Shown in pieces: positions 1-49,409 of a stretch of 49,409 nucleotides of DNA. Origin of the DNA: a virus; IMG/VR virus record IMGVR_UViG_3300047408_000062, positions 1 to 49,409 of that record; one strand, given 5' to 3'. The stretch's first letter is position 1. The number at the start of each line of letters is the position of its first letter. The notes under the pieces are model-generated. The model saw nothing but the letters and a program-made list of their open reading frames with translations. It was not told where the DNA came from and ran no database searches. A program made the translations under genes and the position numbers.

Positions 1-991
1 GGTCCATCTTCTGCGGACTGGAGGTGATGAGCTTCTCCACGTCCTCGATGACGAGAACCACCGGCGTGCCGAGGAGCTCCGCGAAGCGCATGACGTGCTT
101 CAGGTCCTCGTCCCACCGAGCCTGGATGAACGACCAACCGTTCTCCAGACAGATCTGCGCGGAGATCGCGGCGGCGAGCGTCTTGCCCGTGCCGTTCTCA
201 CCGTGCAGCAGCACCTTGTTGCCGAGGTCGTTGCCGTTCTGCCGAAGCAGGTCGGCGGTCTCCACGACACCCCAGATCTCGTCTGTGAGCGCCTCGTAGA
301 CCTCCTGCGCGTACACGACCTCCTTGCGGTCGATGTTGTACGGGTTGAAGAACTCCGGCTCCTTGTAGGTGCCGTTGACGATCCGCCCGACCCCGATCAG
401 GGCCTTGTTGCGGTAGATCGAGTGCTCCTTGATGTAGGCCTCGACCAGCATCAAGAGGCCCCGGATCTCGACCTCGTACTTCTTCTTCGCCAGCACGTAG
501 ACCTGGAATGCCATCCCGTAGTCCTCGTCCTGACGCTCCTGCAGGAAGAACTTCGCGCCGAGGGGCGGGAACTCAAGCAGCCCGAAGGCCACCTGCACCT
601 CCTCGGTGGGCGAGATCTTCACGGTCCTCAGCTCGGGGGGTTGAGTCCCGAACATCGACCGCATCTCCTTGCCGATGGCCGTCATGCCGAACACATCCTT
701 CAACACCTTGTTGAAGGCGAACGCACCGTCCATGGGACGGCAGTCGAACGGCTTGGTGAACTCGTGCATCGCCTCCTCGGCCTCGGCCTGAGCGAGCAGC
801 ATGTTCGCTGCCTTCTTCAGACCGAGCTTCGAGGGGACCTGGGGAAGTGCGATCCGGATACCGCCGTCTTCGCGGTACTCGAACGCGCTCTCCACAGTGA
901 TCCGGCCACCAGCGACATCCTTCAGGAAGTCGGTGGCCTTCTTCACGTCCTTCTTGGCTGCCTTGTCACTCCACATCGTGTCTTGAGACAT
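1..991 (-). CDS. AAA+ ATPase, N-terminal part (runs off left edge)
   Basis: 330 codons are visible and no stop is reached before the window edge. A Walker A motif GENGTGKT lies near residues 261-268, preceded by hydrophobic KVLLH. A Walker B strand VVLVIEDVE lies near residues 305-313. These are typical of AAA+ ATPases that remodel proteins or nucleic acids. The first ~250 residues form a family-specific N-terminal domain that I do not recognise. The ATG was chosen because it lies 11 bases after the stop of the upstream gene and the frame is open throughout. Arginine finger and sensor motifs would lie beyond the edge, so the exact class (helicase loader, protease-like ATPase or other) is open. 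Confidence 0.85.
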   Translation of the reverse strand, partial: MSQDTMWSDKAAKKDVKKATDFLKDVAGGRITVESAFEYREDGGIRIALPQVPSKLGLKKAANMLLAQAEAEEAMHEFTKPFDCRPMDGAFAFNKVLKDVFGMTAIGKEMRSMFGTQPPELRTVKISPTEEVQVAFGLLEFPPLGAKFFLQERQDEDYGMAFQVYVLAKKKYEVEIRGLLMLVEAYIKEHSIYRNKALIGVGRIVNGTYKEPEFFNPYNIDRKEVVYAQEVYEALTDEIWGVVETADLLRQNGNDLGNKVLLHGENGTGKTLAAAISAQICLENGWSFIQARWDEDLKHVMRFAELLGTPVVLVIEDVEKLITSSPQKMD

Positions 992-1002
992 TCCGATCCG
1001 TT

Positions 1003-1272
1003 CTACTCGATGATTCCAAGGTCATCACGGGCACTGCGTAGGCACACGCGACAGGTATCGAAGCGTGCGTCGTGGTGGTGCATAGAGGTGTTGCGATGCT
1101 GCTCGTCGAAGACCACTTCGAGCTTGTCCTCGTATCCTTCGACCGCGCCCACACGTATGTACGTGAGGCCCCGGTCTGCGAACAGCGCCAGGTGTGGATC
1201 GCCCAACGGCTTCTTGACCTTGGCGATCAAGTCAGCCGTCAGACGCATCCGCACAATGATGAGATCTGACAT
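1003..1272 (-). CDS. hypothetical protein with CxxC
   Basis: 89 residues. The C-terminal half has a run of three histidines followed by CRVC, which could bind a metal, and then an acidic tail. The start is set by a very good copy of the start-associated sequence (ACCATGAAAGGA) ending just before the ATG. It lies directly upstream of the AAA+ ATPase gene and is probably cotranscribed with it. Function unknown. Confidence 0.75.
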   Translation of the reverse strand: MSDLIIVRMRLTADLIAKVKKPLGDPHLALFADRGLTYIRVGAVEGYEDKLEVVFDEQHRNTSMHHHDARFDTCRVCLRSARDDLGIIE

Positions 1273-1290
1273 GAGTTCCTTTCATGGTCG
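1273..1290 (-). promoter_or_regulatory. start-associated sequence copy
   Basis: Minus strand reads CGACCATGAAAGGAACT directly before the ATG of the 89-residue gene. AAAGGA is the Shine-Dalgarno core; the conserved flank CCATG goes beyond what ribosome binding needs. Confidence 0.7.
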
Positions 1291-1295
1291 ATCGG

Positions 1296-1700
1296 TCATT
1301 GCTGAGTACTGCGGTTGTCCTCCTCTCTGAACTGGTCGAGCCAGATGTCCAAGAACTCCGTAGAGGACTCGGACCACCGGTACTGCCCAGGCTGGGCAGT
1401 GAGCTGATGGACTGTTCTCTGGCCATTGCCGTCGTAGAACTCGGCAATAGAGAACCGGATCGGGGTCCATGTATAGGGAGCTGGCGATAGATAGACAACG
1501 GCACCCAAGAGCCCGGCCTTCAGTAGGTCATCGCGTTCAGTGAGGAGCGAGTCCGCGTCACCCTGGCTTGGATGGCGGACGTTTCGCACCTCACCGCGCG
1601 AGCCCAAGAACACAACTTGCTCGGTGTCTCCTGTGTAGTTCTCCCGGGACCAGTCCCGGACGCGGTTGGCTAGACGACGGTTCTTAGGCGCTTGACTCAT
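1296..1700 (-). CDS. hypothetical protein
   Basis: 134 residues with a basic N-terminus (RRLANRVRDW) and a C-terminal helix rich in acidic and aromatic residues. Its start overlaps the stop of the upstream 87-residue gene by four bases (ATGA), so translation is probably coupled. No family recognised. Confidence 0.7.
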   Translation of the reverse strand: MSQAPKNRRLANRVRDWSRENYTGDTEQVVFLGSRGEVRNVRHPSQGDADSLLTERDDLLKAGLLGAVVYLSPAPYTWTPIRFSIAEFYDGNGQRTVHQLTAQPGQYRWSESSTEFLDIWLDQFREEDNRSTQQ

Positions 1701-1960
1701 GCTGGTTGTGCCTCCACTGGATCGGGAGCGAACATCTCATCAGCCAGATCCTTCATGTCCTGGCTGGGCTGACCGAGCTTGTTGATGTACAGCACTCGGT
1801 CCTCTACTTCCTCGTCGATGATCTGGATCGCGATGTTGGCCGACTTCAGACCGGGAAACGCGGTGGTGATACCGGACTTCAGGTATCTCTTGGTCCACTC
1901 CATGTTGTGTTCATCGGTCTCGACCAACACGATGATCTGGAGTACTCCTTGTGCTCTCAT
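1697..1960 (-). CDS. hypothetical small alpha/beta protein
   Basis: 87 residues from the internal ATG. I chose this start over an upstream in-frame ATG because AAGGAGGACGT, an ideal Shine-Dalgarno, lies directly before it, and the longer form would read through a terminator hairpin. Alternating hydrophobic strands (LQIIVLVET, IAIQIID) suggest a small alpha/beta fold. The tail is acidic and proline-containing. Function unknown. Confidence 0.7.
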   Translation of the reverse strand: MRAQGVLQIIVLVETDEHNMEWTKRYLKSGITTAFPGLKSANIAIQIIDEEVEDRVLYINKLGQPSQDMKDLADEMFAPDPVEAQPA

Positions 1961-1982
1961 ACGTCCTCCTTCGGACATGAGA

Positions 1983-2012
1983 GAGGGGCGGGAGATTACT
2001 CTCCCGCCCCTC
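1983..2012 (-). terminator. perfect 13-bp hairpin between genes
   Basis: A GAGGGGCGGGAGA stem with a 4-nt loop and a fully complementary second arm. On the minus strand it is followed by TCTCATGTCC rather than a clean U-tract. It lies between the 278-residue and 87-residue genes and there is no promoter-like sequence after it, so it may reduce rather than stop read-through. Confidence 0.6.
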
Positions 2013-2022
2013 AATGGGTTGA

Positions 2023-2859
2023 TCAGACCGGCTGGAGATCCAGATCCGGGACGTGCGTACGGTCTTCGGGCTCGGGCTCGGGCTCGACAACCTTGTCGAG
2101 GATGTCGTCCAGGACCTTCTGCTCATCCCGGATGGCCTTCTCGACTGCGGTCCAGACCCAGCCAAGCTGGTCTTCGCCGTTCTCCTTGGCCCTACGGTTG
2201 TTCTCTTCCTCCTGCTTCCGGAACTGCTTGTAGAGCGCAGTCAGAGAGTCGAGGCTCCCCCGCCTACGCATCTCCAGCAGCCAGATCCTGGCGGCGTACT
2301 CGGACTTCACGCGGTCGGTGGTCTTGTTCTTGATCGAGTTGGCCTTCATGGAAACCTGCATCTCATGAGACTGGATAGCCAAGAACTGCGCACGAGTCCA
2401 TTCCCGAACCTGCTCGCCACTCACCGGGTCAGTCTTGGTGGGAACCTTCTTGGTCCGCGTCTCCTTCTCGTTGTTGAACGAGGTGATCAGGAGGTATCCG
2501 ATCCAGATCCCGCCGACGACGAGGAGGAACCAGGGGCTGAAGATCCAGGCGGCACCCACAGTGGCGCTAGCAGTAGCAGCCAGCCGAAACGGCGTAGCCA
2601 CCCAGGTACGGAACGGAGCGGTCAGGTTCCAGGCACCGATCAGGATGCCCTTGGCGTTCACGAACAGGTTCTTGAACCAGCCCACGGATCTCACGGCGAG
2701 GTCCTTCGCCATGGAGGCTCCGCCCTTCACTTTGTCCCAGAGCCAACGAGCTCCGTCGACGATCACCTTCTTCGTCCAGGTCAGGCCCTGGGTCACCTTG
2801 TCAGCGACCCAGCCAATGGCCTTTCCGATGTTGTCGAAAAGACTTCTGATAAACGACAT
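2023..2859 (-). CDS. membrane-associated protein with amphipathic helices
   Basis: 278 residues. The first ~130 residues are a chain of amphipathic, Trp/Lys-rich helices (IGKAIGWVADKV, GARWLWDKVKGG) and then a strongly hydrophobic stretch (IFSPWFLLVVGGIWIGYLLI) that should span or anchor in a membrane. The C-terminal half is charged and probably cytoplasmic, with a helical, RRR-containing region. The start used (MSFIRSLF) follows AGAAAGAACAG. A longer in-frame form beginning MSTTHRKN from the conserved CATGTC motif cannot be excluded. It is the first gene after the promoter near 2963. It could act on the host envelope; this is inferred only from composition. Confidence 0.7.
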   Translation of the reverse strand: MSFIRSLFDNIGKAIGWVADKVTQGLTWTKKVIVDGARWLWDKVKGGASMAKDLAVRSVGWFKNLFVNAKGILIGAWNLTAPFRTWVATPFRLAATASATVGAAWIFSPWFLLVVGGIWIGYLLITSFNNEKETRTKKVPTKTDPVSGEQVREWTRAQFLAIQSHEMQVSMKANSIKNKTTDRVKSEYAARIWLLEMRRRGSLDSLTALYKQFRKQEEENNRRAKENGEDQLGWVWTAVEKAIRDEQKVLDDILDKVVEPEPEPEDRTHVPDLDLQPV

Positions 2860-2881
2860 GTCTCTGTTCTTTCTGTGAGTT
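2860..2881 (-). promoter_or_regulatory. start-associated sequence, diverged copy
   Basis: Minus strand CTCACAGAAAGAACAGAGAC before the ATG. It keeps the AAAGAACA core but has lost CCATG. Confidence 0.4.
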
Positions 2882-2890
2882 GTAGACATG

Positions 2891-2925
2891 CAAAAGCCCC
2901 ACCGGCTATCGGAGCCGATGGGGCT
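2891..2925 (-). terminator. intrinsic terminator
   Basis: Stem AGCCCCA with one C/A mismatch and then CGGC, loop of 7 nt, followed on the minus strand by TTTTGC. It sits between a promoter and the first gene of the unit, so it acts on that promoter as an attenuator unless read through. Confidence 0.75.
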
Positions 2926-2927
2926 GT

Positions 2928-2954
2928 GTACCCAGGCGCGTCGCACTTGGGTAC
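2928..2954. promoter_or_regulatory. inverted repeat at predicted transcription start
   Basis: GTACCCAGG and CTTGGGTAC arms pair over about 9 bp with one G-U. The right-hand arm coincides with the predicted +1 of the leftward promoter, as at two other promoters in this window. It could be an operator or a 5' RNA hairpin. Confidence 0.45.
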
Positions 2955-2960
2955 CTACCC

Positions 2961-2983
2961 ATTATATCACATACACGACATAA
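2961..2983 (-). promoter_or_regulatory. leftward promoter, extended -10
   Basis: Minus strand has a perfect -10 TATAAT preceded by TGA (extended -10) and, four bases upstream, TGTCGTGTAT, an element shared with two other leftward promoters. The -35 region (TATCCC) is poor, so the extended -10 and the shared element probably carry recognition. Confidence 0.7.
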
Positions 2984-2999
2984 GGGATAGGGGTTTCGA

Positions 3000-3692
3000 T
3001 CAGTTGCTGATATCCGGCAGGACCCACTCTTCGTCGGTCATGGTTGCCTTCTTGCCGCAGTCCATGCACCGCAGGATCGCGTGGTGCTCGGAGTCCATCT
3101 TCGGATCGTTGACCGGCAGGTGCCGCTTCTCACCCTCGTAGTCCATGAGGCCGGCGCGTGCGGTCCAGGTGAGCTTCCGAGTGACCACCATCTCCACGTT
3201 GCGCTTGCCGCAGCTCGGGCAGGTGATCGACACCGGCACCTTGTCCGGTGCCTGGTCGGAGAGACGGTCGGTGTACTCCCGGTAGATCTTGAGGATCCAC
3301 TCGGGGATCTCGTCCGGGAAACCGTCCTTCCGCCACCGCCTCAGCTCCCGCATCCGGTACTGCTTGATCGGGAGGATCTTCAGCCGATGGACCCAACCGA
3401 TGCTGATGTCGGTGTCCTGGCGGGAGAAGATCTCGCACAGGACGTGCTCGTGCATCAGCACACGCTCCATCCAGTCCGGATAGGTCTCCTCGTACTCGAT
3501 CGGCTCCAGGGCCTTCACCACGGTGAAGTCACCCTCCAACGCGGTGTTCGCCGACGCCAGGATGCCCACGTCGCCCGGACCCCAGGACTGCTGCTCAGGG
3601 AGGGGCTGGATCTTGGCCTGGATGTTCTCGGCCTCACCCACGAAGGAGTTCGCCTCGAGGATCATGACCATGAACGGGTTCTCCTCACTCAT
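3000..3692 (-). CDS. hypothetical protein with C-terminal zinc ribbon
   Basis: 230 residues. Near the C-terminus there are two Cys pairs, CPSCGKRN and CMDCGKK, about 45 residues apart, a likely zinc ribbon. The middle is helical and rich in Arg/Trp (MRELRRWRKDGF). The start MSEENPF was chosen because it overlaps the end of the upstream 42-residue gene by 8 bases. The ORF could be opened 24 residues earlier, but that would overrun the neighbour. It is the last gene of its run before the promoter at 2963. Function unknown. Confidence 0.75.
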   Translation of the reverse strand: MSEENPFMVMILEANSFVGEAENIQAKIQPLPEQQSWGPGDVGILASANTALEGDFTVVKALEPIEYEETYPDWMERVLMHEHVLCEIFSRQDTDISIGWVHRLKILPIKQYRMRELRRWRKDGFPDEIPEWILKIYREYTDRLSDQAPDKVPVSITCPSCGKRNVEMVVTRKLTWTARAGLMDYEGEKRHLPVNDPKMDSEHHAILRCMDCGKKATMTDEEWVLPDISN

Positions 3693-3813
3693 CGAACTCA
3701 CCCACTTCCTCCTGCGCGCGACGCTGCTGGTAGACCTCGATGAACACCGAGGAGATCGCACCACCGAACATGCCGCTGACGATGGCGATGGTCGCCACGG
3801 TTGCGCCGATCAT
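3685..3813 (-). CDS. small single-pass membrane protein
   Basis: 42 residues, shorter than many automatic cut-offs. One hydrophobic segment (TVATIAIVSGMFGGAISSVFI) is followed by a charged cytoplasmic tail (YQQRRAQEEVGEFDE). The ATG overlaps the stop of the 120-residue gene by 4 bases, in the manner of its neighbours. Role unknown. Confidence 0.65.
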   Translation of the reverse strand: MIGATVATIAIVSGMFGGAISSVFIEVYQQRRAQEEVGEFDE

Positions 3814-4172
3814 GAGTGCACCTGACTGGCCAGACGCTCGGCCTGGTGCTTCGCGCAGAGGGTCTTCAGCCAGCCGTGCTTGCTGCTGTACTGCTCGCCG
3901 GGCTCCCCACAGACCTCGCAGGTGTGCTCGGACTTCTCCTCCGCCTCGCGGATCAGGAGGTGGAAGTGCTCCTGCGCCTCTCGATCCGTGACGAAGGTGT
4001 TGGCGTAGTACCGCAGACCGCCGAACTTCTCCTTGACCTGCTGGAGCTCGAAGTCCGGGTCGATCTCGTTGAGCTTCTTCTCCAGCTCCCTGATCAACAG
4101 CCACCAGCCCTCACCGACGTTCTTGTAGCTGGTCATCATCGGGACCTTCTGTGGGCCCATCGCACTGGTCAT
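3810..4172 (-). CDS. phage zinc-finger protein (FGGLRYY family)
   Basis: 120 residues. The centre has the FGGLRYYANT segment, followed by a helical stretch and then CEVCGEPG ... GWLKTLCAKH, a C2-C-H zinc-binding arrangement. This layout is widespread among phage proteins of unknown function; I recognise the pattern but know of no demonstrated activity. Start and stop overlap both neighbours by 4 bases. Confidence 0.75.
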   Translation of the reverse strand: MTSAMGPQKVPMMTSYKNVGEGWWLLIRELEKKLNEIDPDFELQQVKEKFGGLRYYANTFVTDREAQEHFHLLIREAEEKSEHTCEVCGEPGEQYSSKHGWLKTLCAKHQAERLASQVHS

Positions 4173-4384
4173 GACTCCTCCTCAGGGAAGCCGAAGAACT
4201 GCCGGATCTCGTCGGGCAGGCCTTCCTCGTCGGCGAACAGGATCTCGGCGAGCTTCTGTGCCTCACCTACCTCCAGCTTGCCGATCACGCCGCTGTCGGT
4301 GAGACCGTGCATGGCGAGCTCGGTCTCGAAGATGGCTTGTTCGGCAGTGATGAACTCGCCCTCGCCGTCTGGTGCGCTGGTCAT
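4169..4384 (-). CDS. hypothetical acidic protein
   Basis: 71 residues, strongly acidic, mostly predicted helix (EAQKLAEILFADEEGL). It sits in a chain of ATGA-coupled genes. Function unknown. Confidence 0.65.
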   Translation of the reverse strand: MTSAPDGEGEFITAEQAIFETELAMHGLTDSGVIGKLEVGEAQKLAEILFADEEGLPDEIRQFFGFPEEES

Positions 4385-5091
4385 GCGAGACGCTCCAGAC
4401 GCGCGATGGCCAGCTCCAGGTCCTTGGAGTTGTCCACGCCCTTGTGCTCGGCGAAGGACTCGAACTCGCCCTCGGTCATGACGATCTCCTCGCGGGTGTC
4501 CAGCTCCATGGCGAGGTGCATGTCCTCGTAGTGGCTGGACTCGTCGGCCAGCAACGGGATCACGCCCTGACTGTCGACGGGGTAGATCTCGGTGTTGCTG
4601 AGCTCGCCCTTCAGGTGGGCCTCGACCCGAAGCCTCAGCCTCGCGGCGTAGAGCTGCCGAAACCTCTCGTAGAGGTCCTTGTAGCGCTCCAGGCCGGCGT
4701 CGAGCACGTCGAGAATGACGGCTCGGTTGACGTGGTGTTCCATGGTGTTCTCCGTTTCATTGGTTGGTGTGCAGTTGCTCTCGAAGTACGCGGCGTTGCT
4801 AGTCACCACGAAGTTGTTGTTGCTGTTGAACGGTCGAGGCGGCTTCCAGCCACCGCCTACCGGGGCGTGGATCTTCCAGGGGAGCTGGATCCGCTCCTCC
4901 TTGGTCCAGCCCCGCTGACCAACCCTGGTGGTGAAGTACTTCTCGTCGCGCATGTACTCGACCATGCAGCCCTGGAAGAACTCCCGACCACCGAACTCGT
5001 CGAACTCGGTGGTCGGGATCCGGATCCAGTTGTCATTAGGTGTGACCTTGGCCAGGTGCTCGAGGATGTACTTCCTACGTTCCGGGGTCAT
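4381..5091 (-). CDS. hypothetical protein, possibly two fused genes
   Basis: 236 residues in one open frame. Residues 1-~105 form a Trp/Arg-rich globular part. From about residue 117 a second, helical and acidic part begins at an internal ATG (MEHHVNRAVILD). A start-associated sequence lies directly before that internal ATG, which suggests the second part was, or still is, a separate gene (4381-4743, 120 residues) whose upstream neighbour has lost its stop. Both a full-length product and internal initiation are possible. Function unknown. Confidence 0.65.
   Translation of the reverse strand: MTPERRKYILEHLAKVTPNDNWIRIPTTEFDEFGGREFFQGCMVEYMRDEKYFTTRVGQRGWTKEERIQLPWKIHAPVGGGWKPPRPFNSNNNFVVTSNAAYFESNCTPTNETENTMEHHVNRAVILDVLDAGLERYKDLYERFRQLYAARLRLRVEAHLKGELSNTEIYPVDSQGVIPLLADESSHYEDMHLAMELDTREEIVMTEGEFESFAEHKGVDNSKDLELAIARLERLA
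4744..4762 (-). promoter_or_regulatory. start-associated sequence inside an ORF
   Basis: Minus strand CCAATGAAACGGAGAACACC before an in-frame ATG within the 236-residue ORF. It is a diverged copy of CCATGAAAGGAGAAGAC found before other genes. Confidence 0.5.
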
Positions 5092-5338
5092 CAGTACCTC
5101 CTTCCCCGACCTTCAGTCGGATGTAGTTGGTGCAGACCAGCTGGAACCACTCCATCCAGCGCTCGGCACTGGCATTGGCGATCCCAGCCCTGGGGGCGAC
5201 CTGGAAGGTCTGGGTGACCTGATTGACACCCAGGTCGCGCTGGACCACCTCGATCTCGGACGACTTGCCGTCCCACTCGAAGTAGAGGCCCGACTCCAGG
5301 TCCAGGAAGCCGAAGTACGGACCATCGACCTCAGCCAT
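5075..5338 (-). CDS. hypothetical protein
   Basis: 87 residues from MAEVDGPYFG. The upstream extension of this frame lies inside the previous gene and was not used. The first half looks like beta-strands (YFGFLDLESGLYFEWDG), the second helical with WMEWFQLV. Overlaps the next gene by 17 bases. Unknown function. Confidence 0.7.
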   Translation of the reverse strand: MAEVDGPYFGFLDLESGLYFEWDGKSSEIEVVQRDLGVNQVTQTFQVAPRAGIANASAERWMEWFQLVCTNYIRLKVGEGGTDDPGT

Positions 5339-5600
5339 CGCTCTTGGCCTCGTCCACCTCGGCCTTGTCCGACTCGTGCCAGGCCAGCCAGTGGGTGAAC
5401 CCGACGTTGGTGGCTCCACGAGCGACCTCCTCACGCCAGAGCGCGACCATCCCCAGGCTGTCGGGGTCCACCTTCGGCTTCTCCCGAGCCCGCATCTCCT
5501 GCGCCTCCATGCAGTTGGCGATGGTGCGCAGCGAGCTGGCGATGGAGTGCATCACCTGCTCCTGACCGATGGTCCAGGGGTGGATGTCTCCGTTTCCCAT
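5331..5600 (-). CDS. hypothetical helical protein
   Basis: 89 residues beginning MGNGDIHPW. The start codon shares bases with the stop of the 56-residue zinc protein upstream (TGATG). Mostly helical; the middle has a single Cys. Function unknown. Confidence 0.7.
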   Translation of the reverse strand: MGNGDIHPWTIGQEQVMHSIASSLRTIANCMEAQEMRAREKPKVDPDSLGMVALWREEVARGATNVGFTHWLAWHESDKAEVDEAKSDG

Positions 5601-5770
5601 CAGACCGCCTCCTTCTTCTTCTTGTCGGTGGTCCAGGTCCGGCAGTTCCAGCACCAGCCCTGGTCGATGCACATCTGCTCCTCTGACATCAGGTTGCAGC
5701 GGGGGCAGATGATCCCGTTGATCCTGCCCTCGTAGATGCCGACGAACTTGACCAGTTCCTCGTATGTCAT
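5600..5770 (-). CDS. small zinc-ribbon protein
   Basis: 56 residues. Two Cys pairs, CPRC and CWNC, about 18 residues apart, plus another Cys between, form a compact zinc ribbon; the tail is Lys-rich (DKKKKEAV). AAAGGAACAG precedes the start. It is the first gene after the terminator at 5801. Possibly a nucleic-acid or protein adaptor; inference only. Confidence 0.7.
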   Translation of the reverse strand: MTYEELVKFVGIYEGRINGIICPRCNLMSEEQMCIDQGWCWNCRTWTTDKKKKEAV

Positions 5771-5793
5771 GTGTCTGTTCCTTTCTGTGGTGA
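5771..5793 (-). promoter_or_regulatory. start-associated sequence copy
   Basis: Minus strand CACCACAGAAAGGAACAGAC before the ATG of the zinc-ribbon gene; core AAAGGAACA intact. Confidence 0.5.
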
Positions 5794-5800
5794 GACACCA

Positions 5801-5828
5801 AAGGCCGGCCTCCCGAGAGACCGGCCTT
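5801..5828 (-). terminator. intrinsic terminator
   Basis: AAGGCCGG stem (8 bp) with a 12-nt loop, followed by TTTGGTGTC on the minus strand. No promoter is visible between it and the next gene. Confidence 0.6.
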
Positions 5829-5839
5829 CAGCGTGTTTC

Positions 5840-6355
5840 TTACATGGCGCGCCCGCGTGCAGCAGCGAACGCAGCGTTGGCAGCAGCTCGACCGTCCTTG
5901 AAGGTGAGCGCGATGCTCTTCTCCATGGACTCCAGCTCGGTCTTGATCAGGTGACTCTGGAGACCCGCGAGGGCCGACAGACGACCTGTCCCCTGAGAGA
6001 CCGGATCAGCGGAAGCCATCAGCTGCTCCACTCCGGTACCGGCATGGCCGAGGCTCTCACCGCGAGTGACCCAAGCGCGGAGCAGCCCGATCTTCTTGTG
6101 CAAGATCTGGTACTCCTCGACAGTGACGAAGATGCAGCCGTAGTCGATGACCAGGGTCCACCCCTTCTCCGCAGCCTTGTCCTCGAGCAGTCGACGGATC
6201 GACGTACTGCCGAACAGGGTGGCCATCGAGCGCCTGATCCCGTTCGCGTACAGAGCCTGGTGAACCTGGCTCTTGGTGAAGATCTTGCGGGGGTTGTGGA
6301 TCTCCCGCCAGATCGCGTTGGCCAGCGCCCGATCGGACGCTGTGAATCCTGTCAT
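5840..6355 (-). CDS. hypothetical protein
   Basis: 171 residues. The N-terminal ~95 residues alternate helix and strand and could form a winged-helix-like unit (FTKSQVHQALYANGI). The C-terminal part is an Ala-rich amphipathic helix ending AFAAARGRAM. ATGA overlap with the upstream 257-residue gene. No family recognised. Confidence 0.7.
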   Translation of the reverse strand: MTGFTASDRALANAIWREIHNPRKIFTKSQVHQALYANGIRRSMATLFGSTSIRRLLEDKAAEKGWTLVIDYGCIFVTVEEYQILHKKIGLLRAWVTRGESLGHAGTGVEQLMASADPVSQGTGRLSALAGLQSHLIKTELESMEKSIALTFKDGRAAANAAFAAARGRAM

Positions 6356-7125
6356 GGCGTACTACTCTCCAGCCACGCTTCGATCTCACCCACGAAGTCG
6401 CGACCTTCCTTGATGGCGGTGAGCTCGGCAAGAGCCCACTCGATGGTCGCCCTGGCGTTCTCGGTGAGATCACCAGGGTTGTTGCACTCCGACCGGAGCT
6501 GTTTGACCGCGAGGGTGAGTCGGGTCAGAACGCTCTTGCTGCTCCAGTCGGACGGGGGCACAGCGATGTTGCCCCGGTTGTGCTTTCGCAGGTAGGCGCT
6601 CTCGGCCTCGTGGTAGAGGTCGGGATCACCTGCCAGCAACTCGAGCATCTGTCTGGCGTACACCGGGTCGCCCTTCATGCGAGCGATGGTGGCGTTGACA
6701 GTGCCTACGGTGCCGGGCTTGTTGCCCCGGCCCTGCCGAACCGCGTCCCGAGTGACTCGGGACTTCTCGGCGGCGTAGGCCTCGGAGAGGAGCTTGCTCA
6801 GCAGCTGAGTCGGCTCCGGGTCGCTCAGCACGCTGGCCAGCGCGTCGAACGAGACGTGGACCGTCTCATGAGCGTTGAGCAGGGCCTGGCACTCCAGACC
6901 CGTCTCGCTGCTCATCCGAGCCGCGACCGAGCTGCGGACCCGGGCGTTGGAGAGGGTCAGTCCGCACTTGGCGGCGACCTCCTTCAGCACCAGACCGTCC
7001 GAGACAGCCATGTTGATCAGGCTGCCCTGCTCGATCATCTTGTCGCGGGCGGAGTTACCGTCCACGGTGAGCTCACCTTCGAGCTCAGCGATCCTCTCGA
7101 GGATCTCGTTCTGTTTCACTTTCAT
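6352..7125 (-). CDS. hypothetical protein with possible HTH
   Basis: 257 residues. GAAGGAGAACAG before the ATG decides this start over an in-frame ATG nine codons upstream. An N-terminal helix (EILERIAELEGEL) precedes a stretch resembling a helix-turn-helix (LKEVAAKCGLTLSNARVRSS). The remainder is helical with a basic patch. A DNA-binding role is plausible but unproven. Confidence 0.7.
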   Translation of the reverse strand: MKVKQNEILERIAELEGELTVDGNSARDKMIEQGSLINMAVSDGLVLKEVAAKCGLTLSNARVRSSVAARMSSETGLECQALLNAHETVHVSFDALASVLSDPEPTQLLSKLLSEAYAAEKSRVTRDAVRQGRGNKPGTVGTVNATIARMKGDPVYARQMLELLAGDPDLYHEAESAYLRKHNRGNIAVPPSDWSSKSVLTRLTLAVKQLRSECNNPGDLTENARATIEWALAELTAIKEGRDFVGEIEAWLESSTP

Positions 7126-7145
7126 CTGTTCTCCTTCGGTTGGTT
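7126..7145 (-). promoter_or_regulatory. start-associated sequence copy
   Basis: Minus strand AACCAACCGAAGGAGAACAG; the Shine-Dalgarno part is strong and the CCATG part is altered to CCG. Confidence 0.45.
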
Positions 7146-7154
7146 GAAGCATGG

Positions 7155-7176
7155 TGCCGGGGCCCGAGCCCCGGCA
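7155..7176 (-). terminator. GC-rich hairpin between genes
   Basis: TGCCGGGGC and GCCCCGGCA pair perfectly (9 bp) around a 4-nt loop (UCGG on the minus strand). No U-tract follows, so it may be an mRNA-processing or stabilising hairpin. Confidence 0.5.
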
Positions 7177-7183
7177 GGTACTG

Positions 7184-8404
7184 CTACTCCTCCAGAGCCG
7201 TGAAGGCCTCGCGGAGGAGGGCGACCTTGGCCTTGAGGTTGGTGACCTCAGTGCCGAGCTCGACGATCTTGGCTCCCTGGATGCCGTTCTCCTTGCGGAG
7301 AGCATCGACCTGCTGCCGAGACTTCTTGAGATCGAGCTTGGCCATCTCGAGCTCCTCGGTGTCGACCTGAGCCGGCTCGATACCGAGTGCCGTCTGGAGC
7401 AGGTCGTACGCCTGCTCCAGCTGAGCCTTCATCTTGGTCGTGTAGTACGTCTTGCGGGACTTGTCGCGAGCCTCGGGACCGTGCAGGTCACTGGTGTCCC
7501 GGTGGTTGGTGCGGGTGTGACCGCCCACGCCCCGGTTAGTGCCGACCCAGCCGTCGAGCGTGCACCGCACGGTGAGACGACCTTCCTCGTCGTAGACACC
7601 ATTGGTCTCCATGTGCGGGTGCTGCACACCCTCACTGCCCTCGTGGCCCTTGCCTCGGCCCACGAAGTACGGCACCCACTCGGGCTCTTCGACAGGCTCC
7701 GGCTTGACCGGCTCGGGCTTAGTCGCCTTGACCGGCGGCGGTAGGTGCTCTTCTGAGTTCATGGTCTCAGCCAGCTCCTTGATCACCTCTTGGTCGACCT
7801 TTTCGACCGTGGCCTGCTTGTTGCGCTTGATCACGTCCTGGACCGTCATGCCCTCGGGCACGCAGTGCCTCACGAACCAGGCCTGGACGCGCTTGCGCTC
7901 ACCCTCGTTGGTGCCGGTCCGGACTGACAGCGGGTTAGTGCCGTCCGGCGGGTACAGCAAGAGCTTGCTGCCCCTGATCGCGAACTTCACGCCGTACTGG
8001 TTCACGGCGGTGATCACGACATCAGCCACGTCGGCGTGGTAGCCACGCAGCTGCTTACGCTGGATCCGCTCTGGTGGCGGGGTGGTGCTGGGGGTAGTCA
8101 TAGCTACTGGTTCCTTGTTCGTTCGGGGATGGGGAACACCGAGCGCTTTGCCCGGCCAGTCGTGGTCGAAGGGACCACCGCACGCGCCGCACACGTCCAT
8201 GGACCCGAGCGTGTCCTCCGGCTTCACGTACTGCGAGCCCCCGTGCGGGGGAGTGGGAACCCCACGGAAGCCACCGGACTCGAGACCAGTTCCAGCCTCG
8301 GCGCGTCCGAAGTCCCGTCCGGCGTAGTAAGCCCGGCGGGTAGAGGCGGAGTTGTCGACGATGTTCAGCTCTTCCTCGTCGTCGTCTTCCTGCTTGGTGC
8401 TCAT
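7184..8404 (-). CDS. hypothetical multidomain protein
   Basis: 406 residues. Order: acidic N-terminus; a Gly/Pro-rich region with CGACG (possible metal knuckle, residues ~72-76); a globular part from ~residue 110 with strands and KLLLYPPDG; a Pro/Glu/Lys-rich linker (KPEPVKPEPVEEPEW); a Cys/His-containing segment (CTLDGWVG ... HTRTNH); and a C-terminal leucine-rich coiled coil. An internal ATG at residue 102 is preceded by AAGGAACC and might be a second start. Unknown function; the layout suggests a scaffold or adaptor. Confidence 0.65.
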   Translation of the reverse strand: MSTKQEDDDEEELNIVDNSASTRRAYYAGRDFGRAEAGTGLESGGFRGVPTPPHGGSQYVKPEDTLGSMDVCGACGGPFDHDWPGKALGVPHPRTNKEPVAMTTPSTTPPPERIQRKQLRGYHADVADVVITAVNQYGVKFAIRGSKLLLYPPDGTNPLSVRTGTNEGERKRVQAWFVRHCVPEGMTVQDVIKRNKQATVEKVDQEVIKELAETMNSEEHLPPPVKATKPEPVKPEPVEEPEWVPYFVGRGKGHEGSEGVQHPHMETNGVYDEEGRLTVRCTLDGWVGTNRGVGGHTRTNHRDTSDLHGPEARDKSRKTYYTTKMKAQLEQAYDLLQTALGIEPAQVDTEELEMAKLDLKKSRQQVDALRKENGIQGAKIVELGTEVTNLKAKVALLREAFTALEE

Positions 8405-8655
8405 CGGATGTACTCCGTGTGAGCCTCGGTCGCGCTGTCGAGGACCCAGCGCTCACCGGGTCGGACCGCAGCCACTAGCTCTGCCCAGCGCTCGGGTGGC
8501 CACTTGATGTGCGTGTGGAGCTCGGGTGCAGGTGCGGACTTCCTGCGGTTGTACTTCCGCTTCACGGGCTCCAGAACCTGTCTGGAGACCTGGGTGACTG
8601 TCGCCGGAGCGACACTGGCTACCTTCTGGACCCTCAGGTCCTCAGGGTTCGGCAT
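8401..8655 (-). CDS. hypothetical basic protein
   Basis: 84 residues with a basic central region (VKRKYNRRKS) and a C-terminal helix (PERWAELVAAV). GAGAGGAACAG lies before the start. ATGA overlap with the 406-residue gene that follows. Confidence 0.65.
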   Translation of the reverse strand: MPNPEDLRVQKVASVAPATVTQVSRQVLEPVKRKYNRRKSAPAPELHTHIKWPPERWAELVAAVRPGERWVLDSATEAHTEYIR

Positions 8656-8678
8656 ATGAATCTGTTCCTCTCAGGGTT
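8656..8678 (-). promoter_or_regulatory. start-associated sequence copy
   Basis: Minus strand AACCCTGAGAGGAACAGATT before the ATG; the AACC and AGGAACA parts are kept. Confidence 0.4.
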
Positions 8679-8683
8679 ACTGC

Positions 8684-8863
8684 CTACTCCGGGCGCTTGA
8701 CGGACCGGAGGTGGTGCGACGGGTGCCGGCGCATGGCCGACGCTCGGTTCTTGCTGTCGAGCTTTTCCTGCTCTCTGCCGATCGCATGTCCGAAGTGATA
8801 CATGCAGGTACCGACAAAAACCGTGCTGAGCAGCAGGATCAGGAGCCAGCTGAGGTCACTCAA
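8684..8863 (-). CDS. single-pass membrane protein, TTG start
   Basis: 59 residues. No ATG or GTG fits; the frame opens at TTG preceded by AAAGGGGAAG at good spacing, and it overlaps the upstream stop by 8 bases. One transmembrane segment (WLLILLLSTVFVGTCMYHFG) and then a basic tail (SAMRRHPSHHLRSVKR) that should face the cytoplasm. Confidence 0.6.
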   Translation of the reverse strand: MSDLSWLLILLLSTVFVGTCMYHFGHAIGREQEKLDSKNRASAMRRHPSHHLRSVKRPE

Positions 8864-9128
8864 CGTTCTTCCCCTTTCGGTGCATGTTGCGGGCCTCGCC
8901 GTACTGGTTGTTGGCGAGGTGGTGCTTGGCCTCTTCACAGCCGTCGCAGAACGCCTGGTCGGGGTTGCTGACCTCACGCTTGCACTTGTCCTCGCGACCC
9001 AGGCCGATCTCGACATGCTCTGGGTTGCCGTGGATCAGCAGGCACACGCAGATGTGCTGCTTGGGCTCCTCACGGACCGGACTGGCATCGAGGATGAACT
9101 CGTTGCCGTCGATCATCTGGCTCTCCAT
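8856..9128 (-). CDS. Cys/His-rich hypothetical protein
   Basis: 90 residues. Possible ligands are CVC, H, C and CDGC in the middle and HH, H later; likely a zinc-binding domain. AGGAAGGAATCAT before the ATG decides the start; a second ATG four codons in is less well placed. Function unknown. Confidence 0.65.
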   Translation of the reverse strand: MESQMIDGNEFILDASPVREEPKQHICVCLLIHGNPEHVEIGLGREDKCKREVSNPDQAFCDGCEEAKHHLANNQYGEARNMHRKGKNVE

Positions 9129-9153
9129 ATGATTCCTTCCTATCACATACAGA

Positions 9154-9190
9154 AGGTGGGCACCTGGTCCCCCGACGCAGGTGCCCACCT
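9154..9190. terminator. perfect 13-bp hairpin
   Basis: AGGTGGGCACCTG pairs fully with its complement across an 11-nt loop. On the minus strand TTCTGT follows. It lies between an orphan start-associated sequence and the next gene. Confidence 0.5.
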
Positions 9191-9215
9191 GGGTGAACAC
9201 GGCTATGCTGGCCGC

Positions 9216-9231
9216 GTTCCTTTCATGGTTG
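9216..9231 (-). promoter_or_regulatory. orphan start-associated sequence
   Basis: Minus strand CAACCATGAAAGGAAC, a near-perfect copy, but no gene follows: the only nearby frame (from its own ATG) stops after seven codons. It probably marks a deleted gene. Confidence 0.6.
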
Positions 9232-9232
9232 A

Positions 9233-9272
9233 AGCAGGGCCCCTGGGTTTTCCGTTCCCCGGGGGCCCTGCT
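9233..9272 (-). terminator. long GC-rich terminator-like hairpin
   Basis: GCAGGGCCCC and its partner pair over about 14 bp including one G-U, with a 10-nt loop. The minus-strand flank is TTCAACC, which is the start of the next start-associated sequence. Confidence 0.55.
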
Positions 9273-9276
9273 CCGT

Positions 9277-9525
9277 TCACTCCTCCTCGAAGACCTCCAG
9301 CTCGACGAGCTCATCGGCCTCGTAGTCGATGAGCTCCGGGTCTACCGAGAACTGGGTCCTCTCCCAGAACCCCTCCACCTCGATGAGCTTGGAGGGGTGG
9401 AAGATGTTGACGGTGGCCTTGCCCACGAACTTCGTGTGGGACATGTTGGCCTTGCCAGCAGCAGCGAGGGTGTTGAACGCCTCCCGGATGGGATCCGGCA
9501 GATCCTCCCTCTCGATCTCAGACAT
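9277..9525 (-). CDS. hypothetical acidic protein
   Basis: 82 residues. A helix (DPIREAFNTLAAAGKAN) is followed by strands and a very acidic end (EADELVELEVFEEE). Strong GAAGGAGGACGT before the ATG. Ends directly before the hairpin at 9233. Confidence 0.7.
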   Translation of the reverse strand: MSEIEREDLPDPIREAFNTLAAAGKANMSHTKFVGKATVNIFHPSKLIEVEGFWERTQFSVDPELIDYEADELVELEVFEEE

Positions 9526-9545
9526 ACGTCCTCCTTCATGGTTGT
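9526..9545 (-). promoter_or_regulatory. start-associated sequence copy
   Basis: Minus strand CACAACCATGAAGGAGGACGT before the ATG; one A shorter than the commonest form. Confidence 0.65.
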
Positions 9546-9556
9546 GTTGTCTGAAC

Positions 9557-9790
9557 TCAGGGCCAGTACACGACTGGGATTCCGAGATGGTTGAGCGTGG
9601 TGGTGATCCACTTGGCCGACTCTTCGTCGTCCGGCTTCACCACCAGTTGCCCCCGGTGCATCACCAGAGCCCCTCCAGGGCTCACCACGCGGTGCAAGAC
9701 CTGCACCGGCAGTTCGGCTAGCACCTCGAGCGTGAGGCCCTCCATGACCCCTTCTCGTCCCCCTGGCAGGCGCTGTACGAGCTTGGTCAT
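9557..9790 (-). CDS. hypothetical protein
   Basis: 77 residues from MTKLVQRL, coupled by ATGA to the 85-residue gene upstream. Short strands and helices (LEVLAELPVQVLHRVV); no motif recognised. Confidence 0.65.
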   Translation of the reverse strand: MTKLVQRLPGGREGVMEGLTLEVLAELPVQVLHRVVSPGGALVMHRGQLVVKPDDEESAKWITTTLNHLGIPVVYWP

Positions 9791-10044
9791 ACAGTGACTG
9801 CCTCGCGATCGGCACAACCGAACGGGCCGGCAGCGGTGTACTGGACATCGTTGCCCTGGTCGTCGATGGCCAGGAACTCGACCTTGCGGACGTGGCGAGC
9901 CTCGGGATGGGTCGCGGTCGGCTCGATCGCCTCGGCCACCTGCTTGGCGTACGCCTTGGTGGCCTCATCTACAAGATCGTGTGTGCTGTCCATCTGCACG
10001 TCGTCGCAGAACGTCGTGACGATCTTGTACTTGTCGATTGCCAT
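9787..10044 (-). CDS. hypothetical protein
   Basis: 85 residues: strand, amphipathic helix (ATKAYAKQVAEAIEP), strand. A small alpha/beta protein of unknown role. GAAGGAAGAAGGAAAC precedes the ATG. Confidence 0.65.
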   Translation of the reverse strand: MAIDKYKIVTTFCDDVQMDSTHDLVDEATKAYAKQVAEAIEPTATHPEARHVRKVEFLAIDDQGNDVQYTAAGPFGCADREAVTV

Positions 10045-10068
10045 GTTTCCTTCTTCCTTCTCAATGGG
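10045..10068 (-). promoter_or_regulatory. start-associated sequence, diverged copy
   Basis: Minus strand CCATTGAGAAGGAAGAAGG before the ATG of the 85-residue gene; an expanded purine tract replaces AAAGGAAC. Confidence 0.35.
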
Positions 10069-10091
10069 TGGCTCTTGGGGTCACCCTCCAC

Positions 10092-10121
10092 CACGCACCC
10101 CACCCCTCTGGGGGGTGCGTG
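10092..10121. terminator. GC-rich hairpin
   Basis: CACGCACCCC pairs with GGGGTGCGTG (10 bp); no U-tract on either side. It separates the 67-residue and 85-residue genes. Confidence 0.45.
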
Positions 10122-10135
10122 ATGGGCTATGGCCC

Positions 10136-10339
10136 CTAGTCGACCGGGGGAGAGAATCCCGCCGGTCGTGGTGAGTCAGGTACCGCCTGGACCGAGCGTG
10201 TTCCGCCCACCTGGTGTACCTCGGTGGACTCGGTGGACTCCTCGGGCTCGATCTTGGTGGTGCGGACCATGGTGCCGATGCTGAACTCCCGGTTCCCGAA
10301 CCGGAACTCCAGTCTGAACCCAGTCAGCGGCGTGCTCAC
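10136..10339 (-). CDS. hypothetical protein
   Basis: 67 residues; beta-like N-terminus (FRLEFRFGNREFSIGTMV) and a disordered Glu/Ser/Thr then Pro tail. ATGA overlap with the upstream coiled-coil gene. Confidence 0.6.
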   Translation of the reverse strand: MSTPLTGFRLEFRFGNREFSIGTMVRTTKIEPEESTESTEVHQVGGTRSVQAVPDSPRPAGFSPPVD

Positions 10340-10815
10340 TTCGAGGCCTGTGCAGCGCGGAGGAGCTCGAGGACCTGCTCGGCGGTGAACTCGAGGTAGG
10401 ACTGCTCCTTGACCTCATGGAGCTCCTCCTGCACCTCCGAGAGCTCACTCTCCGCGTCGTCGCGCTGGCCCTGGTAGAGGGTGGCGTAGGAGTCGGCCTG
10501 CTCGAAGTCGCGCTCGAGCTTCTCGACCCTCCTCTCGGCCCTCTGGCTCCGGACCCAGTTGGACTGGCGCTGGCGCTCTGCGTTCTTCAGGTTCCTGTCG
10601 AGCTCCTTGACCATCCGCTCCAGGTTGCGGATGGCCTTGGTGACCTGCTCCTCCAGGACCAGCTTGCTGTCCTGGTGGTGGTAGTTCTGGAAGATCTGGT
10701 GAACGTCGAGCTGCCAGATCAGGTCCGTCACCTTCACCTCGGTGGTGGGACCGTTCTTGTAGCGGTCCGCCTGCGCAACGGCTGGCGGGATGAAGCGGTT
10801 TTCCTGCGTGGTCAT
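10336..10815 (-). CDS. coiled-coil protein
   Basis: 159 residues. From about residue 55 to 140 there is a continuous charged heptad-like region (RAERRVEKLERDFEQA, SELSEVQEELHEVKEQ) that predicts a long coiled coil, and a helical C-terminus (AEQVLELLRAAQ). Probably an oligomeric scaffold; no enzymatic motif. An alternative earlier start at the CATGTC motif is in another frame and was rejected. Confidence 0.7.
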   Translation of the reverse strand: MTTQENRFIPPAVAQADRYKNGPTTEVKVTDLIWQLDVHQIFQNYHHQDSKLVLEEQVTKAIRNLERMVKELDRNLKNAERQRQSNWVRSQRAERRVEKLERDFEQADSYATLYQGQRDDAESELSEVQEELHEVKEQSYLEFTAEQVLELLRAAQASK

Positions 10816-10836
10816 AACTACTCATTCCATGGTTGT
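10816..10836 (-). promoter_or_regulatory. start-associated sequence copy
   Basis: Minus strand CACAACCATGGAATGAGTAG before the ATG. CAACCATGGAA is kept but the Shine-Dalgarno part is degraded, so this copy argues that CAACCATG matters by itself. Confidence 0.5.
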
Positions 10837-10852
10837 GTTCTGACATGCGAAA

Positions 10853-10876
10853 GCCCCCAGCCATGTGGCTGGGGGC
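10853..10876 (-). terminator. intrinsic terminator
   Basis: GCCCCCAGCC stem (10 bp) with a 4-nt loop, followed by TTTCGCATGTC on the minus strand. Sits between the Cys-rich gene and the coiled-coil gene. Confidence 0.75.
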
Positions 10877-10893
10877 CGGGGTGAAACTGTGGA

Positions 10894-11130
10894 TCAGCCT
10901 GTGGAGCAGGGCTCGTAGCACTCCTCTCCGGCGGTCTTGTAACCACCGCAGAAGCAGCGCACCTCGCCCGGGACGCGACCGGAGGTGCGGGAGTAGTTCG
11001 CTGCGTGCAGGTCGCACAGCAGCAGGTCACCCCGCTGGTTCATCCCAGCGGAGCACTCCTCTCCCTCCTCCTCGTCGTCGCATCCGCCCATGCTCTCCAG
11101 GTACAGCAACTCACCGGGTGTGAGGATCAT
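10894..11130 (-). CDS. Cys-rich zinc-binding hypothetical protein
   Basis: 78 residues with eight cysteines, including LLCDLHAANYS, RCFCGGY and CYEPC, and an acidic N-terminal third (CDDEEEGEEC). Likely binds zinc. First gene after the promoter at 11245 and its leader terminator. AGAAAGGGG lies upstream of the ATG. Confidence 0.7.
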   Translation of the reverse strand: MILTPGELLYLESMGGCDDEEEGEECSAGMNQRGDLLLCDLHAANYSRTSGRVPGEVRCFCGGYKTAGEECYEPCSTG

Positions 11131-11155
11131 CTGAGACCCCTTTCTATGGGTATGT
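11131..11155 (-). promoter_or_regulatory. start-associated sequence copy
   Basis: Minus strand CATACCCATAGAAAGGGGTC; ACCCAT-GAAAGG is recognisable. A 14-codon reading frame that begins at the upstream CATGTC motif ends overlapping this gene's ATG. Confidence 0.4.
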
Positions 11156-11177
11156 GATGACGTACGGACATGCGAAA

Positions 11178-11203
11178 AGGCCCCCTGCCGAAGCAGAGGG
11201 CCT
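11178..11203 (-). terminator. leader terminator with UUCG loop
   Basis: GGCCCCCTGC stem with one mismatch, CGAA/UUCG loop, followed by TTTTCGC on the minus strand. It lies downstream of the promoter and before the first gene, so it can act as an attenuator. Confidence 0.75.
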
Positions 11204-11210
11204 ATCGCCT

Positions 11211-11238
11211 GTATCAGCGCATGCGGTCGCGCTGATAC
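11211..11238. promoter_or_regulatory. 10-bp inverted repeat at transcription start
   Basis: GTATCAGCGC and GCGCTGATAC are perfect complements around an 8-nt loop. The right arm starts five bases after the -10, so it covers +1. It may be an operator or a 5' RNA hairpin. Confidence 0.6.
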
Positions 11239-11242
11239 CTTA

Positions 11243-11271
11243 ATTATAGCCTATTTAGGGCATATAAGCCA
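11243..11271 (-). promoter_or_regulatory. leftward promoter
   Basis: Perfect -10 TATAAT on the minus strand in an A/T-rich island that contrasts with the surroundings; the -35 (TGGCTT at 17 bp) is weak. GTGGTGTAT, resembling the shared promoter element, is further upstream and out of register. Confidence 0.6.
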
Positions 11272-11307
11272 CTCAATACACCACAAACAGGCCATAAAAC
11301 GGGTGTT

Positions 11308-11754
11308 TCAGAGGGGTTCTCCAGCGATTGACTCGCAGATCTCGCGGATGTCCTCGGCGGTGTTGTCGGCTCTGAACAGGGCCTCCGCCTGGTCCTCGGT
11401 GATCCCGAGCTGCTCCTGGGCGAACTGTCCGACGTGGATGCCGTCCACCTCGTCCGTCCTGGCGTACCGGGCATCCTCCAGCTGACCGACATAGCCAGCG
11501 AAGCAGTACGCCGTGCCACAGTGCGGAGCCACCTTCGCGGTCAGTGCCTCGATCTCCGGCATGGTCAGTCGGTCTTCTGAGCGGTACCGCTCGGAGACGA
11601 TCAGGGTGAAGGCCTTGATCTCCGGGGGAAGCACGAAGTCGCCCTGGTTCCACTCGCTGTCGATCATCGGCAGGGTGTCCTGCCACTCGACCCACTCGAG
11701 CCCTTTCCGGAGCAGCGGGATGTTGACCTCTGGCTCGTCGTAGCTCTTGGTCAT
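11308..11754 (-). CDS. actinophage CGTAYC-family protein, copy 2
   Basis: 148 residues. Shares with the preceding gene the pattern NIPLLRK...EWVE near the N-terminus, the central HCGTAYCxAGYxGQ segment, DNTAxDxRxI near the end and a terminal IAGEPL. The CGTAYC block probably binds metal or forms the core of the fold. It arose by tandem duplication with its upstream neighbour, to which it is coupled by ATGA. No activity is known to me for this family. Confidence 0.8.
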   Translation of the reverse strand: MTKSYDEPEVNIPLLRKGLEWVEWQDTLPMIDSEWNQGDFVLPPEIKAFTLIVSERYRSEDRLTMPEIEALTAKVAPHCGTAYCFAGYVGQLEDARYARTDEVDGIHVGQFAQEQLGITEDQAEALFRADNTAEDIREICESIAGEPL

Positions 11755-12182
11755 AGCGGCTCACCAGCGATCCGCTCAGCGATCCGACGCACATCGGCAG
11801 CGGTGTTGTCACCCATGAAGAGCGCATGGCCATCGTCACCGTCGATGCCCAGCAGGTCCATGGCGTACGCGGAGACGTGCGTACCACCGATCTGGTCCTC
11901 GTACTTGTACCGCTCGTCGTGCATCTGCCCGATGTACCCGGCCACGCAGTAGGCGGTACCGCAGTGGTTCGAGATAGCTGCCAGCTGCGGGTAGTACTGA
12001 CTGAAGTCATCCCTGTTGTGGGCCACCTCGATCAGGATGCGAGCCCTCAGGTCGGACGAGGTGATGTAGCGGGACTGGTCCCACTCCCGGTCGATATCCG
12101 GGAGCGAGGCCTGGTACTCCACCCACTCCACTGCCTTCCGCAGCAGCGGGATGTTGGGGGTGGGACTGTCGTAGTCGTTCAT
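11751..12182 (-). CDS. actinophage CGTAYC-family protein, copy 1
   Basis: 143 residues. Paralogue of the following gene (shared NIPLLRK, HCGTAYC, DNTA and IAGEPL blocks). The start is fixed by the start-associated sequence ACCATGGAAGGAACGGT, which is itself inside the end of the upstream gene, with stop and start overlapping as ATGA. Function unknown. Confidence 0.8.
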   Translation of the reverse strand: MNDYDSPTPNIPLLRKAVEWVEYQASLPDIDREWDQSRYITSSDLRARILIEVAHNRDDFSQYYPQLAAISNHCGTAYCVAGYIGQMHDERYKYEDQIGGTHVSAYAMDLLGIDGDDGHALFMGDNTAADVRRIAERIAGEPL

Positions 12183-12430
12183 ACCGTTCCTTCCATGGTT
12201 GGTTGTTGATCCACAGCCAGGTTCACCAGCTGCACCCCGAGGAGCAGCCGGATCGCCTGGTGCGCACGGGACCACTCGTAGTGCAGAGCGGTCATCTCTT
12301 CTGCCTCGAACCGACTGTTGGTCTCGTCGGGCTGAGGCGGCTCATCGACATCGTGCAGACGCAACTGCTTCAGCATCATCAGCGCCATCTGGTCGAGCTC
12401 GATGAGGTGGGTCTTCTGCACGTCGTTCAC
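12179..12430 (-). CDS. hypothetical helical protein, GTG start
   Basis: 83 residues, GTG start overlapping the upstream stop. Two helical stretches (IELDQMALMMLKQLRLHDV and HYEWSRAHQAIRLLLGVQLV). Its last codons (TMEGTV) are the start-associated sequence for the next gene, so one DNA stretch serves coding and translation signal. Confidence 0.65.
   Translation of the reverse strand: MNDVQKTHLIELDQMALMMLKQLRLHDVDEPPQPDETNSRFEAEEMTALHYEWSRAHQAIRLLLGVQLVNLAVDQQPTMEGTV
12183..12201 (-). promoter_or_regulatory. start-associated sequence within a coding end
   Basis: Minus strand CAACCATGGAAGGAACGGT; encodes the C-terminus of the 83-residue protein while preceding the next ATG. Confidence 0.6.
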
Positions 12431-12588
12431 TCGTTCTCCTCGGTGTCGGTCGAACCGGGCGGAATGACGCGGGCGTGCGTGCCGGGGTCGTCGCAGTTGC
12501 ATGGCTTGACGTGCCACGAGTACCTGAGTTGTTGGTCAACGACCACCCAATGCCGGGGTGCGTCATTCTCGGCGGTGTGCTCGTTCAC
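12427..12588 (-). CDS. hypothetical small protein, GTG start
   Basis: 53 residues from a GTG overlapping the upstream stop (GTGA). Contains CNC and ends RVIPPGSTDTEENE. Two 18-19 nt blocks in this gene recur in the 120-residue gene at 14030-14392, encoding TAxNDA and RVIPPG, so the two may be diverged relatives. Confidence 0.55.
   Translation of the reverse strand: MNEHTAENDAPRHWVVVDQQLRYSWHVKPCNCDDPGTHARVIPPGSTDTEENE
12455..12577. repeat. paired blocks shared with 14052-14198
   Basis: CCGGGCGGAATGACGCGGG at 12455-12473 and GCGTCATTCTCGGCGGTG at 12560-12577, with GAATGACGC in inverted orientation between the two. The same two blocks occur once more in this window. Confidence 0.7.
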
Positions 12589-12719
12589 TTCTCCTCCTTC
12601 TTCCACCACCAGCGACCACAGTTCTTGCACCAGTGGTAGCCGGCATCGTGGTTGCCAGTGCAGGTGTGGATGTGGTGGGGGACTGCGGTGGACTTCATCC
12701 GGACCTTGCACGCGGCCAT
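12585..12719 (-). CDS. small zinc-finger protein
   Basis: 44 residues. C and C-x2-C (CKNC) with HH, H and further histidines form a probable zinc site; the tail WWWKKEEK is aromatic and basic. Start shares bases with the stop of the membrane protein upstream (TGATG). Confidence 0.65.
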   Translation of the reverse strand: MAACKVRMKSTAVPHHIHTCTGNHDAGYHWCKNCGRWWWKKEEK

Positions 12720-12877
12720 CAGTCCACCCCCGCGTACCAGCTGCGGACGTAGCGCCAGGACACCCAGGCACCACCGAGCCCGAGGATCGGGGCCCAGTAG
12801 GTGGCTACGAACCCGATCGCCAACATGGCGAAGAACAGCAGTGCCATCACGGCGAAACAGCCGGCACAGCCGTTCAT
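12719..12877 (-). CDS. small membrane protein
   Basis: 52 residues: MNGCAGC then one or two hydrophobic segments (VMALLFFAMLAIGFVATYW, ILGLGGAWVSW) and a short tail. ATGA overlap with the upstream gene sets the start. Confidence 0.65.
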   Translation of the reverse strand: MNGCAGCFAVMALLFFAMLAIGFVATYWAPILGLGGAWVSWRYVRSWYAGVD

Positions 12878-13095
12878 GACGCTAGGTGAGCGCCGGTGGA
12901 CATCGCGTTCAGACAGGTGAGGCAGTCGGCACCAGTGGCTACCGGAACCTTCACCAGGTTCTTCCTGCTTCCACACAGCATGATCGGGAAGTCCGCGATG
13001 TCCACGCGCTCGTCCTTGGTGTCGGGGTACCAGCGACGCCGGCGGACGTGCACCTTCTTGGAGGGTGACATCCAGAGCTCGATCCCCTCACTCAT
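12874..13095 (-). CDS. hypothetical basic protein with CxxC
   Basis: 73 residues. Basic N-terminal strand region (KKVHVRRRRWYPDTKDERVD), a single Cys (MLCGSRK) and CLTC near the end: a probable single zinc site, a layout common among small actinophage proteins. Unknown role. Confidence 0.65.
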   Translation of the reverse strand: MSEGIELWMSPSKKVHVRRRRWYPDTKDERVDIADFPIMLCGSRKNLVKVPVATGADCLTCLNAMSTGAHLAS

Positions 13096-13339
13096 CTAGT
13101 ACCTCCCTGACTCGGTTCATCACGACGATCTCCAGACCCCGCACGTCCCTGCTGTCCTCGGGGTAGGCCATGATCCAGTCATCGGCCTCCTTCTTGGTGT
13201 CGAAGGGGCCGTGCAGGGTGATGTTGCTGGCGTCCTCGAACGGCACCCGGTTGTTCTCCGGGTCACTGTTGTAGGTGACCTGGACCAGGTACGCCTCGCC
13301 GTAGTCGGCAGAGGTGTTGATGTCAGGCGTCTGGGTCAT
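13088..13339 (-). CDS. hypothetical alpha/beta protein
   Basis: 83 residues from MTQTPDINT. Order strand (YLVQVTYNS), strand (NITLHGPF), helix (TKKEADDWIMAY), strand (LEIVVMNRV): a compact alpha/beta domain of the kind seen in small phage accessory proteins. Overlaps the upstream gene by 17 bases. Confidence 0.65.
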   Translation of the reverse strand: MTQTPDINTSADYGEAYLVQVTYNSDPENNRVPFEDASNITLHGPFDTKKEADDWIMAYPEDSRDVRGLEIVVMNRVREVLDE

Positions 13340-13694
13340 AGCCGGCCCTCTCGATCTTCTCGGCCTTGGCGAAGACATCCAGCACGTCCTGCTTGCCCTT
13401 GCAGTCGTTCTTGGAGTCGTTCCAGGACCAGATGATGGACTGGATCGGGTACTGGCAGTTGGCATACCGCTCGGCCAGGCTGGGCTCCAGCACGCCAGCG
13501 ATCCGGTTGATGGCCTTCATCACCAGCGGGTGCTTTTCGAGAACGACGTTCGTCTCCAGTCCGTTGCCGAGCAGAAGACCACCCAGGGCACAGGCCTGAC
13601 GACCGTTGGGGCCCATCAGGTTTCCGCGCCACCAGCCGTTCTGCTCGATGTACTCGCGCCCGTTGGCGATGGCGTCTGCTACCTCGTCACTCAT
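13323..13694 (-). CDS. DUF6197-like protein, copy 3
   Basis: 123 residues beginning MSDEVADAIA. Shared family pattern with the two genes upstream: N-terminal helix, GWWRGNL, Cys followed by GGL, then WND and an acidic helical end (DVLDVFAKAEKIE). The resemblance to the DUF6197 pattern is by eye. First of three related neighbours in position, last in transcription order. Confidence 0.65.
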   Translation of the reverse strand: MSDEVADAIANGREYIEQNGWWRGNLMGPNGRQACALGGLLLGNGLETNVVLEKHPLVMKAINRIAGVLEPSLAERYANCQYPIQSIIWSWNDSKNDCKGKQDVLDVFAKAEKIERAGYDPDA

Positions 13695-14037
13695 CTGGGT
13701 TCACTCCTCCGTTGCGCTCGATCTTCTCGGCCTTGGCCAGCAGGTCCAGGACCTCCTGCTCGGTGGTGGACTCCGCGTCGTTCCAGTCCGGGATGGACTG
13801 GTTGATGCCCTCTGCCCTCATCGTCCGGTAGATGGCGACGACCGCCGTCGCTCCCACCTCGCTCTTGAAGATCCCGGTCTGAAGACCCGGCTGCCTCTGC
13901 AACAGCCCCAGGGTGCAGGTCAGCGCACCCATCACGCAGGCCTTGTTGTCCGGACCCATCAGGGTGCCCTTCCACAGGCCGAACGTCTCGATGTACTCCC
14001 TGGTCGCGGCCAGGGCGTCTGCTACCTCGTCACTCAT
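13687..14037 (-). CDS. DUF6197-like protein, copy 2
   Basis: 116 residues. N-terminus MSDEVADALAATREYIE matches the following gene closely; GLWKGTLMGP, CVMGAL, DWNDAE and EVLDLLAKAEKIE are the family blocks. A recent tandem duplication with copy 3. Function unknown. Confidence 0.7.
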   Translation of the reverse strand: MSDEVADALAATREYIETFGLWKGTLMGPDNKACVMGALTCTLGLLQRQPGLQTGIFKSEVGATAVVAIYRTMRAEGINQSIPDWNDAESTTEQEVLDLLAKAEKIERNGGVNPDE

Positions 14038-14392
14038 GGCTCTTCTCCTTTCCGGGCGGAATGACGCGGGTCAGCGCGTCGTGAATCGTCCACATGTCCT
14101 CGGTGGCACGGGTGCGTCCGGCGTCGTCGCCCGCCGTGTGTATCACCTGGTCGAACAGTCGGCCCAGCGCGGCAAGAGCCGCGTCATTCTTGGCGGTGGG
14201 GTCATGCGGGCACGGCTGCGGGCAGTCCAGCGAGCACAAGTGCAGTGCGTCGTTCTCGCTCGGTCGCTCCCAGAGCGGCATCCCAGCCTCGTCGGTCTCA
14301 TCTGAGAACTCCAACGGACCTGGGGTGTCGACGTGAGTGCCGAAGGCGAACCAGCCCTCCGGAGGTGGCTTGAAGGTCACGGGGTCACTCAT
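14030..14392 (-). CDS. hypothetical protein with Cys cluster
   Basis: 120 residues. CSLDCPQPC with a neighbouring His suggests a metal site; a helical region (DAALAALGRLFDQVI) follows; ends TRVIPPGKEKSHE. It sits between two DUF6197-like genes. Shares two nucleotide blocks with the gene at 12427-12588. Confidence 0.65.
   Translation of the reverse strand: MSDPVTFKPPPEGWFAFGTHVDTPGPLEFSDETDEAGMPLWERPSENDALHLCSLDCPQPCPHDPTAKNDAALAALGRLFDQVIHTAGDDAGRTRATEDMWTIHDALTRVIPPGKEKSHE
14052..14198. repeat. paired blocks shared with 12455-12577
   Basis: CCGGGCGGAATGACGCGGG at 14052-14070 (identical over 19 nt) and GCGTCATTCTTGGCGGTG at 14181-14198 (17 of 18 identical to the other copy). Same order and orientation as the other copy, spacing 24 nt longer. 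Confidence 0.7.
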
Positions 14393-14822
14393 CGACGTTC
14401 CCCGACCTGGCGTCCTTCTCGGCCTTCATGAAGGTGTCCAGGACCTCCTGCTCGCCAGTGCCCTCGTGGTCGTTCCAGTGGGTGACCGCGTTGATGGTGC
14501 AGGAGCAGACTCCCTCCTTGGTGCACACCTGAGGAGAGTGGCCGATCTCCAGGTCGGCAGCCTTGGCCAGGGCGTAGGCCAGGGCCAGGGTGCGGTGGTC
14601 GGTGGAGCAGTCCTGCTCGTTGATGCCCAGCTCGTAGATGCCGGCACCCATCGCGCAGTAGCCGACCACCTCCCAGTTGATGGGCTCGTCGTCGTCATCG
14701 GCGTCGTCGGCGTACTCGTTCTCGACGATCCGGAACTCGCCCTTGACCCAGCCCTCCTCCTTCAGTCGGTCCCGGGACTTGGCCAGGAGGTCGGCCAGCT
14801 CGTCGTTCGACACGTCATACAT
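14385..14822 (-). CDS. DUF6197-like protein, copy 1
   Basis: 145 residues from MYDVSNDELADLL, the longest of three related genes: GWVKGEF, an inserted acidic stretch (YADDADDDDE), YCAMGAGIYEL, HWNDHEGTGEQEVLD and an acidic helical end. The start follows CGAAAGGAACACAAG. The insert and extra cysteines (CSCT) separate it from copies 2 and 3. Confidence 0.7.
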   Translation of the reverse strand: MYDVSNDELADLLAKSRDRLKEEGWVKGEFRIVENEYADDADDDDEPINWEVVGYCAMGAGIYELGINEQDCSTDHRTLALAYALAKAADLEIGHSPQVCTKEGVCSCTINAVTHWNDHEGTGEQEVLDTFMKAEKDARSGNVDE

Positions 14823-15147
14823 CTTGTGTTCCTTTCGGGTTGTTCTTGCAGGTACCACAGATACCGAAGGCGAGGATGACCTGCCTGCCTTCGATGGTCC
14901 GGACAATGTGTCCGGTGTAGAACGTCTCGGTGCCAATGTCCGGGACGTACTTGCCACAGCGGTCGCAGGTGCGCTCCCAGCGCGCCAGCTCCGCGCTGGT
15001 CATCTCGTGGTCTCCCTCATCGAGGAAGGAGAAGATGAGGGGCTGCTCTCCGCTTGCGATGTCGAACGCACCGGCCTCTTTCATCAGGGCGATGCGCTGG
15101 TCGACCTTCGCGATCATCCAGTCCTCTTCCTTCTCCGGCTCACTCAT
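14815..15147 (-). CDS. hypothetical zinc-ribbon protein
   Basis: 110 residues. Helical N-terminal half; C-terminal half has CDRCGKY and CGTCKNN separated by strands (HIVRTIEGRQVILAFGI), a treble-clef or zinc-ribbon arrangement. Overlaps the upstream gene by 8 bases. Confidence 0.7.
   Translation of the reverse strand: MSEPEKEEDWMIAKVDQRIALMKEAGAFDIASGEQPLIFSFLDEGDHEMTSAELARWERTCDRCGKYVPDIGTETFYTGHIVRTIEGRQVILAFGICGTCKNNPKGTQDV
14823..14842 (-). promoter_or_regulatory. start-associated sequence copy
   Basis: Minus strand AACCCGAAAGGAACACAAG before the ATG; core AAAGGAACA, with CCATG altered to CCCG. Confidence 0.5.
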
Positions 15148-15514
15148 GGGAGAAGGACTCGAGAGCGGATAGCAGACCGCCGGCCTGCTCCTCGGTGACC
15201 GTGATCGGTGCCGAGGTCTTCTGCTCGAGCTGCTTGGAGTTCTCGATGATCCGCTCCGCCGTGGTGGGCAGGTCGGATATCGGTACCTCCATCTCGTTGA
15301 TGTCGTAGGACAGCTCGTCGAAGTGGTACGCCAGGGCGTCCGAGATCTCCCCGTTGGTCCCCTCGACCTGAATGTTCTCGTCGTGACCGCAGTCGTCCTC
15401 ACTGCAGTCGTCGAGCCAGCCCACAGCGAGGTACCGATATGCGGCATCTACCGAGGGATGGAGCGATGCATAGACCTCACAGTCGTAGTGCGTCCACAAC
15501 ACGATCGTCTTCAT
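15140..15514 (-). CDS. first left-arm gene, hypothetical acidic protein
   Basis: 124 residues from MKTIVLWTHY. A short strand and then an acidic region with CSEDDCGHDE (possible metal site), and a helical C-terminus. Its start is decided by an excellent CCATGAAAGGAGAAGAC. It is the first gene of the leftward run after the control region, so it should be the most strongly expressed if the terminator before it is read through. Confidence 0.7.
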   Translation of the reverse strand: MKTIVLWTHYDCEVYASLHPSVDAAYRYLAVGWLDDCSEDDCGHDENIQVEGTNGEISDALAYHFDELSYDINEMEVPISDLPTTAERIIENSKQLEQKTSAPITVTEEQAGGLLSALESFSHE

Positions 15515-15536
15515 GTCTTCTCCTTTCATGGTTGTC
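15515..15536 (-). promoter_or_regulatory. start-associated sequence copy
   Basis: Minus strand GACAACCATGAAAGGAGAAG before the ATG of the first left-arm gene; one of the best copies. Confidence 0.7.
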
Positions 15537-15543
15537 CGGACAT

Positions 15544-15592
15544 GAAAAAAGCCCGGTGTCGAGGATGGTATGAACCACCTCCGACACCGGGC
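15544..15592 (-). terminator. strong intrinsic terminator
   Basis: GCCCGGTGTCG stem of 11 bp, extended above a bulge, followed by TTTTTT on the minus strand. It ends the tRNA-like transcription unit and stands before the first left-arm gene. Confidence 0.85.
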
Positions 15593-15635
15593 CGGTCCCC
15601 CGATCCCCCGCATGGGGCTGGGGATTGAAGGGGAG

Positions 15636-15700
15636 TGACGTAGCAGGAGTCGAACCTGCGACCACCTCGATGAGGTGCTCTACCGCTGAGCTATACGTCT
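15636..15700 (-). tRNA. tRNA-like element with shortened anticodon arm
   Basis: Minus strand begins AGACGTATAGCTCAGCGGTA. Acceptor arms GACGTA/TACGTC pair (6 bp; the 1-72 position would be A-A). The D-arm GCTC-AGCGGTA-GAGC and T-arm GCAGG-TTCGACT-CCTGC are textbook. Between them ACCTC-ATC-GAGGT leaves only a 3-nt loop in place of the 7-nt anticodon loop, so no anticodon can be assigned and total length is about 65 nt instead of 72 or more. No CCA is encoded. It should fold as the upper half of a tRNA but cannot decode. Either a degenerate tRNA or an RNA with another role. Confidence 0.65.
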
Positions 15701-15725
15701 CTTCATGAGGACATGCCTCATGAAG
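15701..15725. promoter_or_regulatory. perfect 10-bp inverted repeat before tRNA-like RNA
   Basis: CTTCATGAGG-ACATG-CCTCATGAAG. It lies 4-5 bases after the predicted +1 and ends where the tRNA-like acceptor stem begins; a 5' hairpin in the RNA or an operator in DNA. Confidence 0.7.
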
Positions 15726-15735
15726 AACTACGTTC

Positions 15736-15764
15736 AGTATAGCATATACACTACAAAAGCACAA
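15736..15764 (-). promoter_or_regulatory. leftward promoter of tRNA-like unit
   Basis: -35 TTGTGC, 17-bp spacer, -10 TATACT on the minus strand. The spacer carries TGTAGTGTAT four bases before the -10, the element shared with the promoters at 2963 and 15971. It overlaps the tail of the preceding terminator. Confidence 0.75.
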
Positions 15765-15765
15765 G

Positions 15766-15789
15766 GGCCCCATCCCGAAGGATGGGGCC
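15766..15789 (-). terminator. terminator with UUCG tetraloop
   Basis: GGCCCCATCC-CGAA-GGATGGGGCC, a 10-bp perfect stem; minus strand reads a UUCG loop and then CTTGTGCTTTTG. It ends the small RNA that starts near 15964. Confidence 0.8.
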
Positions 15790-15964
15790 TGCTCTGGAGG
15801 TCCGGTGCCCCTCATGTGCGACTACTTGTCGCGGGGTCTTATCTCGGATGACTCCGGGGGGAGTACTCCGCGAGCTCGGTTCGCATTGAAGCTACTTGCG
15901 AGCCCGCCGGCGGCGTCATCTATAGCTGCCACCATGAGCTACTTGGTATAGAACTTTCACTCAT
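15766..15964 (-). ncRNA. putative small non-coding RNA, ~200 nt
   Basis: Bounded by a consensus promoter and a UUCG terminator, with no credible gene inside: the longest ATG frame is 26 codons with no Shine-Dalgarno. In the minus-strand RNA, AAGUAG occurs three times, each in or at the loop of a short hairpin: ACCA-AGUAGCUCA-UGGU, CGCA-AGUAGCUUCAA-UGCG and GCGAC-AAGUA-GUCGC. Repeated loop sequence suggests a protein-binding or base-pairing RNA. No known family recognised; not 6S, tmRNA or RNase P by its layout. Confidence 0.6.
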
Positions 15965-15970
15965 ATACAC

Positions 15971-15999
15971 AGTATATGCCATACACGACACTTTGTCAA
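15971..15999 (-). promoter_or_regulatory. consensus leftward promoter of the ncRNA
   Basis: -35 TTGACA (perfect), 17-bp spacer, -10 TATACT on the minus strand; TGTCGTGTAT in the spacer four bases before the -10. The -35 overlaps the stop of the 101-residue gene. The strongest sigma-70-type promoter seen in the window. Confidence 0.85.
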
Positions 16000-16301
16000 G
16001 ACAACATGGACTGCACCTGGGCCAGAATCTGGGCGTCGGTGATGACCGCTTCGTTGGTCCCAGGGTCGTAGGGCACGTACGGGTCCGGCAGCGGGTCCGG
16101 GGGCGGGTTGGAGTTCAGGGAGTACTCCCAGGCGTCGTCCCAGTCCGGAGCAGCACTCCAGTACCGGCGGTTGGTGTAGGCCCAACGATCCGGGTCCTCC
16201 ATCTGGTCTGGGCCACCGCTCTGCTCGCCGGCGTAGCAGGCAGCCACCCGATGCAGCATGGCTGTGCTGGAGGCGATCTTGTCCTGGGTCAGGTAGCTCA
16301 T
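15996..16301 (-). CDS. hypothetical protein of receptor-binding cassette
   Basis: 101 residues. Helical N-terminus (ASSTAMLHRVAACYAGEQ), a Trp/Tyr-rich middle, a Pro/Asp-rich linker (NPPPDPLPDPYVPYDPG) and a short helix at the end. It follows the lectin-like gene by two bases and may be its chaperone or a small tail component. No family recognised. Confidence 0.65.
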   Translation of the reverse strand: MSYLTQDKIASSTAMLHRVAACYAGEQSGGPDQMEDPDRWAYTNRRYWSAAPDWDDAWEYSLNSNPPPDPLPDPYVPYDPGTNEAVITDAQILAQVQSMLS

Positions 16302-16303
16302 GA

Positions 16304-17842
16304 CTACACCTGTCTGCTGAGAGCGGTCTGGTAGGCCTGCACGATGTTGTACAGGTCGGTCACATTCTGGTCGTTCAGCCCCGAGCCGATCGAGGCGAAC
16401 CCCACCGGGATGTCGGAGCGGTTGTTGAAGTTGTTGATCGCACCGAGCCAGAGCGGACGATCAGGCAGCGCGACGGATGCTTCTGAGGACGAGCCGAGCT
16501 TGACCCCGTTCCGGTAGGGAGTGGTGGTGGTGGGACCGGTGCGGGAAGTGACGAACAGCCCAGAAGCCGCTGGTGAGGGAACGTTGGTGGAGGCGTTCTC
16601 GCTCATTCCGTAGTAGTAGGCGTTCACGCCCTGGTACCGGGCGATGATGTGGAACCGCGAGGTAGCCATGCCGCCCCAGTTGAACGCTCCGAACTCGGCG
16701 CGGTCTGCTGCCGGGGTGTCCTGGAGGCTGTACCAGGACAGATGGGTGGAGTCCTGGGTCAGGACACCGAGCGGGATGAAGTGGGTGTCGGCGTAGCCAC
16801 CGTTGGCCTGCTGGCCCTGTGCGTTCGCCCGGTAGCCCAGGGCTGTGGAGTGAGTGGTGGAAGGAGCGTTGTAGTAGGTCAGCCGGTAGGCAGCATCAAG
16901 GTCCCGAGGGTCCTTCAGGTTCCACCTGTGCAGGGCTGCGGTGCCACCGATGAACGGGTAGATGGCCTGCATCTTGGTCCACAGCCCAGCGGCCTTCAGG
17001 TCCTTGACCAGCGCGTCGAGCTTGTGGCCGTAGGTGGGCTCGTCCAGCCCGGTCGCCGCGAGGTAGGCGGTGGCGTCCGGGTCGTAGGTGTACGGCTTCG
17101 GCAGCCCCCACTTCGTCTGCAGGTAGTCCTCGACCTGCTTCCGCTCGGCATCGAGGAGCTTGCGGTTGTAGATGATGAGCTCTCCGACCTCGATGTCCAT
17201 CGACTCAGTGGTGGACACCTGGTCGTAGCCACTCAGACCCCAGCCGTTGGTGAGGCCTTGGGCACTGCTAGTGACGACTCTTCCGTACACCGTGCCGTTG
17301 ATGTAGAACCCCATAGTTCCAACCGAAGAACTGGAGTCAGCCTCGTACAGCTTCCAGGAACCAGGCGCTGTACCCCAAGGTGAAGCACCGCCCCCGTTGG
17401 GGCCGAGCCACGTTGGGTAGAAAGTGTCCTGGCCTGTGGTGTGCATCCCGACCAACAGGTTCGAGGGTGGGTAGCAGACACTCCATCCACGGCCTACGCC
17501 GGGACCTACCCAGCGAACCGTGTAGAGCACAGTCCAGTCGTCAACCGGGTAGGGCCAGTCCCCTCTGACCCGACCCTCGTTGGCCTTGAACCGGATGGTG
17601 GGACGACCGTTCTGGGGTACGCCGGCGGTCATCACCGGAGTGCCCACCACCCGTACAGCCGCTCCAGGTCCCCGGTTGGGCCAGGTGCCGGCTGCGTAGT
17701 CCTCTGCCCTCAGCCAGGTGACCAGGCCGGAGAGGGCGTTGGGTTTGAAGGTGGGCTGCCAGACCAGGTTGGAGCCGAGGTACATCTTGTCCACGGTCTG
17801 GGTGCCGAGACGCAGGGTGTCGGCATCGTTCAGGACGGGCAT
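16304..17842 (-). CDS. LamG/lectin-like tail protein, probable receptor binding
   Basis: 512 residues from [12 protein letters not shown]. After ~35 residues there is a concanavalin-like domain: SGLVTWLRAEDY, then strands through DWTVLYTVRWVG and MGFYINGTVYGR to ELIIYNRKLLDAERKQVEDYLQTKWG, the classic end of phage LamG domains. From ~residue 275 a second beta-rich lectin-like unit repeats the theme (RFHIIARYQGVN, ...YRNGVKLGSSSEAS, PLWLGAINNFN, DQNVTDLYNIVQAYQTAL). Such proteins bind host surface sugars. The start shares bases with the stop of the collagen-like gene. It is the distal element of this cassette. Confidence 0.8.
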   Translation of the reverse strand: MPVLNDADTLRLGTQTVDKMYLGSNLVWQPTFKPNALSGLVTWLRAEDYAAGTWPNRGPGAAVRVVGTPVMTAGVPQNGRPTIRFKANEGRVRGDWPYPVDDWTVLYTVRWVGPGVGRGWSVCYPPSNLLVGMHTTGQDTFYPTWLGPNGGGASPWGTAPGSWKLYEADSSSSVGTMGFYINGTVYGRVVTSSAQGLTNGWGLSGYDQVSTTESMDIEVGELIIYNRKLLDAERKQVEDYLQTKWGLPKPYTYDPDATAYLAATGLDEPTYGHKLDALVKDLKAAGLWTKMQAIYPFIGGTAALHRWNLKDPRDLDAAYRLTYYNAPSTTHSTALGYRANAQGQQANGGYADTHFIPLGVLTQDSTHLSWYSLQDTPAADRAEFGAFNWGGMATSRFHIIARYQGVNAYYYGMSENASTNVPSPAASGLFVTSRTGPTTTTPYRNGVKLGSSSEASVALPDRPLWLGAINNFNNRSDIPVGFASIGSGLNDQNVTDLYNIVQAYQTALSRQV

Positions 17843-18225
17843 CAGCCGACGATCACGTAGAGGGTGTTCGGGTCCTTGGTGGACAGGGCCGTGTACGCCG
17901 CCTGGGTCATCGTGGCCCACACGCCGGAGGCTCCCTGGACACCCGGTGGACCCTGCTGTCCGGTCGGTCCAGGTGGTCCCTGCGGCCCCGTAGAGCCTTG
18001 GACGCCCTGTGGCCCGGGAACAGTCGACGCGGGCCCCGTAGGGCCTACTGCGCCTACGGCTCCTTGTACGCCTCTAGGCCCCGTTGAACCAGGCACCCCG
18101 ATGGTGACTCCCTGCATGGGGACATTGACCACAGGCACAGGTGTGGGGTTGGCGGCTATGACCGTAGCGGCCTGGATGTCCACGGTGAGAGTGGTCTGAG
18201 GAACGGCTGCACTGACCGAGATCAT
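17842..18225 (-). CDS. collagen-like tail fibre protein
   Basis: 127 residues: a short beta-like N-terminal segment ([19 protein letters not shown]), about 16 Gly-X-Y triplets (residues ~49-98; [17 protein letters not shown]), and a C-terminal unit ([22 protein letters not shown]) of the type that often follows phage collagen stalks. Predicted trimeric stalk linking the beta-sandwich protein to the lectin. Coupled on both sides by TGATG. Confidence 0.8.
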
Positions 18226-18587
18226 CAGTGGGTCACGTCCAGCTCAGCTGAGAAGTCACCTGCACAGACCGTGATCGGGTCGTCGGTTCCGATCACCATC
18301 TGCATGTCCCAGACGCCCTTCTGGGTCACGTTCGTCCCCAACCAGGTCCGGACATCATCTCCGGGCCAACGGACCATGGTGACCCCGGTAGGACCGTCCA
18401 CGATGGTCACCACGGCATCCAGAGAGGCGGCGTCTATCTTGGTCACCCTGGCCGAGGCGGTGAAGACCGCTCCGGTGATGTTCATGGCCTTCCCGCCCTG
18501 CTGGATGTTCACCTGGAACTCGTTGAGGTCACCGGCACGGATGCCGGTGATATCCACCTGAGCAGGTCCTAGCGGGACAGCCACCAT
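18225..18587 (-). CDS. beta-sandwich tail accessory protein (BppU-N-like)
   Basis: 120 residues, nearly all beta: [58 protein letters not shown]. This resembles the N-terminal beta-sandwich of phage baseplate upper / tail accessory proteins that cap the tail tip; the assignment is by pattern. A protein of similar type lies at 34469-34852. The start follows GGAGAC inside a large inverted repeat. Confidence 0.65.
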
Positions 18588-18589
18588 GT

Positions 18590-18627
18590 CTCCACGGTAA
18601 CGGTGTGCGCTCGTCGTTACCGTGGAG
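18590..18627. promoter_or_regulatory. 13-bp perfect inverted repeat between divergent genes
   Basis: CTCCACGGTAACG ... CGTTACCGTGGAG with a 12-nt spacer. Read on the minus strand its end GTGGAG is the Shine-Dalgarno of the leftward gene; on the plus strand GTGGAG also lies just before the rightward gene's GGGGAGG. Either RNA would fold its own Shine-Dalgarno into the stem. It may also be an operator. Confidence 0.75.
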
Positions 18628-18643
18628 TGAGGGGAGGTACCCC

Positions 18644-18892
18644 ATGCCACAGAAACGACTCCGGGATCGTGATACCGGGGACCTGATGGTCCTGATGGTG
18701 GCGGGGACGATCTGTGGCACCGTCCTGTTCACGGTCGTCGCATCCTTCGTCTTCAAGATCATCAACCCCTCCCAGGACCTCAACAAGACGTTCGTGCTGG
18801 TGGCGGACATCCTCAACACCCTGATCGGTCTGCTAGCTGGTTTCCTGGCTGGTAGAGCCGAGCTGGCGAAGAAACCGAGGGATGAACCATGA
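18644..18892 (+). CDS. membrane protein with two TM segments
   Basis: 82 residues from [17 protein letters not shown] lies upstream. Charged N-terminus, TM1 ([24 protein letters not shown]), a short loop with [10 protein letters not shown]2 ([20 protein letters not shown]) and a basic tail. Topology resembles small phage holin-like or tail-region membrane proteins. Coupled by ATGA to the membrane-anchored collagen-like gene. Confidence 0.75.
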
Positions 18893-19434
18893 GACGCAGC
18901 GTGCTACTGGTCTCCTTCGGAGCCTTGATGGCTCTGTCCATCTACCTGTCCTTCCTCACCGCCAGTATCAAGACCGATGTGATCGAGGGTGTGACCACTC
19001 CGGTGAGCACCACCATCGCTCCCACCCCCATCCCTGGTCCCCAAGGACCTGCTGGTCCCCCAGGTCCGAAGGGTCCGAAGGGACCTGCCGGCCAACCTGG
19101 GAAGGATGGAGTGAACGGTCAGAACGGCCAGGACGGTTCCTCTGTCACCGGTCCTACAGGTCCCACTGGTGCTACCGGCAGTACCGGTCTCCAGGGTGAG
19201 CCTGGGAGGCAGGGTGGGAGAGGTCCAGCAGGTCCTACTGGGCAGAAGGGAAACCGTGGAGAACCCGGACCCAGAGGTCCTGCCGGACCTCGAGGTCCCA
19301 TCGGACCACCTGGACCCTCTACTCCGCCAGGGGCATGTCCACCCGGCTTCACCTTCCAGGTGGTGGCTGTCCACCAGAGGGCACCTGTGGATCGTGATCT
19401 GACTGTGGCTGTGTGTGTCCAGGATGGTCAGTAG
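18889..19434 (+). CDS. membrane-anchored collagen-like protein
   Basis: 181 residues. An N-terminal hydrophobic segment ([21 protein letters not shown]) acts as signal anchor. Residues ~48-148 are mainly Gly-X-Y triplets with short breaks, and a small C-terminal domain ([18 protein letters not shown]) has two cysteines. A collagen stalk on a membrane anchor is unusual for a virion protein; it could be displayed on the infected cell. Confidence 0.8.
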
Positions 19435-19621
19435 GGATGATCGTGAAGTCCTTCCTGGACCGGTACCGGTGGTACTGAGCACGAGCCAGGTCCAAGCCAT
19501 CGAGCTTCCACTCTGGTCGTACCTCACGACCCCATGCTGGTCTGACGATGTAGACGGGCCCTGATCTACCTCCACTACCGCCACGGGCTCCTTTGGAGCC
19601 TCGGCGCTTCGCCCTGGTCAT
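19349..19621 (-). CDS. possible antisense gene, basic protein
   Basis: 90 residues from [15 protein letters not shown]. Very basic start, then [16 protein letters not shown] and an Arg-rich helix. GGGGGG...GTAGAG lies before the ATG. The last ~28 codons overlap the end of the collagen-like gene on the opposite strand and look like its shadow, so the real product may be shorter or absent. Confidence 0.35.
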
Positions 19622-19926
19622 CTCTACCCCCCATCCCCCCACGATGTTGGGGGGAGCTCTCGAACCGCCGGGGACCTTTCCGGCACGCGGTCGCAACCGC
19701 CTCTGACGCGGGTGTCTCCGGGTGACCTACCGGGTCCTGCTCGGCTTCACGCTGCCGCTGCGTTGCATGTGCTCTCCAGTTGTTGACTGGAAGCGACAGG
19801 AGATGACAGATACCATCAACATGCGCTACCTAGACAGAGCGCACGTTAGACCTCTCTAAGCGGATGGGTCAACAGCTCCGAGGCCCCGGTTATCAGCCGG
19901 GGCCTCGTTGACGTCTCGGGAGGATC
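19622..19926. other. intergenic region with hairpins
   Basis: No confident gene. It holds a C7/G7 hairpin (19635-19654), CCAGT-TGTTG-ACTGG (19776-19790), a GCGCT/AGCGC stem (19823-19842), an 18-codon frame MTDTINMRYLDRAHVRPL (19803-19859) with GGAAG about 9 nt upstream, and the terminator-like hairpin at 19879. May be a leader or untranslated RNA. Confidence 0.4.
19879..19907. terminator. terminator-like hairpin
   Basis: CGAGGCCCCGG pairs perfectly (11 bp) with its complement around a 7-nt loop; only TTG follows on the plus strand, so termination would be weak. Confidence 0.55.
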
Positions 19927-20082
19927 ATGAGACCGCCCTGGTGGTACTGGCTGCAGCTCCGTGACCTGTTCCCGGTGGTCATCTCGATCGTCGTTCTGGC
20001 CGGCTTTCTGTACGCCGTTGCCCTGGGTTGTGCGCTGACGATCGTCACCGTCTCGGAGCACATCCAGAAGGCCTGGAAGTAG
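19927..20082 (+). CDS. small membrane protein
   Basis: 51 residues. MRPPWWYWLQLRD, then a long hydrophobic segment (LFPVVISIVVLAGFLYAVALGCALTIV) and a short charged tail. GGGAGGATC before the ATG is a strong Shine-Dalgarno. Unknown role. Confidence 0.7.
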   Translation: MRPPWWYWLQLRDLFPVVISIVVLAGFLYAVALGCALTIVTVSEHIQKAWK

Positions 20083-20120
20083 GGGTTCCCGGACCACTCG
20101 AACAGGAGTACGTTCGGCAG

Positions 20121-20450
20121 ATGCCGACCGTGTGGATGCGGGAACACCCCAAGCACAGGACCCGCTTCCACCGGCACCCAGACTGTCACCAGCTCACGAA
20201 GCCACCCTCTCGAGGCGAGCCTCATCCGCTGATCGCAGTGGACCTGGAGGACGTGACCGCCAGGCCCTGCGCGAAGTGCTACCCCGATGCTCCCAGGATC
20301 AAGGTGCGTCGGGCGTGGTGCTACACCTGCGAGTCCCGCTACGCCTGCCAGCACAACGGCGGGGTGCTGATCATCGACCGCGCAGGCCGGCGGTACTGGG
20401 TGTGGCCGGACACGAACTCGATGCCGCTCTACCGTCAGCGCCTCGTCTGA
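20121..20450 (+). CDS. hypothetical Cys/His-rich protein
   Basis: 109 residues. FHRHPDCHQL followed by PCAKCYP is a common actinophage pattern that probably binds zinc; CYTCESRYACQH adds a second Cys cluster, and the C-terminus is beta-rich (GVLIIDRAGRRYWVW). The ATG used has GGAG 13 bases upstream. It is the last gene before the replication promoter. Confidence 0.7.
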   Translation: MPTVWMREHPKHRTRFHRHPDCHQLTKPPSRGEPHPLIAVDLEDVTARPCAKCYPDAPRIKVRRAWCYTCESRYACQHNGGVLIIDRAGRRYWVWPDTNSMPLYRQRLV

Positions 20451-20453
20451 CCC

Positions 20454-20491
20454 TTGCACGCACCACATGCACTGCATATGGTGTAGTGCAT
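20454..20491 (+). promoter_or_regulatory. replication promoter with operator-like repeat
   Basis: -35 TTGCAC, 17-bp spacer, -10 TATGGT, followed by the GTG-started helicase gene. ATGCACT ... AGTGCAT (7 bp, 11-nt spacer) frames the -10 exactly, so a bound dimer would block it. ATACACGACA, the reverse of the shared leftward element, lies just downstream. Confidence 0.65.
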
Positions 20492-20508
20492 ACACGACAG
20501 GAGCAACT

Positions 20509-21801
20509 GTGCCCGTATCCGCTGAAGCCCTACTCATCTCAGCCCTGGTCAACACCGAGAGCGTGGGGGAGGAGGTGAAGTACGGGATCTCCTCAGCGGA
20601 CTTCCTCGGGTTCTCCGACGAGTACACCTGGCTGGTCAGCTACGTGGACACCTACGACTGCCAGCCCAGCGCTGACATCTTCCGGCACAAGTTCTCCGAC
20701 TTCTTCCTCTCCGAGCACACCGACGTGCGGTCGGCGGCGGAGATGGTCCACCAGGGGGTGAACCGTCGTCGGATCACCACCGCGATGACCGATGCCGCCG
20801 ACCAACTGCACCTGAACGACGCCTCCATGGCATACGAGATCCTGACCGCCGCGAAGCCGAAGCACGCGCTGCTCCCACCTCGCGCCCTGGTCACCGACAC
20901 CGATCGGGTGAGCGCGTGGGGAGCGAAGCCCTACTTCGTGGAGCTCCCCTACCCCACCCTGCAGCGCTTCACCGGTGGCATCAGGCAGGGCAACCTCTGG
21001 TACGTGGCCGGTCGGCCAGGCCAGGGGAAGAGCGCGCACACGGTGGTCATCAACGCGCACGCGATCCTGGCCGGGAACCGGGCTCTCTACTACTCCCTCG
21101 AGATGAGCGAGGAAGAGGTAGTGGCCCGGTTCCATGCATGTGTGGCCACCGCCATGGGCTACCCCGCGATCACCCTGAGCAACCTGCGTGACCACAACGT
21201 CGACCGCGACCAGTACAAGCGCTTCATCGGGGAGCTGAGGGACCGCCTGGAGGCCACCGGCGGCGTCCTGCACATCCACACGCCGGCAGATGGTCCGGTG
21301 TCCCCCTCGGTGGTCGCTGCTCGCTGCGGTGAGTACGACCTGACCACCGTGGACTACGTGGGGCTGATGTCCCAGGACGGAGGTGGGCACGCGATCGACG
21401 ACTGGCGGGTGATGGCCAAGATCAGCAACCAGCTGAAGCACATCGCACTCGCCCAGGGCACCGCCATGGTGTGCGCTGCCCAGATCAACCGTGAAGGGGA
21501 GACCGGCTCCGCACCACCGAAGGTGAAGAACCTCTCCCAGTCAGATGCCCTCGGCCAGGACGCCGACGTGGTGCTGACCATGCGCTCGAAGCCACACGAC
21601 GTGGCCACGGACTTCTCCCTGGAGAAGAACCGTCATGGGTCCTCGGGGATCCGCTTCTACACGACCTTCGACCCGAACACCGGCAACTTCATCGAGATCA
21701 CCGGCGAGCACGCCGAGGACCTGGTGATCAACGCCGAGGCCCTGGTCGGCAACCCCACCCCACCTGCACTGCGGGTGATCAAGAGCAAGGACACGCTGTG
21801 A
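20509..21801 (+). CDS. replicative DnaB-like helicase
   Basis: 430 residues from GTG (VPVSAEALLIS); ACAGGAGCAAC before it decides the start over an ATG 14 codons upstream that lies in the promoter. The N-terminal ~130 residues form the DnaB-N-like helical domain. The RecA-type motor begins with Walker A GRPGQGKS (residues ~168-175), followed by LYYSLEMSEEEVVARF, Walker B YDLTTVDYVGLM, VCAAQINREGE and the arginine-rich end. It unwinds the template ahead of the phage polymerase and should work with the primase encoded next. Confidence 0.92.
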   Translation: MPVSAEALLISALVNTESVGEEVKYGISSADFLGFSDEYTWLVSYVDTYDCQPSADIFRHKFSDFFLSEHTDVRSAAEMVHQGVNRRRITTAMTDAADQLHLNDASMAYEILTAAKPKHALLPPRALVTDTDRVSAWGAKPYFVELPYPTLQRFTGGIRQGNLWYVAGRPGQGKSAHTVVINAHAILAGNRALYYSLEMSEEEVVARFHACVATAMGYPAITLSNLRDHNVDRDQYKRFIGELRDRLEATGGVLHIHTPADGPVSPSVVAARCGEYDLTTVDYVGLMSQDGGGHAIDDWRVMAKISNQLKHIALAQGTAMVCAAQINREGETGSAPPKVKNLSQSDALGQDADVVLTMRSKPHDVATDFSLEKNRHGSSGIRFYTTFDPNTGNFIEITGEHAEDLVINAEALVGNPTPPALRVIKSKDTL

Positions 21802-21926
21802 GCACTGCCGTGGCCACCAGGCCGATCTACCACACCATCACCTGGGGGAAGCACACCTGGGTCTGCGTCAACCCGCACTGCAACGGCTACCAGCACGTCT
21901 ATGTTGCACGCACACACGCTCGCTGA
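21798..21926 (+). CDS. small ORF with CxxxxC, GTG start
   Basis: 42 residues; its GTG overlaps the helicase stop (GTGA) and its end overlaps the primase start by 26 bases. Contains CVNPHCNGYQHV, a possible zinc half-site. It may be a real linker gene or only provide translational coupling to the primase, which has no clear Shine-Dalgarno of its own. Confidence 0.45.
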   Translation: MSTAVATRPIYHTITWGKHTWVCVNPHCNGYQHVYVARTHAR

Positions 21927-22725
21927 GGCGCTGCGCTTCGGGCGTGGGGTGGAGAGGCCGTTCCTCTGCCCCGAGCACGGTGACACCCGCCCCTCGGCCT
22001 CGGTGAACACCATCAAGAAGGTCTGGTACTGCTACACCTGCGGTGCCCACGGCCACCTGGGTGGTGAGGCGCTGCTGGCCGAGCCGGACTACCAGGTCAT
22101 GAAGCTCTGGCTGGACAACAAGCTGGACGAGGGCCACGTCTACCCGGAGGCCTGGCTGTCGCGCTACGACGCCGGCCCGGTGCACCCGTACTGGGTGGAT
22201 CGGGTAGGTGAGGCGGCGGCTCGTAGGTTCCGTCTTGGGTCGGATCCGGAGACCGCCACCTACACCTACCCCCTACGTGACCCACGAGGCCGGGTACTGG
22301 GGATCGTCCAACGGAACTCGGGGGATGAAGGACCGAAGTACAAGTACCCGCAGGGTGTCGACGTGGGTCAGTTGCTCTTCCACTACACCACAGATCAGCG
22401 CGACGCGGTGGTCCTGGTCGAGGGCGCTTTGGACGCGATCGCGCTCTGGAACGTGGGCGTGCACGCCTTCGCGATCTACGGATCACGACTGTCGGCGGAG
22501 CAGGTCAGACTCATAGACAGGGTGGATCCCGAGCGGATCTACACCTGCTACGACATGGACGACGCGGGCTGGGAGGCGTACCGGATGACCGAGCGTGCGT
22601 TCAAGCATCGCCTGGTCACCCGGCTCACCTGGCCGAAGGCGTGGGGCAAGGACATCGACGAGATCGGTGAGACACGCCGTAGAAAAGTAGTGGATGGTGT
22701 TGCATCCATCGCTGCTAGTGCATAG
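21901..22725 (+). CDS. DNA primase (zinc finger plus TOPRIM)
   Basis: 274 residues. The N-terminus has a CHC2-type zinc finger (LCPEHGDTRPS ... WYCYTCGAHGH). A TOPRIM core follows: VVLVEGALDAIAL (catalytic Glu near residue 173) and CYDMDDAGWEA (DxD near residue 218). It makes RNA primers and would associate with the DnaB-like helicase. Shorter than DnaG (~600 residues) and lacking a helicase-binding C-terminal domain. Confidence 0.88.
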   Translation: MLHAHTLAEALRFGRGVERPFLCPEHGDTRPSASVNTIKKVWYCYTCGAHGHLGGEALLAEPDYQVMKLWLDNKLDEGHVYPEAWLSRYDAGPVHPYWVDRVGEAAARRFRLGSDPETATYTYPLRDPRGRVLGIVQRNSGDEGPKYKYPQGVDVGQLLFHYTTDQRDAVVLVEGALDAIALWNVGVHAFAIYGSRLSAEQVRLIDRVDPERIYTCYDMDDAGWEAYRMTERAFKHRLVTRLTWPKAWGKDIDEIGETRRRKVVDGVASIAASA

Positions 22726-22734
22726 GTTGAGTAC

Positions 22735-23121
22735 ATGGATACCCCACAAGGCGCGCTGGCTGAGTTCTTGCTCTGCCGGCAGGCCCGTGACAAGGCCCAG
22801 GCCGACCTTGATGTGGCCCAGGCGCAGTTGATCAAGCAGATGGAGGCCGACCAGCGCAAGAGCTACAAGTGGACCGTCGACGGCATGTCGCACATCGTCA
22901 CCTACACCCAGACCCGTACCACCGTGATCGACGAGCGCGGTCTGCGTCGTGCGCTGCGCGCGAAGGTCTTCGACAAGTACACGAAGCGGGTGCTGGACCG
23001 TCGCGCGATGGAGCGTGCCATGGACACCGGTGAGGTGGACCCGGTGATCGTCCGTGCGTACACCACCTTGGAGCCGAACAAGCCGCACCTGACCCTGCGT
23101 GAGAAGGAGGTACAAGAGTGA
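22735..23121 (+). CDS. hypothetical protein of replication block
   Basis: 128 residues. The N-terminal third is a helical hairpin (FLLCRQARDKAQADLDVAQAQL), then strands (KWTVDGMSHIVTYTQ) and basic helices (RRALRAKVFDKYTKRVLDRR). Position between primase and the ssDNA-binding protein suggests a replication accessory role; unproven. Confidence 0.75.
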   Translation: MDTPQGALAEFLLCRQARDKAQADLDVAQAQLIKQMEADQRKSYKWTVDGMSHIVTYTQTRTTVIDERGLRRALRAKVFDKYTKRVLDRRAMERAMDTGEVDPVIVRAYTTLEPNKPHLTLREKEVQE

Positions 23122-23219
23122 TCACCATCGACCTGACACCGCTCATGGAGAAGCTGGACCAGCTGATCTGGGCGGTCAACCGCTGCGCGGACGCGCTGGA
23201 GAAGGCGAACGAGAAGTGA
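23118..23219 (+). CDS. 33-residue helical microprotein
   Basis: GTG start overlapping the upstream stop. One amphipathic helix (PLMEKLDQLIWAVNRCADAL) with leucine/isoleucine spacing suited to dimerisation. GAGAAGGAGG lies upstream, a strong Shine-Dalgarno. Fits the GTGA-coupled chain on both sides. Confidence 0.6.
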   Translation: MITIDLTPLMEKLDQLIWAVNRCADALEKANEK

Positions 23220-23494
23220 GCACCCAGCCCACGGTGGGTCGCATCGTTCACTACGTGTCGTACGGCTCTGCCGATGGTCGGTACAAGTCGAAGTGCCGTG
23301 CCTCCGTGGTCACTGAGGTGCACCTGGAGCCGGTGGGCAAGCACGCGACGATCTTCGTGCCAACCATCGGCCTGGCCGTGCTCAACCCGACCGGCGTGTT
23401 CTTCGACCGGTACGTGCGGGAGTCCGACGAGCACACCGGTGGTACCTGGCATTGGCCGTGCACCACCACCAACGAGCAGGAAGAGGAAGCATGA
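23216..23494 (+). CDS. hypothetical beta-rich protein
   Basis: 92 residues from GTG. Alternating strands (GRIVHYVSYGSADGRYKSKCRASVV, TIFVPTIGLAVLNPTGVFF) followed by a His/Trp-rich end (GGTWHWP). A small beta-barrel; typical of phage proteins of unknown function near replication genes. Confidence 0.7.
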   Translation: MSTQPTVGRIVHYVSYGSADGRYKSKCRASVVTEVHLEPVGKHATIFVPTIGLAVLNPTGVFFDRYVRESDEHTGGTWHWPCTTTNEQEEEA

Positions 23495-23808
23495 AGCCCC
23501 CGGAGATCGTGGACGCTGCCGAGGTCAAGCAGCGCCCGCGCAAGGCCCCCGCGACTCGGATGATCGAGGCGCTGCCGCCGGGTCTGCTGACCGCACGCGA
23601 GGTGGCGACCAAGTTCGAGGTGAACATCGAGACGATCCGTCGTCTCGCTCGTGCGAAGGATGCGGACGGCAACGACCGCTTCGTCGCGCCCTCGAAGGCG
23701 GCGAAGAGCGGTGAGCTCATCATCTGGGTGTACACACCAGCCGATGTGGACGAGCTCGCGGAGTACTTCGGGAAGAAGATCCCGAAGCCGACAGGAAGGA
23801 ACAAGTGA
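23491..23808 (+). CDS. MerR-like helix-turn-helix protein
   Basis: 105 residues. LLTAREVATKFEVNIETIRRLAR is a clear excisionase/MerR-type HTH (residues ~32-54), then a wing (DRFVAPSKAAKSGELIIWVYT) and a short helix. It may regulate transcription or bind replication sites. Start preceded by GAAGAGGAAGC. Confidence 0.75.
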   Translation: MKPPEIVDAAEVKQRPRKAPATRMIEALPPGLLTAREVATKFEVNIETIRRLARAKDADGNDRFVAPSKAAKSGELIIWVYTPADVDELAEYFGKKIPKPTGRNK

Positions 23809-24053
23809 ACGAACCGGTAGTGAAAGGAACTGGATCGTACGAGCTGTACGAGGGCGATCAGATCACCTGTGGGATGACCCACGAGATCAAGGTCGGTCGA
23901 GACAGTTCGTGGGTCAAGTACGAGGCCACCACGAAGGTGCGTCCAGGCGAAGTAGCAGCAGACGCGAGGACCAGGGCCGTAGGCCATGTCAACGAGAGCG
24001 TCATGAGAGCAGTAGCCCAGGCAGTCGAGACGGTACGGAGGTTCAACGCATGA
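23805..24053 (+). CDS. hypothetical protein, GTG start
   Basis: 82 residues. Beta strands in the first half (GSYELYEGDQITCGMTHEIKV) and a helix in the second (ESVMRAVAQAVETVRRF). Directly before the ssDNA-binding gene (ATGA overlap). Function unknown. Confidence 0.7.
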   Translation: MNEPVVKGTGSYELYEGDQITCGMTHEIKVGRDSSWVKYEATTKVRPGEVAADARTRAVGHVNESVMRAVAQAVETVRRFNA

Positions 24054-24820
24054 GGTTCGGGAAGAGCGCAGCAGAGGCGGCAGAAGAGCCGGGACGTGGT
24101 TCCGGTGGTGAGTTCATCAAGTACCTGAAGGACGGGGACAACACGTTCCGCATCCTCCAGGAGCCCGACGAGTGGGTGTACTACTGGGAGCACTTCCACC
24201 CGACGAAGTACTCGTTCCCGTGCCCACGCGAGGCCGGCGACCCGATCGAGGACTGCCCCGGGTGCTCCTCGGACAACGAGCGCATCAAGAAGCCCTCTCG
24301 GAAGATCGCGTTCAACATCCTGCACTCCTTCAACGGCAACGAGTACGTGGACGCCATGAAGATCGGGCCGATGGTGAGCGAGAAGCTCGAGAACCGCTTC
24401 AAGCGCTTCGGCACGGTCACCGACCGTGACTACACGGTCACCCGGTTCAAGACCGCCCAGGACCGCTACGACTTCGACGTGGAGGGTGCCAGCCCTACCC
24501 CGGTCGACCTGCACAAGGAGGACTGGAAGGACATCGAGACGATCCTCCAGAAGACCTGGGATGACGCCTGGGGCCCTGGTGCGGCACCGGACGAGCCCGT
24601 GGCCCCGAGGCGTCCCACGATCGCTCCAGCACCCGCTGTGGCCCAGGAGGAGCCCCCTTTTGAGGATGCGGAGCCGACGTTCCAGGAGGCCGACCTCCGC
24701 CAGATGTCACACGGAGCCCTCCTGGCACTGATCAAGGCGAGCATGGGGCTCACCCCGCCCACCACCCTGATCACCACGAACGCGGTGGTCGACTGGCTGA
24801 TGGAGCTGCAGAAGCCGTGA
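24050..24820 (+). CDS. gp32-type single-stranded DNA-binding protein
   Basis: 256 residues. An N-terminal basic segment, then an OB-like core containing a zinc site (HFHPTKYSFPCPREAGD ... CPGCSS), KIAFNILHSF and YDFDVEG. A Pro/Ala linker and acidic region (EEPPFEDAEPTFQEAD) lead to a C-terminal helical tail. This matches actinophage gp32-like ssDNA-binding proteins; it would coat the template for the polymerase encoded next. Overlaps both neighbours by 4 bases. Confidence 0.8.
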   Translation: MRFGKSAAEAAEEPGRGSGGEFIKYLKDGDNTFRILQEPDEWVYYWEHFHPTKYSFPCPREAGDPIEDCPGCSSDNERIKKPSRKIAFNILHSFNGNEYVDAMKIGPMVSEKLENRFKRFGTVTDRDYTVTRFKTAQDRYDFDVEGASPTPVDLHKEDWKDIETILQKTWDDAWGPGAAPDEPVAPRRPTIAPAPAVAQEEPPFEDAEPTFQEADLRQMSHGALLALIKASMGLTPPTTLITTNAVVDWLMELQKP

Positions 24821-27549
24821 GGATCATCCCGACTCGCAGGTGGCGGATCATCCCGACCCCGCCACCTGCGTGGTGGTCCCTGCACACCCACTCCCGGTAC
24901 TCGGTGAACGACGCGATGCCGTCAGTGCAGGCGATCGTGAGCAAAGTAGCCGCGATGGGCCAGAGGGCAGTGGGTGTGCAGGATCACGGCAACATGGCCG
25001 CGAGCGTGGAGTTGTACCAGGCGTGCATGAAGCACGGCGTGACCCCCTTCCCCGGGTCAGAGATGTACTTCGTCCCCGACACCGCCCAGTACCGCGCCGA
25101 CCGCGCGAACAAGAACGTGAAGTCCCAGATGTTCCACATGGGTGTCTCCGCGTACACCACCAGGGGCTACGAGAACCTCGTCAACCTGAGCACGCTGAGC
25201 CACCGCAACCACCACTGGAAGCCGCTGGTGGACTACCAGATGCTGGCGCAGCTGGCCGAGGATGGGCGGACCGAGGGTCTGGCGATCAACACCGGCTGCT
25301 ACTACGGCTACCTGGCCCAGACGCTGCTGCACCAGGGTGAGGGTGCGGCTCGACAGTTCCTGTACACGTTGAGTGAGTGGTTCCCGGACTCGGTGTACGT
25401 GGAGATCCAGAACCACCACATCACCCACGACGAGGGAACCGACGACGATGCGCTGGCAGATGGCCTGGTACAACTGGCTGATGGATCGGGTCACCCGGTC
25501 GTCATCACGCAGGACAGTCACTACCTGGAGCCAGAAGACCGTGGGGACCACGAGGGCCTCAAGCGACTCGTCGCCTTCGGACCAGACCCCGATGATGCTG
25601 TCTTCCCTGGGGACGGCTTCCACGTCTGCGATGCCCAATGGATTGCAGATCGTCATAGTGAACGTCGCCTTGCGCGAGGAGTGGAAGGACTGGAGGATCT
25701 CCTCGGTCGACACACACTCCAGATCCCTGTCCTTGACTCTTACTCGTACTCGGTTCCCGAGGTCGTAGCCGACCCGTTCAAGGCGATGGTGGCGCGCTGC
25801 ACTGCGGCGTTGGAGGGTCACTTCGCACCTGCGAAGGTGCCGGTGCGGTACGGCCAACAGCTCGACGACGAGTTCGAGGTCATCGACGTATCGGGCATGG
25901 CGGGCTACATGATGCTGGTGGCCCAGGTGACCGACTGGCTGCGCGCTGAGGACATCATGTTCCAGACCAGGGGCAGTGCTGCTGGCTCCCTCGTGTGCTG
26001 GCTGCTGGGCATCAGCAGCGTCGACCCGATCAAGTGGAACCTGCGCTTCGAGCGCTTCCTGAGCAAGGACCGGACGAAGCCTCCGGATGTAGACCTGGAC
26101 GTGGCCCACGACCGGCGCGACGACCTGGTGGAGATGCTCGCGCAGCGATTCACCGCCCATCAGATCGGGTCGTGGGCCACCTACTCCCTCAACGAGACCA
26201 CCGACGTGGATGGTGAGACCCAGCGTGGGTCGCTGAGGGTGCGCTACTACACGGCTGCGGGGAAGAAGGACGATGGTGCATCCTCATGGGCCGAGGTGCC
26301 CCAGGCCGACAAGGACATGCTCCACTCATTGAGCGAGCGTCACCTGTACAAGGGCATGGGCACCAACGCCGCCGGCATCGTGCTCACCTCCACCCAGGAG
26401 GAGTTCGACCGGCTGGTGCCGATGGCCTGGATGAGTCGCGGGAACAGTGGTGGCTTCGTCACCCAGTACAGCAAGGACCAGATCGAGTCCCTGGGCCTGG
26501 TCAAGCTCGATGCGCTGGGCCTGAAGACGATGACCGTGCTGGACCGCACCATGCGGCTGCTCGGGCTGCCCATCAGCATGATCTCCGACATCGAGTACCA
26601 GGACGGCCCGGCGTACCAGCTGATCCGCTCGGGGAACACGGACGGCATCTTCCAGCTCGAGGGCAGGGCCACCATGCGTGGTCTGCGTGGTCTGAAGCCC
26701 ACCACGATCAAGGACGTGATCGCGGCCATGGCGCTGTTCCGTCCGGCCACCATGAACACCGGTGCCACCGATGCGTTCATCGCGCGCAAGCACGGTCAGG
26801 CCGTGCCCCCACGACATGAACTGATCATGCGGGTCACGAAGGACACGCACGGGATCATGCTGTACCAGGAGCAGGTGATCGACCTGCTGCGTGCCCTGGG
26901 CATGAATGCGGACAACCTCACGGCGTTTCTGAAGGCGGTGAAGGCCTCCAACAAGGACATTGGTGCTGCTGGGCATGTGATCGAGTCGTACCAACAGTGG
27001 ATCACCGTCGCATGCGAGCAGGCGGGGATGAGCGCAGATGACCAGGACTACCTTCACGATGCCATCGCTGGCTTCGCTGAGTACGGCTTCAATCGCGCTC
27101 ACGCGACGGTGTACGGCATTACTGCGTACCGAGCTGCGTACCTTGCAGCGCGTCATCCGCTTCAGTTCCACACTGCTCTTCTGGGCGTTGCGAGCGAGGG
27201 CGATGGGAAGAAAGAGACACGCTACCTACGTGCAACGGCTCGGCGCGGGCTACGTGTTCTGGCCCCAGACATCAACATCAGCGGAGCCACGTACACCATC
27301 GACGAGCGACGTGGAGCTGTCCGCAAGGGACTTCAGAGTGTTGATGGGGTTGGGTACATCTCGGCCACGAAGCTGGAGTCCCTTCAGCCCTTCGATGGAC
27401 TGGACGATCTTGTCGAGCGAGCCGCCACCGCAGCGGTTTCTGGACATAAGGAGTACGACGGAACCCCTGAGTCTCTCACTGGGATCCTCAACAAGCTCTG
27501 GGCCGCTGGAGCCCTGAACAACCTGGAGGGGAGCCATGCACAGGTGTGA
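24817..27549 (+). CDS. dnaE: DNA polymerase III alpha subunit
   Basis: 910 residues, GTG start. PHP domain at the N-terminus (LHTHSRYSVNDAM, GVQDHGNMAA). The C-family polymerase core has GSAAGSLVCWLLGI (~385-398) and the catalytic aspartates in PDVDLDV (~424-430). Thumb/finger elements follow (IFQLEGRATMRGL, MLYQEQVIDLLRALG, YGFNRAHATVYG near 756) and then a partial C-terminal helix-hairpin-helix region (LQSVDGVGYISATKLESL). It is shorter than bacterial DnaE (~1,150) because the OB and tau-binding parts are reduced. The first codons contain a repeated RIIPT. Confidence 0.93.
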   Translation: MRIIPTRRWRIIPTPPPAWWSLHTHSRYSVNDAMPSVQAIVSKVAAMGQRAVGVQDHGNMAASVELYQACMKHGVTPFPGSEMYFVPDTAQYRADRANKNVKSQMFHMGVSAYTTRGYENLVNLSTLSHRNHHWKPLVDYQMLAQLAEDGRTEGLAINTGCYYGYLAQTLLHQGEGAARQFLYTLSEWFPDSVYVEIQNHHITHDEGTDDDALADGLVQLADGSGHPVVITQDSHYLEPEDRGDHEGLKRLVAFGPDPDDAVFPGDGFHVCDAQWIADRHSERRLARGVEGLEDLLGRHTLQIPVLDSYSYSVPEVVADPFKAMVARCTAALEGHFAPAKVPVRYGQQLDDEFEVIDVSGMAGYMMLVAQVTDWLRAEDIMFQTRGSAAGSLVCWLLGISSVDPIKWNLRFERFLSKDRTKPPDVDLDVAHDRRDDLVEMLAQRFTAHQIGSWATYSLNETTDVDGETQRGSLRVRYYTAAGKKDDGASSWAEVPQADKDMLHSLSERHLYKGMGTNAAGIVLTSTQEEFDRLVPMAWMSRGNSGGFVTQYSKDQIESLGLVKLDALGLKTMTVLDRTMRLLGLPISMISDIEYQDGPAYQLIRSGNTDGIFQLEGRATMRGLRGLKPTTIKDVIAAMALFRPATMNTGATDAFIARKHGQAVPPRHELIMRVTKDTHGIMLYQEQVIDLLRALGMNADNLTAFLKAVKASNKDIGAAGHVIESYQQWITVACEQAGMSADDQDYLHDAIAGFAEYGFNRAHATVYGITAYRAAYLAARHPLQFHTALLGVASEGDGKKETRYLRATARRGLRVLAPDINISGATYTIDERRGAVRKGLQSVDGVGYISATKLESLQPFDGLDDLVERAATAAVSGHKEYDGTPESLTGILNKLWAAGALNNLEGSHAQV

Positions 27550-27862
27550 TGCGCTGGTGGCGCAGCAGAAGAAGGGTCGGAAGTACTACGAGGTGATGTT
27601 CGTGCCCTGTGGTGCCGAGAACGCCGAGCTCCACCACAAGCTGACCAGGGCGCGTGGAGGAAGCATCCTGGACGCTGCCGGCGAGACCTACCACCACCTG
27701 CGGCTGTGCCGTGACCACCATGCGATGGCCCACGACCAGGAGAACGCCTTCGCGCGTGGGCTCTTGATCAGTGGCTACGTGATCACCGGCGTGGATGGGA
27801 AGCCCCGGTACTTCGGGCCAGATGAGTACCTCACCGAGAAGTACGGCGAGGTGCTGGTGTGA
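27536..27862 (+). CDS. HNH endonuclease-like protein
   Basis: 108 residues. ELHHKLTRARGGS ... HHLRLCRDHHAMAHD fits the HNH beta-beta-alpha-metal pattern, though the usual first Cys pair is incomplete (only CGAENAELHH). The short size suggests a standalone domain, as used in phage packaging or recombination. Overlaps the polymerase end by 14 bases. Confidence 0.75.
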   Translation: MHRCDALVAQQKKGRKYYEVMFVPCGAENAELHHKLTRARGGSILDAAGETYHHLRLCRDHHAMAHDQENAFARGLLISGYVITGVDGKPRYFGPDEYLTEKYGEVLV

Positions 27863-28611
27863 GGTTCTCCGAGACGATCAAGCACACCGGCCCAGACCTG
27901 ATCGTGTCCCAGCGTCACGAGGCGTGGATGCAGGATGCCGACAACCATCGGTACTCGATGCGCGCGATGGAGTTCGCGTACGCCCAGCTGAACAAGGCGG
28001 ATCGGGAGCGGAAGGGCACCATCAGCGCCTCCTCCCTGGGTGAGTGCAAGAGGTACCAGCAGTTCACCTTCATCGGGATGCCCAGGCTGAAGCCCGACGC
28101 GAAGAACATGGCCAAGATGCAGAACGGCTCGTTCATGCACCTGAGGTGGCAGATGGAGGGTCTGACCGAGGGCTGGCTGAAGTTCGCCGAGGTGGCGGTC
28201 AAGAGTGATGCATACCATCTGATGGGTACGATGGATGGTGTGTTGTACGACTCCTCCATCCTCGAGCTGAAGAGCATCAACAGCAACGGATTCAGTCGTG
28301 TCAGCACCTTCGGGCCACTGGTTCCTCACCTCTATCAGATGGCCACCTACATGTTGTGCTCGGGAGAGGACAAGGGGGTGTTCATCTACGAGAACAAGGA
28401 CACCCAGGAGTACACCGAGATCGTGGTCGGGCCCGATGACCTGCCGATGACGGAGATGGTGAACCGGGCGGAGGAGATGTGGCAGAGCACCCAGATCGAG
28501 GAGCTGAGCGAGCCGCTGAGCGACTGCATGGACCAGAAGGGCTGGAAGTACAACAGCTGCCCGTACCGGGACAGGTGCCTGACGGTCTACGACTGGGAGA
28601 GCGTGAAGTGA
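27859..28611 (+). CDS. Cas4/RecB-like PD-(D/E)XK exonuclease
   Basis: 250 residues, GTG start. SASSLGECKRYQQF carries the first cluster cysteine (~residue 63); LMGTMDGVLYDSSILELKS supplies the catalytic D and ExK (~122 and 135-137); HLYQMATYML is the Q motif; the C-terminus has C ... SCPYRDRCL, the remaining three cysteines. This is the Cas4/AddB-type iron-sulphur nuclease layout. In phages such enzymes process DNA ends for recombination. No Cas1/Cas2 or CRISPR array is present. Confidence 0.82.
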   Translation: MRFSETIKHTGPDLIVSQRHEAWMQDADNHRYSMRAMEFAYAQLNKADRERKGTISASSLGECKRYQQFTFIGMPRLKPDAKNMAKMQNGSFMHLRWQMEGLTEGWLKFAEVAVKSDAYHLMGTMDGVLYDSSILELKSINSNGFSRVSTFGPLVPHLYQMATYMLCSGEDKGVFIYENKDTQEYTEIVVGPDDLPMTEMVNRAEEMWQSTQIEELSEPLSDCMDQKGWKYNSCPYRDRCLTVYDWESVK

Positions 28612-28685
28612 TCTGCAGCGAGTGTGGCAACGACCTGGTGTGCGAGGGGTACGAGCTGTGCAGCGAGTGTCTGGAGCAGACGTGA
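28608..28685 (+). CDS. 25-residue double-CxxC zinc-ribbon microprotein
   Basis: GTG start overlapping the nuclease stop. MICSECGNDLVCEGYELCSECLEQT has CSEC at both ends, plus a central Cys, enough for one zinc ribbon and nothing else. It is the smallest supported gene here; the coding frame continues the GTGA-coupled chain on both sides. Confidence 0.6.
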   Translation: MICSECGNDLVCEGYELCSECLEQT

Positions 28686-29110
28686 AGGTGATACCAACGG
28701 CGGGAGAGGTAATAGCGCCCAGGCCCAAGAGGTTCGCCCATCGACTCACCGATGTGGATGTAGTGGAGGGGCTCCCGAGCCCAGATGATCTACACGATGA
28801 GCTCCTGGGCTACGCCAATGTGATCTTGGGCAGGGCTGACCCTCCATTGGAGATCGACGGGTTCTACCTGGACCTCATGGAGGTGGCAGCGGCCTACTAC
28901 GCGCGGGCCAAGGAGATCGACATGCTGATCCACTGGGAGGAACAGAACCGGCGGGTGATCAGGGGCAGCCCGTACTACAAGTTCCGCACTGGCCAGCTCA
29001 GGAGCTTCATCGACATGGCGAAGATGATGGCGGATCTGGGGAGCCGGCGGCTCACCCAGGAACGTCTGTTGAACGACCAGAGGTACGACGCGGGGAACGG
29101 AGACTCGTGA
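28682..29110 (+). CDS. hypothetical helical protein
   Basis: 142 residues, GTG start. Helix-rich with FYLDLMEVAAAYYARAKEID and then SPYYKFRTGQLRSFIDMAKM...SRRLTQERL, a pattern that resembles P27-type small terminases by eye. It is far from the large terminase, and a better small terminase candidate lies at 33545, so I leave it unassigned. Confidence 0.7.
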   Translation: MKVIPTAGEVIAPRPKRFAHRLTDVDVVEGLPSPDDLHDELLGYANVILGRADPPLEIDGFYLDLMEVAAAYYARAKEIDMLIHWEEQNRRVIRGSPYYKFRTGQLRSFIDMAKMMADLGSRRLTQERLLNDQRYDAGNGDS

Positions 29111-29595
29111 GGATCATCCCGAACATCTTCAAGCAGCACGAGCTGCCTGATGACATCACGCTGGGCGAGGCTAGGGCGTGGTTGCTGGACCGGGTGGAGG
29201 CGGGAGCGTGCTGCCCGGTTTGCACCCAGCTGGCGAAGGTCTACGACAACCGCCAGATCAACGCTGGGATGGCGGTGTCACTGATCAAGATGTACCGGGT
29301 CGGCGGGACCGACTGGGTGCACGTCCCCACCATGGTCGGGGCCAGGTCGCGCGAGGAGGGAAAGCTCGCGTACTGGGATCTGGTCGAGGAAGCCACTGAG
29401 AAGCGCCCTGACGGCGGGAGAGCGGGTTGGTGGCGTATCACCCCACGCGGGGAGAGGTTCACTCTAAACGAGTTGCGGGTACCGAAGTACGCCAGGGTGT
29501 ACGACAACCGGGTGCTGGGCTTCCGTGGGGAGCCGATCTCGATCGTGGATGCGCTGAAGAACAAGTTCGACTACAACGAGCTGATGGGAAGATGA
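29107..29595 (+). CDS. hypothetical protein with zinc site
   Basis: 162 residues, GTG start. LGEARAWLLDRVEAGACCPVCTQLAKVY holds a Cys pair; a winged-helix-like region (WWRITPRGERFTLNELRVP) follows. Similar proteins sit in many actinophage replication blocks. Its first 16 bases are identical to those of the polymerase gene. Confidence 0.75.
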   Translation: MRIIPNIFKQHELPDDITLGEARAWLLDRVEAGACCPVCTQLAKVYDNRQINAGMAVSLIKMYRVGGTDWVHVPTMVGARSREEGKLAYWDLVEEATEKRPDGGRAGWWRITPRGERFTLNELRVPKYARVYDNRVLGFRGEPISIVDALKNKFDYNELMGR

Positions 29596-29599
29596 GCAC

Positions 29600-29845
29600 A
29601 TGAGTGCACAGGTGCTGGAGCGCAACGAGGAGTCGCGGGATGAGACCCGTGAGGATCTGCACGCCGCAGTGCGGGCCAGGAAGGTGGCCAACCTCAAGTA
29701 CCAGGCTGCCCTGATGAGGGCGCGGGAAGAGGGCTGGAACAACACCCAGATCGCGCGAGCATGTGGCGTGAGTGAGGCCGCGATCAGGCTGTACTGGACT
29801 CGACACCCCCAGCTTCAAGTGTTTACATCGGGTGTAGCGTCGTGA
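29600..29845 (+). CDS. helix-turn-helix protein
   Basis: 81 residues. A helical N-terminus (charged, coiled-coil-like) and a clear HTH, WNNTQIARACGVSEAAIRLYW (~49-69), of the sigma-region-4/terminase type. Coupled to the following EEP-fold gene by GTGA; may regulate it. Confidence 0.75.
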   Translation: MSAQVLERNEESRDETREDLHAAVRARKVANLKYQAALMRAREEGWNNTQIARACGVSEAAIRLYWTRHPQLQVFTSGVAS

Positions 29846-30585
29846 CTACGCTGGATGTAATGCATGTGAGCATGCAGTTCAGCGACTCCACGAAGCAGAA
29901 GCAGAGTGACGCGAAGAGGATCTTTGAGCGTGCGGTGAAGCGTCATGCCACCTGGATCACTGGTACCGAGGCGGGCATAGGTCCAAGCGCAGACCTACGT
30001 CAGGCACTGACTGAGGAGGCCACCCGCAGCGGGTACAGGTTCGTGGTGAAGAGCGACCTGTGGATCGCGGTCCAGAAGAGCCAGATCGCGAAGGGGACGT
30101 ACGACACCGGGTTCATCCCCACCCTGGCATCGAGCACGGGGAGCCAGAAGTTCTCCACTCGAGGCATCCTCTGGGCGCAGTGGAAGAACGCTGAGCTGGG
30201 CACTCTGAGCGTGGGATGCGGCCATTACATGACTCATGGGGCCAAGCCCAGGGACGAGTACTACAACGCCAACACCACGATGACCAGGGCCATCGCAGCG
30301 TGGGGGAAGGAGCACGGGAAGGGGAAGAAGCTGGCCTTCTACGCCGGCGACCAGAACATCCAGGACCGCACGAACGACACGTTCCGTGGCGCTCCCTTCA
30401 CCTCCCTGGCAGACGAGCTCAAGGCGCACCAGGACACCGGGCATGGGGCGATCGACGTGATCGCCTCCTACAACGAGGACACGCGCGTGAGAGGGAAGTA
30501 CTGGCGGGTGCAGGACGACAAGGAGTTCTTCCTCAACACCGACCACTTCCTGTGCGAGGGCGGCTTCGAGGTACGGCCTCTGTAG
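29842..30585 (+). CDS. EEP-fold (DNase I-like) nuclease or phosphatase, copy 1
   Basis: 247 residues, GTG start. Endonuclease/exonuclease/phosphatase motifs in order: TGTEAG (metal Glu ~43), GCGHYMTHG (His ~128), YAGDQNIQ (Asp-x-Asn ~170) and NTDHFLCEG (Asp-His ~234). All key residues are present, so it should hydrolyse phosphodiester or phosphate substrates; substrate unknown. An alternative ATG start lies six codons in. No signal peptide. Confidence 0.78.
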   Translation: MTTLDVMHVSMQFSDSTKQKQSDAKRIFERAVKRHATWITGTEAGIGPSADLRQALTEEATRSGYRFVVKSDLWIAVQKSQIAKGTYDTGFIPTLASSTGSQKFSTRGILWAQWKNAELGTLSVGCGHYMTHGAKPRDEYYNANTTMTRAIAAWGKEHGKGKKLAFYAGDQNIQDRTNDTFRGAPFTSLADELKAHQDTGHGAIDVIASYNEDTRVRGKYWRVQDDKEFFLNTDHFLCEGGFEVRPL

Positions 30586-30592
30586 GTGTAGC

Positions 30593-30621
30593 GTGCACGT
30601 TTGATGTGTCAGACGCATGGT
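30593..30621 (+). promoter_or_regulatory. possible promoter of RHH gene
   Basis: GTGCAC, 17-bp spacer, CATGGT, similar in layout to the helicase promoter (TTGCAC-17-TATGGT). The spacer and -10 overlap the first operator site. Initiation would be very close to the ATG, so the mRNA may be leaderless. Confidence 0.3.
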
Positions 30622-30706
30622 AGCGTCAGACGCATGCCACAGAAGAAGCTTGATGCGTCAGACGAAACAGTGCGTCTGACGCTTCGACTGCCCAAGCGTC
30701 TGACGG
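30606..30706. promoter_or_regulatory. cluster of five GCGTCAGACGC operator-like sites
   Basis: Sites at 30606-30618, 30623-30636, 30653-30664, 30671-30682 and 30695-30706. Three read CGTCAGACG forward and two are its reverse complement CGTCTGACG. The core is nearly palindromic. They cover the start codon and the first ~24 codons of a ribbon-helix-helix protein, which is a typical RHH autoregulatory arrangement. Confidence 0.75.
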
Positions 30707-30969
30707 ATGACATCGACCGGATGCGGGGCAAGGCCACGAGGTCTGAGTACATCCGGACCATGATCGAGGCGACGGTCGGACTGATCGCACCCATCGAGCT
30801 GAAGTTCGAGACCAAGCCCATGCCAGAGCCCGACCTCGGGAAGCCGGCGCGAAGGATCTACGTCGAGCCCATCAAGAAGCCCGTGAAGGGCGGATGCGAC
30901 CACACCTGGGTTCGAGCAGGGAGCATCTTCGACCGCTGTACCAAGTGCGAGGAGCGGAAGCGGCATTAG
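30634..30969 (+). CDS. ribbon-helix-helix regulator with zinc knuckle
   Basis: 111 residues from MPQKKLDASD. RLTLRLPKRLTDDIDRMRGKATRSEYIRTMI is a CopG/Arc-type ribbon-helix-helix DNA-binding domain (~residues 12-47). A Pro-rich linker leads to CDHTWVRAGSIFDRCTKC, a probable C-H-C-C zinc knuckle. No Shine-Dalgarno is visible; the start lies in the operator cluster. A longer in-frame start 11 codons earlier would translate the first operator. It probably represses itself and perhaps the flanking EEP genes. Confidence 0.8.
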   Translation: MPQKKLDASDETVRLTLRLPKRLTDDIDRMRGKATRSEYIRTMIEATVGLIAPIELKFETKPMPEPDLGKPARRIYVEPIKKPVKGGCDHTWVRAGSIFDRCTKCEERKRH

Positions 30970-30978
30970 CCTGAGCTC

Positions 30979-32010
30979 ATGGCCAACCTGCCGACCTTCA
31001 AGCACATCCACTGCTCGAGCAGGTACGACCGTTCAGCAGCTTCCCTGGATGCCGACATCTCGGTGTGGCAGCAGAGCGCCGATCTGATCACCATGACCGA
31101 GGTCTCCGATGACAACCGGGCCGCACAGATGCGCGCGAGTGGTTGGGCCTACTACGCGACACCAGGTGGGAACTCAGGGGCTGACAGTGGGCTGTGCTGG
31201 GAGATCGCTACCTGGAACGTCGTCTCCAAGAAGTCCCTGAAGATGAGCGGCCTCTACGACCGCCTCAATGGCAGGACGGTGGCGATCTGGTCGGCCACCG
31301 TGGTGCTGAGGCATGTGAAGAGCGGGCACAAGCTGCTGGTGAGCGTCTCCCACATGCCGGCGCACGTAGAGGGCACGAACGGGTTCAACAGCGACCTGGA
31401 GGGCTGGGCTGCTCGGAAGCGGGCCTTCATGACCGCCCTGGGGATCTGGTCCACCCATGTGAAGGACCAGGTGAACAGCCAGAAGCTCGATGCCGTCCTG
31501 GTGGTGGCGGACTGGAACGTCAACCTCAAGGCGCAGTGGTTCAGGCAGATCCTGCACGATCACTGGGGCTCGGACTACCAGAGTGCCTGGATGCACATGC
31601 CCACCTCTGGAGGGGTGGTTCCTGGAGGGGCTGGAGCTCCTGCCGGCTCACCTGGACAGGGCCATCACGACCGGATCATCGACGGCTCCCTGTACGACGG
31701 CCTGGAGATCACAGCAGGCCCGAACCTGATGTCGCGGGTACAGAGCTCGGACCACAGGCCCTTCAACGAGTCCTTCAAGTTCGCAGAGAAGGCAGGAACG
31801 CCGGCCAAGACCAAGGCCTCCGACAACGCCAAGGGCAAGAAGAAGAAGCCGCGCGAGGTGGGCCAGGCAGCCTCGGTGTTCGTGAACGGCTACGGCAACG
31901 TCTTCCATGGCGAGGAGTGGTGGGGCTTCGGTGACACCATGGACGACGAGCTCTACTTCCTGCCCCTCGACGAGGGCGGCTGGGGAGAGGCCGGGGGAGA
32001 GGTCCTGTGA
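30979..32010 (+). CDS. EEP-fold (DNase I-like) protein, copy 2
   Basis: 343 residues. Motifs: ITMTEVSDDN (Glu ~41), VSVSHMPAH (~123), VVADWNVN (Asp-x-Asn ~178), GHHDRIIDG and SSDHRPFNE (Asp-His ~257). The catalytic set of the endonuclease/exonuclease/phosphatase superfamily is complete. A Lys-rich linker (KTKASDNAKGKKKKPREVG) and an acidic C-terminal tail follow, which copy 1 lacks. Sequence outside the motifs is very different from copy 1. Confidence 0.78.
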   Translation: MANLPTFKHIHCSSRYDRSAASLDADISVWQQSADLITMTEVSDDNRAAQMRASGWAYYATPGGNSGADSGLCWEIATWNVVSKKSLKMSGLYDRLNGRTVAIWSATVVLRHVKSGHKLLVSVSHMPAHVEGTNGFNSDLEGWAARKRAFMTALGIWSTHVKDQVNSQKLDAVLVVADWNVNLKAQWFRQILHDHWGSDYQSAWMHMPTSGGVVPGGAGAPAGSPGQGHHDRIIDGSLYDGLEITAGPNLMSRVQSSDHRPFNESFKFAEKAGTPAKTKASDNAKGKKKKPREVGQAASVFVNGYGNVFHGEEWWGFGDTMDDELYFLPLDEGGWGEAGGEVL

Positions 32011-32105
32011 AGGACTGGCAGATCATCGCTACTGCAGCGGGCGCAGGGGTACTGACAGCACTGATACTGAGCTACGTCCTCTTCTACGTCTGGAGCACTC
32101 CATGA
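32007..32105 (+). CDS. 32-residue membrane microprotein
   Basis: GTG start overlapping the EEP gene stop. MKDWQIIATAAGAGVLTALI then LSYVLFYVW: a single transmembrane helix with almost no soluble part. Coupled to the next small gene by ATGA. Confidence 0.55.
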   Translation: MKDWQIIATAAGAGVLTALILSYVLFYVWSTP

Positions 32106-32191
32106 GCAATGACGCCTTCCACTGGATCGTGGTGATCGCGTTGATCGTGATCATCATCCTGCTGGCTCTGCCCCTGAGAGTCCGTCGATAG
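32102..32191 (+). CDS. 29-residue membrane microprotein
   Basis: MSNDAFHWIVVIALIVIIIL then a basic end (RVRR): one transmembrane helix, N-out/C-in predicted by the positive end. Second of three membrane microproteins around the secreted RTX-like gene. Confidence 0.55.
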   Translation: MSNDAFHWIVVIALIVIIILLALPLRVRR

Positions 32192-32206
32192 GGGTACGGT
32201 CCGACC

Positions 32207-32626
32207 ATGATGATCAAGCTGGCGGCTGTTGCCGCGTCCGTGGCAGCCATCGGGCTGTTCACCGTTCCTACTGCTTCGGCCCACGACCACGACTGCGACA
32301 ACGATCGGGGTCATCACCACGAGTGTGAGCCGCCTCCTCCGCCTCCGGTTCCTGTCCCCTCCGGCTTCAACCTGATCTTCGGTGGCCGCAACGCCGACCG
32401 GCTTCCTGGCACTGCTGGCCGGGATGCGATCTTCGGCTTCGGTGGCAACGACCGGATCTTCGGTCGCGGTGGAGCAGACCGGCTGTACGGGATGCGCGGC
32501 AACGACGTGATCCGCTCTGTGGACCACAGCCGTGATGTCGTGAACGGTGGCCCTGGACGTGACCGCTGCATCGTGAACCGCAACGACATCGTGAAGAACT
32601 GCGAGACCATCATCGTGGTCCTATGA
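32207..32626 (+). CDS. secreted RTX-like calcium-binding-repeat protein
   Basis: 139 residues. Signal peptide (IKLAAVAASVAAIGLFTVPTASA) with a likely signal peptidase I site after ASA; a His/Asp-rich segment and six prolines; then four or more RTX-like nonapeptides of GGxxxDxhxG type (GGRNADRLPG, GFGGNDRIFG, GRGGADRLYG, MRGNDVIRS, GGPGRDRC). Two late cysteines may form a disulphide. It should be exported from the infected cell or be exposed at the surface. Confidence 0.8.
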   Translation: MMIKLAAVAASVAAIGLFTVPTASAHDHDCDNDRGHHHECEPPPPPPVPVPSGFNLIFGGRNADRLPGTAGRDAIFGFGGNDRIFGRGGADRLYGMRGNDVIRSVDHSRDVVNGGPGRDRCIVNRNDIVKNCETIIVVL

Positions 32627-32703
32627 GCGTCCTGTGGATCATCGTCGTCCTGCTGGCCGTAGGGCTGGTGGTCTACGTGATGACCCATCGCACCAGACGG
32701 TGA
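32623..32703 (+). CDS. 26-residue membrane microprotein
   Basis: MSVLWIIVVLLAVGLVVYVM then THRTRR: single transmembrane helix with basic tail. ATGA overlap with the RTX-like gene and GTGA overlap with the resolvase gene. Confidence 0.55.
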   Translation: MSVLWIIVVLLAVGLVVYVMTHRTRR

Positions 32704-33221
32704 ACGTCATGGGCGTGGACCTCGGGGTCCACAAGGTGGCCATGTTCGGGTGGGATGGAGAGATCCCCTTCGCGCAGGCGTGGGGAGCCAGGGAGGATGC
32801 GAACCGCTCCCTGCAGCTGCTCTCCCTGGGCGCGATGGTGCATGACATGGCCGAGTTCCACGCCATCGACGTGGTGTGGATCGAGGACACGCTGGTCGGC
32901 AACAACGTGAAGTACTCCATCCAGCTGACCGAGGTCAGGGGAGCGGTGATGGCCTCGGTGATTACCCATGCAGACGTGCGTCTGGTCAACGTCGGGCACT
33001 GGAAGAAGGTCATGGTGGGTAATGGCCATGCGAACAAAGATTCGATCAGGGACTACATCCATGTGACTCACCCTGCGTATGCTCCGCTGTGTGGGGCAGA
33101 CCAGGACCTCTATGACGCCTGTTGCGTTGCCCTCTACGGACGCCAGACCATGGAGTCTGCCCGAGACCTCCGCCTGGTCTCTGGACCAGTGGCTGACGAG
33201 GACGAACCAGACGGTTCCTGA
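32700..33221 (+). CDS. RuvC-like Holliday junction resolvase
   Basis: 173 residues, GTG start (or ATG three codons in). RNase H-fold acids appear in order: GVDLGVHKVAMFGW (Asp ~7), VVWIEDTLVG (Glu ~60), then a basic GHANKDSIRDYI and DQDLYDACCVALYG (acidic pair ~134-138). This is the phage RuvC/YqgF-like layout. It would cut branched DNA before packaging or during recombination. Confidence 0.78.
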   Translation: MNVMGVDLGVHKVAMFGWDGEIPFAQAWGAREDANRSLQLLSLGAMVHDMAEFHAIDVVWIEDTLVGNNVKYSIQLTEVRGAVMASVITHADVRLVNVGHWKKVMVGNGHANKDSIRDYIHVTHPAYAPLCGADQDLYDACCVALYGRQTMESARDLRLVSGPVADEDEPDGS

Positions 33222-33705
33222 CCAGGACTCTGAACGGTGGGTCAGCTACCACATCGACGACCTCTACCCGGACTGGCAGGAGAACGCCCACTGCAAGGGC
33301 GTCGGCGTCCAGTACTACTTCGGTGAAGATGAAGGACAGCCGACCATGGGCATCCGCCAGGTCCGTGCTGCCTCGAAGCTCTGCGATGTCTGCCCTGTGT
33401 ACGTTGAGTGCCTGACCTGGGCGTTGTCCAGGCGCGAGGAGTACGGCGTCTGGGCAGGCACCTCAGGGCGGGTCCGCCGGCGTATCTTCAAGATGCTGGA
33501 CGATGGTGAGCGCACCGTCGATGAGGTAGTGGAGGACTTCCGTTGTGGACGAGGTAACACCTATCGACTTCCAGGCCAAGGGCAACAACAAGCCCAAGCC
33601 TCGACGACATGCACCGTCACAGAGCTCCTTGGTGAAGTCCCAGGAGCATCTGGAGAAGGTCCAGCTGGCCTACGAGATGAGGGCGGGCGGGAAGCTGCCG
33701 TCTGA
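33112..33705 (+). CDS. WhiB-family transcriptional regulator
   Basis: 197 residues from ATG (an ATG 11 codons earlier is possible). Four cysteines for a 4Fe-4S cluster: HCKG (~62) and CDVCPVYVEC (~91-100); then GVWAGTSGRVRRRI, the WhiB G-V/I-W loop and basic end. Found only in Actinobacteria and their phages. Odd: the first ~37 codons overlap the resolvase gene and the last ~53 overlap the next gene in another frame, so the true product may be shorter or the end may be frameshifted. Probably alters host or phage transcription. Confidence 0.8.
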   Translation: MTPVALPSTDARPWSLPETSAWSLDQWLTRTNQTVPDQDSERWVSYHIDDLYPDWQENAHCKGVGVQYYFGEDEGQPTMGIRQVRAASKLCDVCPVYVECLTWALSRREEYGVWAGTSGRVRRRIFKMLDDGERTVDEVVEDFRCGRGNTYRLPGQGQQQAQASTTCTVTELLGEVPGASGEGPAGLRDEGGREAAV

Positions 33706-34042
33706 GATCGCAACTGCTCTGGGCGTAGCGCAGAACGATGAGGTCTACCGGCTCCTCGATGAGCAGTTCAACCGTGATGCCGCCTACCTGACCGGGATGC
33801 AGAGGGAGACCGTCCTGGGTCTGCAGCTGATGCGGCTGGAGAAGCTGCTGGCTGCTGCCTGGCCCAGCGCCATGATGGGCGACCCCAAGTCCATCCGCGA
33901 GGCGGGTGAGCTGGTGATGAAGGAAGCTCGGCTGACCCAGCTCGAGCAGGTCGACCCCACGGTGAACAAGAACCTGGTGCTGGTGATGGGGGAGAAGGAA
34001 GACGACTTCATCGCCGCGCTCAAGGCCACCCAGACCGACTAG
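33545..34042 (+). CDS. putative terminase small subunit
   Basis: 165 residues, GTG start. Basic N-terminus (NKPKPRRHAPSQ), an HTH-like segment (GGKLPSEIATALGVAQNDEVYRLL), a helical oligomerisation region (LGLQLMRLEKLLAAAW) and a C-terminal DDFIAALKATQ. Domain order and position at the start of the structural block fit a DNA-recognising small terminase, but TerL is 11.9 kb downstream. Could instead be an unrelated DNA-binding protein. Confidence 0.55.
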   Translation: MDEVTPIDFQAKGNNKPKPRRHAPSQSSLVKSQEHLEKVQLAYEMRAGGKLPSEIATALGVAQNDEVYRLLDEQFNRDAAYLTGMQRETVLGLQLMRLEKLLAAAWPSAMMGDPKSIREAGELVMKEARLTQLEQVDPTVNKNLVLVMGEKEDDFIAALKATQTD

Positions 34043-34064
34043 CGCGCGACGGGAGACTGGAGAC

Positions 34065-34469
34065 ATGGAGAGTGCCTTCGGCGTAGAGCACGGCGAGATC
34101 AGCAAGGGTGTGCCCAAGGGCCTGGCCGCAGTAGCCGGGAAGTACGAGCACATGCGTATACCCGCGAACCGCTCGATGGCCCCAGGGGAGAAGAGGATCG
34201 CCTACGCCGCTGAGCGGTTGAAGGCCCACAAGGCAGGCAGAACCGCTGCTCGGCTACCCCAGGAGAAGGGCAACCTGTTCGGGGGCCAGACCCCGAAGTC
34301 AGCTGGTCGCTCGGCTCGCACCGCATCCAGGTCCACGCTCAGTCGGGTCAGGGAGCCGGCGATCAGCACCACCGCTGCTGCATCTGTGGACCGCTACCGG
34401 CCCGGGCCCAAGATCATGGGTCGAGGTCCGAGTGGGTACTCGGGTCGATCCAAGCCCTGGAGCGCGTGA
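34065..34469 (+). CDS. basic virion-region protein with AFGVEHG N-terminus
   Basis: 134 residues. Begins MESAFGVEHGEISKG, a signature shared with the proteins at 34852 and 47419. The rest is basic, low-complexity and rich in Arg/Ser/Ala. GGGAGACTGGAGAC precedes the ATG. Possibly a head or internal virion protein; inferred from location only. Confidence 0.7.
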   Translation: MESAFGVEHGEISKGVPKGLAAVAGKYEHMRIPANRSMAPGEKRIAYAAERLKAHKAGRTAARLPQEKGNLFGGQTPKSAGRSARTASRSTLSRVREPAISTTAAASVDRYRPGPKIMGRGPSGYSGRSKPWSA

Positions 34470-34852
34470 TGGGTGCCGCCAGTGTCCCGTTGGACATCGA
34501 CCAGGGCGAGGACTGGACGGCCACGATCGTCTACACCGATGAGCTGGACCAGCCCTACAACGTGGTCGCTCCCTGTCGGATGGACATCAAGAACTCCCAG
34601 GGCGCGACCCAGCTGAGCCTGAGCACACCTGATGTGTTCATCGACGGTGAGATCCCGGAGATCAACCTGTCCTCGGAGGAGGGGCTGATCCAGATCCACA
34701 TCGAGGACATGGTGACCGGTGCGCTGGTCCCTGGCACCTACAAGTACGACCTGTTCATCACCGTCAACGACGGTGACGAGTACGCGGGCAACCAGATCCA
34801 GCGCCTGATCATGGGCGAGGTCGTCGTGAACCAGCGGGTCACGGTGATGTGA
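34469..34852 (+). CDS. beta-sandwich tail accessory protein (BppU-N-like)
   Basis: 127 residues, mostly beta strands: VPLDIDQGEDWTATIVYTDE, RMDIKNSQGATQLSL, GLIQIHIEDMVTG, GTYKYDLFITVNDGDE, RLIMGEVVVNQRVTV. Resembles the N-terminal domain of baseplate upper proteins and the protein at 18225-18587. The ATG shares bases with the upstream stop (TGATG). Confidence 0.65.
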   Translation: MGAASVPLDIDQGEDWTATIVYTDELDQPYNVVAPCRMDIKNSQGATQLSLSTPDVFIDGEIPEINLSSEEGLIQIHIEDMVTGALVPGTYKYDLFITVNDGDEYAGNQIQRLIMGEVVVNQRVTVM

Positions 34853-35292
34853 TGGAGAGCCCGTTCGGGGTCGACCACGGCTACATCGCCAAGTACAGCG
34901 CCGCGTACGGGAACAACCGGGTGGCGATCAAGGACATGGCGGACAAGAAGGCCAAGAAGATCAAGGCCATGGCCAAGGAGAAGGCCAAGGGGATACCCAA
35001 GGGGAAGCCCGGGGAGGTCGTGGCCAAGCCCCATGAGCATGTGGATTCCTGGTTCGCCGGCAAGACCATCTCCAAGGCCAAGAAGCTGTCCCGAGCAGAG
35101 CAGCGGGAGCTCCAGGCTGCCAAGTCGGCCACCATCGCTGCCAACAAGCCTCCTGCCACCATGCAAGCTGTCGCGACGGGCAAGAAGGTCGGGAAGTTCG
35201 CCAAGACCCCCAAGGCCCTGGCACTGGGGGCTGCCGGTGTCGCTGCCGCCGGTGGTGGCTACGCCTACTCACAGAGGAAGAAGTCGGCATGA
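34852..35292 (+). CDS. Lys-rich membrane protein with FGVDHG N-terminus
   Basis: 146 residues. MESPFGVDHGYIAKY opens the protein; a long Lys/Ala helix follows (KKAKKIKAMAKEKAKG), and a C-terminal segment (ALALGAAGVAAAGGGYAYS) could span a membrane, ending in RKKSA. Shares only the N-terminal signature with 34065 and 47419; the C-terminal hydrophobic segment is also seen at the end of the latter. Confidence 0.7.
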   Translation: MESPFGVDHGYIAKYSAAYGNNRVAIKDMADKKAKKIKAMAKEKAKGIPKGKPGEVVAKPHEHVDSWFAGKTISKAKKLSRAEQRELQAAKSATIAANKPPATMQAVATGKKVGKFAKTPKALALGAAGVAAAGGGYAYSQRKKSA

Positions 35293-35972
35293 GCAACGTC
35301 GTGCGCCTGGTCAACGGAGGCGCGATCCAGGTCCGAACCGGAGTGATGCAGGGGATCGGTCCCCGTGGAGCTACCGGTCCAGCAGGTCCCCAAGGTCCCC
35401 AGGGTGATCAGGGGATCGTCGGTGACACCGGCCCGATGGGGCAGATCCTGCAGTCCCAGGCCCGCGCGAGCGTGGCCACACCCTTCCCGGTAGCGGCCAA
35501 CACCGACACCACGGCGGTCTGGGGAGCGGTGGCCTACGACGACCTGAGCTCCTTCATCTCGAGCTCCAACATCGTGCTGACCGTGCCTGGTGACTACGGG
35601 ATCAGCGCCTGGGTCAGGTTCGACGACGCCAACGCCGGGTTGCGGGAGATCTGGATCACCTCAGCCGGAGTGACGGTGGCTCGCTCCTCGCGCACCTCAC
35701 AGCTCGGCCAGCCCTTCTTCGTCGACATCGCGCACCCGTACCGTGCGGTGGGTGGAGACACCGTGAACGTCTACGTGCGCTCCACCCAGGCCACCAACAT
35801 CGGTCAGGGAGCGATCACGGTGAACCGGCTCGGCTCCGGCCCGGTGGGTCCGATCGGTCCTCCAGGTCCGCAGGGCCCTCCAGGATCACAGGGCATCCAG
35901 GGCATCCAGGGTCCTGGTGGCAACGCGGCCACCTCTGGCTTCACCACATACACCCAGCTGCTGCCCCACTAG
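35289..35972 (+). CDS. collagen-like tail fibre with central beta domain
   Basis: 227 residues. A short collagen stretch (IGPRGATGPAGPQGPQGDQG, ~23-50), a jelly-roll-like domain (~53-180; SNIVLTVPGDYGISAWVRFD, FFVDIAHPYRAVGGD), a second collagen stretch (~184-214) and a short end. Likely a trimeric fibre segment that joins the large fibre encoded next. Confidence 0.78.
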   Translation: MSNVVRLVNGGAIQVRTGVMQGIGPRGATGPAGPQGPQGDQGIVGDTGPMGQILQSQARASVATPFPVAANTDTTAVWGAVAYDDLSSFISSSNIVLTVPGDYGISAWVRFDDANAGLREIWITSAGVTVARSSRTSQLGQPFFVDIAHPYRAVGGDTVNVYVRSTQATNIGQGAITVNRLGSGPVGPIGPPGPQGPPGSQGIQGIQGPGGNAATSGFTTYTQLLPH

Positions 35973-35981
35973 CATCAGCAC

Positions 35982-38900
35982 ATGGTGTACGACCAGGCGC
36001 AATCTCCTCGTCTGGGCCAGCGCACTCCGGTCGAGTCCACCTATGTCCGGATGTTCTCCGGCGGGGAGGTCCCGGAGGCTGCCTGGCCGGGCCAGCTCAT
36101 CTACATCAACGAGGACCAGATCCTCCAGATCTACAACGGTGATGCCTGGGAGGACGTGACCGGAGGCGATCTGGGCCAGCTCACCTTCGTCGGGCCCACT
36201 CCGCCGACCGCTCAGCACATCGGTGATGTCTGGTACAACACCTCGGACGGCAACCGGATGTACCTGGCCAAGTCCGTGGGAGCAGACCAGATCGCTCCTG
36301 GCGAGTGGGAGCTGGTCTCTGCTGCTGCTCCTCCGCTGGTGCCTGGCACGCACATCTACCACCAGGACACACCGCCCGGTCCTGCTGACGTACCCCCGCC
36401 GGCGAACAACGACTTCTGGTACGAGACGCCCGGGAACCACCAGTACTACTACTCCAGCGCTGCTCCAGGAACGCACTGGATCTTCGTGCAGGACACCGGC
36501 ATCCCAGCGGCCATCAAGTCCACCCTGACCGAGTTCGCGGTGAACAGCTCGGAGACGGTGGCTCCTACCACGGGCTGGTCGGTGACCACGCCCACGCGCG
36601 CACCCGGGACGTTCGTGTGGTTCCGGACCACCACGACCAAGAACGACAACACCAGCACTACCACCAACCCCGCTCTGCTCACTGGTAACACCGGAGCGAC
36701 AGGCCCTCAGGGCACGACGGGCTCTCAGGGAGTTCCAGGTCCTCCCGGAGCCAGTGGTACGCCGGTCTACACCTGGGTGAAGTACGCGGACACGCCCACC
36801 ACGGGGATGAGCGACGATCCCACCGGCAAGAAGTACATGGGCCTGTCCTACAACCAGGCCAGTTCCACGGAGTCGAACATCTACGCGGACTACGCCTGGT
36901 CGCTGATCACCGGTGCCGATGGCGTGGCCGGTCCTCCGGGGGCCGATGGCCAGCCCACGTACACCTGGATCAAGTACGGCACCAGCGCGACCGGAGCTGG
37001 TCTCCAGGACTCGCCCACCGGGATGACCTACATGGGCATCTCCTACAACAAGCTCACGCCCACCGAGTCCAACGTCCCCACCGACTACGAGTGGTCGCTG
37101 ATCCAGGGACCACAGGGAGCTCAGGGGCCACAGGGCAACCAGGGCTCGCAGGGCATCCAAGGCCCTGCCGGGTCGAACGGGCAGACTCTCTACACCTGGA
37201 TCAAGTACGCCGACTCCCCGACCACGGGGATGGTGGACCTGCCTGCTGGCAAGGCGTACATGGGCATCGCCTACAACAAGACGACCCCCACCGAGTCGAG
37301 CATCTACGGCGACTACGAGTGGAACCTGACCCAGGGCGCACAGGGCAACCAGGGCATCCCCGGTGCTGCCGGTGCCAACGGTGTGCCCGTCTACACCTGG
37401 GTCAAGTACGCGAACAACGCCACTCCCACCTCGGGCCAGATGTCGGACGACCCGACCGGAATGGTCTACATGGGGCTGTCCTACAACCAGCTCAGCGCCA
37501 CCGAGGGCACCGACTACCACGCCTACTCCTGGAGCCTGATCCAGGGACCGCAGGGCCCGGCTGGGAGTACCGGCAACACGGGTGCACCAGGAGCTCCCGG
37601 GTCCAGCGTGGGCACGGTCACCCCGTACTGGGCGACGGTCAACTACGGCGCGAGCGGTCCGGCCAAGCCCACCACGGCCACTCCGATCGCTCCCTGGGTC
37701 ACCACCGAGCCGGCGTTCTCGGTCGGCACCGAGCAGTGGCGGACCGAGAAGACCACGCTCACCGACACCACGTTCTCCTACTCCACGCCCTACAAGTCCT
37801 CCATGTACGGGGCCGTGGCCACCGATCGGATCGCTCCCTCGAGCTCGCCCACACCCGAGGTGATCCCCGGGATCGGTGCCTTCTTCCTGCGCTGGCCGGC
37901 GGTGGCCAACCACGATCCGGTGACCTACGACGTGCACATCTCGGACACCTCGGGGTTCACTCCCGGTCCGACCACGCTGTACGACAGCACCACTGCCTAC
38001 TCGATGACGATCCGGCACCTGGTCCCGATCGACCCCAACACCACGCTCCCGTTCCCGCTGCTCTACGACGACCCGCCGGGCACCAAGCCGTACTTCTTCA
38101 AGATCGTGGCTCGGGACGCGGACGGCTCTGCTCCCGCGAGCGCGCAGGTGAACCAGGGTCTGCCGGCGATCACCAGCACGGACATCACCGCCCGATCGGT
38201 CAAGGCCGACAGCATCGTGACCGGCTCCCTGACCGGAGACCTGTTCAGCGGCACCGTGGTGCTGGGCTCCACGATCAGCACCGGAGTGATCGGTGCGGAC
38301 GGTCAGATCGCGGGCGCGCGGGTGGACCTGGGTCCGCTCGGGCTGGTGGTCTACGACAGCACTGGCACCCCGATCACCGGCTTCCCGCTGGACCCGTCCC
38401 AGGACGCCTTCGTCAAGCAGGCGCACTTCGACATGCTGTCGGCGGACGTGCAGGACAACTTCTCCATGCACGGCAAGAACAACCAGCTCGCCACCGAGTC
38501 CGAGCTGACCATCGCGGCTGGGGTGACACCTCCGAACGCGCAGCCCACGGTGACGGTGTTCTACGACCAGATCCAGCTGGACCGGAACACGGCGGTGCGG
38601 TCGAACACGCCGAACCCCTACTACGACCTGGGCACCTTCGCTCTGGACCCGTCCCAGATCTGCGCGATGGCCTGGATCAACGCCTGGGGTGGCTACTGGG
38701 CAGTGATCCAGGAGAAGTCGAACGGACTGCGGTTCTGGCGGTTCAACCCCAACGGCACGATCTTCAACAACCCGGTCAACGGTCGTCCCTGGGTCGACGA
38801 CTTCAACGACCGGTCCAACGGCGGGACCTGCTACGACAGTGCCTTCAGCGACAGCGCCTTCATGTTCAAGCAAGGCGTCAGCGGCTACTACATCATCGGC

Positions 38901-41900
38901 TACCCGCCCGCTGGCGGGAACGCGATCACCAACACCATCCCGGCGGGCTGGATCCTGGACAGCGACACACGTCCTCCGACGCTGGCCTTCGACTCGATCG
39001 CGAACCGGTACATCCTGTTCCAGTCCACCGGAGGAGCGAATGGGACCTGGAGTGCGCGCCGGTTCCACCTGGTAGCGGGCTCGGGTGGGAATCTTGGAGC
39101 GGCCTCCTCGACCGGTGACGGTGCGGTCATCACTGGTCCGGCCTCGTCCGGGAACTCCCAGCGGGTCAACGGTCTGGTCTACGGCAACCAGATCCCCGGT
39201 GGCTCCTCCTACCGGTACGCGATCTCGTTGGACGCCACGCTGGGGATTGCGGTCTGGGACTCGGCCATCACCGCGCGCAAGCTCGTGGACGGGAGCTACG
39301 AGGAGTGGTCCAAGGCCACTCCGTCGCTCGGGTTCTGCCACGACGGCACCCAGTTCTGCTCGGTGGACGCGACCGGCAAGATCACCAAGTACACGTCCTG
39401 GAACTGGCCACAGGCCAACGCGGTGTCCTACATCGGTGCCTCGGCCATCGCCACCGTTCCATCGCCCGACTACGAGACTCCGATCGGGGCTCAGTACGCC
39501 AAGTTCACCTCGCCACGTCGGGCCAAGATCCGGATCAAGATGCCGGAGACCGATGGCGACGGCACCGACAACCGCGCGAACAAGTGGGGGCTGTACTGGT
39601 ATCGCGGAACCAGCGACCCCACCACCGGTGCGGTGTTCAAGCAGATCGGCCTGATCGGCTCCTCCACGCTGCCCACCACCATCGACGTGACGGCCGATCC
39701 CACCGGGGCTCCTCCGCCGTACGGGCTGCAGGGCAAGCTGGACTCGATCAACAACCCGTCCGGCAACTTCCCGGCAGCCAACCCGGCCTCGATCCAGAGC
39801 TCCGCCCTGCTCGGTGGGAACCCGACCATCGCCCTGAACGGCGACGGCTCGGGTCGGCTGGGACAGGCGTACTGGGACACCAATGGGAACTGGTCCGGTA
39901 TCGCCGGTGGTAGTGGCGGCGGCAGCCTGGACACCTACACCGCCGCCGCGACGGCGAGCCTGACTCTGACCAATGTCGATGCTGACATCACCGGGATGTC
40001 CGTGCCGGTCTCGGTGGCCGGTCCCTCGGACCGGTTCCTGGTGGTTGCTGCCGTCGACTTTCGCGCTACGACTTCTACAACGGTCGTGGACAGCGCGGTG
40101 GCGGTGGGGAAGCTGCTGGTCGATGGGGTCATCCAGGCCGGACAGGCGGTCTTCAACAGCGGTTCCACAACGTCAGTCCGAGCCACGGTGCACCAGAACT
40201 GGATGATCACCGGGATGTCTGCGGGCACTCACACGGTCTCGATGAAAGCCTCGGAGAACGCCACCTCGGGCTCGATCACGCTCGGCGTCGCCCACACCAA
40301 GATGGTGATCGTGAAGCTGGTCGGCCCGACCGGTCCACAGGGGGCCAAGGGCGACAAGGGCGATCAGGGGTTGCAGGGGCTGCAGGGTGTCCAGGGCCCC
40401 ACCGGTCTCACCGGCAACCAGGGCGCGACCGGCAGCCAAGGTCCCATCGGCAACACGGGTGCACAGGGGCCACAGGGGACCACGGGCGCGACGGGTAGCC
40501 AGGGCATCCAGGGTCCGATCGGCAACACCGGAGCCCAGGGCACACCCGGTGAGAAGTGGTTCACGGGCGCGGGCGCACCTGCGGGCGCGACCGGGATCGT
40601 CGGGGACTGGGACCTGGACTCGGCCAACGGTGACTTCTACGAGAAGACCGGTGCCAGCGCCTGGACCCTGAGGGGCAACCTGAAGGGGCCTCAGGGCATC
40701 CAGGGCATCCAAGGTGTCACCGGTACCACCGGCTCGCAGGGACCTCAGGGAGCCACCGGAAACACGGGCAATACGGGTGCCCAGGGTCCACAGGGAGCGA
40801 CCGGTGCCACTGGCATCGCGGAGGCCTGGTACTCGGGCAACGTGGCTCCGACCGGGAGCGTGCCGGCGCTGGCCATCGTCGGGGACTGGTACCTGGACAC
40901 GGTGACCGGGTTCGTCTACGAGAAGACCTCGGCGGGTGGCTGGACGCAGCGCGCCTCGATCATGGGCCCGCAGGGGATCCAGGGTGCTACCGGAGCTACG
41001 GGAGCGACTGGATCCACGGGTGCTCAGGGACCGCCAGGTGCCGGTGGCGGCTCCTCGATGGCGGTGGTGGACGAGACCACCACCGTGGTCCCGCTGGCCA
41101 CTCAGATGACGTTCCGTGGTACCGGCGTGACCGCAGCTCTGGGGGCTGCTGGTGAGGCCGTGGTCACCATCCCGACCCCCACAGCCACCGGTACTGCAGG
41201 CGGTGACCTGACCGGGACCTACCCGAACCCCACGGTTCCGGCACTGGCGAACAAGATCGACACCTCGTCCAAGGGTGCCGCGAACGGGGTCGCCGGACTG
41301 GACTCGGCCAGCAAGGTGGCGATCGCAGCGATCCCGACCGGCCAGACCGGCACCACGGTCCCCCTGGGCAACGACGCTCGGTTCACCGACGCTCGTACGC
41401 CGACCGCGCACACCCACGTCAAGGCGAACATCACCGACTTCGCGCACAGCCACGTCAAGGCCGATGTCACCGACCTGGGCACGATCGGCACCGCAGCGGC
41501 CAAGAACATCCCCAGTTCTGGTGATGCGACGGGCACCGACGTGGTGCTGGCCAGCGACACCAGGCTGACCAACGCCAGGACTCCGACCACCCACGTCCAC
41601 GCGGCAGCCGACATCTCCTCCGGGATCGTCGACCTGTCCCGGCTCGGCAGCACCCCGGTCGCGGGGGAGTTCCTGAAGGCCGGTGCCACCACTGGACCCG
41701 CCGACTGGGCAGCGGTCACCAAGACCGACGTGGGCCTGAGCAACGTCCCGAACACCGACGCCACCGCGCGCGCGAACCACACCGGCACCCAGGCAGCTGC
41801 CACGATCACCGGCCTGGCCACCATCGCCACCTCCGGGTCGGCCACCGACCTGGGCGCTGGCACGGTGCCCCAGGCCCGGCTGGGCGCGTCCGGGACCAGG

Positions 41901-42965
41901 GACACGACCACGTTCCTGCGTGGTGACAACACCTTCGCGGCCCCGCCCGCGTACACGCTGCCCACCAACCCGCTCGCGGTCACCGAGCTGCGGACCACCA
42001 AGCTCGACTACAACCCGGCGGGAGCGGGTGACATCACAGCCGGCGTGTCGCTCAACATGAACGGCAACTACGTCTACGGCGTGCACACCCCGACCAACGT
42101 CGACCACGCGCTGACCAGGGGCTACCTGGACGGGCTGACCATCAAGATGCCCTGCCGGGTCGCCACTGTCGCCAACCTCGCCGCGCTGTCCGGGCTGATC
42201 GCCGTGGACACGGTGACGGTGGCGGCGGGTGACCGGGTGCTGGTGAAGAACCAGACCACGACCAGCCAGAACGGGATCTACGTCGCTGCCGCCGGAGCGT
42301 GGTCACGAGCCCCGGACAACAACACTGCTCCGCTGATGGCCTCGGCTGCGGTCGCCGTCAACGAGGGCACCTGGACCGGGCGCATCTTCCAGAACAAGTT
42401 CAAGTCCACTGACACCCTGGGCACCACCGGCATCGACTGGTGGTACCTGATGGACAACCTGGCCGGGTCCATCGCCTACGCTCCCAAGCCGACAGGGACT
42501 CCAGACGGCACCAAGTTCTTCCGTGACGACAACACTTGGGTCACTCCGTTCACCCCGGCCATGGACTGGTTCAACTCGGTCGCGGCCACCTCCATCCCGG
42601 TCACGACCTACACCTCTGTGATCACCTGGACCCGGGTCGCGGGCATCACCAATCCTGGGTATCTGACCTACCCAGGAGGATCGAGCAGCATCTTCACGGT
42701 GGCTCAGGCCGGTCTCTACCAGATCAACTTCTCCGGCACCTTCACCGCTGCCGCCGATGGCCGACGACTAGTGCTGATCTTCTTGAACGGCGTTGAGGAT
42801 CGTCGCGCAGAGATCATGACTTCGGTGGCAGCGACTGTCGAGATCAGCCACGCCCGGTACCTGGCTGTCGGAAACACGCTGGAGTTCAAGATGTACATGA
42901 GCGGCGGTGGAGCTCTGATGGGTGTGTCTCCGGGCGAGGACATGCAGATCATTCGGCTCGCCTGA
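35982..42965 (+). CDS. very large collagen-containing tail fibre
   Basis: 2,327 residues. Order: a ~230-residue N-terminal attachment region with GDVWYNTSDGNRMYLAK and NDFWYETPGNHQYYY units; four tandem ~64-residue modules (YTWVKYADTPTTGMSDDPTG ... YMGLSYNQ ... DYAWSLI, ~258-520) separated by Gly-X-Y runs; a fibronectin-type-III-like unit (~626-723); ARSVKADSIVTGSLTGDLFSG; a beta-propeller-like region with a repeated strand pattern (~850-1200); a jelly-roll (~1326-1443); three collagen stretches (~1450-1690) spaced by two GDWDLD/GDWYLD modules; repeated HTHVKANITDF/HVHAAADIS units; and a C-terminal C1q-like head (~2193-2327). It should trimerise and contact the host. Confidence 0.88.
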   Translation: MVYDQAQSPRLGQRTPVESTYVRMFSGGEVPEAAWPGQLIYINEDQILQIYNGDAWEDVTGGDLGQLTFVGPTPPTAQHIGDVWYNTSDGNRMYLAKSVGADQIAPGEWELVSAAAPPLVPGTHIYHQDTPPGPADVPPPANNDFWYETPGNHQYYYSSAAPGTHWIFVQDTGIPAAIKSTLTEFAVNSSETVAPTTGWSVTTPTRAPGTFVWFRTTTTKNDNTSTTTNPALLTGNTGATGPQGTTGSQGVPGPPGASGTPVYTWVKYADTPTTGMSDDPTGKKYMGLSYNQASSTESNIYADYAWSLITGADGVAGPPGADGQPTYTWIKYGTSATGAGLQDSPTGMTYMGISYNKLTPTESNVPTDYEWSLIQGPQGAQGPQGNQGSQGIQGPAGSNGQTLYTWIKYADSPTTGMVDLPAGKAYMGIAYNKTTPTESSIYGDYEWNLTQGAQGNQGIPGAAGANGVPVYTWVKYANNATPTSGQMSDDPTGMVYMGLSYNQLSATEGTDYHAYSWSLIQGPQGPAGSTGNTGAPGAPGSSVGTVTPYWATVNYGASGPAKPTTATPIAPWVTTEPAFSVGTEQWRTEKTTLTDTTFSYSTPYKSSMYGAVATDRIAPSSSPTPEVIPGIGAFFLRWPAVANHDPVTYDVHISDTSGFTPGPTTLYDSTTAYSMTIRHLVPIDPNTTLPFPLLYDDPPGTKPYFFKIVARDADGSAPASAQVNQGLPAITSTDITARSVKADSIVTGSLTGDLFSGTVVLGSTISTGVIGADGQIAGARVDLGPLGLVVYDSTGTPITGFPLDPSQDAFVKQAHFDMLSADVQDNFSMHGKNNQLATESELTIAAGVTPPNAQPTVTVFYDQIQLDRNTAVRSNTPNPYYDLGTFALDPSQICAMAWINAWGGYWAVIQEKSNGLRFWRFNPNGTIFNNPVNGRPWVDDFNDRSNGGTCYDSAFSDSAFMFKQGVSGYYIIGYPPAGGNAITNTIPAGWILDSDTRPPTLAFDSIANRYILFQSTGGANGTWSARRFHLVAGSGGNLGAASSTGDGAVITGPASSGNSQRVNGLVYGNQIPGGSSYRYAISLDATLGIAVWDSAITARKLVDGSYEEWSKATPSLGFCHDGTQFCSVDATGKITKYTSWNWPQANAVSYIGASAIATVPSPDYETPIGAQYAKFTSPRRAKIRIKMPETDGDGTDNRANKWGLYWYRGTSDPTTGAVFKQIGLIGSSTLPTTIDVTADPTGAPPPYGLQGKLDSINNPSGNFPAANPASIQSSALLGGNPTIALNGDGSGRLGQAYWDTNGNWSGIAGGSGGGSLDTYTAAATASLTLTNVDADITGMSVPVSVAGPSDRFLVVAAVDFRATTSTTVVDSAVAVGKLLVDGVIQAGQAVFNSGSTTSVRATVHQNWMITGMSAGTHTVSMKASENATSGSITLGVAHTKMVIVKLVGPTGPQGAKGDKGDQGLQGLQGVQGPTGLTGNQGATGSQGPIGNTGAQGPQGTTGATGSQGIQGPIGNTGAQGTPGEKWFTGAGAPAGATGIVGDWDLDSANGDFYEKTGASAWTLRGNLKGPQGIQGIQGVTGTTGSQGPQGATGNTGNTGAQGPQGATGATGIAEAWYSGNVAPTGSVPALAIVGDWYLDTVTGFVYEKTSAGGWTQRASIMGPQGIQGATGATGATGSTGAQGPPGAGGGSSMAVVDETTTVVPLATQMTFRGTGVTAALGAAGEAVVTIPTPTATGTAGGDLTGTYPNPTVPALANKIDTSSKGAANGVAGLDSASKVAIAAIPTGQTGTTVPLGNDARFTDARTPTAHTHVKANITDFAHSHVKADVTDLGTIGTAAAKNIPSSGDATGTDVVLASDTRLTNARTPTTHVHAAADISSGIVDLSRLGSTPVAGEFLKAGATTGPADWAAVTKTDVGLSNVPNTDATARANHTGTQAAATITGLATIATSGSATDLGAGTVPQARLGASGTRDTTTFLRGDNTFAAPPAYTLPTNPLAVTELRTTKLDYNPAGAGDITAGVSLNMNGNYVYGVHTPTNVDHALTRGYLDGLTIKMPCRVATVANLAALSGLIAVDTVTVAAGDRVLVKNQTTTSQNGIYVAAAGAWSRAPDNNTAPLMASAAVAVNEGTWTGRIFQNKFKSTDTLGTTGIDWWYLMDNLAGSIAYAPKPTGTPDGTKFFRDDNTWVTPFTPAMDWFNSVAATSIPVTTYTSVITWTRVAGITNPGYLTYPGGSSSIFTVAQAGLYQINFSGTFTAAADGRRLVLIFLNGVEDRRAEIMTSVAATVEISHARYLAVGNTLEFKMYMSGGGALMGVSPGEDMQIIRLA

Positions 42966-43004
42966 GACGTGACGCGGATGAGACGATTCGACTAGGAGGC
43001 AGAC

Positions 43005-43343
43005 ATGGCAGGCAACACCAACGCGACCACTCCGCTCCAGGGGATCCGCGTCCCGATCAACGGTGACGACCCGGACATCCCGGGCGACATGTACAACATG
43101 GCCTTCGACATCGAGAAGAAGCTGCTGGGGGTCTACACCACCGCCGCCGACCGGGACGCCAAGATCACCTCGCCGGCGGAGGGACAGTTTGCCTACCTGA
43201 AGAACAACGACACCCTCTACTGCTACATGGGCGCTCCCCTGGCCTGGACGATCTTCCCGCCGCCTCAGCCAGCCATCACCTCGGGAACGTCGGTGCCACC
43301 GAACTCCTCCGGTACCAACGGCGACGTGTTCCTCAAGGTCTAG
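43005..43343 (+). CDS. small tail-associated protein
   Basis: 112 residues. AGGAGGCAGAC is an ideal Shine-Dalgarno. GVYTTAADRDAKITSPAEGQ and FAYLKNNDTLYCYMG match the small modules found in phage fibre proteins (compare the GDVWYNT units in the large fibre). Probably a fibre accessory or a head-binding piece. Confidence 0.72.
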   Translation: MAGNTNATTPLQGIRVPINGDDPDIPGDMYNMAFDIEKKLLGVYTTAADRDAKITSPAEGQFAYLKNNDTLYCYMGAPLAWTIFPPPQPAITSGTSVPPNSSGTNGDVFLKV

Positions 43344-43351
43344 GGGTCCAG

Positions 43352-44470
43352 GTGGGGATCTACTTTCACAACGGGACCAGCTACGTTCCGATCTCGCGTC
43401 CATACGTGAAGCGGAACGGGGTCTGGGTCGCGTGCGAGCAGGTCTGGGTGAAGCGCTCCGGAGCCTGGGTGGAGGCCTTCAACTCGAGCATCCAGCCTCC
43501 CGATCCGCCCGAGATCAGCCTGGAGGTGATCGAGGACTTCAACACGGTGAAGGGCGTGAAGACCCTGCAGACCCGCTACATCCAGGTCGGGATCAGGCTG
43601 CCCGGGGTCAACAATGACCCGGACCTGATGAAGATCCGGGTGCTGACCAACTACGGCGGGAAGCCGCCCACGGGCGTGCGCGGGGGCACCTTCACCTCCA
43701 CCCCGGACAAGTCCTACCCGGGTGAGCCCTGGAGCGAGTGGCGCTACAACCAGTACGGCGGTCACGGCGACAGCTCCAAGTTCGTCTTCAAGCAGTGGCC
43801 TCCCAACGCTGCTGACGGCACCACCATGCAGGGGGACAAGGACTACTACTTCACCGCCTGGAGCACCGAGGACGAGCAGCTCTGGAGCGCAGGTGTGGCA
43901 CAGCAGATCCACATCCCGAAGGACTCGGTGGGGACCGCCAACGTCATCACCAGGGAGGCCAGGATCCAGCCGAACAGCGGAGGCAGCTGGAGGAGCGACG
44001 GGTACCACGGTGGTGACCTGATCCAACAGAAGTCGCCACGGTCGGTGGGGCTGTGGTTCTACGGCAACCAGTTCTCCGACAACATCAAGTCCAGCCCCGC
44101 CAACACCACCATCAAGACGGCGCAGATCTTCATCCAGCGCGATCCCACCGACAGCGGTGCAGCTAGCGCCAACGTCTACCTGTTCTGGAACTCCTACGGC
44201 TCGGTGAGCGGACTGCCCAACTCTGGTCAGAAGGTCGACAAGAACGAGATCAAGAGGCTCGGTGAGGTGGCCAAGGGACACGGGAAGTGGTTCTCGCTTC
44301 CGGACTCCTACCTCAACGACCTGGAGCAGGGGAACATCAGGGGGATGGGTCTGGACTGGAAGGACCCGAACAAGGCCGACGCCAACACCGACGACTACTC
44401 CAGGATCATGTCTATCGCGGACAACGTGCGGTGTGGTGAAGTGCACATGGTGTGGGAAGAGAAGACCTAG
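43352..44470 (+). CDS. minor tail protein
   Basis: 372 residues, GTG start. IYFHNGTSYVPISRPYVKRNGVW opens it with a duplicated VW-VK unit often found in actinophage minor tail proteins. The remainder is beta-rich with tyrosine/tryptophan patches and an IFIQRDPTDSGAASANVYLFW segment. It sits between fibre genes and the lysis block, so likely a virion or adsorption component. Confidence 0.72.
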   Translation: MGIYFHNGTSYVPISRPYVKRNGVWVACEQVWVKRSGAWVEAFNSSIQPPDPPEISLEVIEDFNTVKGVKTLQTRYIQVGIRLPGVNNDPDLMKIRVLTNYGGKPPTGVRGGTFTSTPDKSYPGEPWSEWRYNQYGGHGDSSKFVFKQWPPNAADGTTMQGDKDYYFTAWSTEDEQLWSAGVAQQIHIPKDSVGTANVITREARIQPNSGGSWRSDGYHGGDLIQQKSPRSVGLWFYGNQFSDNIKSSPANTTIKTAQIFIQRDPTDSGAASANVYLFWNSYGSVSGLPNSGQKVDKNEIKRLGEVAKGHGKWFSLPDSYLNDLEQGNIRGMGLDWKDPNKADANTDDYSRIMSIADNVRCGEVHMVWEEKT

Positions 44471-44501
44471 AGCGACTGGCCCTACGAGTGAGGATGAGGA
44501 C

Positions 44502-44771
44502 ATGACCAAGGCAGAAGAGACCACGAACCCGAATGCCGAGTCCGAGGACAACACCCAGGTGGCCGATGCCGGCGTGCCCGGACAGATCCAGTACCCCGAC
44601 CGTGAGGTGGACGCGGAGCACGCGGCTGCCTACGCGGGCGGCAAGGAGGAGCACCTCTACGAGGACCCCGACGACCCGCGCAACGAGACCTGGGAGAACC
44701 CGGCTGACACGCGCACGACCGAGCAGCGTCGCGCGGACGCGGAAGACACAGAGGACGACACGGATGAGTGA
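44502..44771 (+). CDS. acidic hypothetical protein
   Basis: 89 residues, very acidic (EDPDDPRNETWENPADTRTTE, EDTEDDTDE), with GQIQYPDREVDAEHAAAYAG in the middle. GAGGATGAGGAC before the start. Composition suggests a disordered protein, perhaps a charge-mimicking inhibitor or assembly factor. Confidence 0.7.
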   Translation: MTKAEETTNPNAESEDNTQVADAGVPGQIQYPDREVDAEHAAAYAGGKEEHLYEDPDDPRNETWENPADTRTTEQRRADAEDTEDDTDE

Positions 44772-44976
44772 GACCCCGGATGAGGATGTCTTCGTCGAGC
44801 CGGACGAGCCCGTCGAGGATGTCGACCTGGGTGATGACGCGCCTGTGGACGCCGAGGGTGTACCTGAGACCTCCATCGAGGAGGCCACTGCGGGATACGA
44901 CGAAGAGCTGGATGACCCGGAGGACGACAACGTGGGTGCCAACCCCGATGACGATCGCCGGGTGGGAGGCGTCTGA
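44764..44976 (+). CDS. second acidic hypothetical protein
   Basis: 70 residues, about 40 percent Asp/Glu (DEDVFVEPDEPVEDVDLGDD). Overlaps its acidic neighbour by 8 bases and the peptidase gene by one base. Likely disordered; no motif. Confidence 0.65.
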   Translation: MSETPDEDVFVEPDEPVEDVDLGDDAPVDAEGVPETSIEEATAGYDEELDDPEDDNVGANPDDDRRVGGV

Positions 44977-45371
44977 TGAGCAACCCGATCCCCGGCTACT
45001 CGATCACCACCCCGTACGGGAAGAGGGGTAGCTGGGCAGCTGGCTACCACACCGGCGACGACTACTCGACCAAGGGCAAGACCGGGGTCAAGGTGCGTGC
45101 GTCCAAAGCCGGTCGGGTGGTCTCGACCGGGAACTCCTGGGGCTCTTCCTACGGCAACCACATCGTGGTCCAGACCAACTCCGTACGGCACGGCTACTGC
45201 CACCTGTCCAGGATCGCGGTGCGCCCGGGACAGGCGGTGAAGAAGGGGCAGCTGATCGGCTACTCCGGGAACACCGGGAACAGCACCGGCCCGCACCTGC
45301 ACTACGAAGAGCGGAACAGCCCGTTCGGCTACTACAACAACCGGAAGCCGGTCTTCAACAGGGAGGCCTGA
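44976..45371 (+). CDS. M23-family peptidase, probable endolysin
   Basis: 131 residues. LytM/M23 zinc site: GYHTGDDYS (His25, Asp29) and GPHLHYE (His107, His109), with GNHIVVQT and RHGYCHLS between. A single catalytic domain with no cell-wall-binding or signal region, so holin or tail entry would be needed. Followed at once by the holin. A tail-borne wall-drilling role is the alternative. Confidence 0.85.
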   Translation: MSNPIPGYSITTPYGKRGSWAAGYHTGDDYSTKGKTGVKVRASKAGRVVSTGNSWGSSYGNHIVVQTNSVRHGYCHLSRIAVRPGQAVKKGQLIGYSGNTGNSTGPHLHYEERNSPFGYYNNRKPVFNREA

Positions 45372-45586
45372 TGTTCAACGGCAACGTCATCAAGAACGAG
45401 CCGGCACTGATCGTCGGCCTGGTGCAGGCTGTGATCGCCCTGGTCCTCGCTTTCGGTGTGAGCCTGAGCGAGGAGCAGGTCGGCTCCATCCTGGCGATCA
45501 CCTCGGTGATCCTGGCGATCGTCACCCGGATGCTGGTGACACCGAACGACAAGGTTCCCACGCCTGTTGAGCCACCAGCTGTGTAG
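45371..45586 (+). CDS. holin
   Basis: 71 residues with two hydrophobic segments (ALIVGLVQAVIALVLAFGV and VGSILAITSVILAIVTRMLV) and a short Pro-rich tail. Size, topology and placement one base after the M23 peptidase fit an actinophage class II holin. It would permeabilise the membrane at lysis. Confidence 0.8.
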   Translation: MFNGNVIKNEPALIVGLVQAVIALVLAFGVSLSEEQVGSILAITSVILAIVTRMLVTPNDKVPTPVEPPAV

Positions 45587-45602
45587 TGGATAGGATGGGA
45601 TC

Positions 45603-45929
45603 ATGCAACCACCTATCGTCACGGTCACAGGATCCTTCACCTACAAGAACAACGAGCCGGTCCAGGGCCTGGTCCGGTTCACTCCCAGCAGGCTCTGGGT
45701 GGTGCAGGGCGGCATCACCTGGGCCTGTCTGGCTCCCGAGGTCTACCTCTCCGGGGACGGCAGCTTCGTGGTGGAGGTGACGCCCACCGACGCCGATCCG
45801 ATCTGGTGGCGGTACCTGGTGGAGACGCCTGCAGGGCGTTGGGAGGTCTCGGTCACCGGATCGGAGACTGGACACACCTTGAGAGAGTTGGTCGGTGAGC
45901 ATCGTTCTGGGCCGAGCGCCCCGCAGTGA
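45603..45929 (+). CDS. small beta-rich tail/virion protein
   Basis: 108 residues. Strands TVTGSFTYKNNEPVQGLVRFTP, SFVVEVTPTDAD and RYLVETPAGRWEVSV form a carboxypeptidase-regulatory/prealbumin-like beta-sandwich, often seen in phage tail accessory proteins. Its end overlaps TerL by 35 bases. Confidence 0.65.
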   Translation: MQPPIVTVTGSFTYKNNEPVQGLVRFTPSRLWVVQGGITWACLAPEVYLSGDGSFVVEVTPTDADPIWWRYLVETPAGRWEVSVTGSETGHTLRELVGEHRSGPSAPQ

Positions 45930-47397
45930 CGACGAGCTGTACGAGGTAGTCCGCTCCCTCTGGGGTATCACGATCCCCCGACACAAGGTCTGCTCAGACC
46001 ACGACGCACCCTTCGACGCCTTCGCCACCGCCTACTTCAACCGAGAGCCGCAGATCCTCATCCACGGCTCTCGTGGTCTGTCCGGGAAGTCGAGGCTGCT
46101 CTCCATCCTGGGACTGACCAAGGCAGCCATCACCGGCTCCGATGTGAACATCGTGGGCGGCTCCCTGAACCAGTCGATCAACATCCACAACACCATCCGC
46201 GACGCCTGGGAGCACAGCAACGCGCCCGCGTACCTGGTCAAGGAGGAGTCGGCCACCAGGATCAAGCTGACCAACAAGGCGAACATCATGCCGCTCACGG
46301 CCAGCCAGAAGACGGTCCGTGGCCCACACCCGCCCACCCTGCTGCTGGATGAGATCGACGAGATGGACCAGGGCATCTTCGATGCGGCCAAGGGCCAGCC
46401 GATGCCCCAGAAGAACTGGCGCGGGGAGATCATCCGCCCGATGACGGCGATGTCCTCCACCTGGCAGTACCCGGACAAGACCTTCGCGCACGAGTACCTG
46501 CGCTTCCAGGAGGAGAACCTCCCCATCTACACCTGGTGCTACAAGGACACCTCCAACCCGATCGACGGGTGGCTCGAGCAGGAGACGATCGACCAGAAGC
46601 GCCGGGAGATCCCCGCCGAGATGTGGCGGGTGGAGTACGACCTGGGTGAGCCCAGCATCGGATCGCGTGCCATCGACTCCGCCAGCGTGGAGAAGATGTT
46701 CTCCCTGCCCGAGCAGAGCATCCGGGAGTCCGTGTCCAAGGAGCGCCAGGTCTACCGCTTCGAGGAGCCCAAGCAGGATGCCGAGTACGTGATCGGAGCG
46801 GACTGGGCCAAGGAGCAGGACTGGACGGTGATCACGGTCTCCGACGTGACCCGGTTCCCGTGCCGGGTCGTGCACTGGTCGCGGATGCGCCGGCTGCCCT
46901 ACCCGGTGATGATCGGGGAGTTCAACAAGCTGATGAAGGAGTACAACGCCGAGGGCATCCACGACGCCACCGGGCTGGGTGCGGTGGTCGCGGACTACAT
47001 CGACCGTCGCGCGCGGGGCTTCCTGATGACCGGTGCCCAGCGGGACAACATGCTGAGCGAGTACGTCAGCTCGATCGAGAACGGTCGCTGGCTGGCCCCA
47101 CGGGTGCCGGTCTTCTACAAGGCCCACCTGTACGCCTCGGTGGACATGCTCTACGCGCGCGGGAAGGAGTTCCACCTCCCGGACGAGATCTGCTCGATGG
47201 CCCTGGGCTGGCGGCTGGTCTCCAAGCGTGCGGTGCCGGCGCACCCGGTGGTGATCGCCAGCGACCACGGTCCGACCTGGATCGAGGAGGAGATGAAGAA
47301 CAACAACGACGCGAAGCGGAAGCCCGGGAACTGGGTGGTGGGCTCGGTGCAGAACAAGTCCCAAGAGGTCGCCGAAGAGTTCAACCTGATGGTGTGA
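45895..47397 (+). CDS. terL: terminase large subunit
   Basis: 500 residues, GTG start. ATPase: Walker A variant HGSRGLSGKS (~57-66), Walker B TLLLDEIDEMDQ (~148-159), then coupling region SSTWQYPDK. Nuclease: VIGADWAKEQDWTVIT (first Asp ~302), DATGLGAVVADYID and later an acidic ASDHGPTW. It pumps DNA into the prohead and cuts it; binds the portal encoded just downstream. Confidence 0.92.
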   Translation: MSIVLGRAPRSDDELYEVVRSLWGITIPRHKVCSDHDAPFDAFATAYFNREPQILIHGSRGLSGKSRLLSILGLTKAAITGSDVNIVGGSLNQSINIHNTIRDAWEHSNAPAYLVKEESATRIKLTNKANIMPLTASQKTVRGPHPPTLLLDEIDEMDQGIFDAAKGQPMPQKNWRGEIIRPMTAMSSTWQYPDKTFAHEYLRFQEENLPIYTWCYKDTSNPIDGWLEQETIDQKRREIPAEMWRVEYDLGEPSIGSRAIDSASVEKMFSLPEQSIRESVSKERQVYRFEEPKQDAEYVIGADWAKEQDWTVITVSDVTRFPCRVVHWSRMRRLPYPVMIGEFNKLMKEYNAEGIHDATGLGAVVADYIDRRARGFLMTGAQRDNMLSEYVSSIENGRWLAPRVPVFYKAHLYASVDMLYARGKEFHLPDEICSMALGWRLVSKRAVPAHPVVIASDHGPTWIEEEMKNNNDAKRKPGNWVVGSVQNKSQEVAEEFNLMV

Positions 47398-47418
47398 CAC
47401 GGCTGAGACGATGAGGAC

Positions 47419-48165
47419 ATGAGGAGCGCCTTCGGGATCGACCACGGCGAGTTCTCCAAGGCCCGTCGTGGACCGGGCGTGACCCGGGGACGCCGTGATC
47501 CGGCCACCTCGATGGTGCCGCGCGGTGGCGGTGGGACCTACTACAACCCCACCAAGGAGCAGCGTCTCGCTTCGCAGCAGCGTCGTACCGCGCAGGCCAA
47601 GGCCTCGGTCGAGCACAAGGCGAACAAGCCGAACGTCCGGGTCGGTGGCGGCAAGAAGTACCCGCTCAAGATGGCCATGAACGAGGTCGGAGAACTGAAG
47701 GGTCTGAACCGTGTTGTCAGACATGGGACGGTGGCGGGCGCAGGTCTGCTGGCAGGAACCTACGGTGCCAACCGGTACATCAGGCACCGGGACAGCGTTC
47801 AGAAGGATGACAACCAGAACCGGGATCGAGCTCGAGTGGTGGCCTCTGGTGTCGTCGGTGGTGTGGGTGGAAAGCTACTGGCCGGTGCCGGGACGAACAT
47901 GGGCGGTCAGCTGGCCAAGGGCAAGCTGAAGCAGCGACGTGCCATGCGCGGCTCCTCCCCGAACGAGGACAAGATCTGGCGTGAGCACAAGGCGAAGTAC
48001 GCCAACCCGACCGAGCGGCATCTGAAGTACCCCAAGTCCCTGCCGGACTGGCGGGCACAGCGGCTGCTGGCCTTCAAGAACAGGCCGGCGGTGGGCAGGG
48101 GCGCGTTGATAGCTGGAGCCGGACTCGGCGCGGCCTACGGGGTGCACGAGGCGCGCAAGAAGTGA
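47419..48165 (+). CDS. basic membrane protein with AFGIDHG N-terminus
   Basis: 248 residues between TerL and portal. Starts MRSAFGIDHGEFSKARRG, the signature also found at 34065 and 34852. Gly/Ala hydrophobic segments near residues 101-118 (GTVAGAGLLAGTYGAN) and 133-155 (VVASGVVGGVGGKLLAGAG), and a final one (GALIAGAGLGAAYGVHE), lie in a strongly basic background. Possibly an internal head or DNA-associated membrane protein. Confidence 0.72.
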   Translation: MRSAFGIDHGEFSKARRGPGVTRGRRDPATSMVPRGGGGTYYNPTKEQRLASQQRRTAQAKASVEHKANKPNVRVGGGKKYPLKMAMNEVGELKGLNRVVRHGTVAGAGLLAGTYGANRYIRHRDSVQKDDNQNRDRARVVASGVVGGVGGKLLAGAGTNMGGQLAKGKLKQRRAMRGSSPNEDKIWREHKAKYANPTERHLKYPKSLPDWRAQRLLAFKNRPAVGRGALIAGAGLGAAYGVHEARKK

Positions 48166-48186
48166 CAGAGCGGGGAGACTGAGTAC

Positions 48187-49409
48187 ATGGCAGACGTGAG
48201 ACTCCCCCAGGGCGACATCTCGACCTGGGACGAGGACAACGCCGGGGACGAGGCTCCCAAGCGTGTCGGGCCTATGGAGGAGCTCGGTGTCACCGGGGTC
48301 AAGCGGGTCTCCGGGTACATCGACGAGGAGTTCCTGCCGGCGCTGCGTGGCCGCAAGGCGGTCCGGGTCTACCGGGAGATGTCGGCCAACGACTCGATGG
48401 TCGGGGCCCTGCTGTTCAGCATCGACAAGCTGCTGCGCGAGGTGGAGTGGAAGGTGCTCCCTCCCGAGCAGTCTGACCAGGGGAACGAGGCCCAGGAGTT
48501 CCTCGAGAGCTGCATGGAGGACATGTCCCACAGCTGGGACGACTTCATCGGTGAGGTGCTGAGCATGATCACCTACGGGTGGAGCTGGCACGAGATCGTC
48601 TACAAGCGCCGGCTCGGCCCCTGGCAGAAGGACCCGAAGAAGAGGAGCAAGCACAACGACGGACTGATCGGCTGGCGGAAGATGCCGATCCGTGCGCAGG
48701 AGACCCTGATGCGCTGGTCCTTCGACGAGACCGGCGGGATCCGGTCGATGATCCAGATGGCACCACCGAGGTACGCCACCACGGTGATCCCGATCGAGAA
48801 GAGCGTCCTGTTCCGCACCTCGATCGCCAAGGGAAACCCGGAGGGCGTGTCCCTGCTCCGCACGTCCTACCGGGCCTGGTACTTCAAGAAGCGCCTGGAG
48901 GAGTTCGAGGCGATCGGTGTCGAGCGCGACCTGGCCGGGATGCCGGTGGGCAAGGTGCCCGCCGACTACCTGACAGCGGCCAAGGGCACCCCGCAGGCGA
49001 AGACCGTGGATGCCTTCAAGAAGATGGTCCGGGGCGTACGGCGCGATGAGAACGAGGGCCTGGTTCTCCCCACCCAGTACGACCCGGACACCAAGCAGCC
49101 GCTGTTCGACTTCGAGCTGATGAGCTCCGGAGGCACCCGCCAGTTCGACACCAACGCGATCATCACCCGCTACGAGCAGCGGATCCTGATGAGCGTGCTG
49201 GCCGACTTCATCCTGGTCGGCCACCAGGACACCGGCTCCTACAGCCTGCACACCGACAAGACCGGCATCTTCCGGGCTGCCCTGAACGCGATCACGAAGG
49301 CCATCGCAGACACGTTGAACCGCTATGCAGTCCCCCGCCTGTTCGCGGTCAACGGGTGGAAGCTGGACGAGCTGCCGCGCTTCGAGCCCACCAACGTGGA
49401 CCCGCCGGC
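48187..49409 (+). CDS. portal protein, N-terminal part (runs off right edge)
   Basis: About 407 residues visible. Acidic N-terminus, then VRVYREMSANDSMVGALLFSIDKLLREVEW, MITYGWSWHEIVYKRR, KSVLFRTSIAKGNPEGVSLLRTSYRAWYFKK, GVERDLAGMPVGKVP and ALNAITKAIADTLNRYAVPRL. This is the layout of DUF935/Mu gp29-type portals, which form the dodecameric DNA channel. Position after TerL agrees. Confidence 0.9.
   Translation, partial: MADVRLPQGDISTWDEDNAGDEAPKRVGPMEELGVTGVKRVSGYIDEEFLPALRGRKAVRVYREMSANDSMVGALLFSIDKLLREVEWKVLPPEQSDQGNEAQEFLESCMEDMSHSWDDFIGEVLSMITYGWSWHEIVYKRRLGPWQKDPKKRSKHNDGLIGWRKMPIRAQETLMRWSFDETGGIRSMIQMAPPRYATTVIPIEKSVLFRTSIAKGNPEGVSLLRTSYRAWYFKKRLEEFEAIGVERDLAGMPVGKVPADYLTAAKGTPQAKTVDAFKKMVRGVRRDENEGLVLPTQYDPDTKQPLFDFELMSSGGTRQFDTNAIITRYEQRILMSVLADFILVGHQDTGSYSLHTDKTGIFRAALNAITKAIADTLNRYAVPRLFAVNGWKLDELPRFEPTNVDPP

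Follow-up and report, generated by a model that had tools for sequence, protein, structure and literature searches.

A tRNA body that lacks an anticodon loop is present in the window, the 49.4-kb linear virus record analysed here, where, judged from the alignment with related phages, it has been inserted into a conserved phage noncoding RNA (unit 2), after the first hairpin and ahead of the second. With a probability of roughly 0.48 we consider this element to be kept as an RNase P/RNase Z processing module or 3'-end module of that RNA. Transcription, cleavage, stability and function of the element, and likewise selection on this copy, are what we infer from the sequence. A wider and more tentative reading is that phages share a widespread class of anticodon-less tRNA bodies, which would act as transferable tags for RNase P/RNase Z and thereby define the ends of phage noncoding RNAs; this joint claim would cover GOLLD, abiF-like antidotes and unit 2 as the bacterial-virus counterpart of mascRNA.

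In an Rfam scan of the window the tRNA model (RF00005) matched at 15635-15700 with 48.1 bits (cut-off 29), while ARAGORN called neither a tRNA nor a tmRNA at the element (Table 1); the tRNA-finder check suggested by an earlier sequence-only reading is thus positive with the one program and negative with the other. The acceptor stem GACGUA/UACGUC comprises 6 bp and is shorter than the canonical 7-bp stem, as position 1/72 would be A.A. In 5' to 3' direction it is followed by U8 and A9 and then by the D arm. Both the D and the T arm are perfectly paired, the variable region reads GGUC, and the tertiary letters U8, A14, G15, G18, G19, A21, C48, U54, U55, C56 and A58 are all present. A 5-bp stem capped by the triloop AUC stands where a 7-nt anticodon loop with U33 would be expected, and the element continues 3' as CUCC, so that CCA is not encoded. 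The sequence-only reading had described the two arms, the 6-bp acceptor, ACCTC-ATC-GAGGT at the site of the anticodon arm and a perfect 10-bp hairpin in front of it. All of this is borne out by sequence, fold and the RF00005 match, and the hairpin comprises 11 bp if a U-A pair is counted. Furthermore, its statement that the RNA cannot decode as drawn and that the elbow half is intact agrees with the triloop, the missing U33 and the complete set of tertiary letters.

The 5' hairpin abuts G2 of the acceptor directly. Hairpin and element together fold better than 200/200 dinucleotide shuffles (z -3.8), the element alone modestly better than shuffles (z -2.0 to -2.5), and the leader ACGUAG may also pair with CUACGU in the 3' strand of the acceptor, as the centroid fold shows. 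A pattern search for a second copy of the same mini-arm found none; except for one unrelated chance hit, it gave tRNA-like sequences with a full-length 17-nt anticodon arm. The exact element is a single known copy with no second sequenced homologue.

Table 1 Features of the two noncoding-RNA units and of the tRNA-like element in the window, and tRNA or tRNA-like sequences at the 3' end of GOLLD (positions in the contigs named)
Feature	Position	Strand	Basis or occurrence
Unit 1, noncoding-RNA unit upstream of unit 2	15766..15999	-	Tandem unit kept in L132, L134, L135
Unit 1 promoter TTGACA-N17-TATACT	15999-15971	-	Motif
Unit 1 terminator	15789-15766	-	
Unit 2 promoter TTGTGC-N17-TATACT	15736..15764	-	Motif recurs at the same place in L132, L135 (N18), L134
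5' hairpin, 10 bp + U-A, loop CAUGU, flush with acceptor stem	15700..15726	-	Sequence, fold; relatives
tRNA-like element without anticodon loop, 6-bp acceptor, A1.A72	15636..15700	-	RF00005, 48.1 bits
D arm GCUC-AGCGGUA-GAGC	15677..15691	-	Sequence and RF00005 match
Mini-arm ACCUC-AUC-GAGGU replacing the anticodon arm	15664..15676	-	Sequence and fold
T arm GCAGG-UUCGACU-CCUGC	15643..15659	-	Sequence and RF00005 match
Middle hairpin of unit 2, loop region ..CCCCAUGCGGGG..	15597..15633	-	Also in L132 and L135
Intrinsic terminator of unit 2, hairpin and U run	15545..15593	-	Hairpin in 4/4 phages; U run broken in L135
tRNA or tRNA-like at GOLLD 3' end, Streptococcus (pro)phages	L309 2196-2285; L310 2196-2279; L252 3775-3847		
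tRNA or tRNA-like at GOLLD 3' end, Streptococcus (pro)phages	L308 2273-2385; L166 3818-3876; L251/L311/L312 after GOLLD		

Unit 2 consists, all on the minus strand, of a promoter, the 5' hairpin, the element, a middle hairpin and a terminator. Its promoter, which had been proposed before, scores 8/12 to consensus and lies under the threshold of a simple promoter scan, yet the same motif is found at the same place in three relatives. These phages, L132 (81 kb), L134 (83 kb) and L135 (42 kb), have replication genes in common with the window. The three-hairpin layout of unit 2 is shared by L132 and L135; in L134 the first hairpin and the terminator are kept and the middle is more diverged. The 5' hairpin of the relatives has the same position and a different sequence. 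According to the alignment, about 67 nt matching the element are absent from unit 2 of L132 and L135, and the tRNA model has no match anywhere in the records of L132, L134 and L135. As at least two relatives have the site without the element and none of the three has a tRNA, the element represents a gain, or a clean loss elsewhere, rather than the decay of an old tRNA at its original site. Related phages with an intact tRNA at this site, named earlier as evidence against a special role, were not encountered; the aligned relatives hold unit 2 without a tRNA. The gene downstream of unit 2 most likely starts at 15514 (minus), with a ribosome-binding sequence before it; a longer ORF (15140-15613) reaches back through the unit 2 terminator. 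Counterparts of unit 1 are located at 8010-8148 in L132, 7866-8048 in L135 and 5436-5627 in L134, and in this phage genus the unit carries a promoter TTGACA/TTGTGC-N17-TATACT/TATAAT and a terminator. No Rfam family matched unit 1.

The architecture of the element recurs in other phages. Viral contigs were searched for the letters of canonical D and T arms at a shortened distance from each other. A first scan gave at least 118 stretches, with a perfect 7-bp acceptor in roughly half of those listed. A stricter, complete scan gave 52, with linkers of 8 nt (n=28), 9 nt (n=17) or 10 nt (n=7) and none of 6 or 7 nt; with the acceptor register allowed to slide, 7/7 pairs were formed in 32/52 and at least 6 in 46/52 of this set, which contains a few near-duplicates. 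In an unflooded scan linkers of 3-21 nt were tallied. Among the matches listed there was none with a linker of 3-7 nt, at least 15 with 8, at least 11 with 9 and at least 3 with 10 nt, at least 8 in all with 11-16 nt, at least 13 with 17 nt and more up to 21 nt. The lengths are therefore bimodal among the matches listed, with at least 29 at 8-10 nt, a trough of at least 8 at 11-16 nt and at least 77 at 17-21 nt, and two forms can be distinguished, 'armless' (linker 8-10 nt) and 'mini-arm' (17-21 nt). In the armless form the anticodon arm is cut out and about 3-4 nt act as a bridge; the linker keeps the variable-loop letters G46, U47 and C48, partly fixed by the pattern, and does so also in the 60-copy set described below. 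Mini-arms have stems of mostly 3-6 bp and caps from tri- to heptaloops, including UUCG (L387) and GAAA (L380), and some of the longest members are close to ordinary tRNAs. ARAGORN called 27/50 mini-arm and 0/26 armless copies, i.e. the armless form is skipped by standard tRNA finders. The class was defined by D and T arms, an acceptor of at least 6 bp, the lack of a 7-nt anticodon loop and a linker of 8-10 nt or a mini-arm of 17-21 nt; the window element (linker 17 nt, 5-bp stem, triloop) belongs to its mini-arm form. Most members are solitary: no second tRNA lies within 2 kb of 18/26 armless and 33/50 mini-arm copies.

Armless copies are also located in prophage regions of cultured bacteria, namely Streptococcus porci, Companilactobacillus futsaii, Lacticaseibacillus porcinae, Lacticaseibacillus mingshuiensis, Weissella bombi, Corynebacterium flavescens and Microbacterium. 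The pattern scan of bacterial genomes yielded many artefacts (misregistered ordinary tRNAs, masked N runs). In Bacteroidota chromosomes (L173, L190, L211, L241 and similar) D-arm and T-arm letters recur with a poorly paired acceptor, a linker like AGCAGGAAAAC and a T arm GCAGGTTCGAATCCTGC followed by TATCAAC. Another such family with little acceptor pairing exists in Clostridia chromosomes (L171, L179, L193, L235), with the letters AAGTAAT TAGCTCAG..GGTAGAGC ATAAGGCAAGGAAA AGGGGTTCGAATCCCCA.

Signs of selection are found at the level of the class. Perfect acceptors occur in 43 of 60 distinct armless copies, compared with 1.1 expected with swapped partners, in a sample that is biased upward because copies were admitted at 5 or more acceptor pairs. 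All acceptor pairs of these 60 copies show changes on both sides (covariation). In addition, the armless elements of L050 and L104 are identical at 60/61 positions, and their flanks at 73% over 1.2 kb. Conservation of the D-arm and T-arm letters is no evidence, since these letters are fixed by the search patterns.

Class copies are preceded by 60 nt that are unusually structured, with a mean fold z of -1.34 and 33% below -2, and a second analysis gave a similar picture; the control, stretches 240-300 nt upstream rather than intact phage tRNAs, has a mean z of -0.32 with 5% below -2. The stretch downstream is somewhat structured as well (z -1.08). Several copies are preceded by strong hairpins that end 0-9 nt from the acceptor, and some are followed immediately by a terminator. 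In the S. porci prophage the armless copy begins 4 nt past GOLLD and aligns with the tRNA of Javan565, with a few nucleotides in place of the anticodon arm. A tRNA or tRNA-like sequence follows GOLLD in each of 7 further GOLLD phages: 4/7 have an Rfam tRNA match starting about 7-11 nt past the GOLLD match, and 3/7 an unscored degenerate tRNA-like sequence with a T arm which overlaps or follows it. With S. porci included, an Rfam tRNA match begins within about 10 nt past GOLLD in 5 of the 8 loci. In L321 and the near-identical L328, a phage pair with T7-like gene order as judged from ORF layout only, the armless copy begins 5 nt past an abiF RNA, which is possibly an anti-defence RNA. The abiF RNA (RF03085) and the armless tRNA are located at 1866-1964 in L321 and near 5346 (-) in L328; the pair sits between apparent scaffold and capsid genes, and the short fragment has no recognisable abiF gene. 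Transfer RNAs of rRNA spacers contribute to rRNA processing, and in the 16S-23S spacer of Halorientalis regularis (L232 2763-2827, -) a tRNA was found with a 5-bp mini-stem and triloop for its anticodon arm. An Rfam scan of 33 viral or prophage loci revealed one GOLLD and one abiF neighbour (L328 was added later); GOLLD/ROOL as a general neighbour was rejected, because there was only one GOLLD among these loci. A location near the terminase genes was likewise set aside as a class feature: a large-terminase gene lies within about 2.5 kb at 8 of about 17 armless loci examined, but GOLLD and ordinary tRNAs are also located there and the window element is not.

The structured 60 nt upstream, the adjacency to GOLLD and abiF RNA and the haloarchaeal spacer case argue for a processing or end-forming tag, and the processing signal is, on class-level evidence, the best supported of the three roles that had been proposed for the element. 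Elbow and acceptor would form the recognition tag for tRNA-maturing enzymes, with RNase P acting on the 5' side and RNase Z, or exonucleases and the CCA enzyme, on the 3' side. By analogy to mascRNA/menRNA for MALAT1/NEAT1, the tag might separate or protect the ends of the flanking RNA parts. The anticodon arm would be dispensable for processing and could have shrunk to a stable mini-hairpin, with exclusion of the RNA from the ribosome as a possible further effect. Several observations count against the tag: the A1.A72 mismatch, the CCA that is not encoded, the single known copy of the window element, and the lack of a known RNA family alongside almost all Rfam-scanned armless copies. Moreover, as the 5' hairpin is flush with the acceptor there is no single-stranded leader, and cleavage by bacterial RNase P may be poor; the RNA of unit 2 may instead remain uncut and contain the tRNA body as one of its domains.

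The closest parallel in architecture are mascRNA and menRNA, the tRNA-like RNAs of MALAT1 and NEAT1/MEN beta. Like the element, they are non-decoding bodies with an intact elbow and a compact loop at the anticodon-loop site, attached to a noncoding RNA; cleavage by RNase P and RNase Z lets them define the end of that RNA (PMC11693755). However, they are eukaryotic, have a reduced D arm and receive CCA, and their processing was shown experimentally, whereas the element possesses a full class-I tRNA core, is phage-borne, is known from sequence alone and has no sequence homology to them; the shared reduced anticodon loop and junction to a noncoding RNA are a likeness of architecture, not a claim of homology. 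With canonical phage tRNAs (RF00005) the element shares D arm, T arm, acceptor and variable region, but it differs in the missing 7-nt anticodon loop, an acceptor that is one pair short and the lack of an ARAGORN call. The tRNA-like domain of tmRNA is also a tRNA half without an anticodon arm. Its distinguishing features, a G3-U70 pair, a tag reading frame and the lack of a normal D stem, have no counterpart in the element, and neither an Rfam tmRNA model match nor an ARAGORN tmRNA call was obtained in the window. SpF41 sRNA (RF02435) has, to judge from its Rfam model, a similar tRNA-like outline with a short central hairpin, but the window reaches 18.4 bits where the cut-off is 52. One description of GOLLD/ROOL phage RNAs places a tRNA near or in the large RNA and mentions tRNAs, not anticodon-less bodies (PMC12286853). 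Neither GOLLD (RF02032) nor ROOL was detected in the window, where RF00005 is the sole Rfam family.

A recently acquired phage tRNA whose anticodon arm has only now been shortened by 6 nt, and which is dying and functionless, would account for the single known copy, the A1.A72 mismatch and the relatives without the element; one contiguous 6-nt deletion from a phage tRNA of the Thr, Val or Asn type (L261, L289, L273) leads to nearly this sequence. However, everything but the anticodon loop is intact, the shortened stem pairs 5/5, and an architecture that recurs in unrelated phages, with a trough between size classes and designed-looking tetraloops, is unexpected from random decay; young decay is less probable than the tag, but clearly the most probable of the alternatives. 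The one known copy, the deletion route and the absent leader are the reasons for the weight given to it and for placing the processing tag no higher than stated above. From the earlier suggestion of a decayed tRNA, old decay in place has to be dropped in view of the relatives' unit without any tRNA, and young decay is the part that stands. The proposed decoy for anticodon nucleases found no support, as no defence-related gene or signal was found beside the element; moreover, such nucleases bind the anticodon arm, which is absent here, so that the element could not titrate them. A sponge for proteins that bind elbow or acceptor (RNase P, CCA enzyme, T-arm modification enzymes, toxins cutting at acceptor or elbow) would fit the intact elbow, the promoter and terminator of its own and the solitary occurrence in most phages, but a partner gene is not found nearby and the position right behind other structured RNAs is left unexplained; we regard it as improbable.

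On the sequence it is geometrically possible that the mini-arm opens to a 3-bp stem ACC/GGU with a 7-nt loop UCAUCGA, i.e. to a functional tRNA with an unorthodox anticodon loop. This loop has no U33, the 5-bp stem with triloop is the more stable fold and armless members of the class leave no room for a loop at all, which renders decoding very improbable. Phages frequently integrate at tRNA genes (PMC9897764), and the element might in principle be the remnant of a tRNA-derived attP. Such a remnant is hardly credible, since attP copies carry one end only and here both acceptor strands are present and complementary; furthermore, neither a tyrosine nor a serine recombinase was found in the window record (a partial genome) or in the relatives (two of 81-83 kb).

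The presence of tRNAs in phages is usually put down to codon usage or to evasion of anticodon nucleases. Neither purpose can be served by code-blind tRNA bodies, which suggests that phages benefit from the tRNA shape as such. Should these bodies be processing tags, they would reveal the ends of GOLLD-type RNAs and of other phage RNAs whose function is unknown, make such RNAs findable by the tag and represent a compact bacterial module for RNA excision. A literature search found no description of anticodon-less phage tRNAs, which does not prove their absence.

Searched at the nucleotide level, annotated phages gave no close match to the window. An actinobacterial host is plausible, because the DnaE-like polymerase of the window is nearest (34%) to proteins of Gordonia and Brevibacterium phages. 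Two DUF6197 proteins are encoded near each other (13687-14037 and 14385-14957, -). A tail protein of 2327 aa with a collagen-like tail-fibre region is located at 35982-42965 (+), and a small collagen-like ORF on the opposite strand (17842-18225, -) belongs to the same PHROGs.
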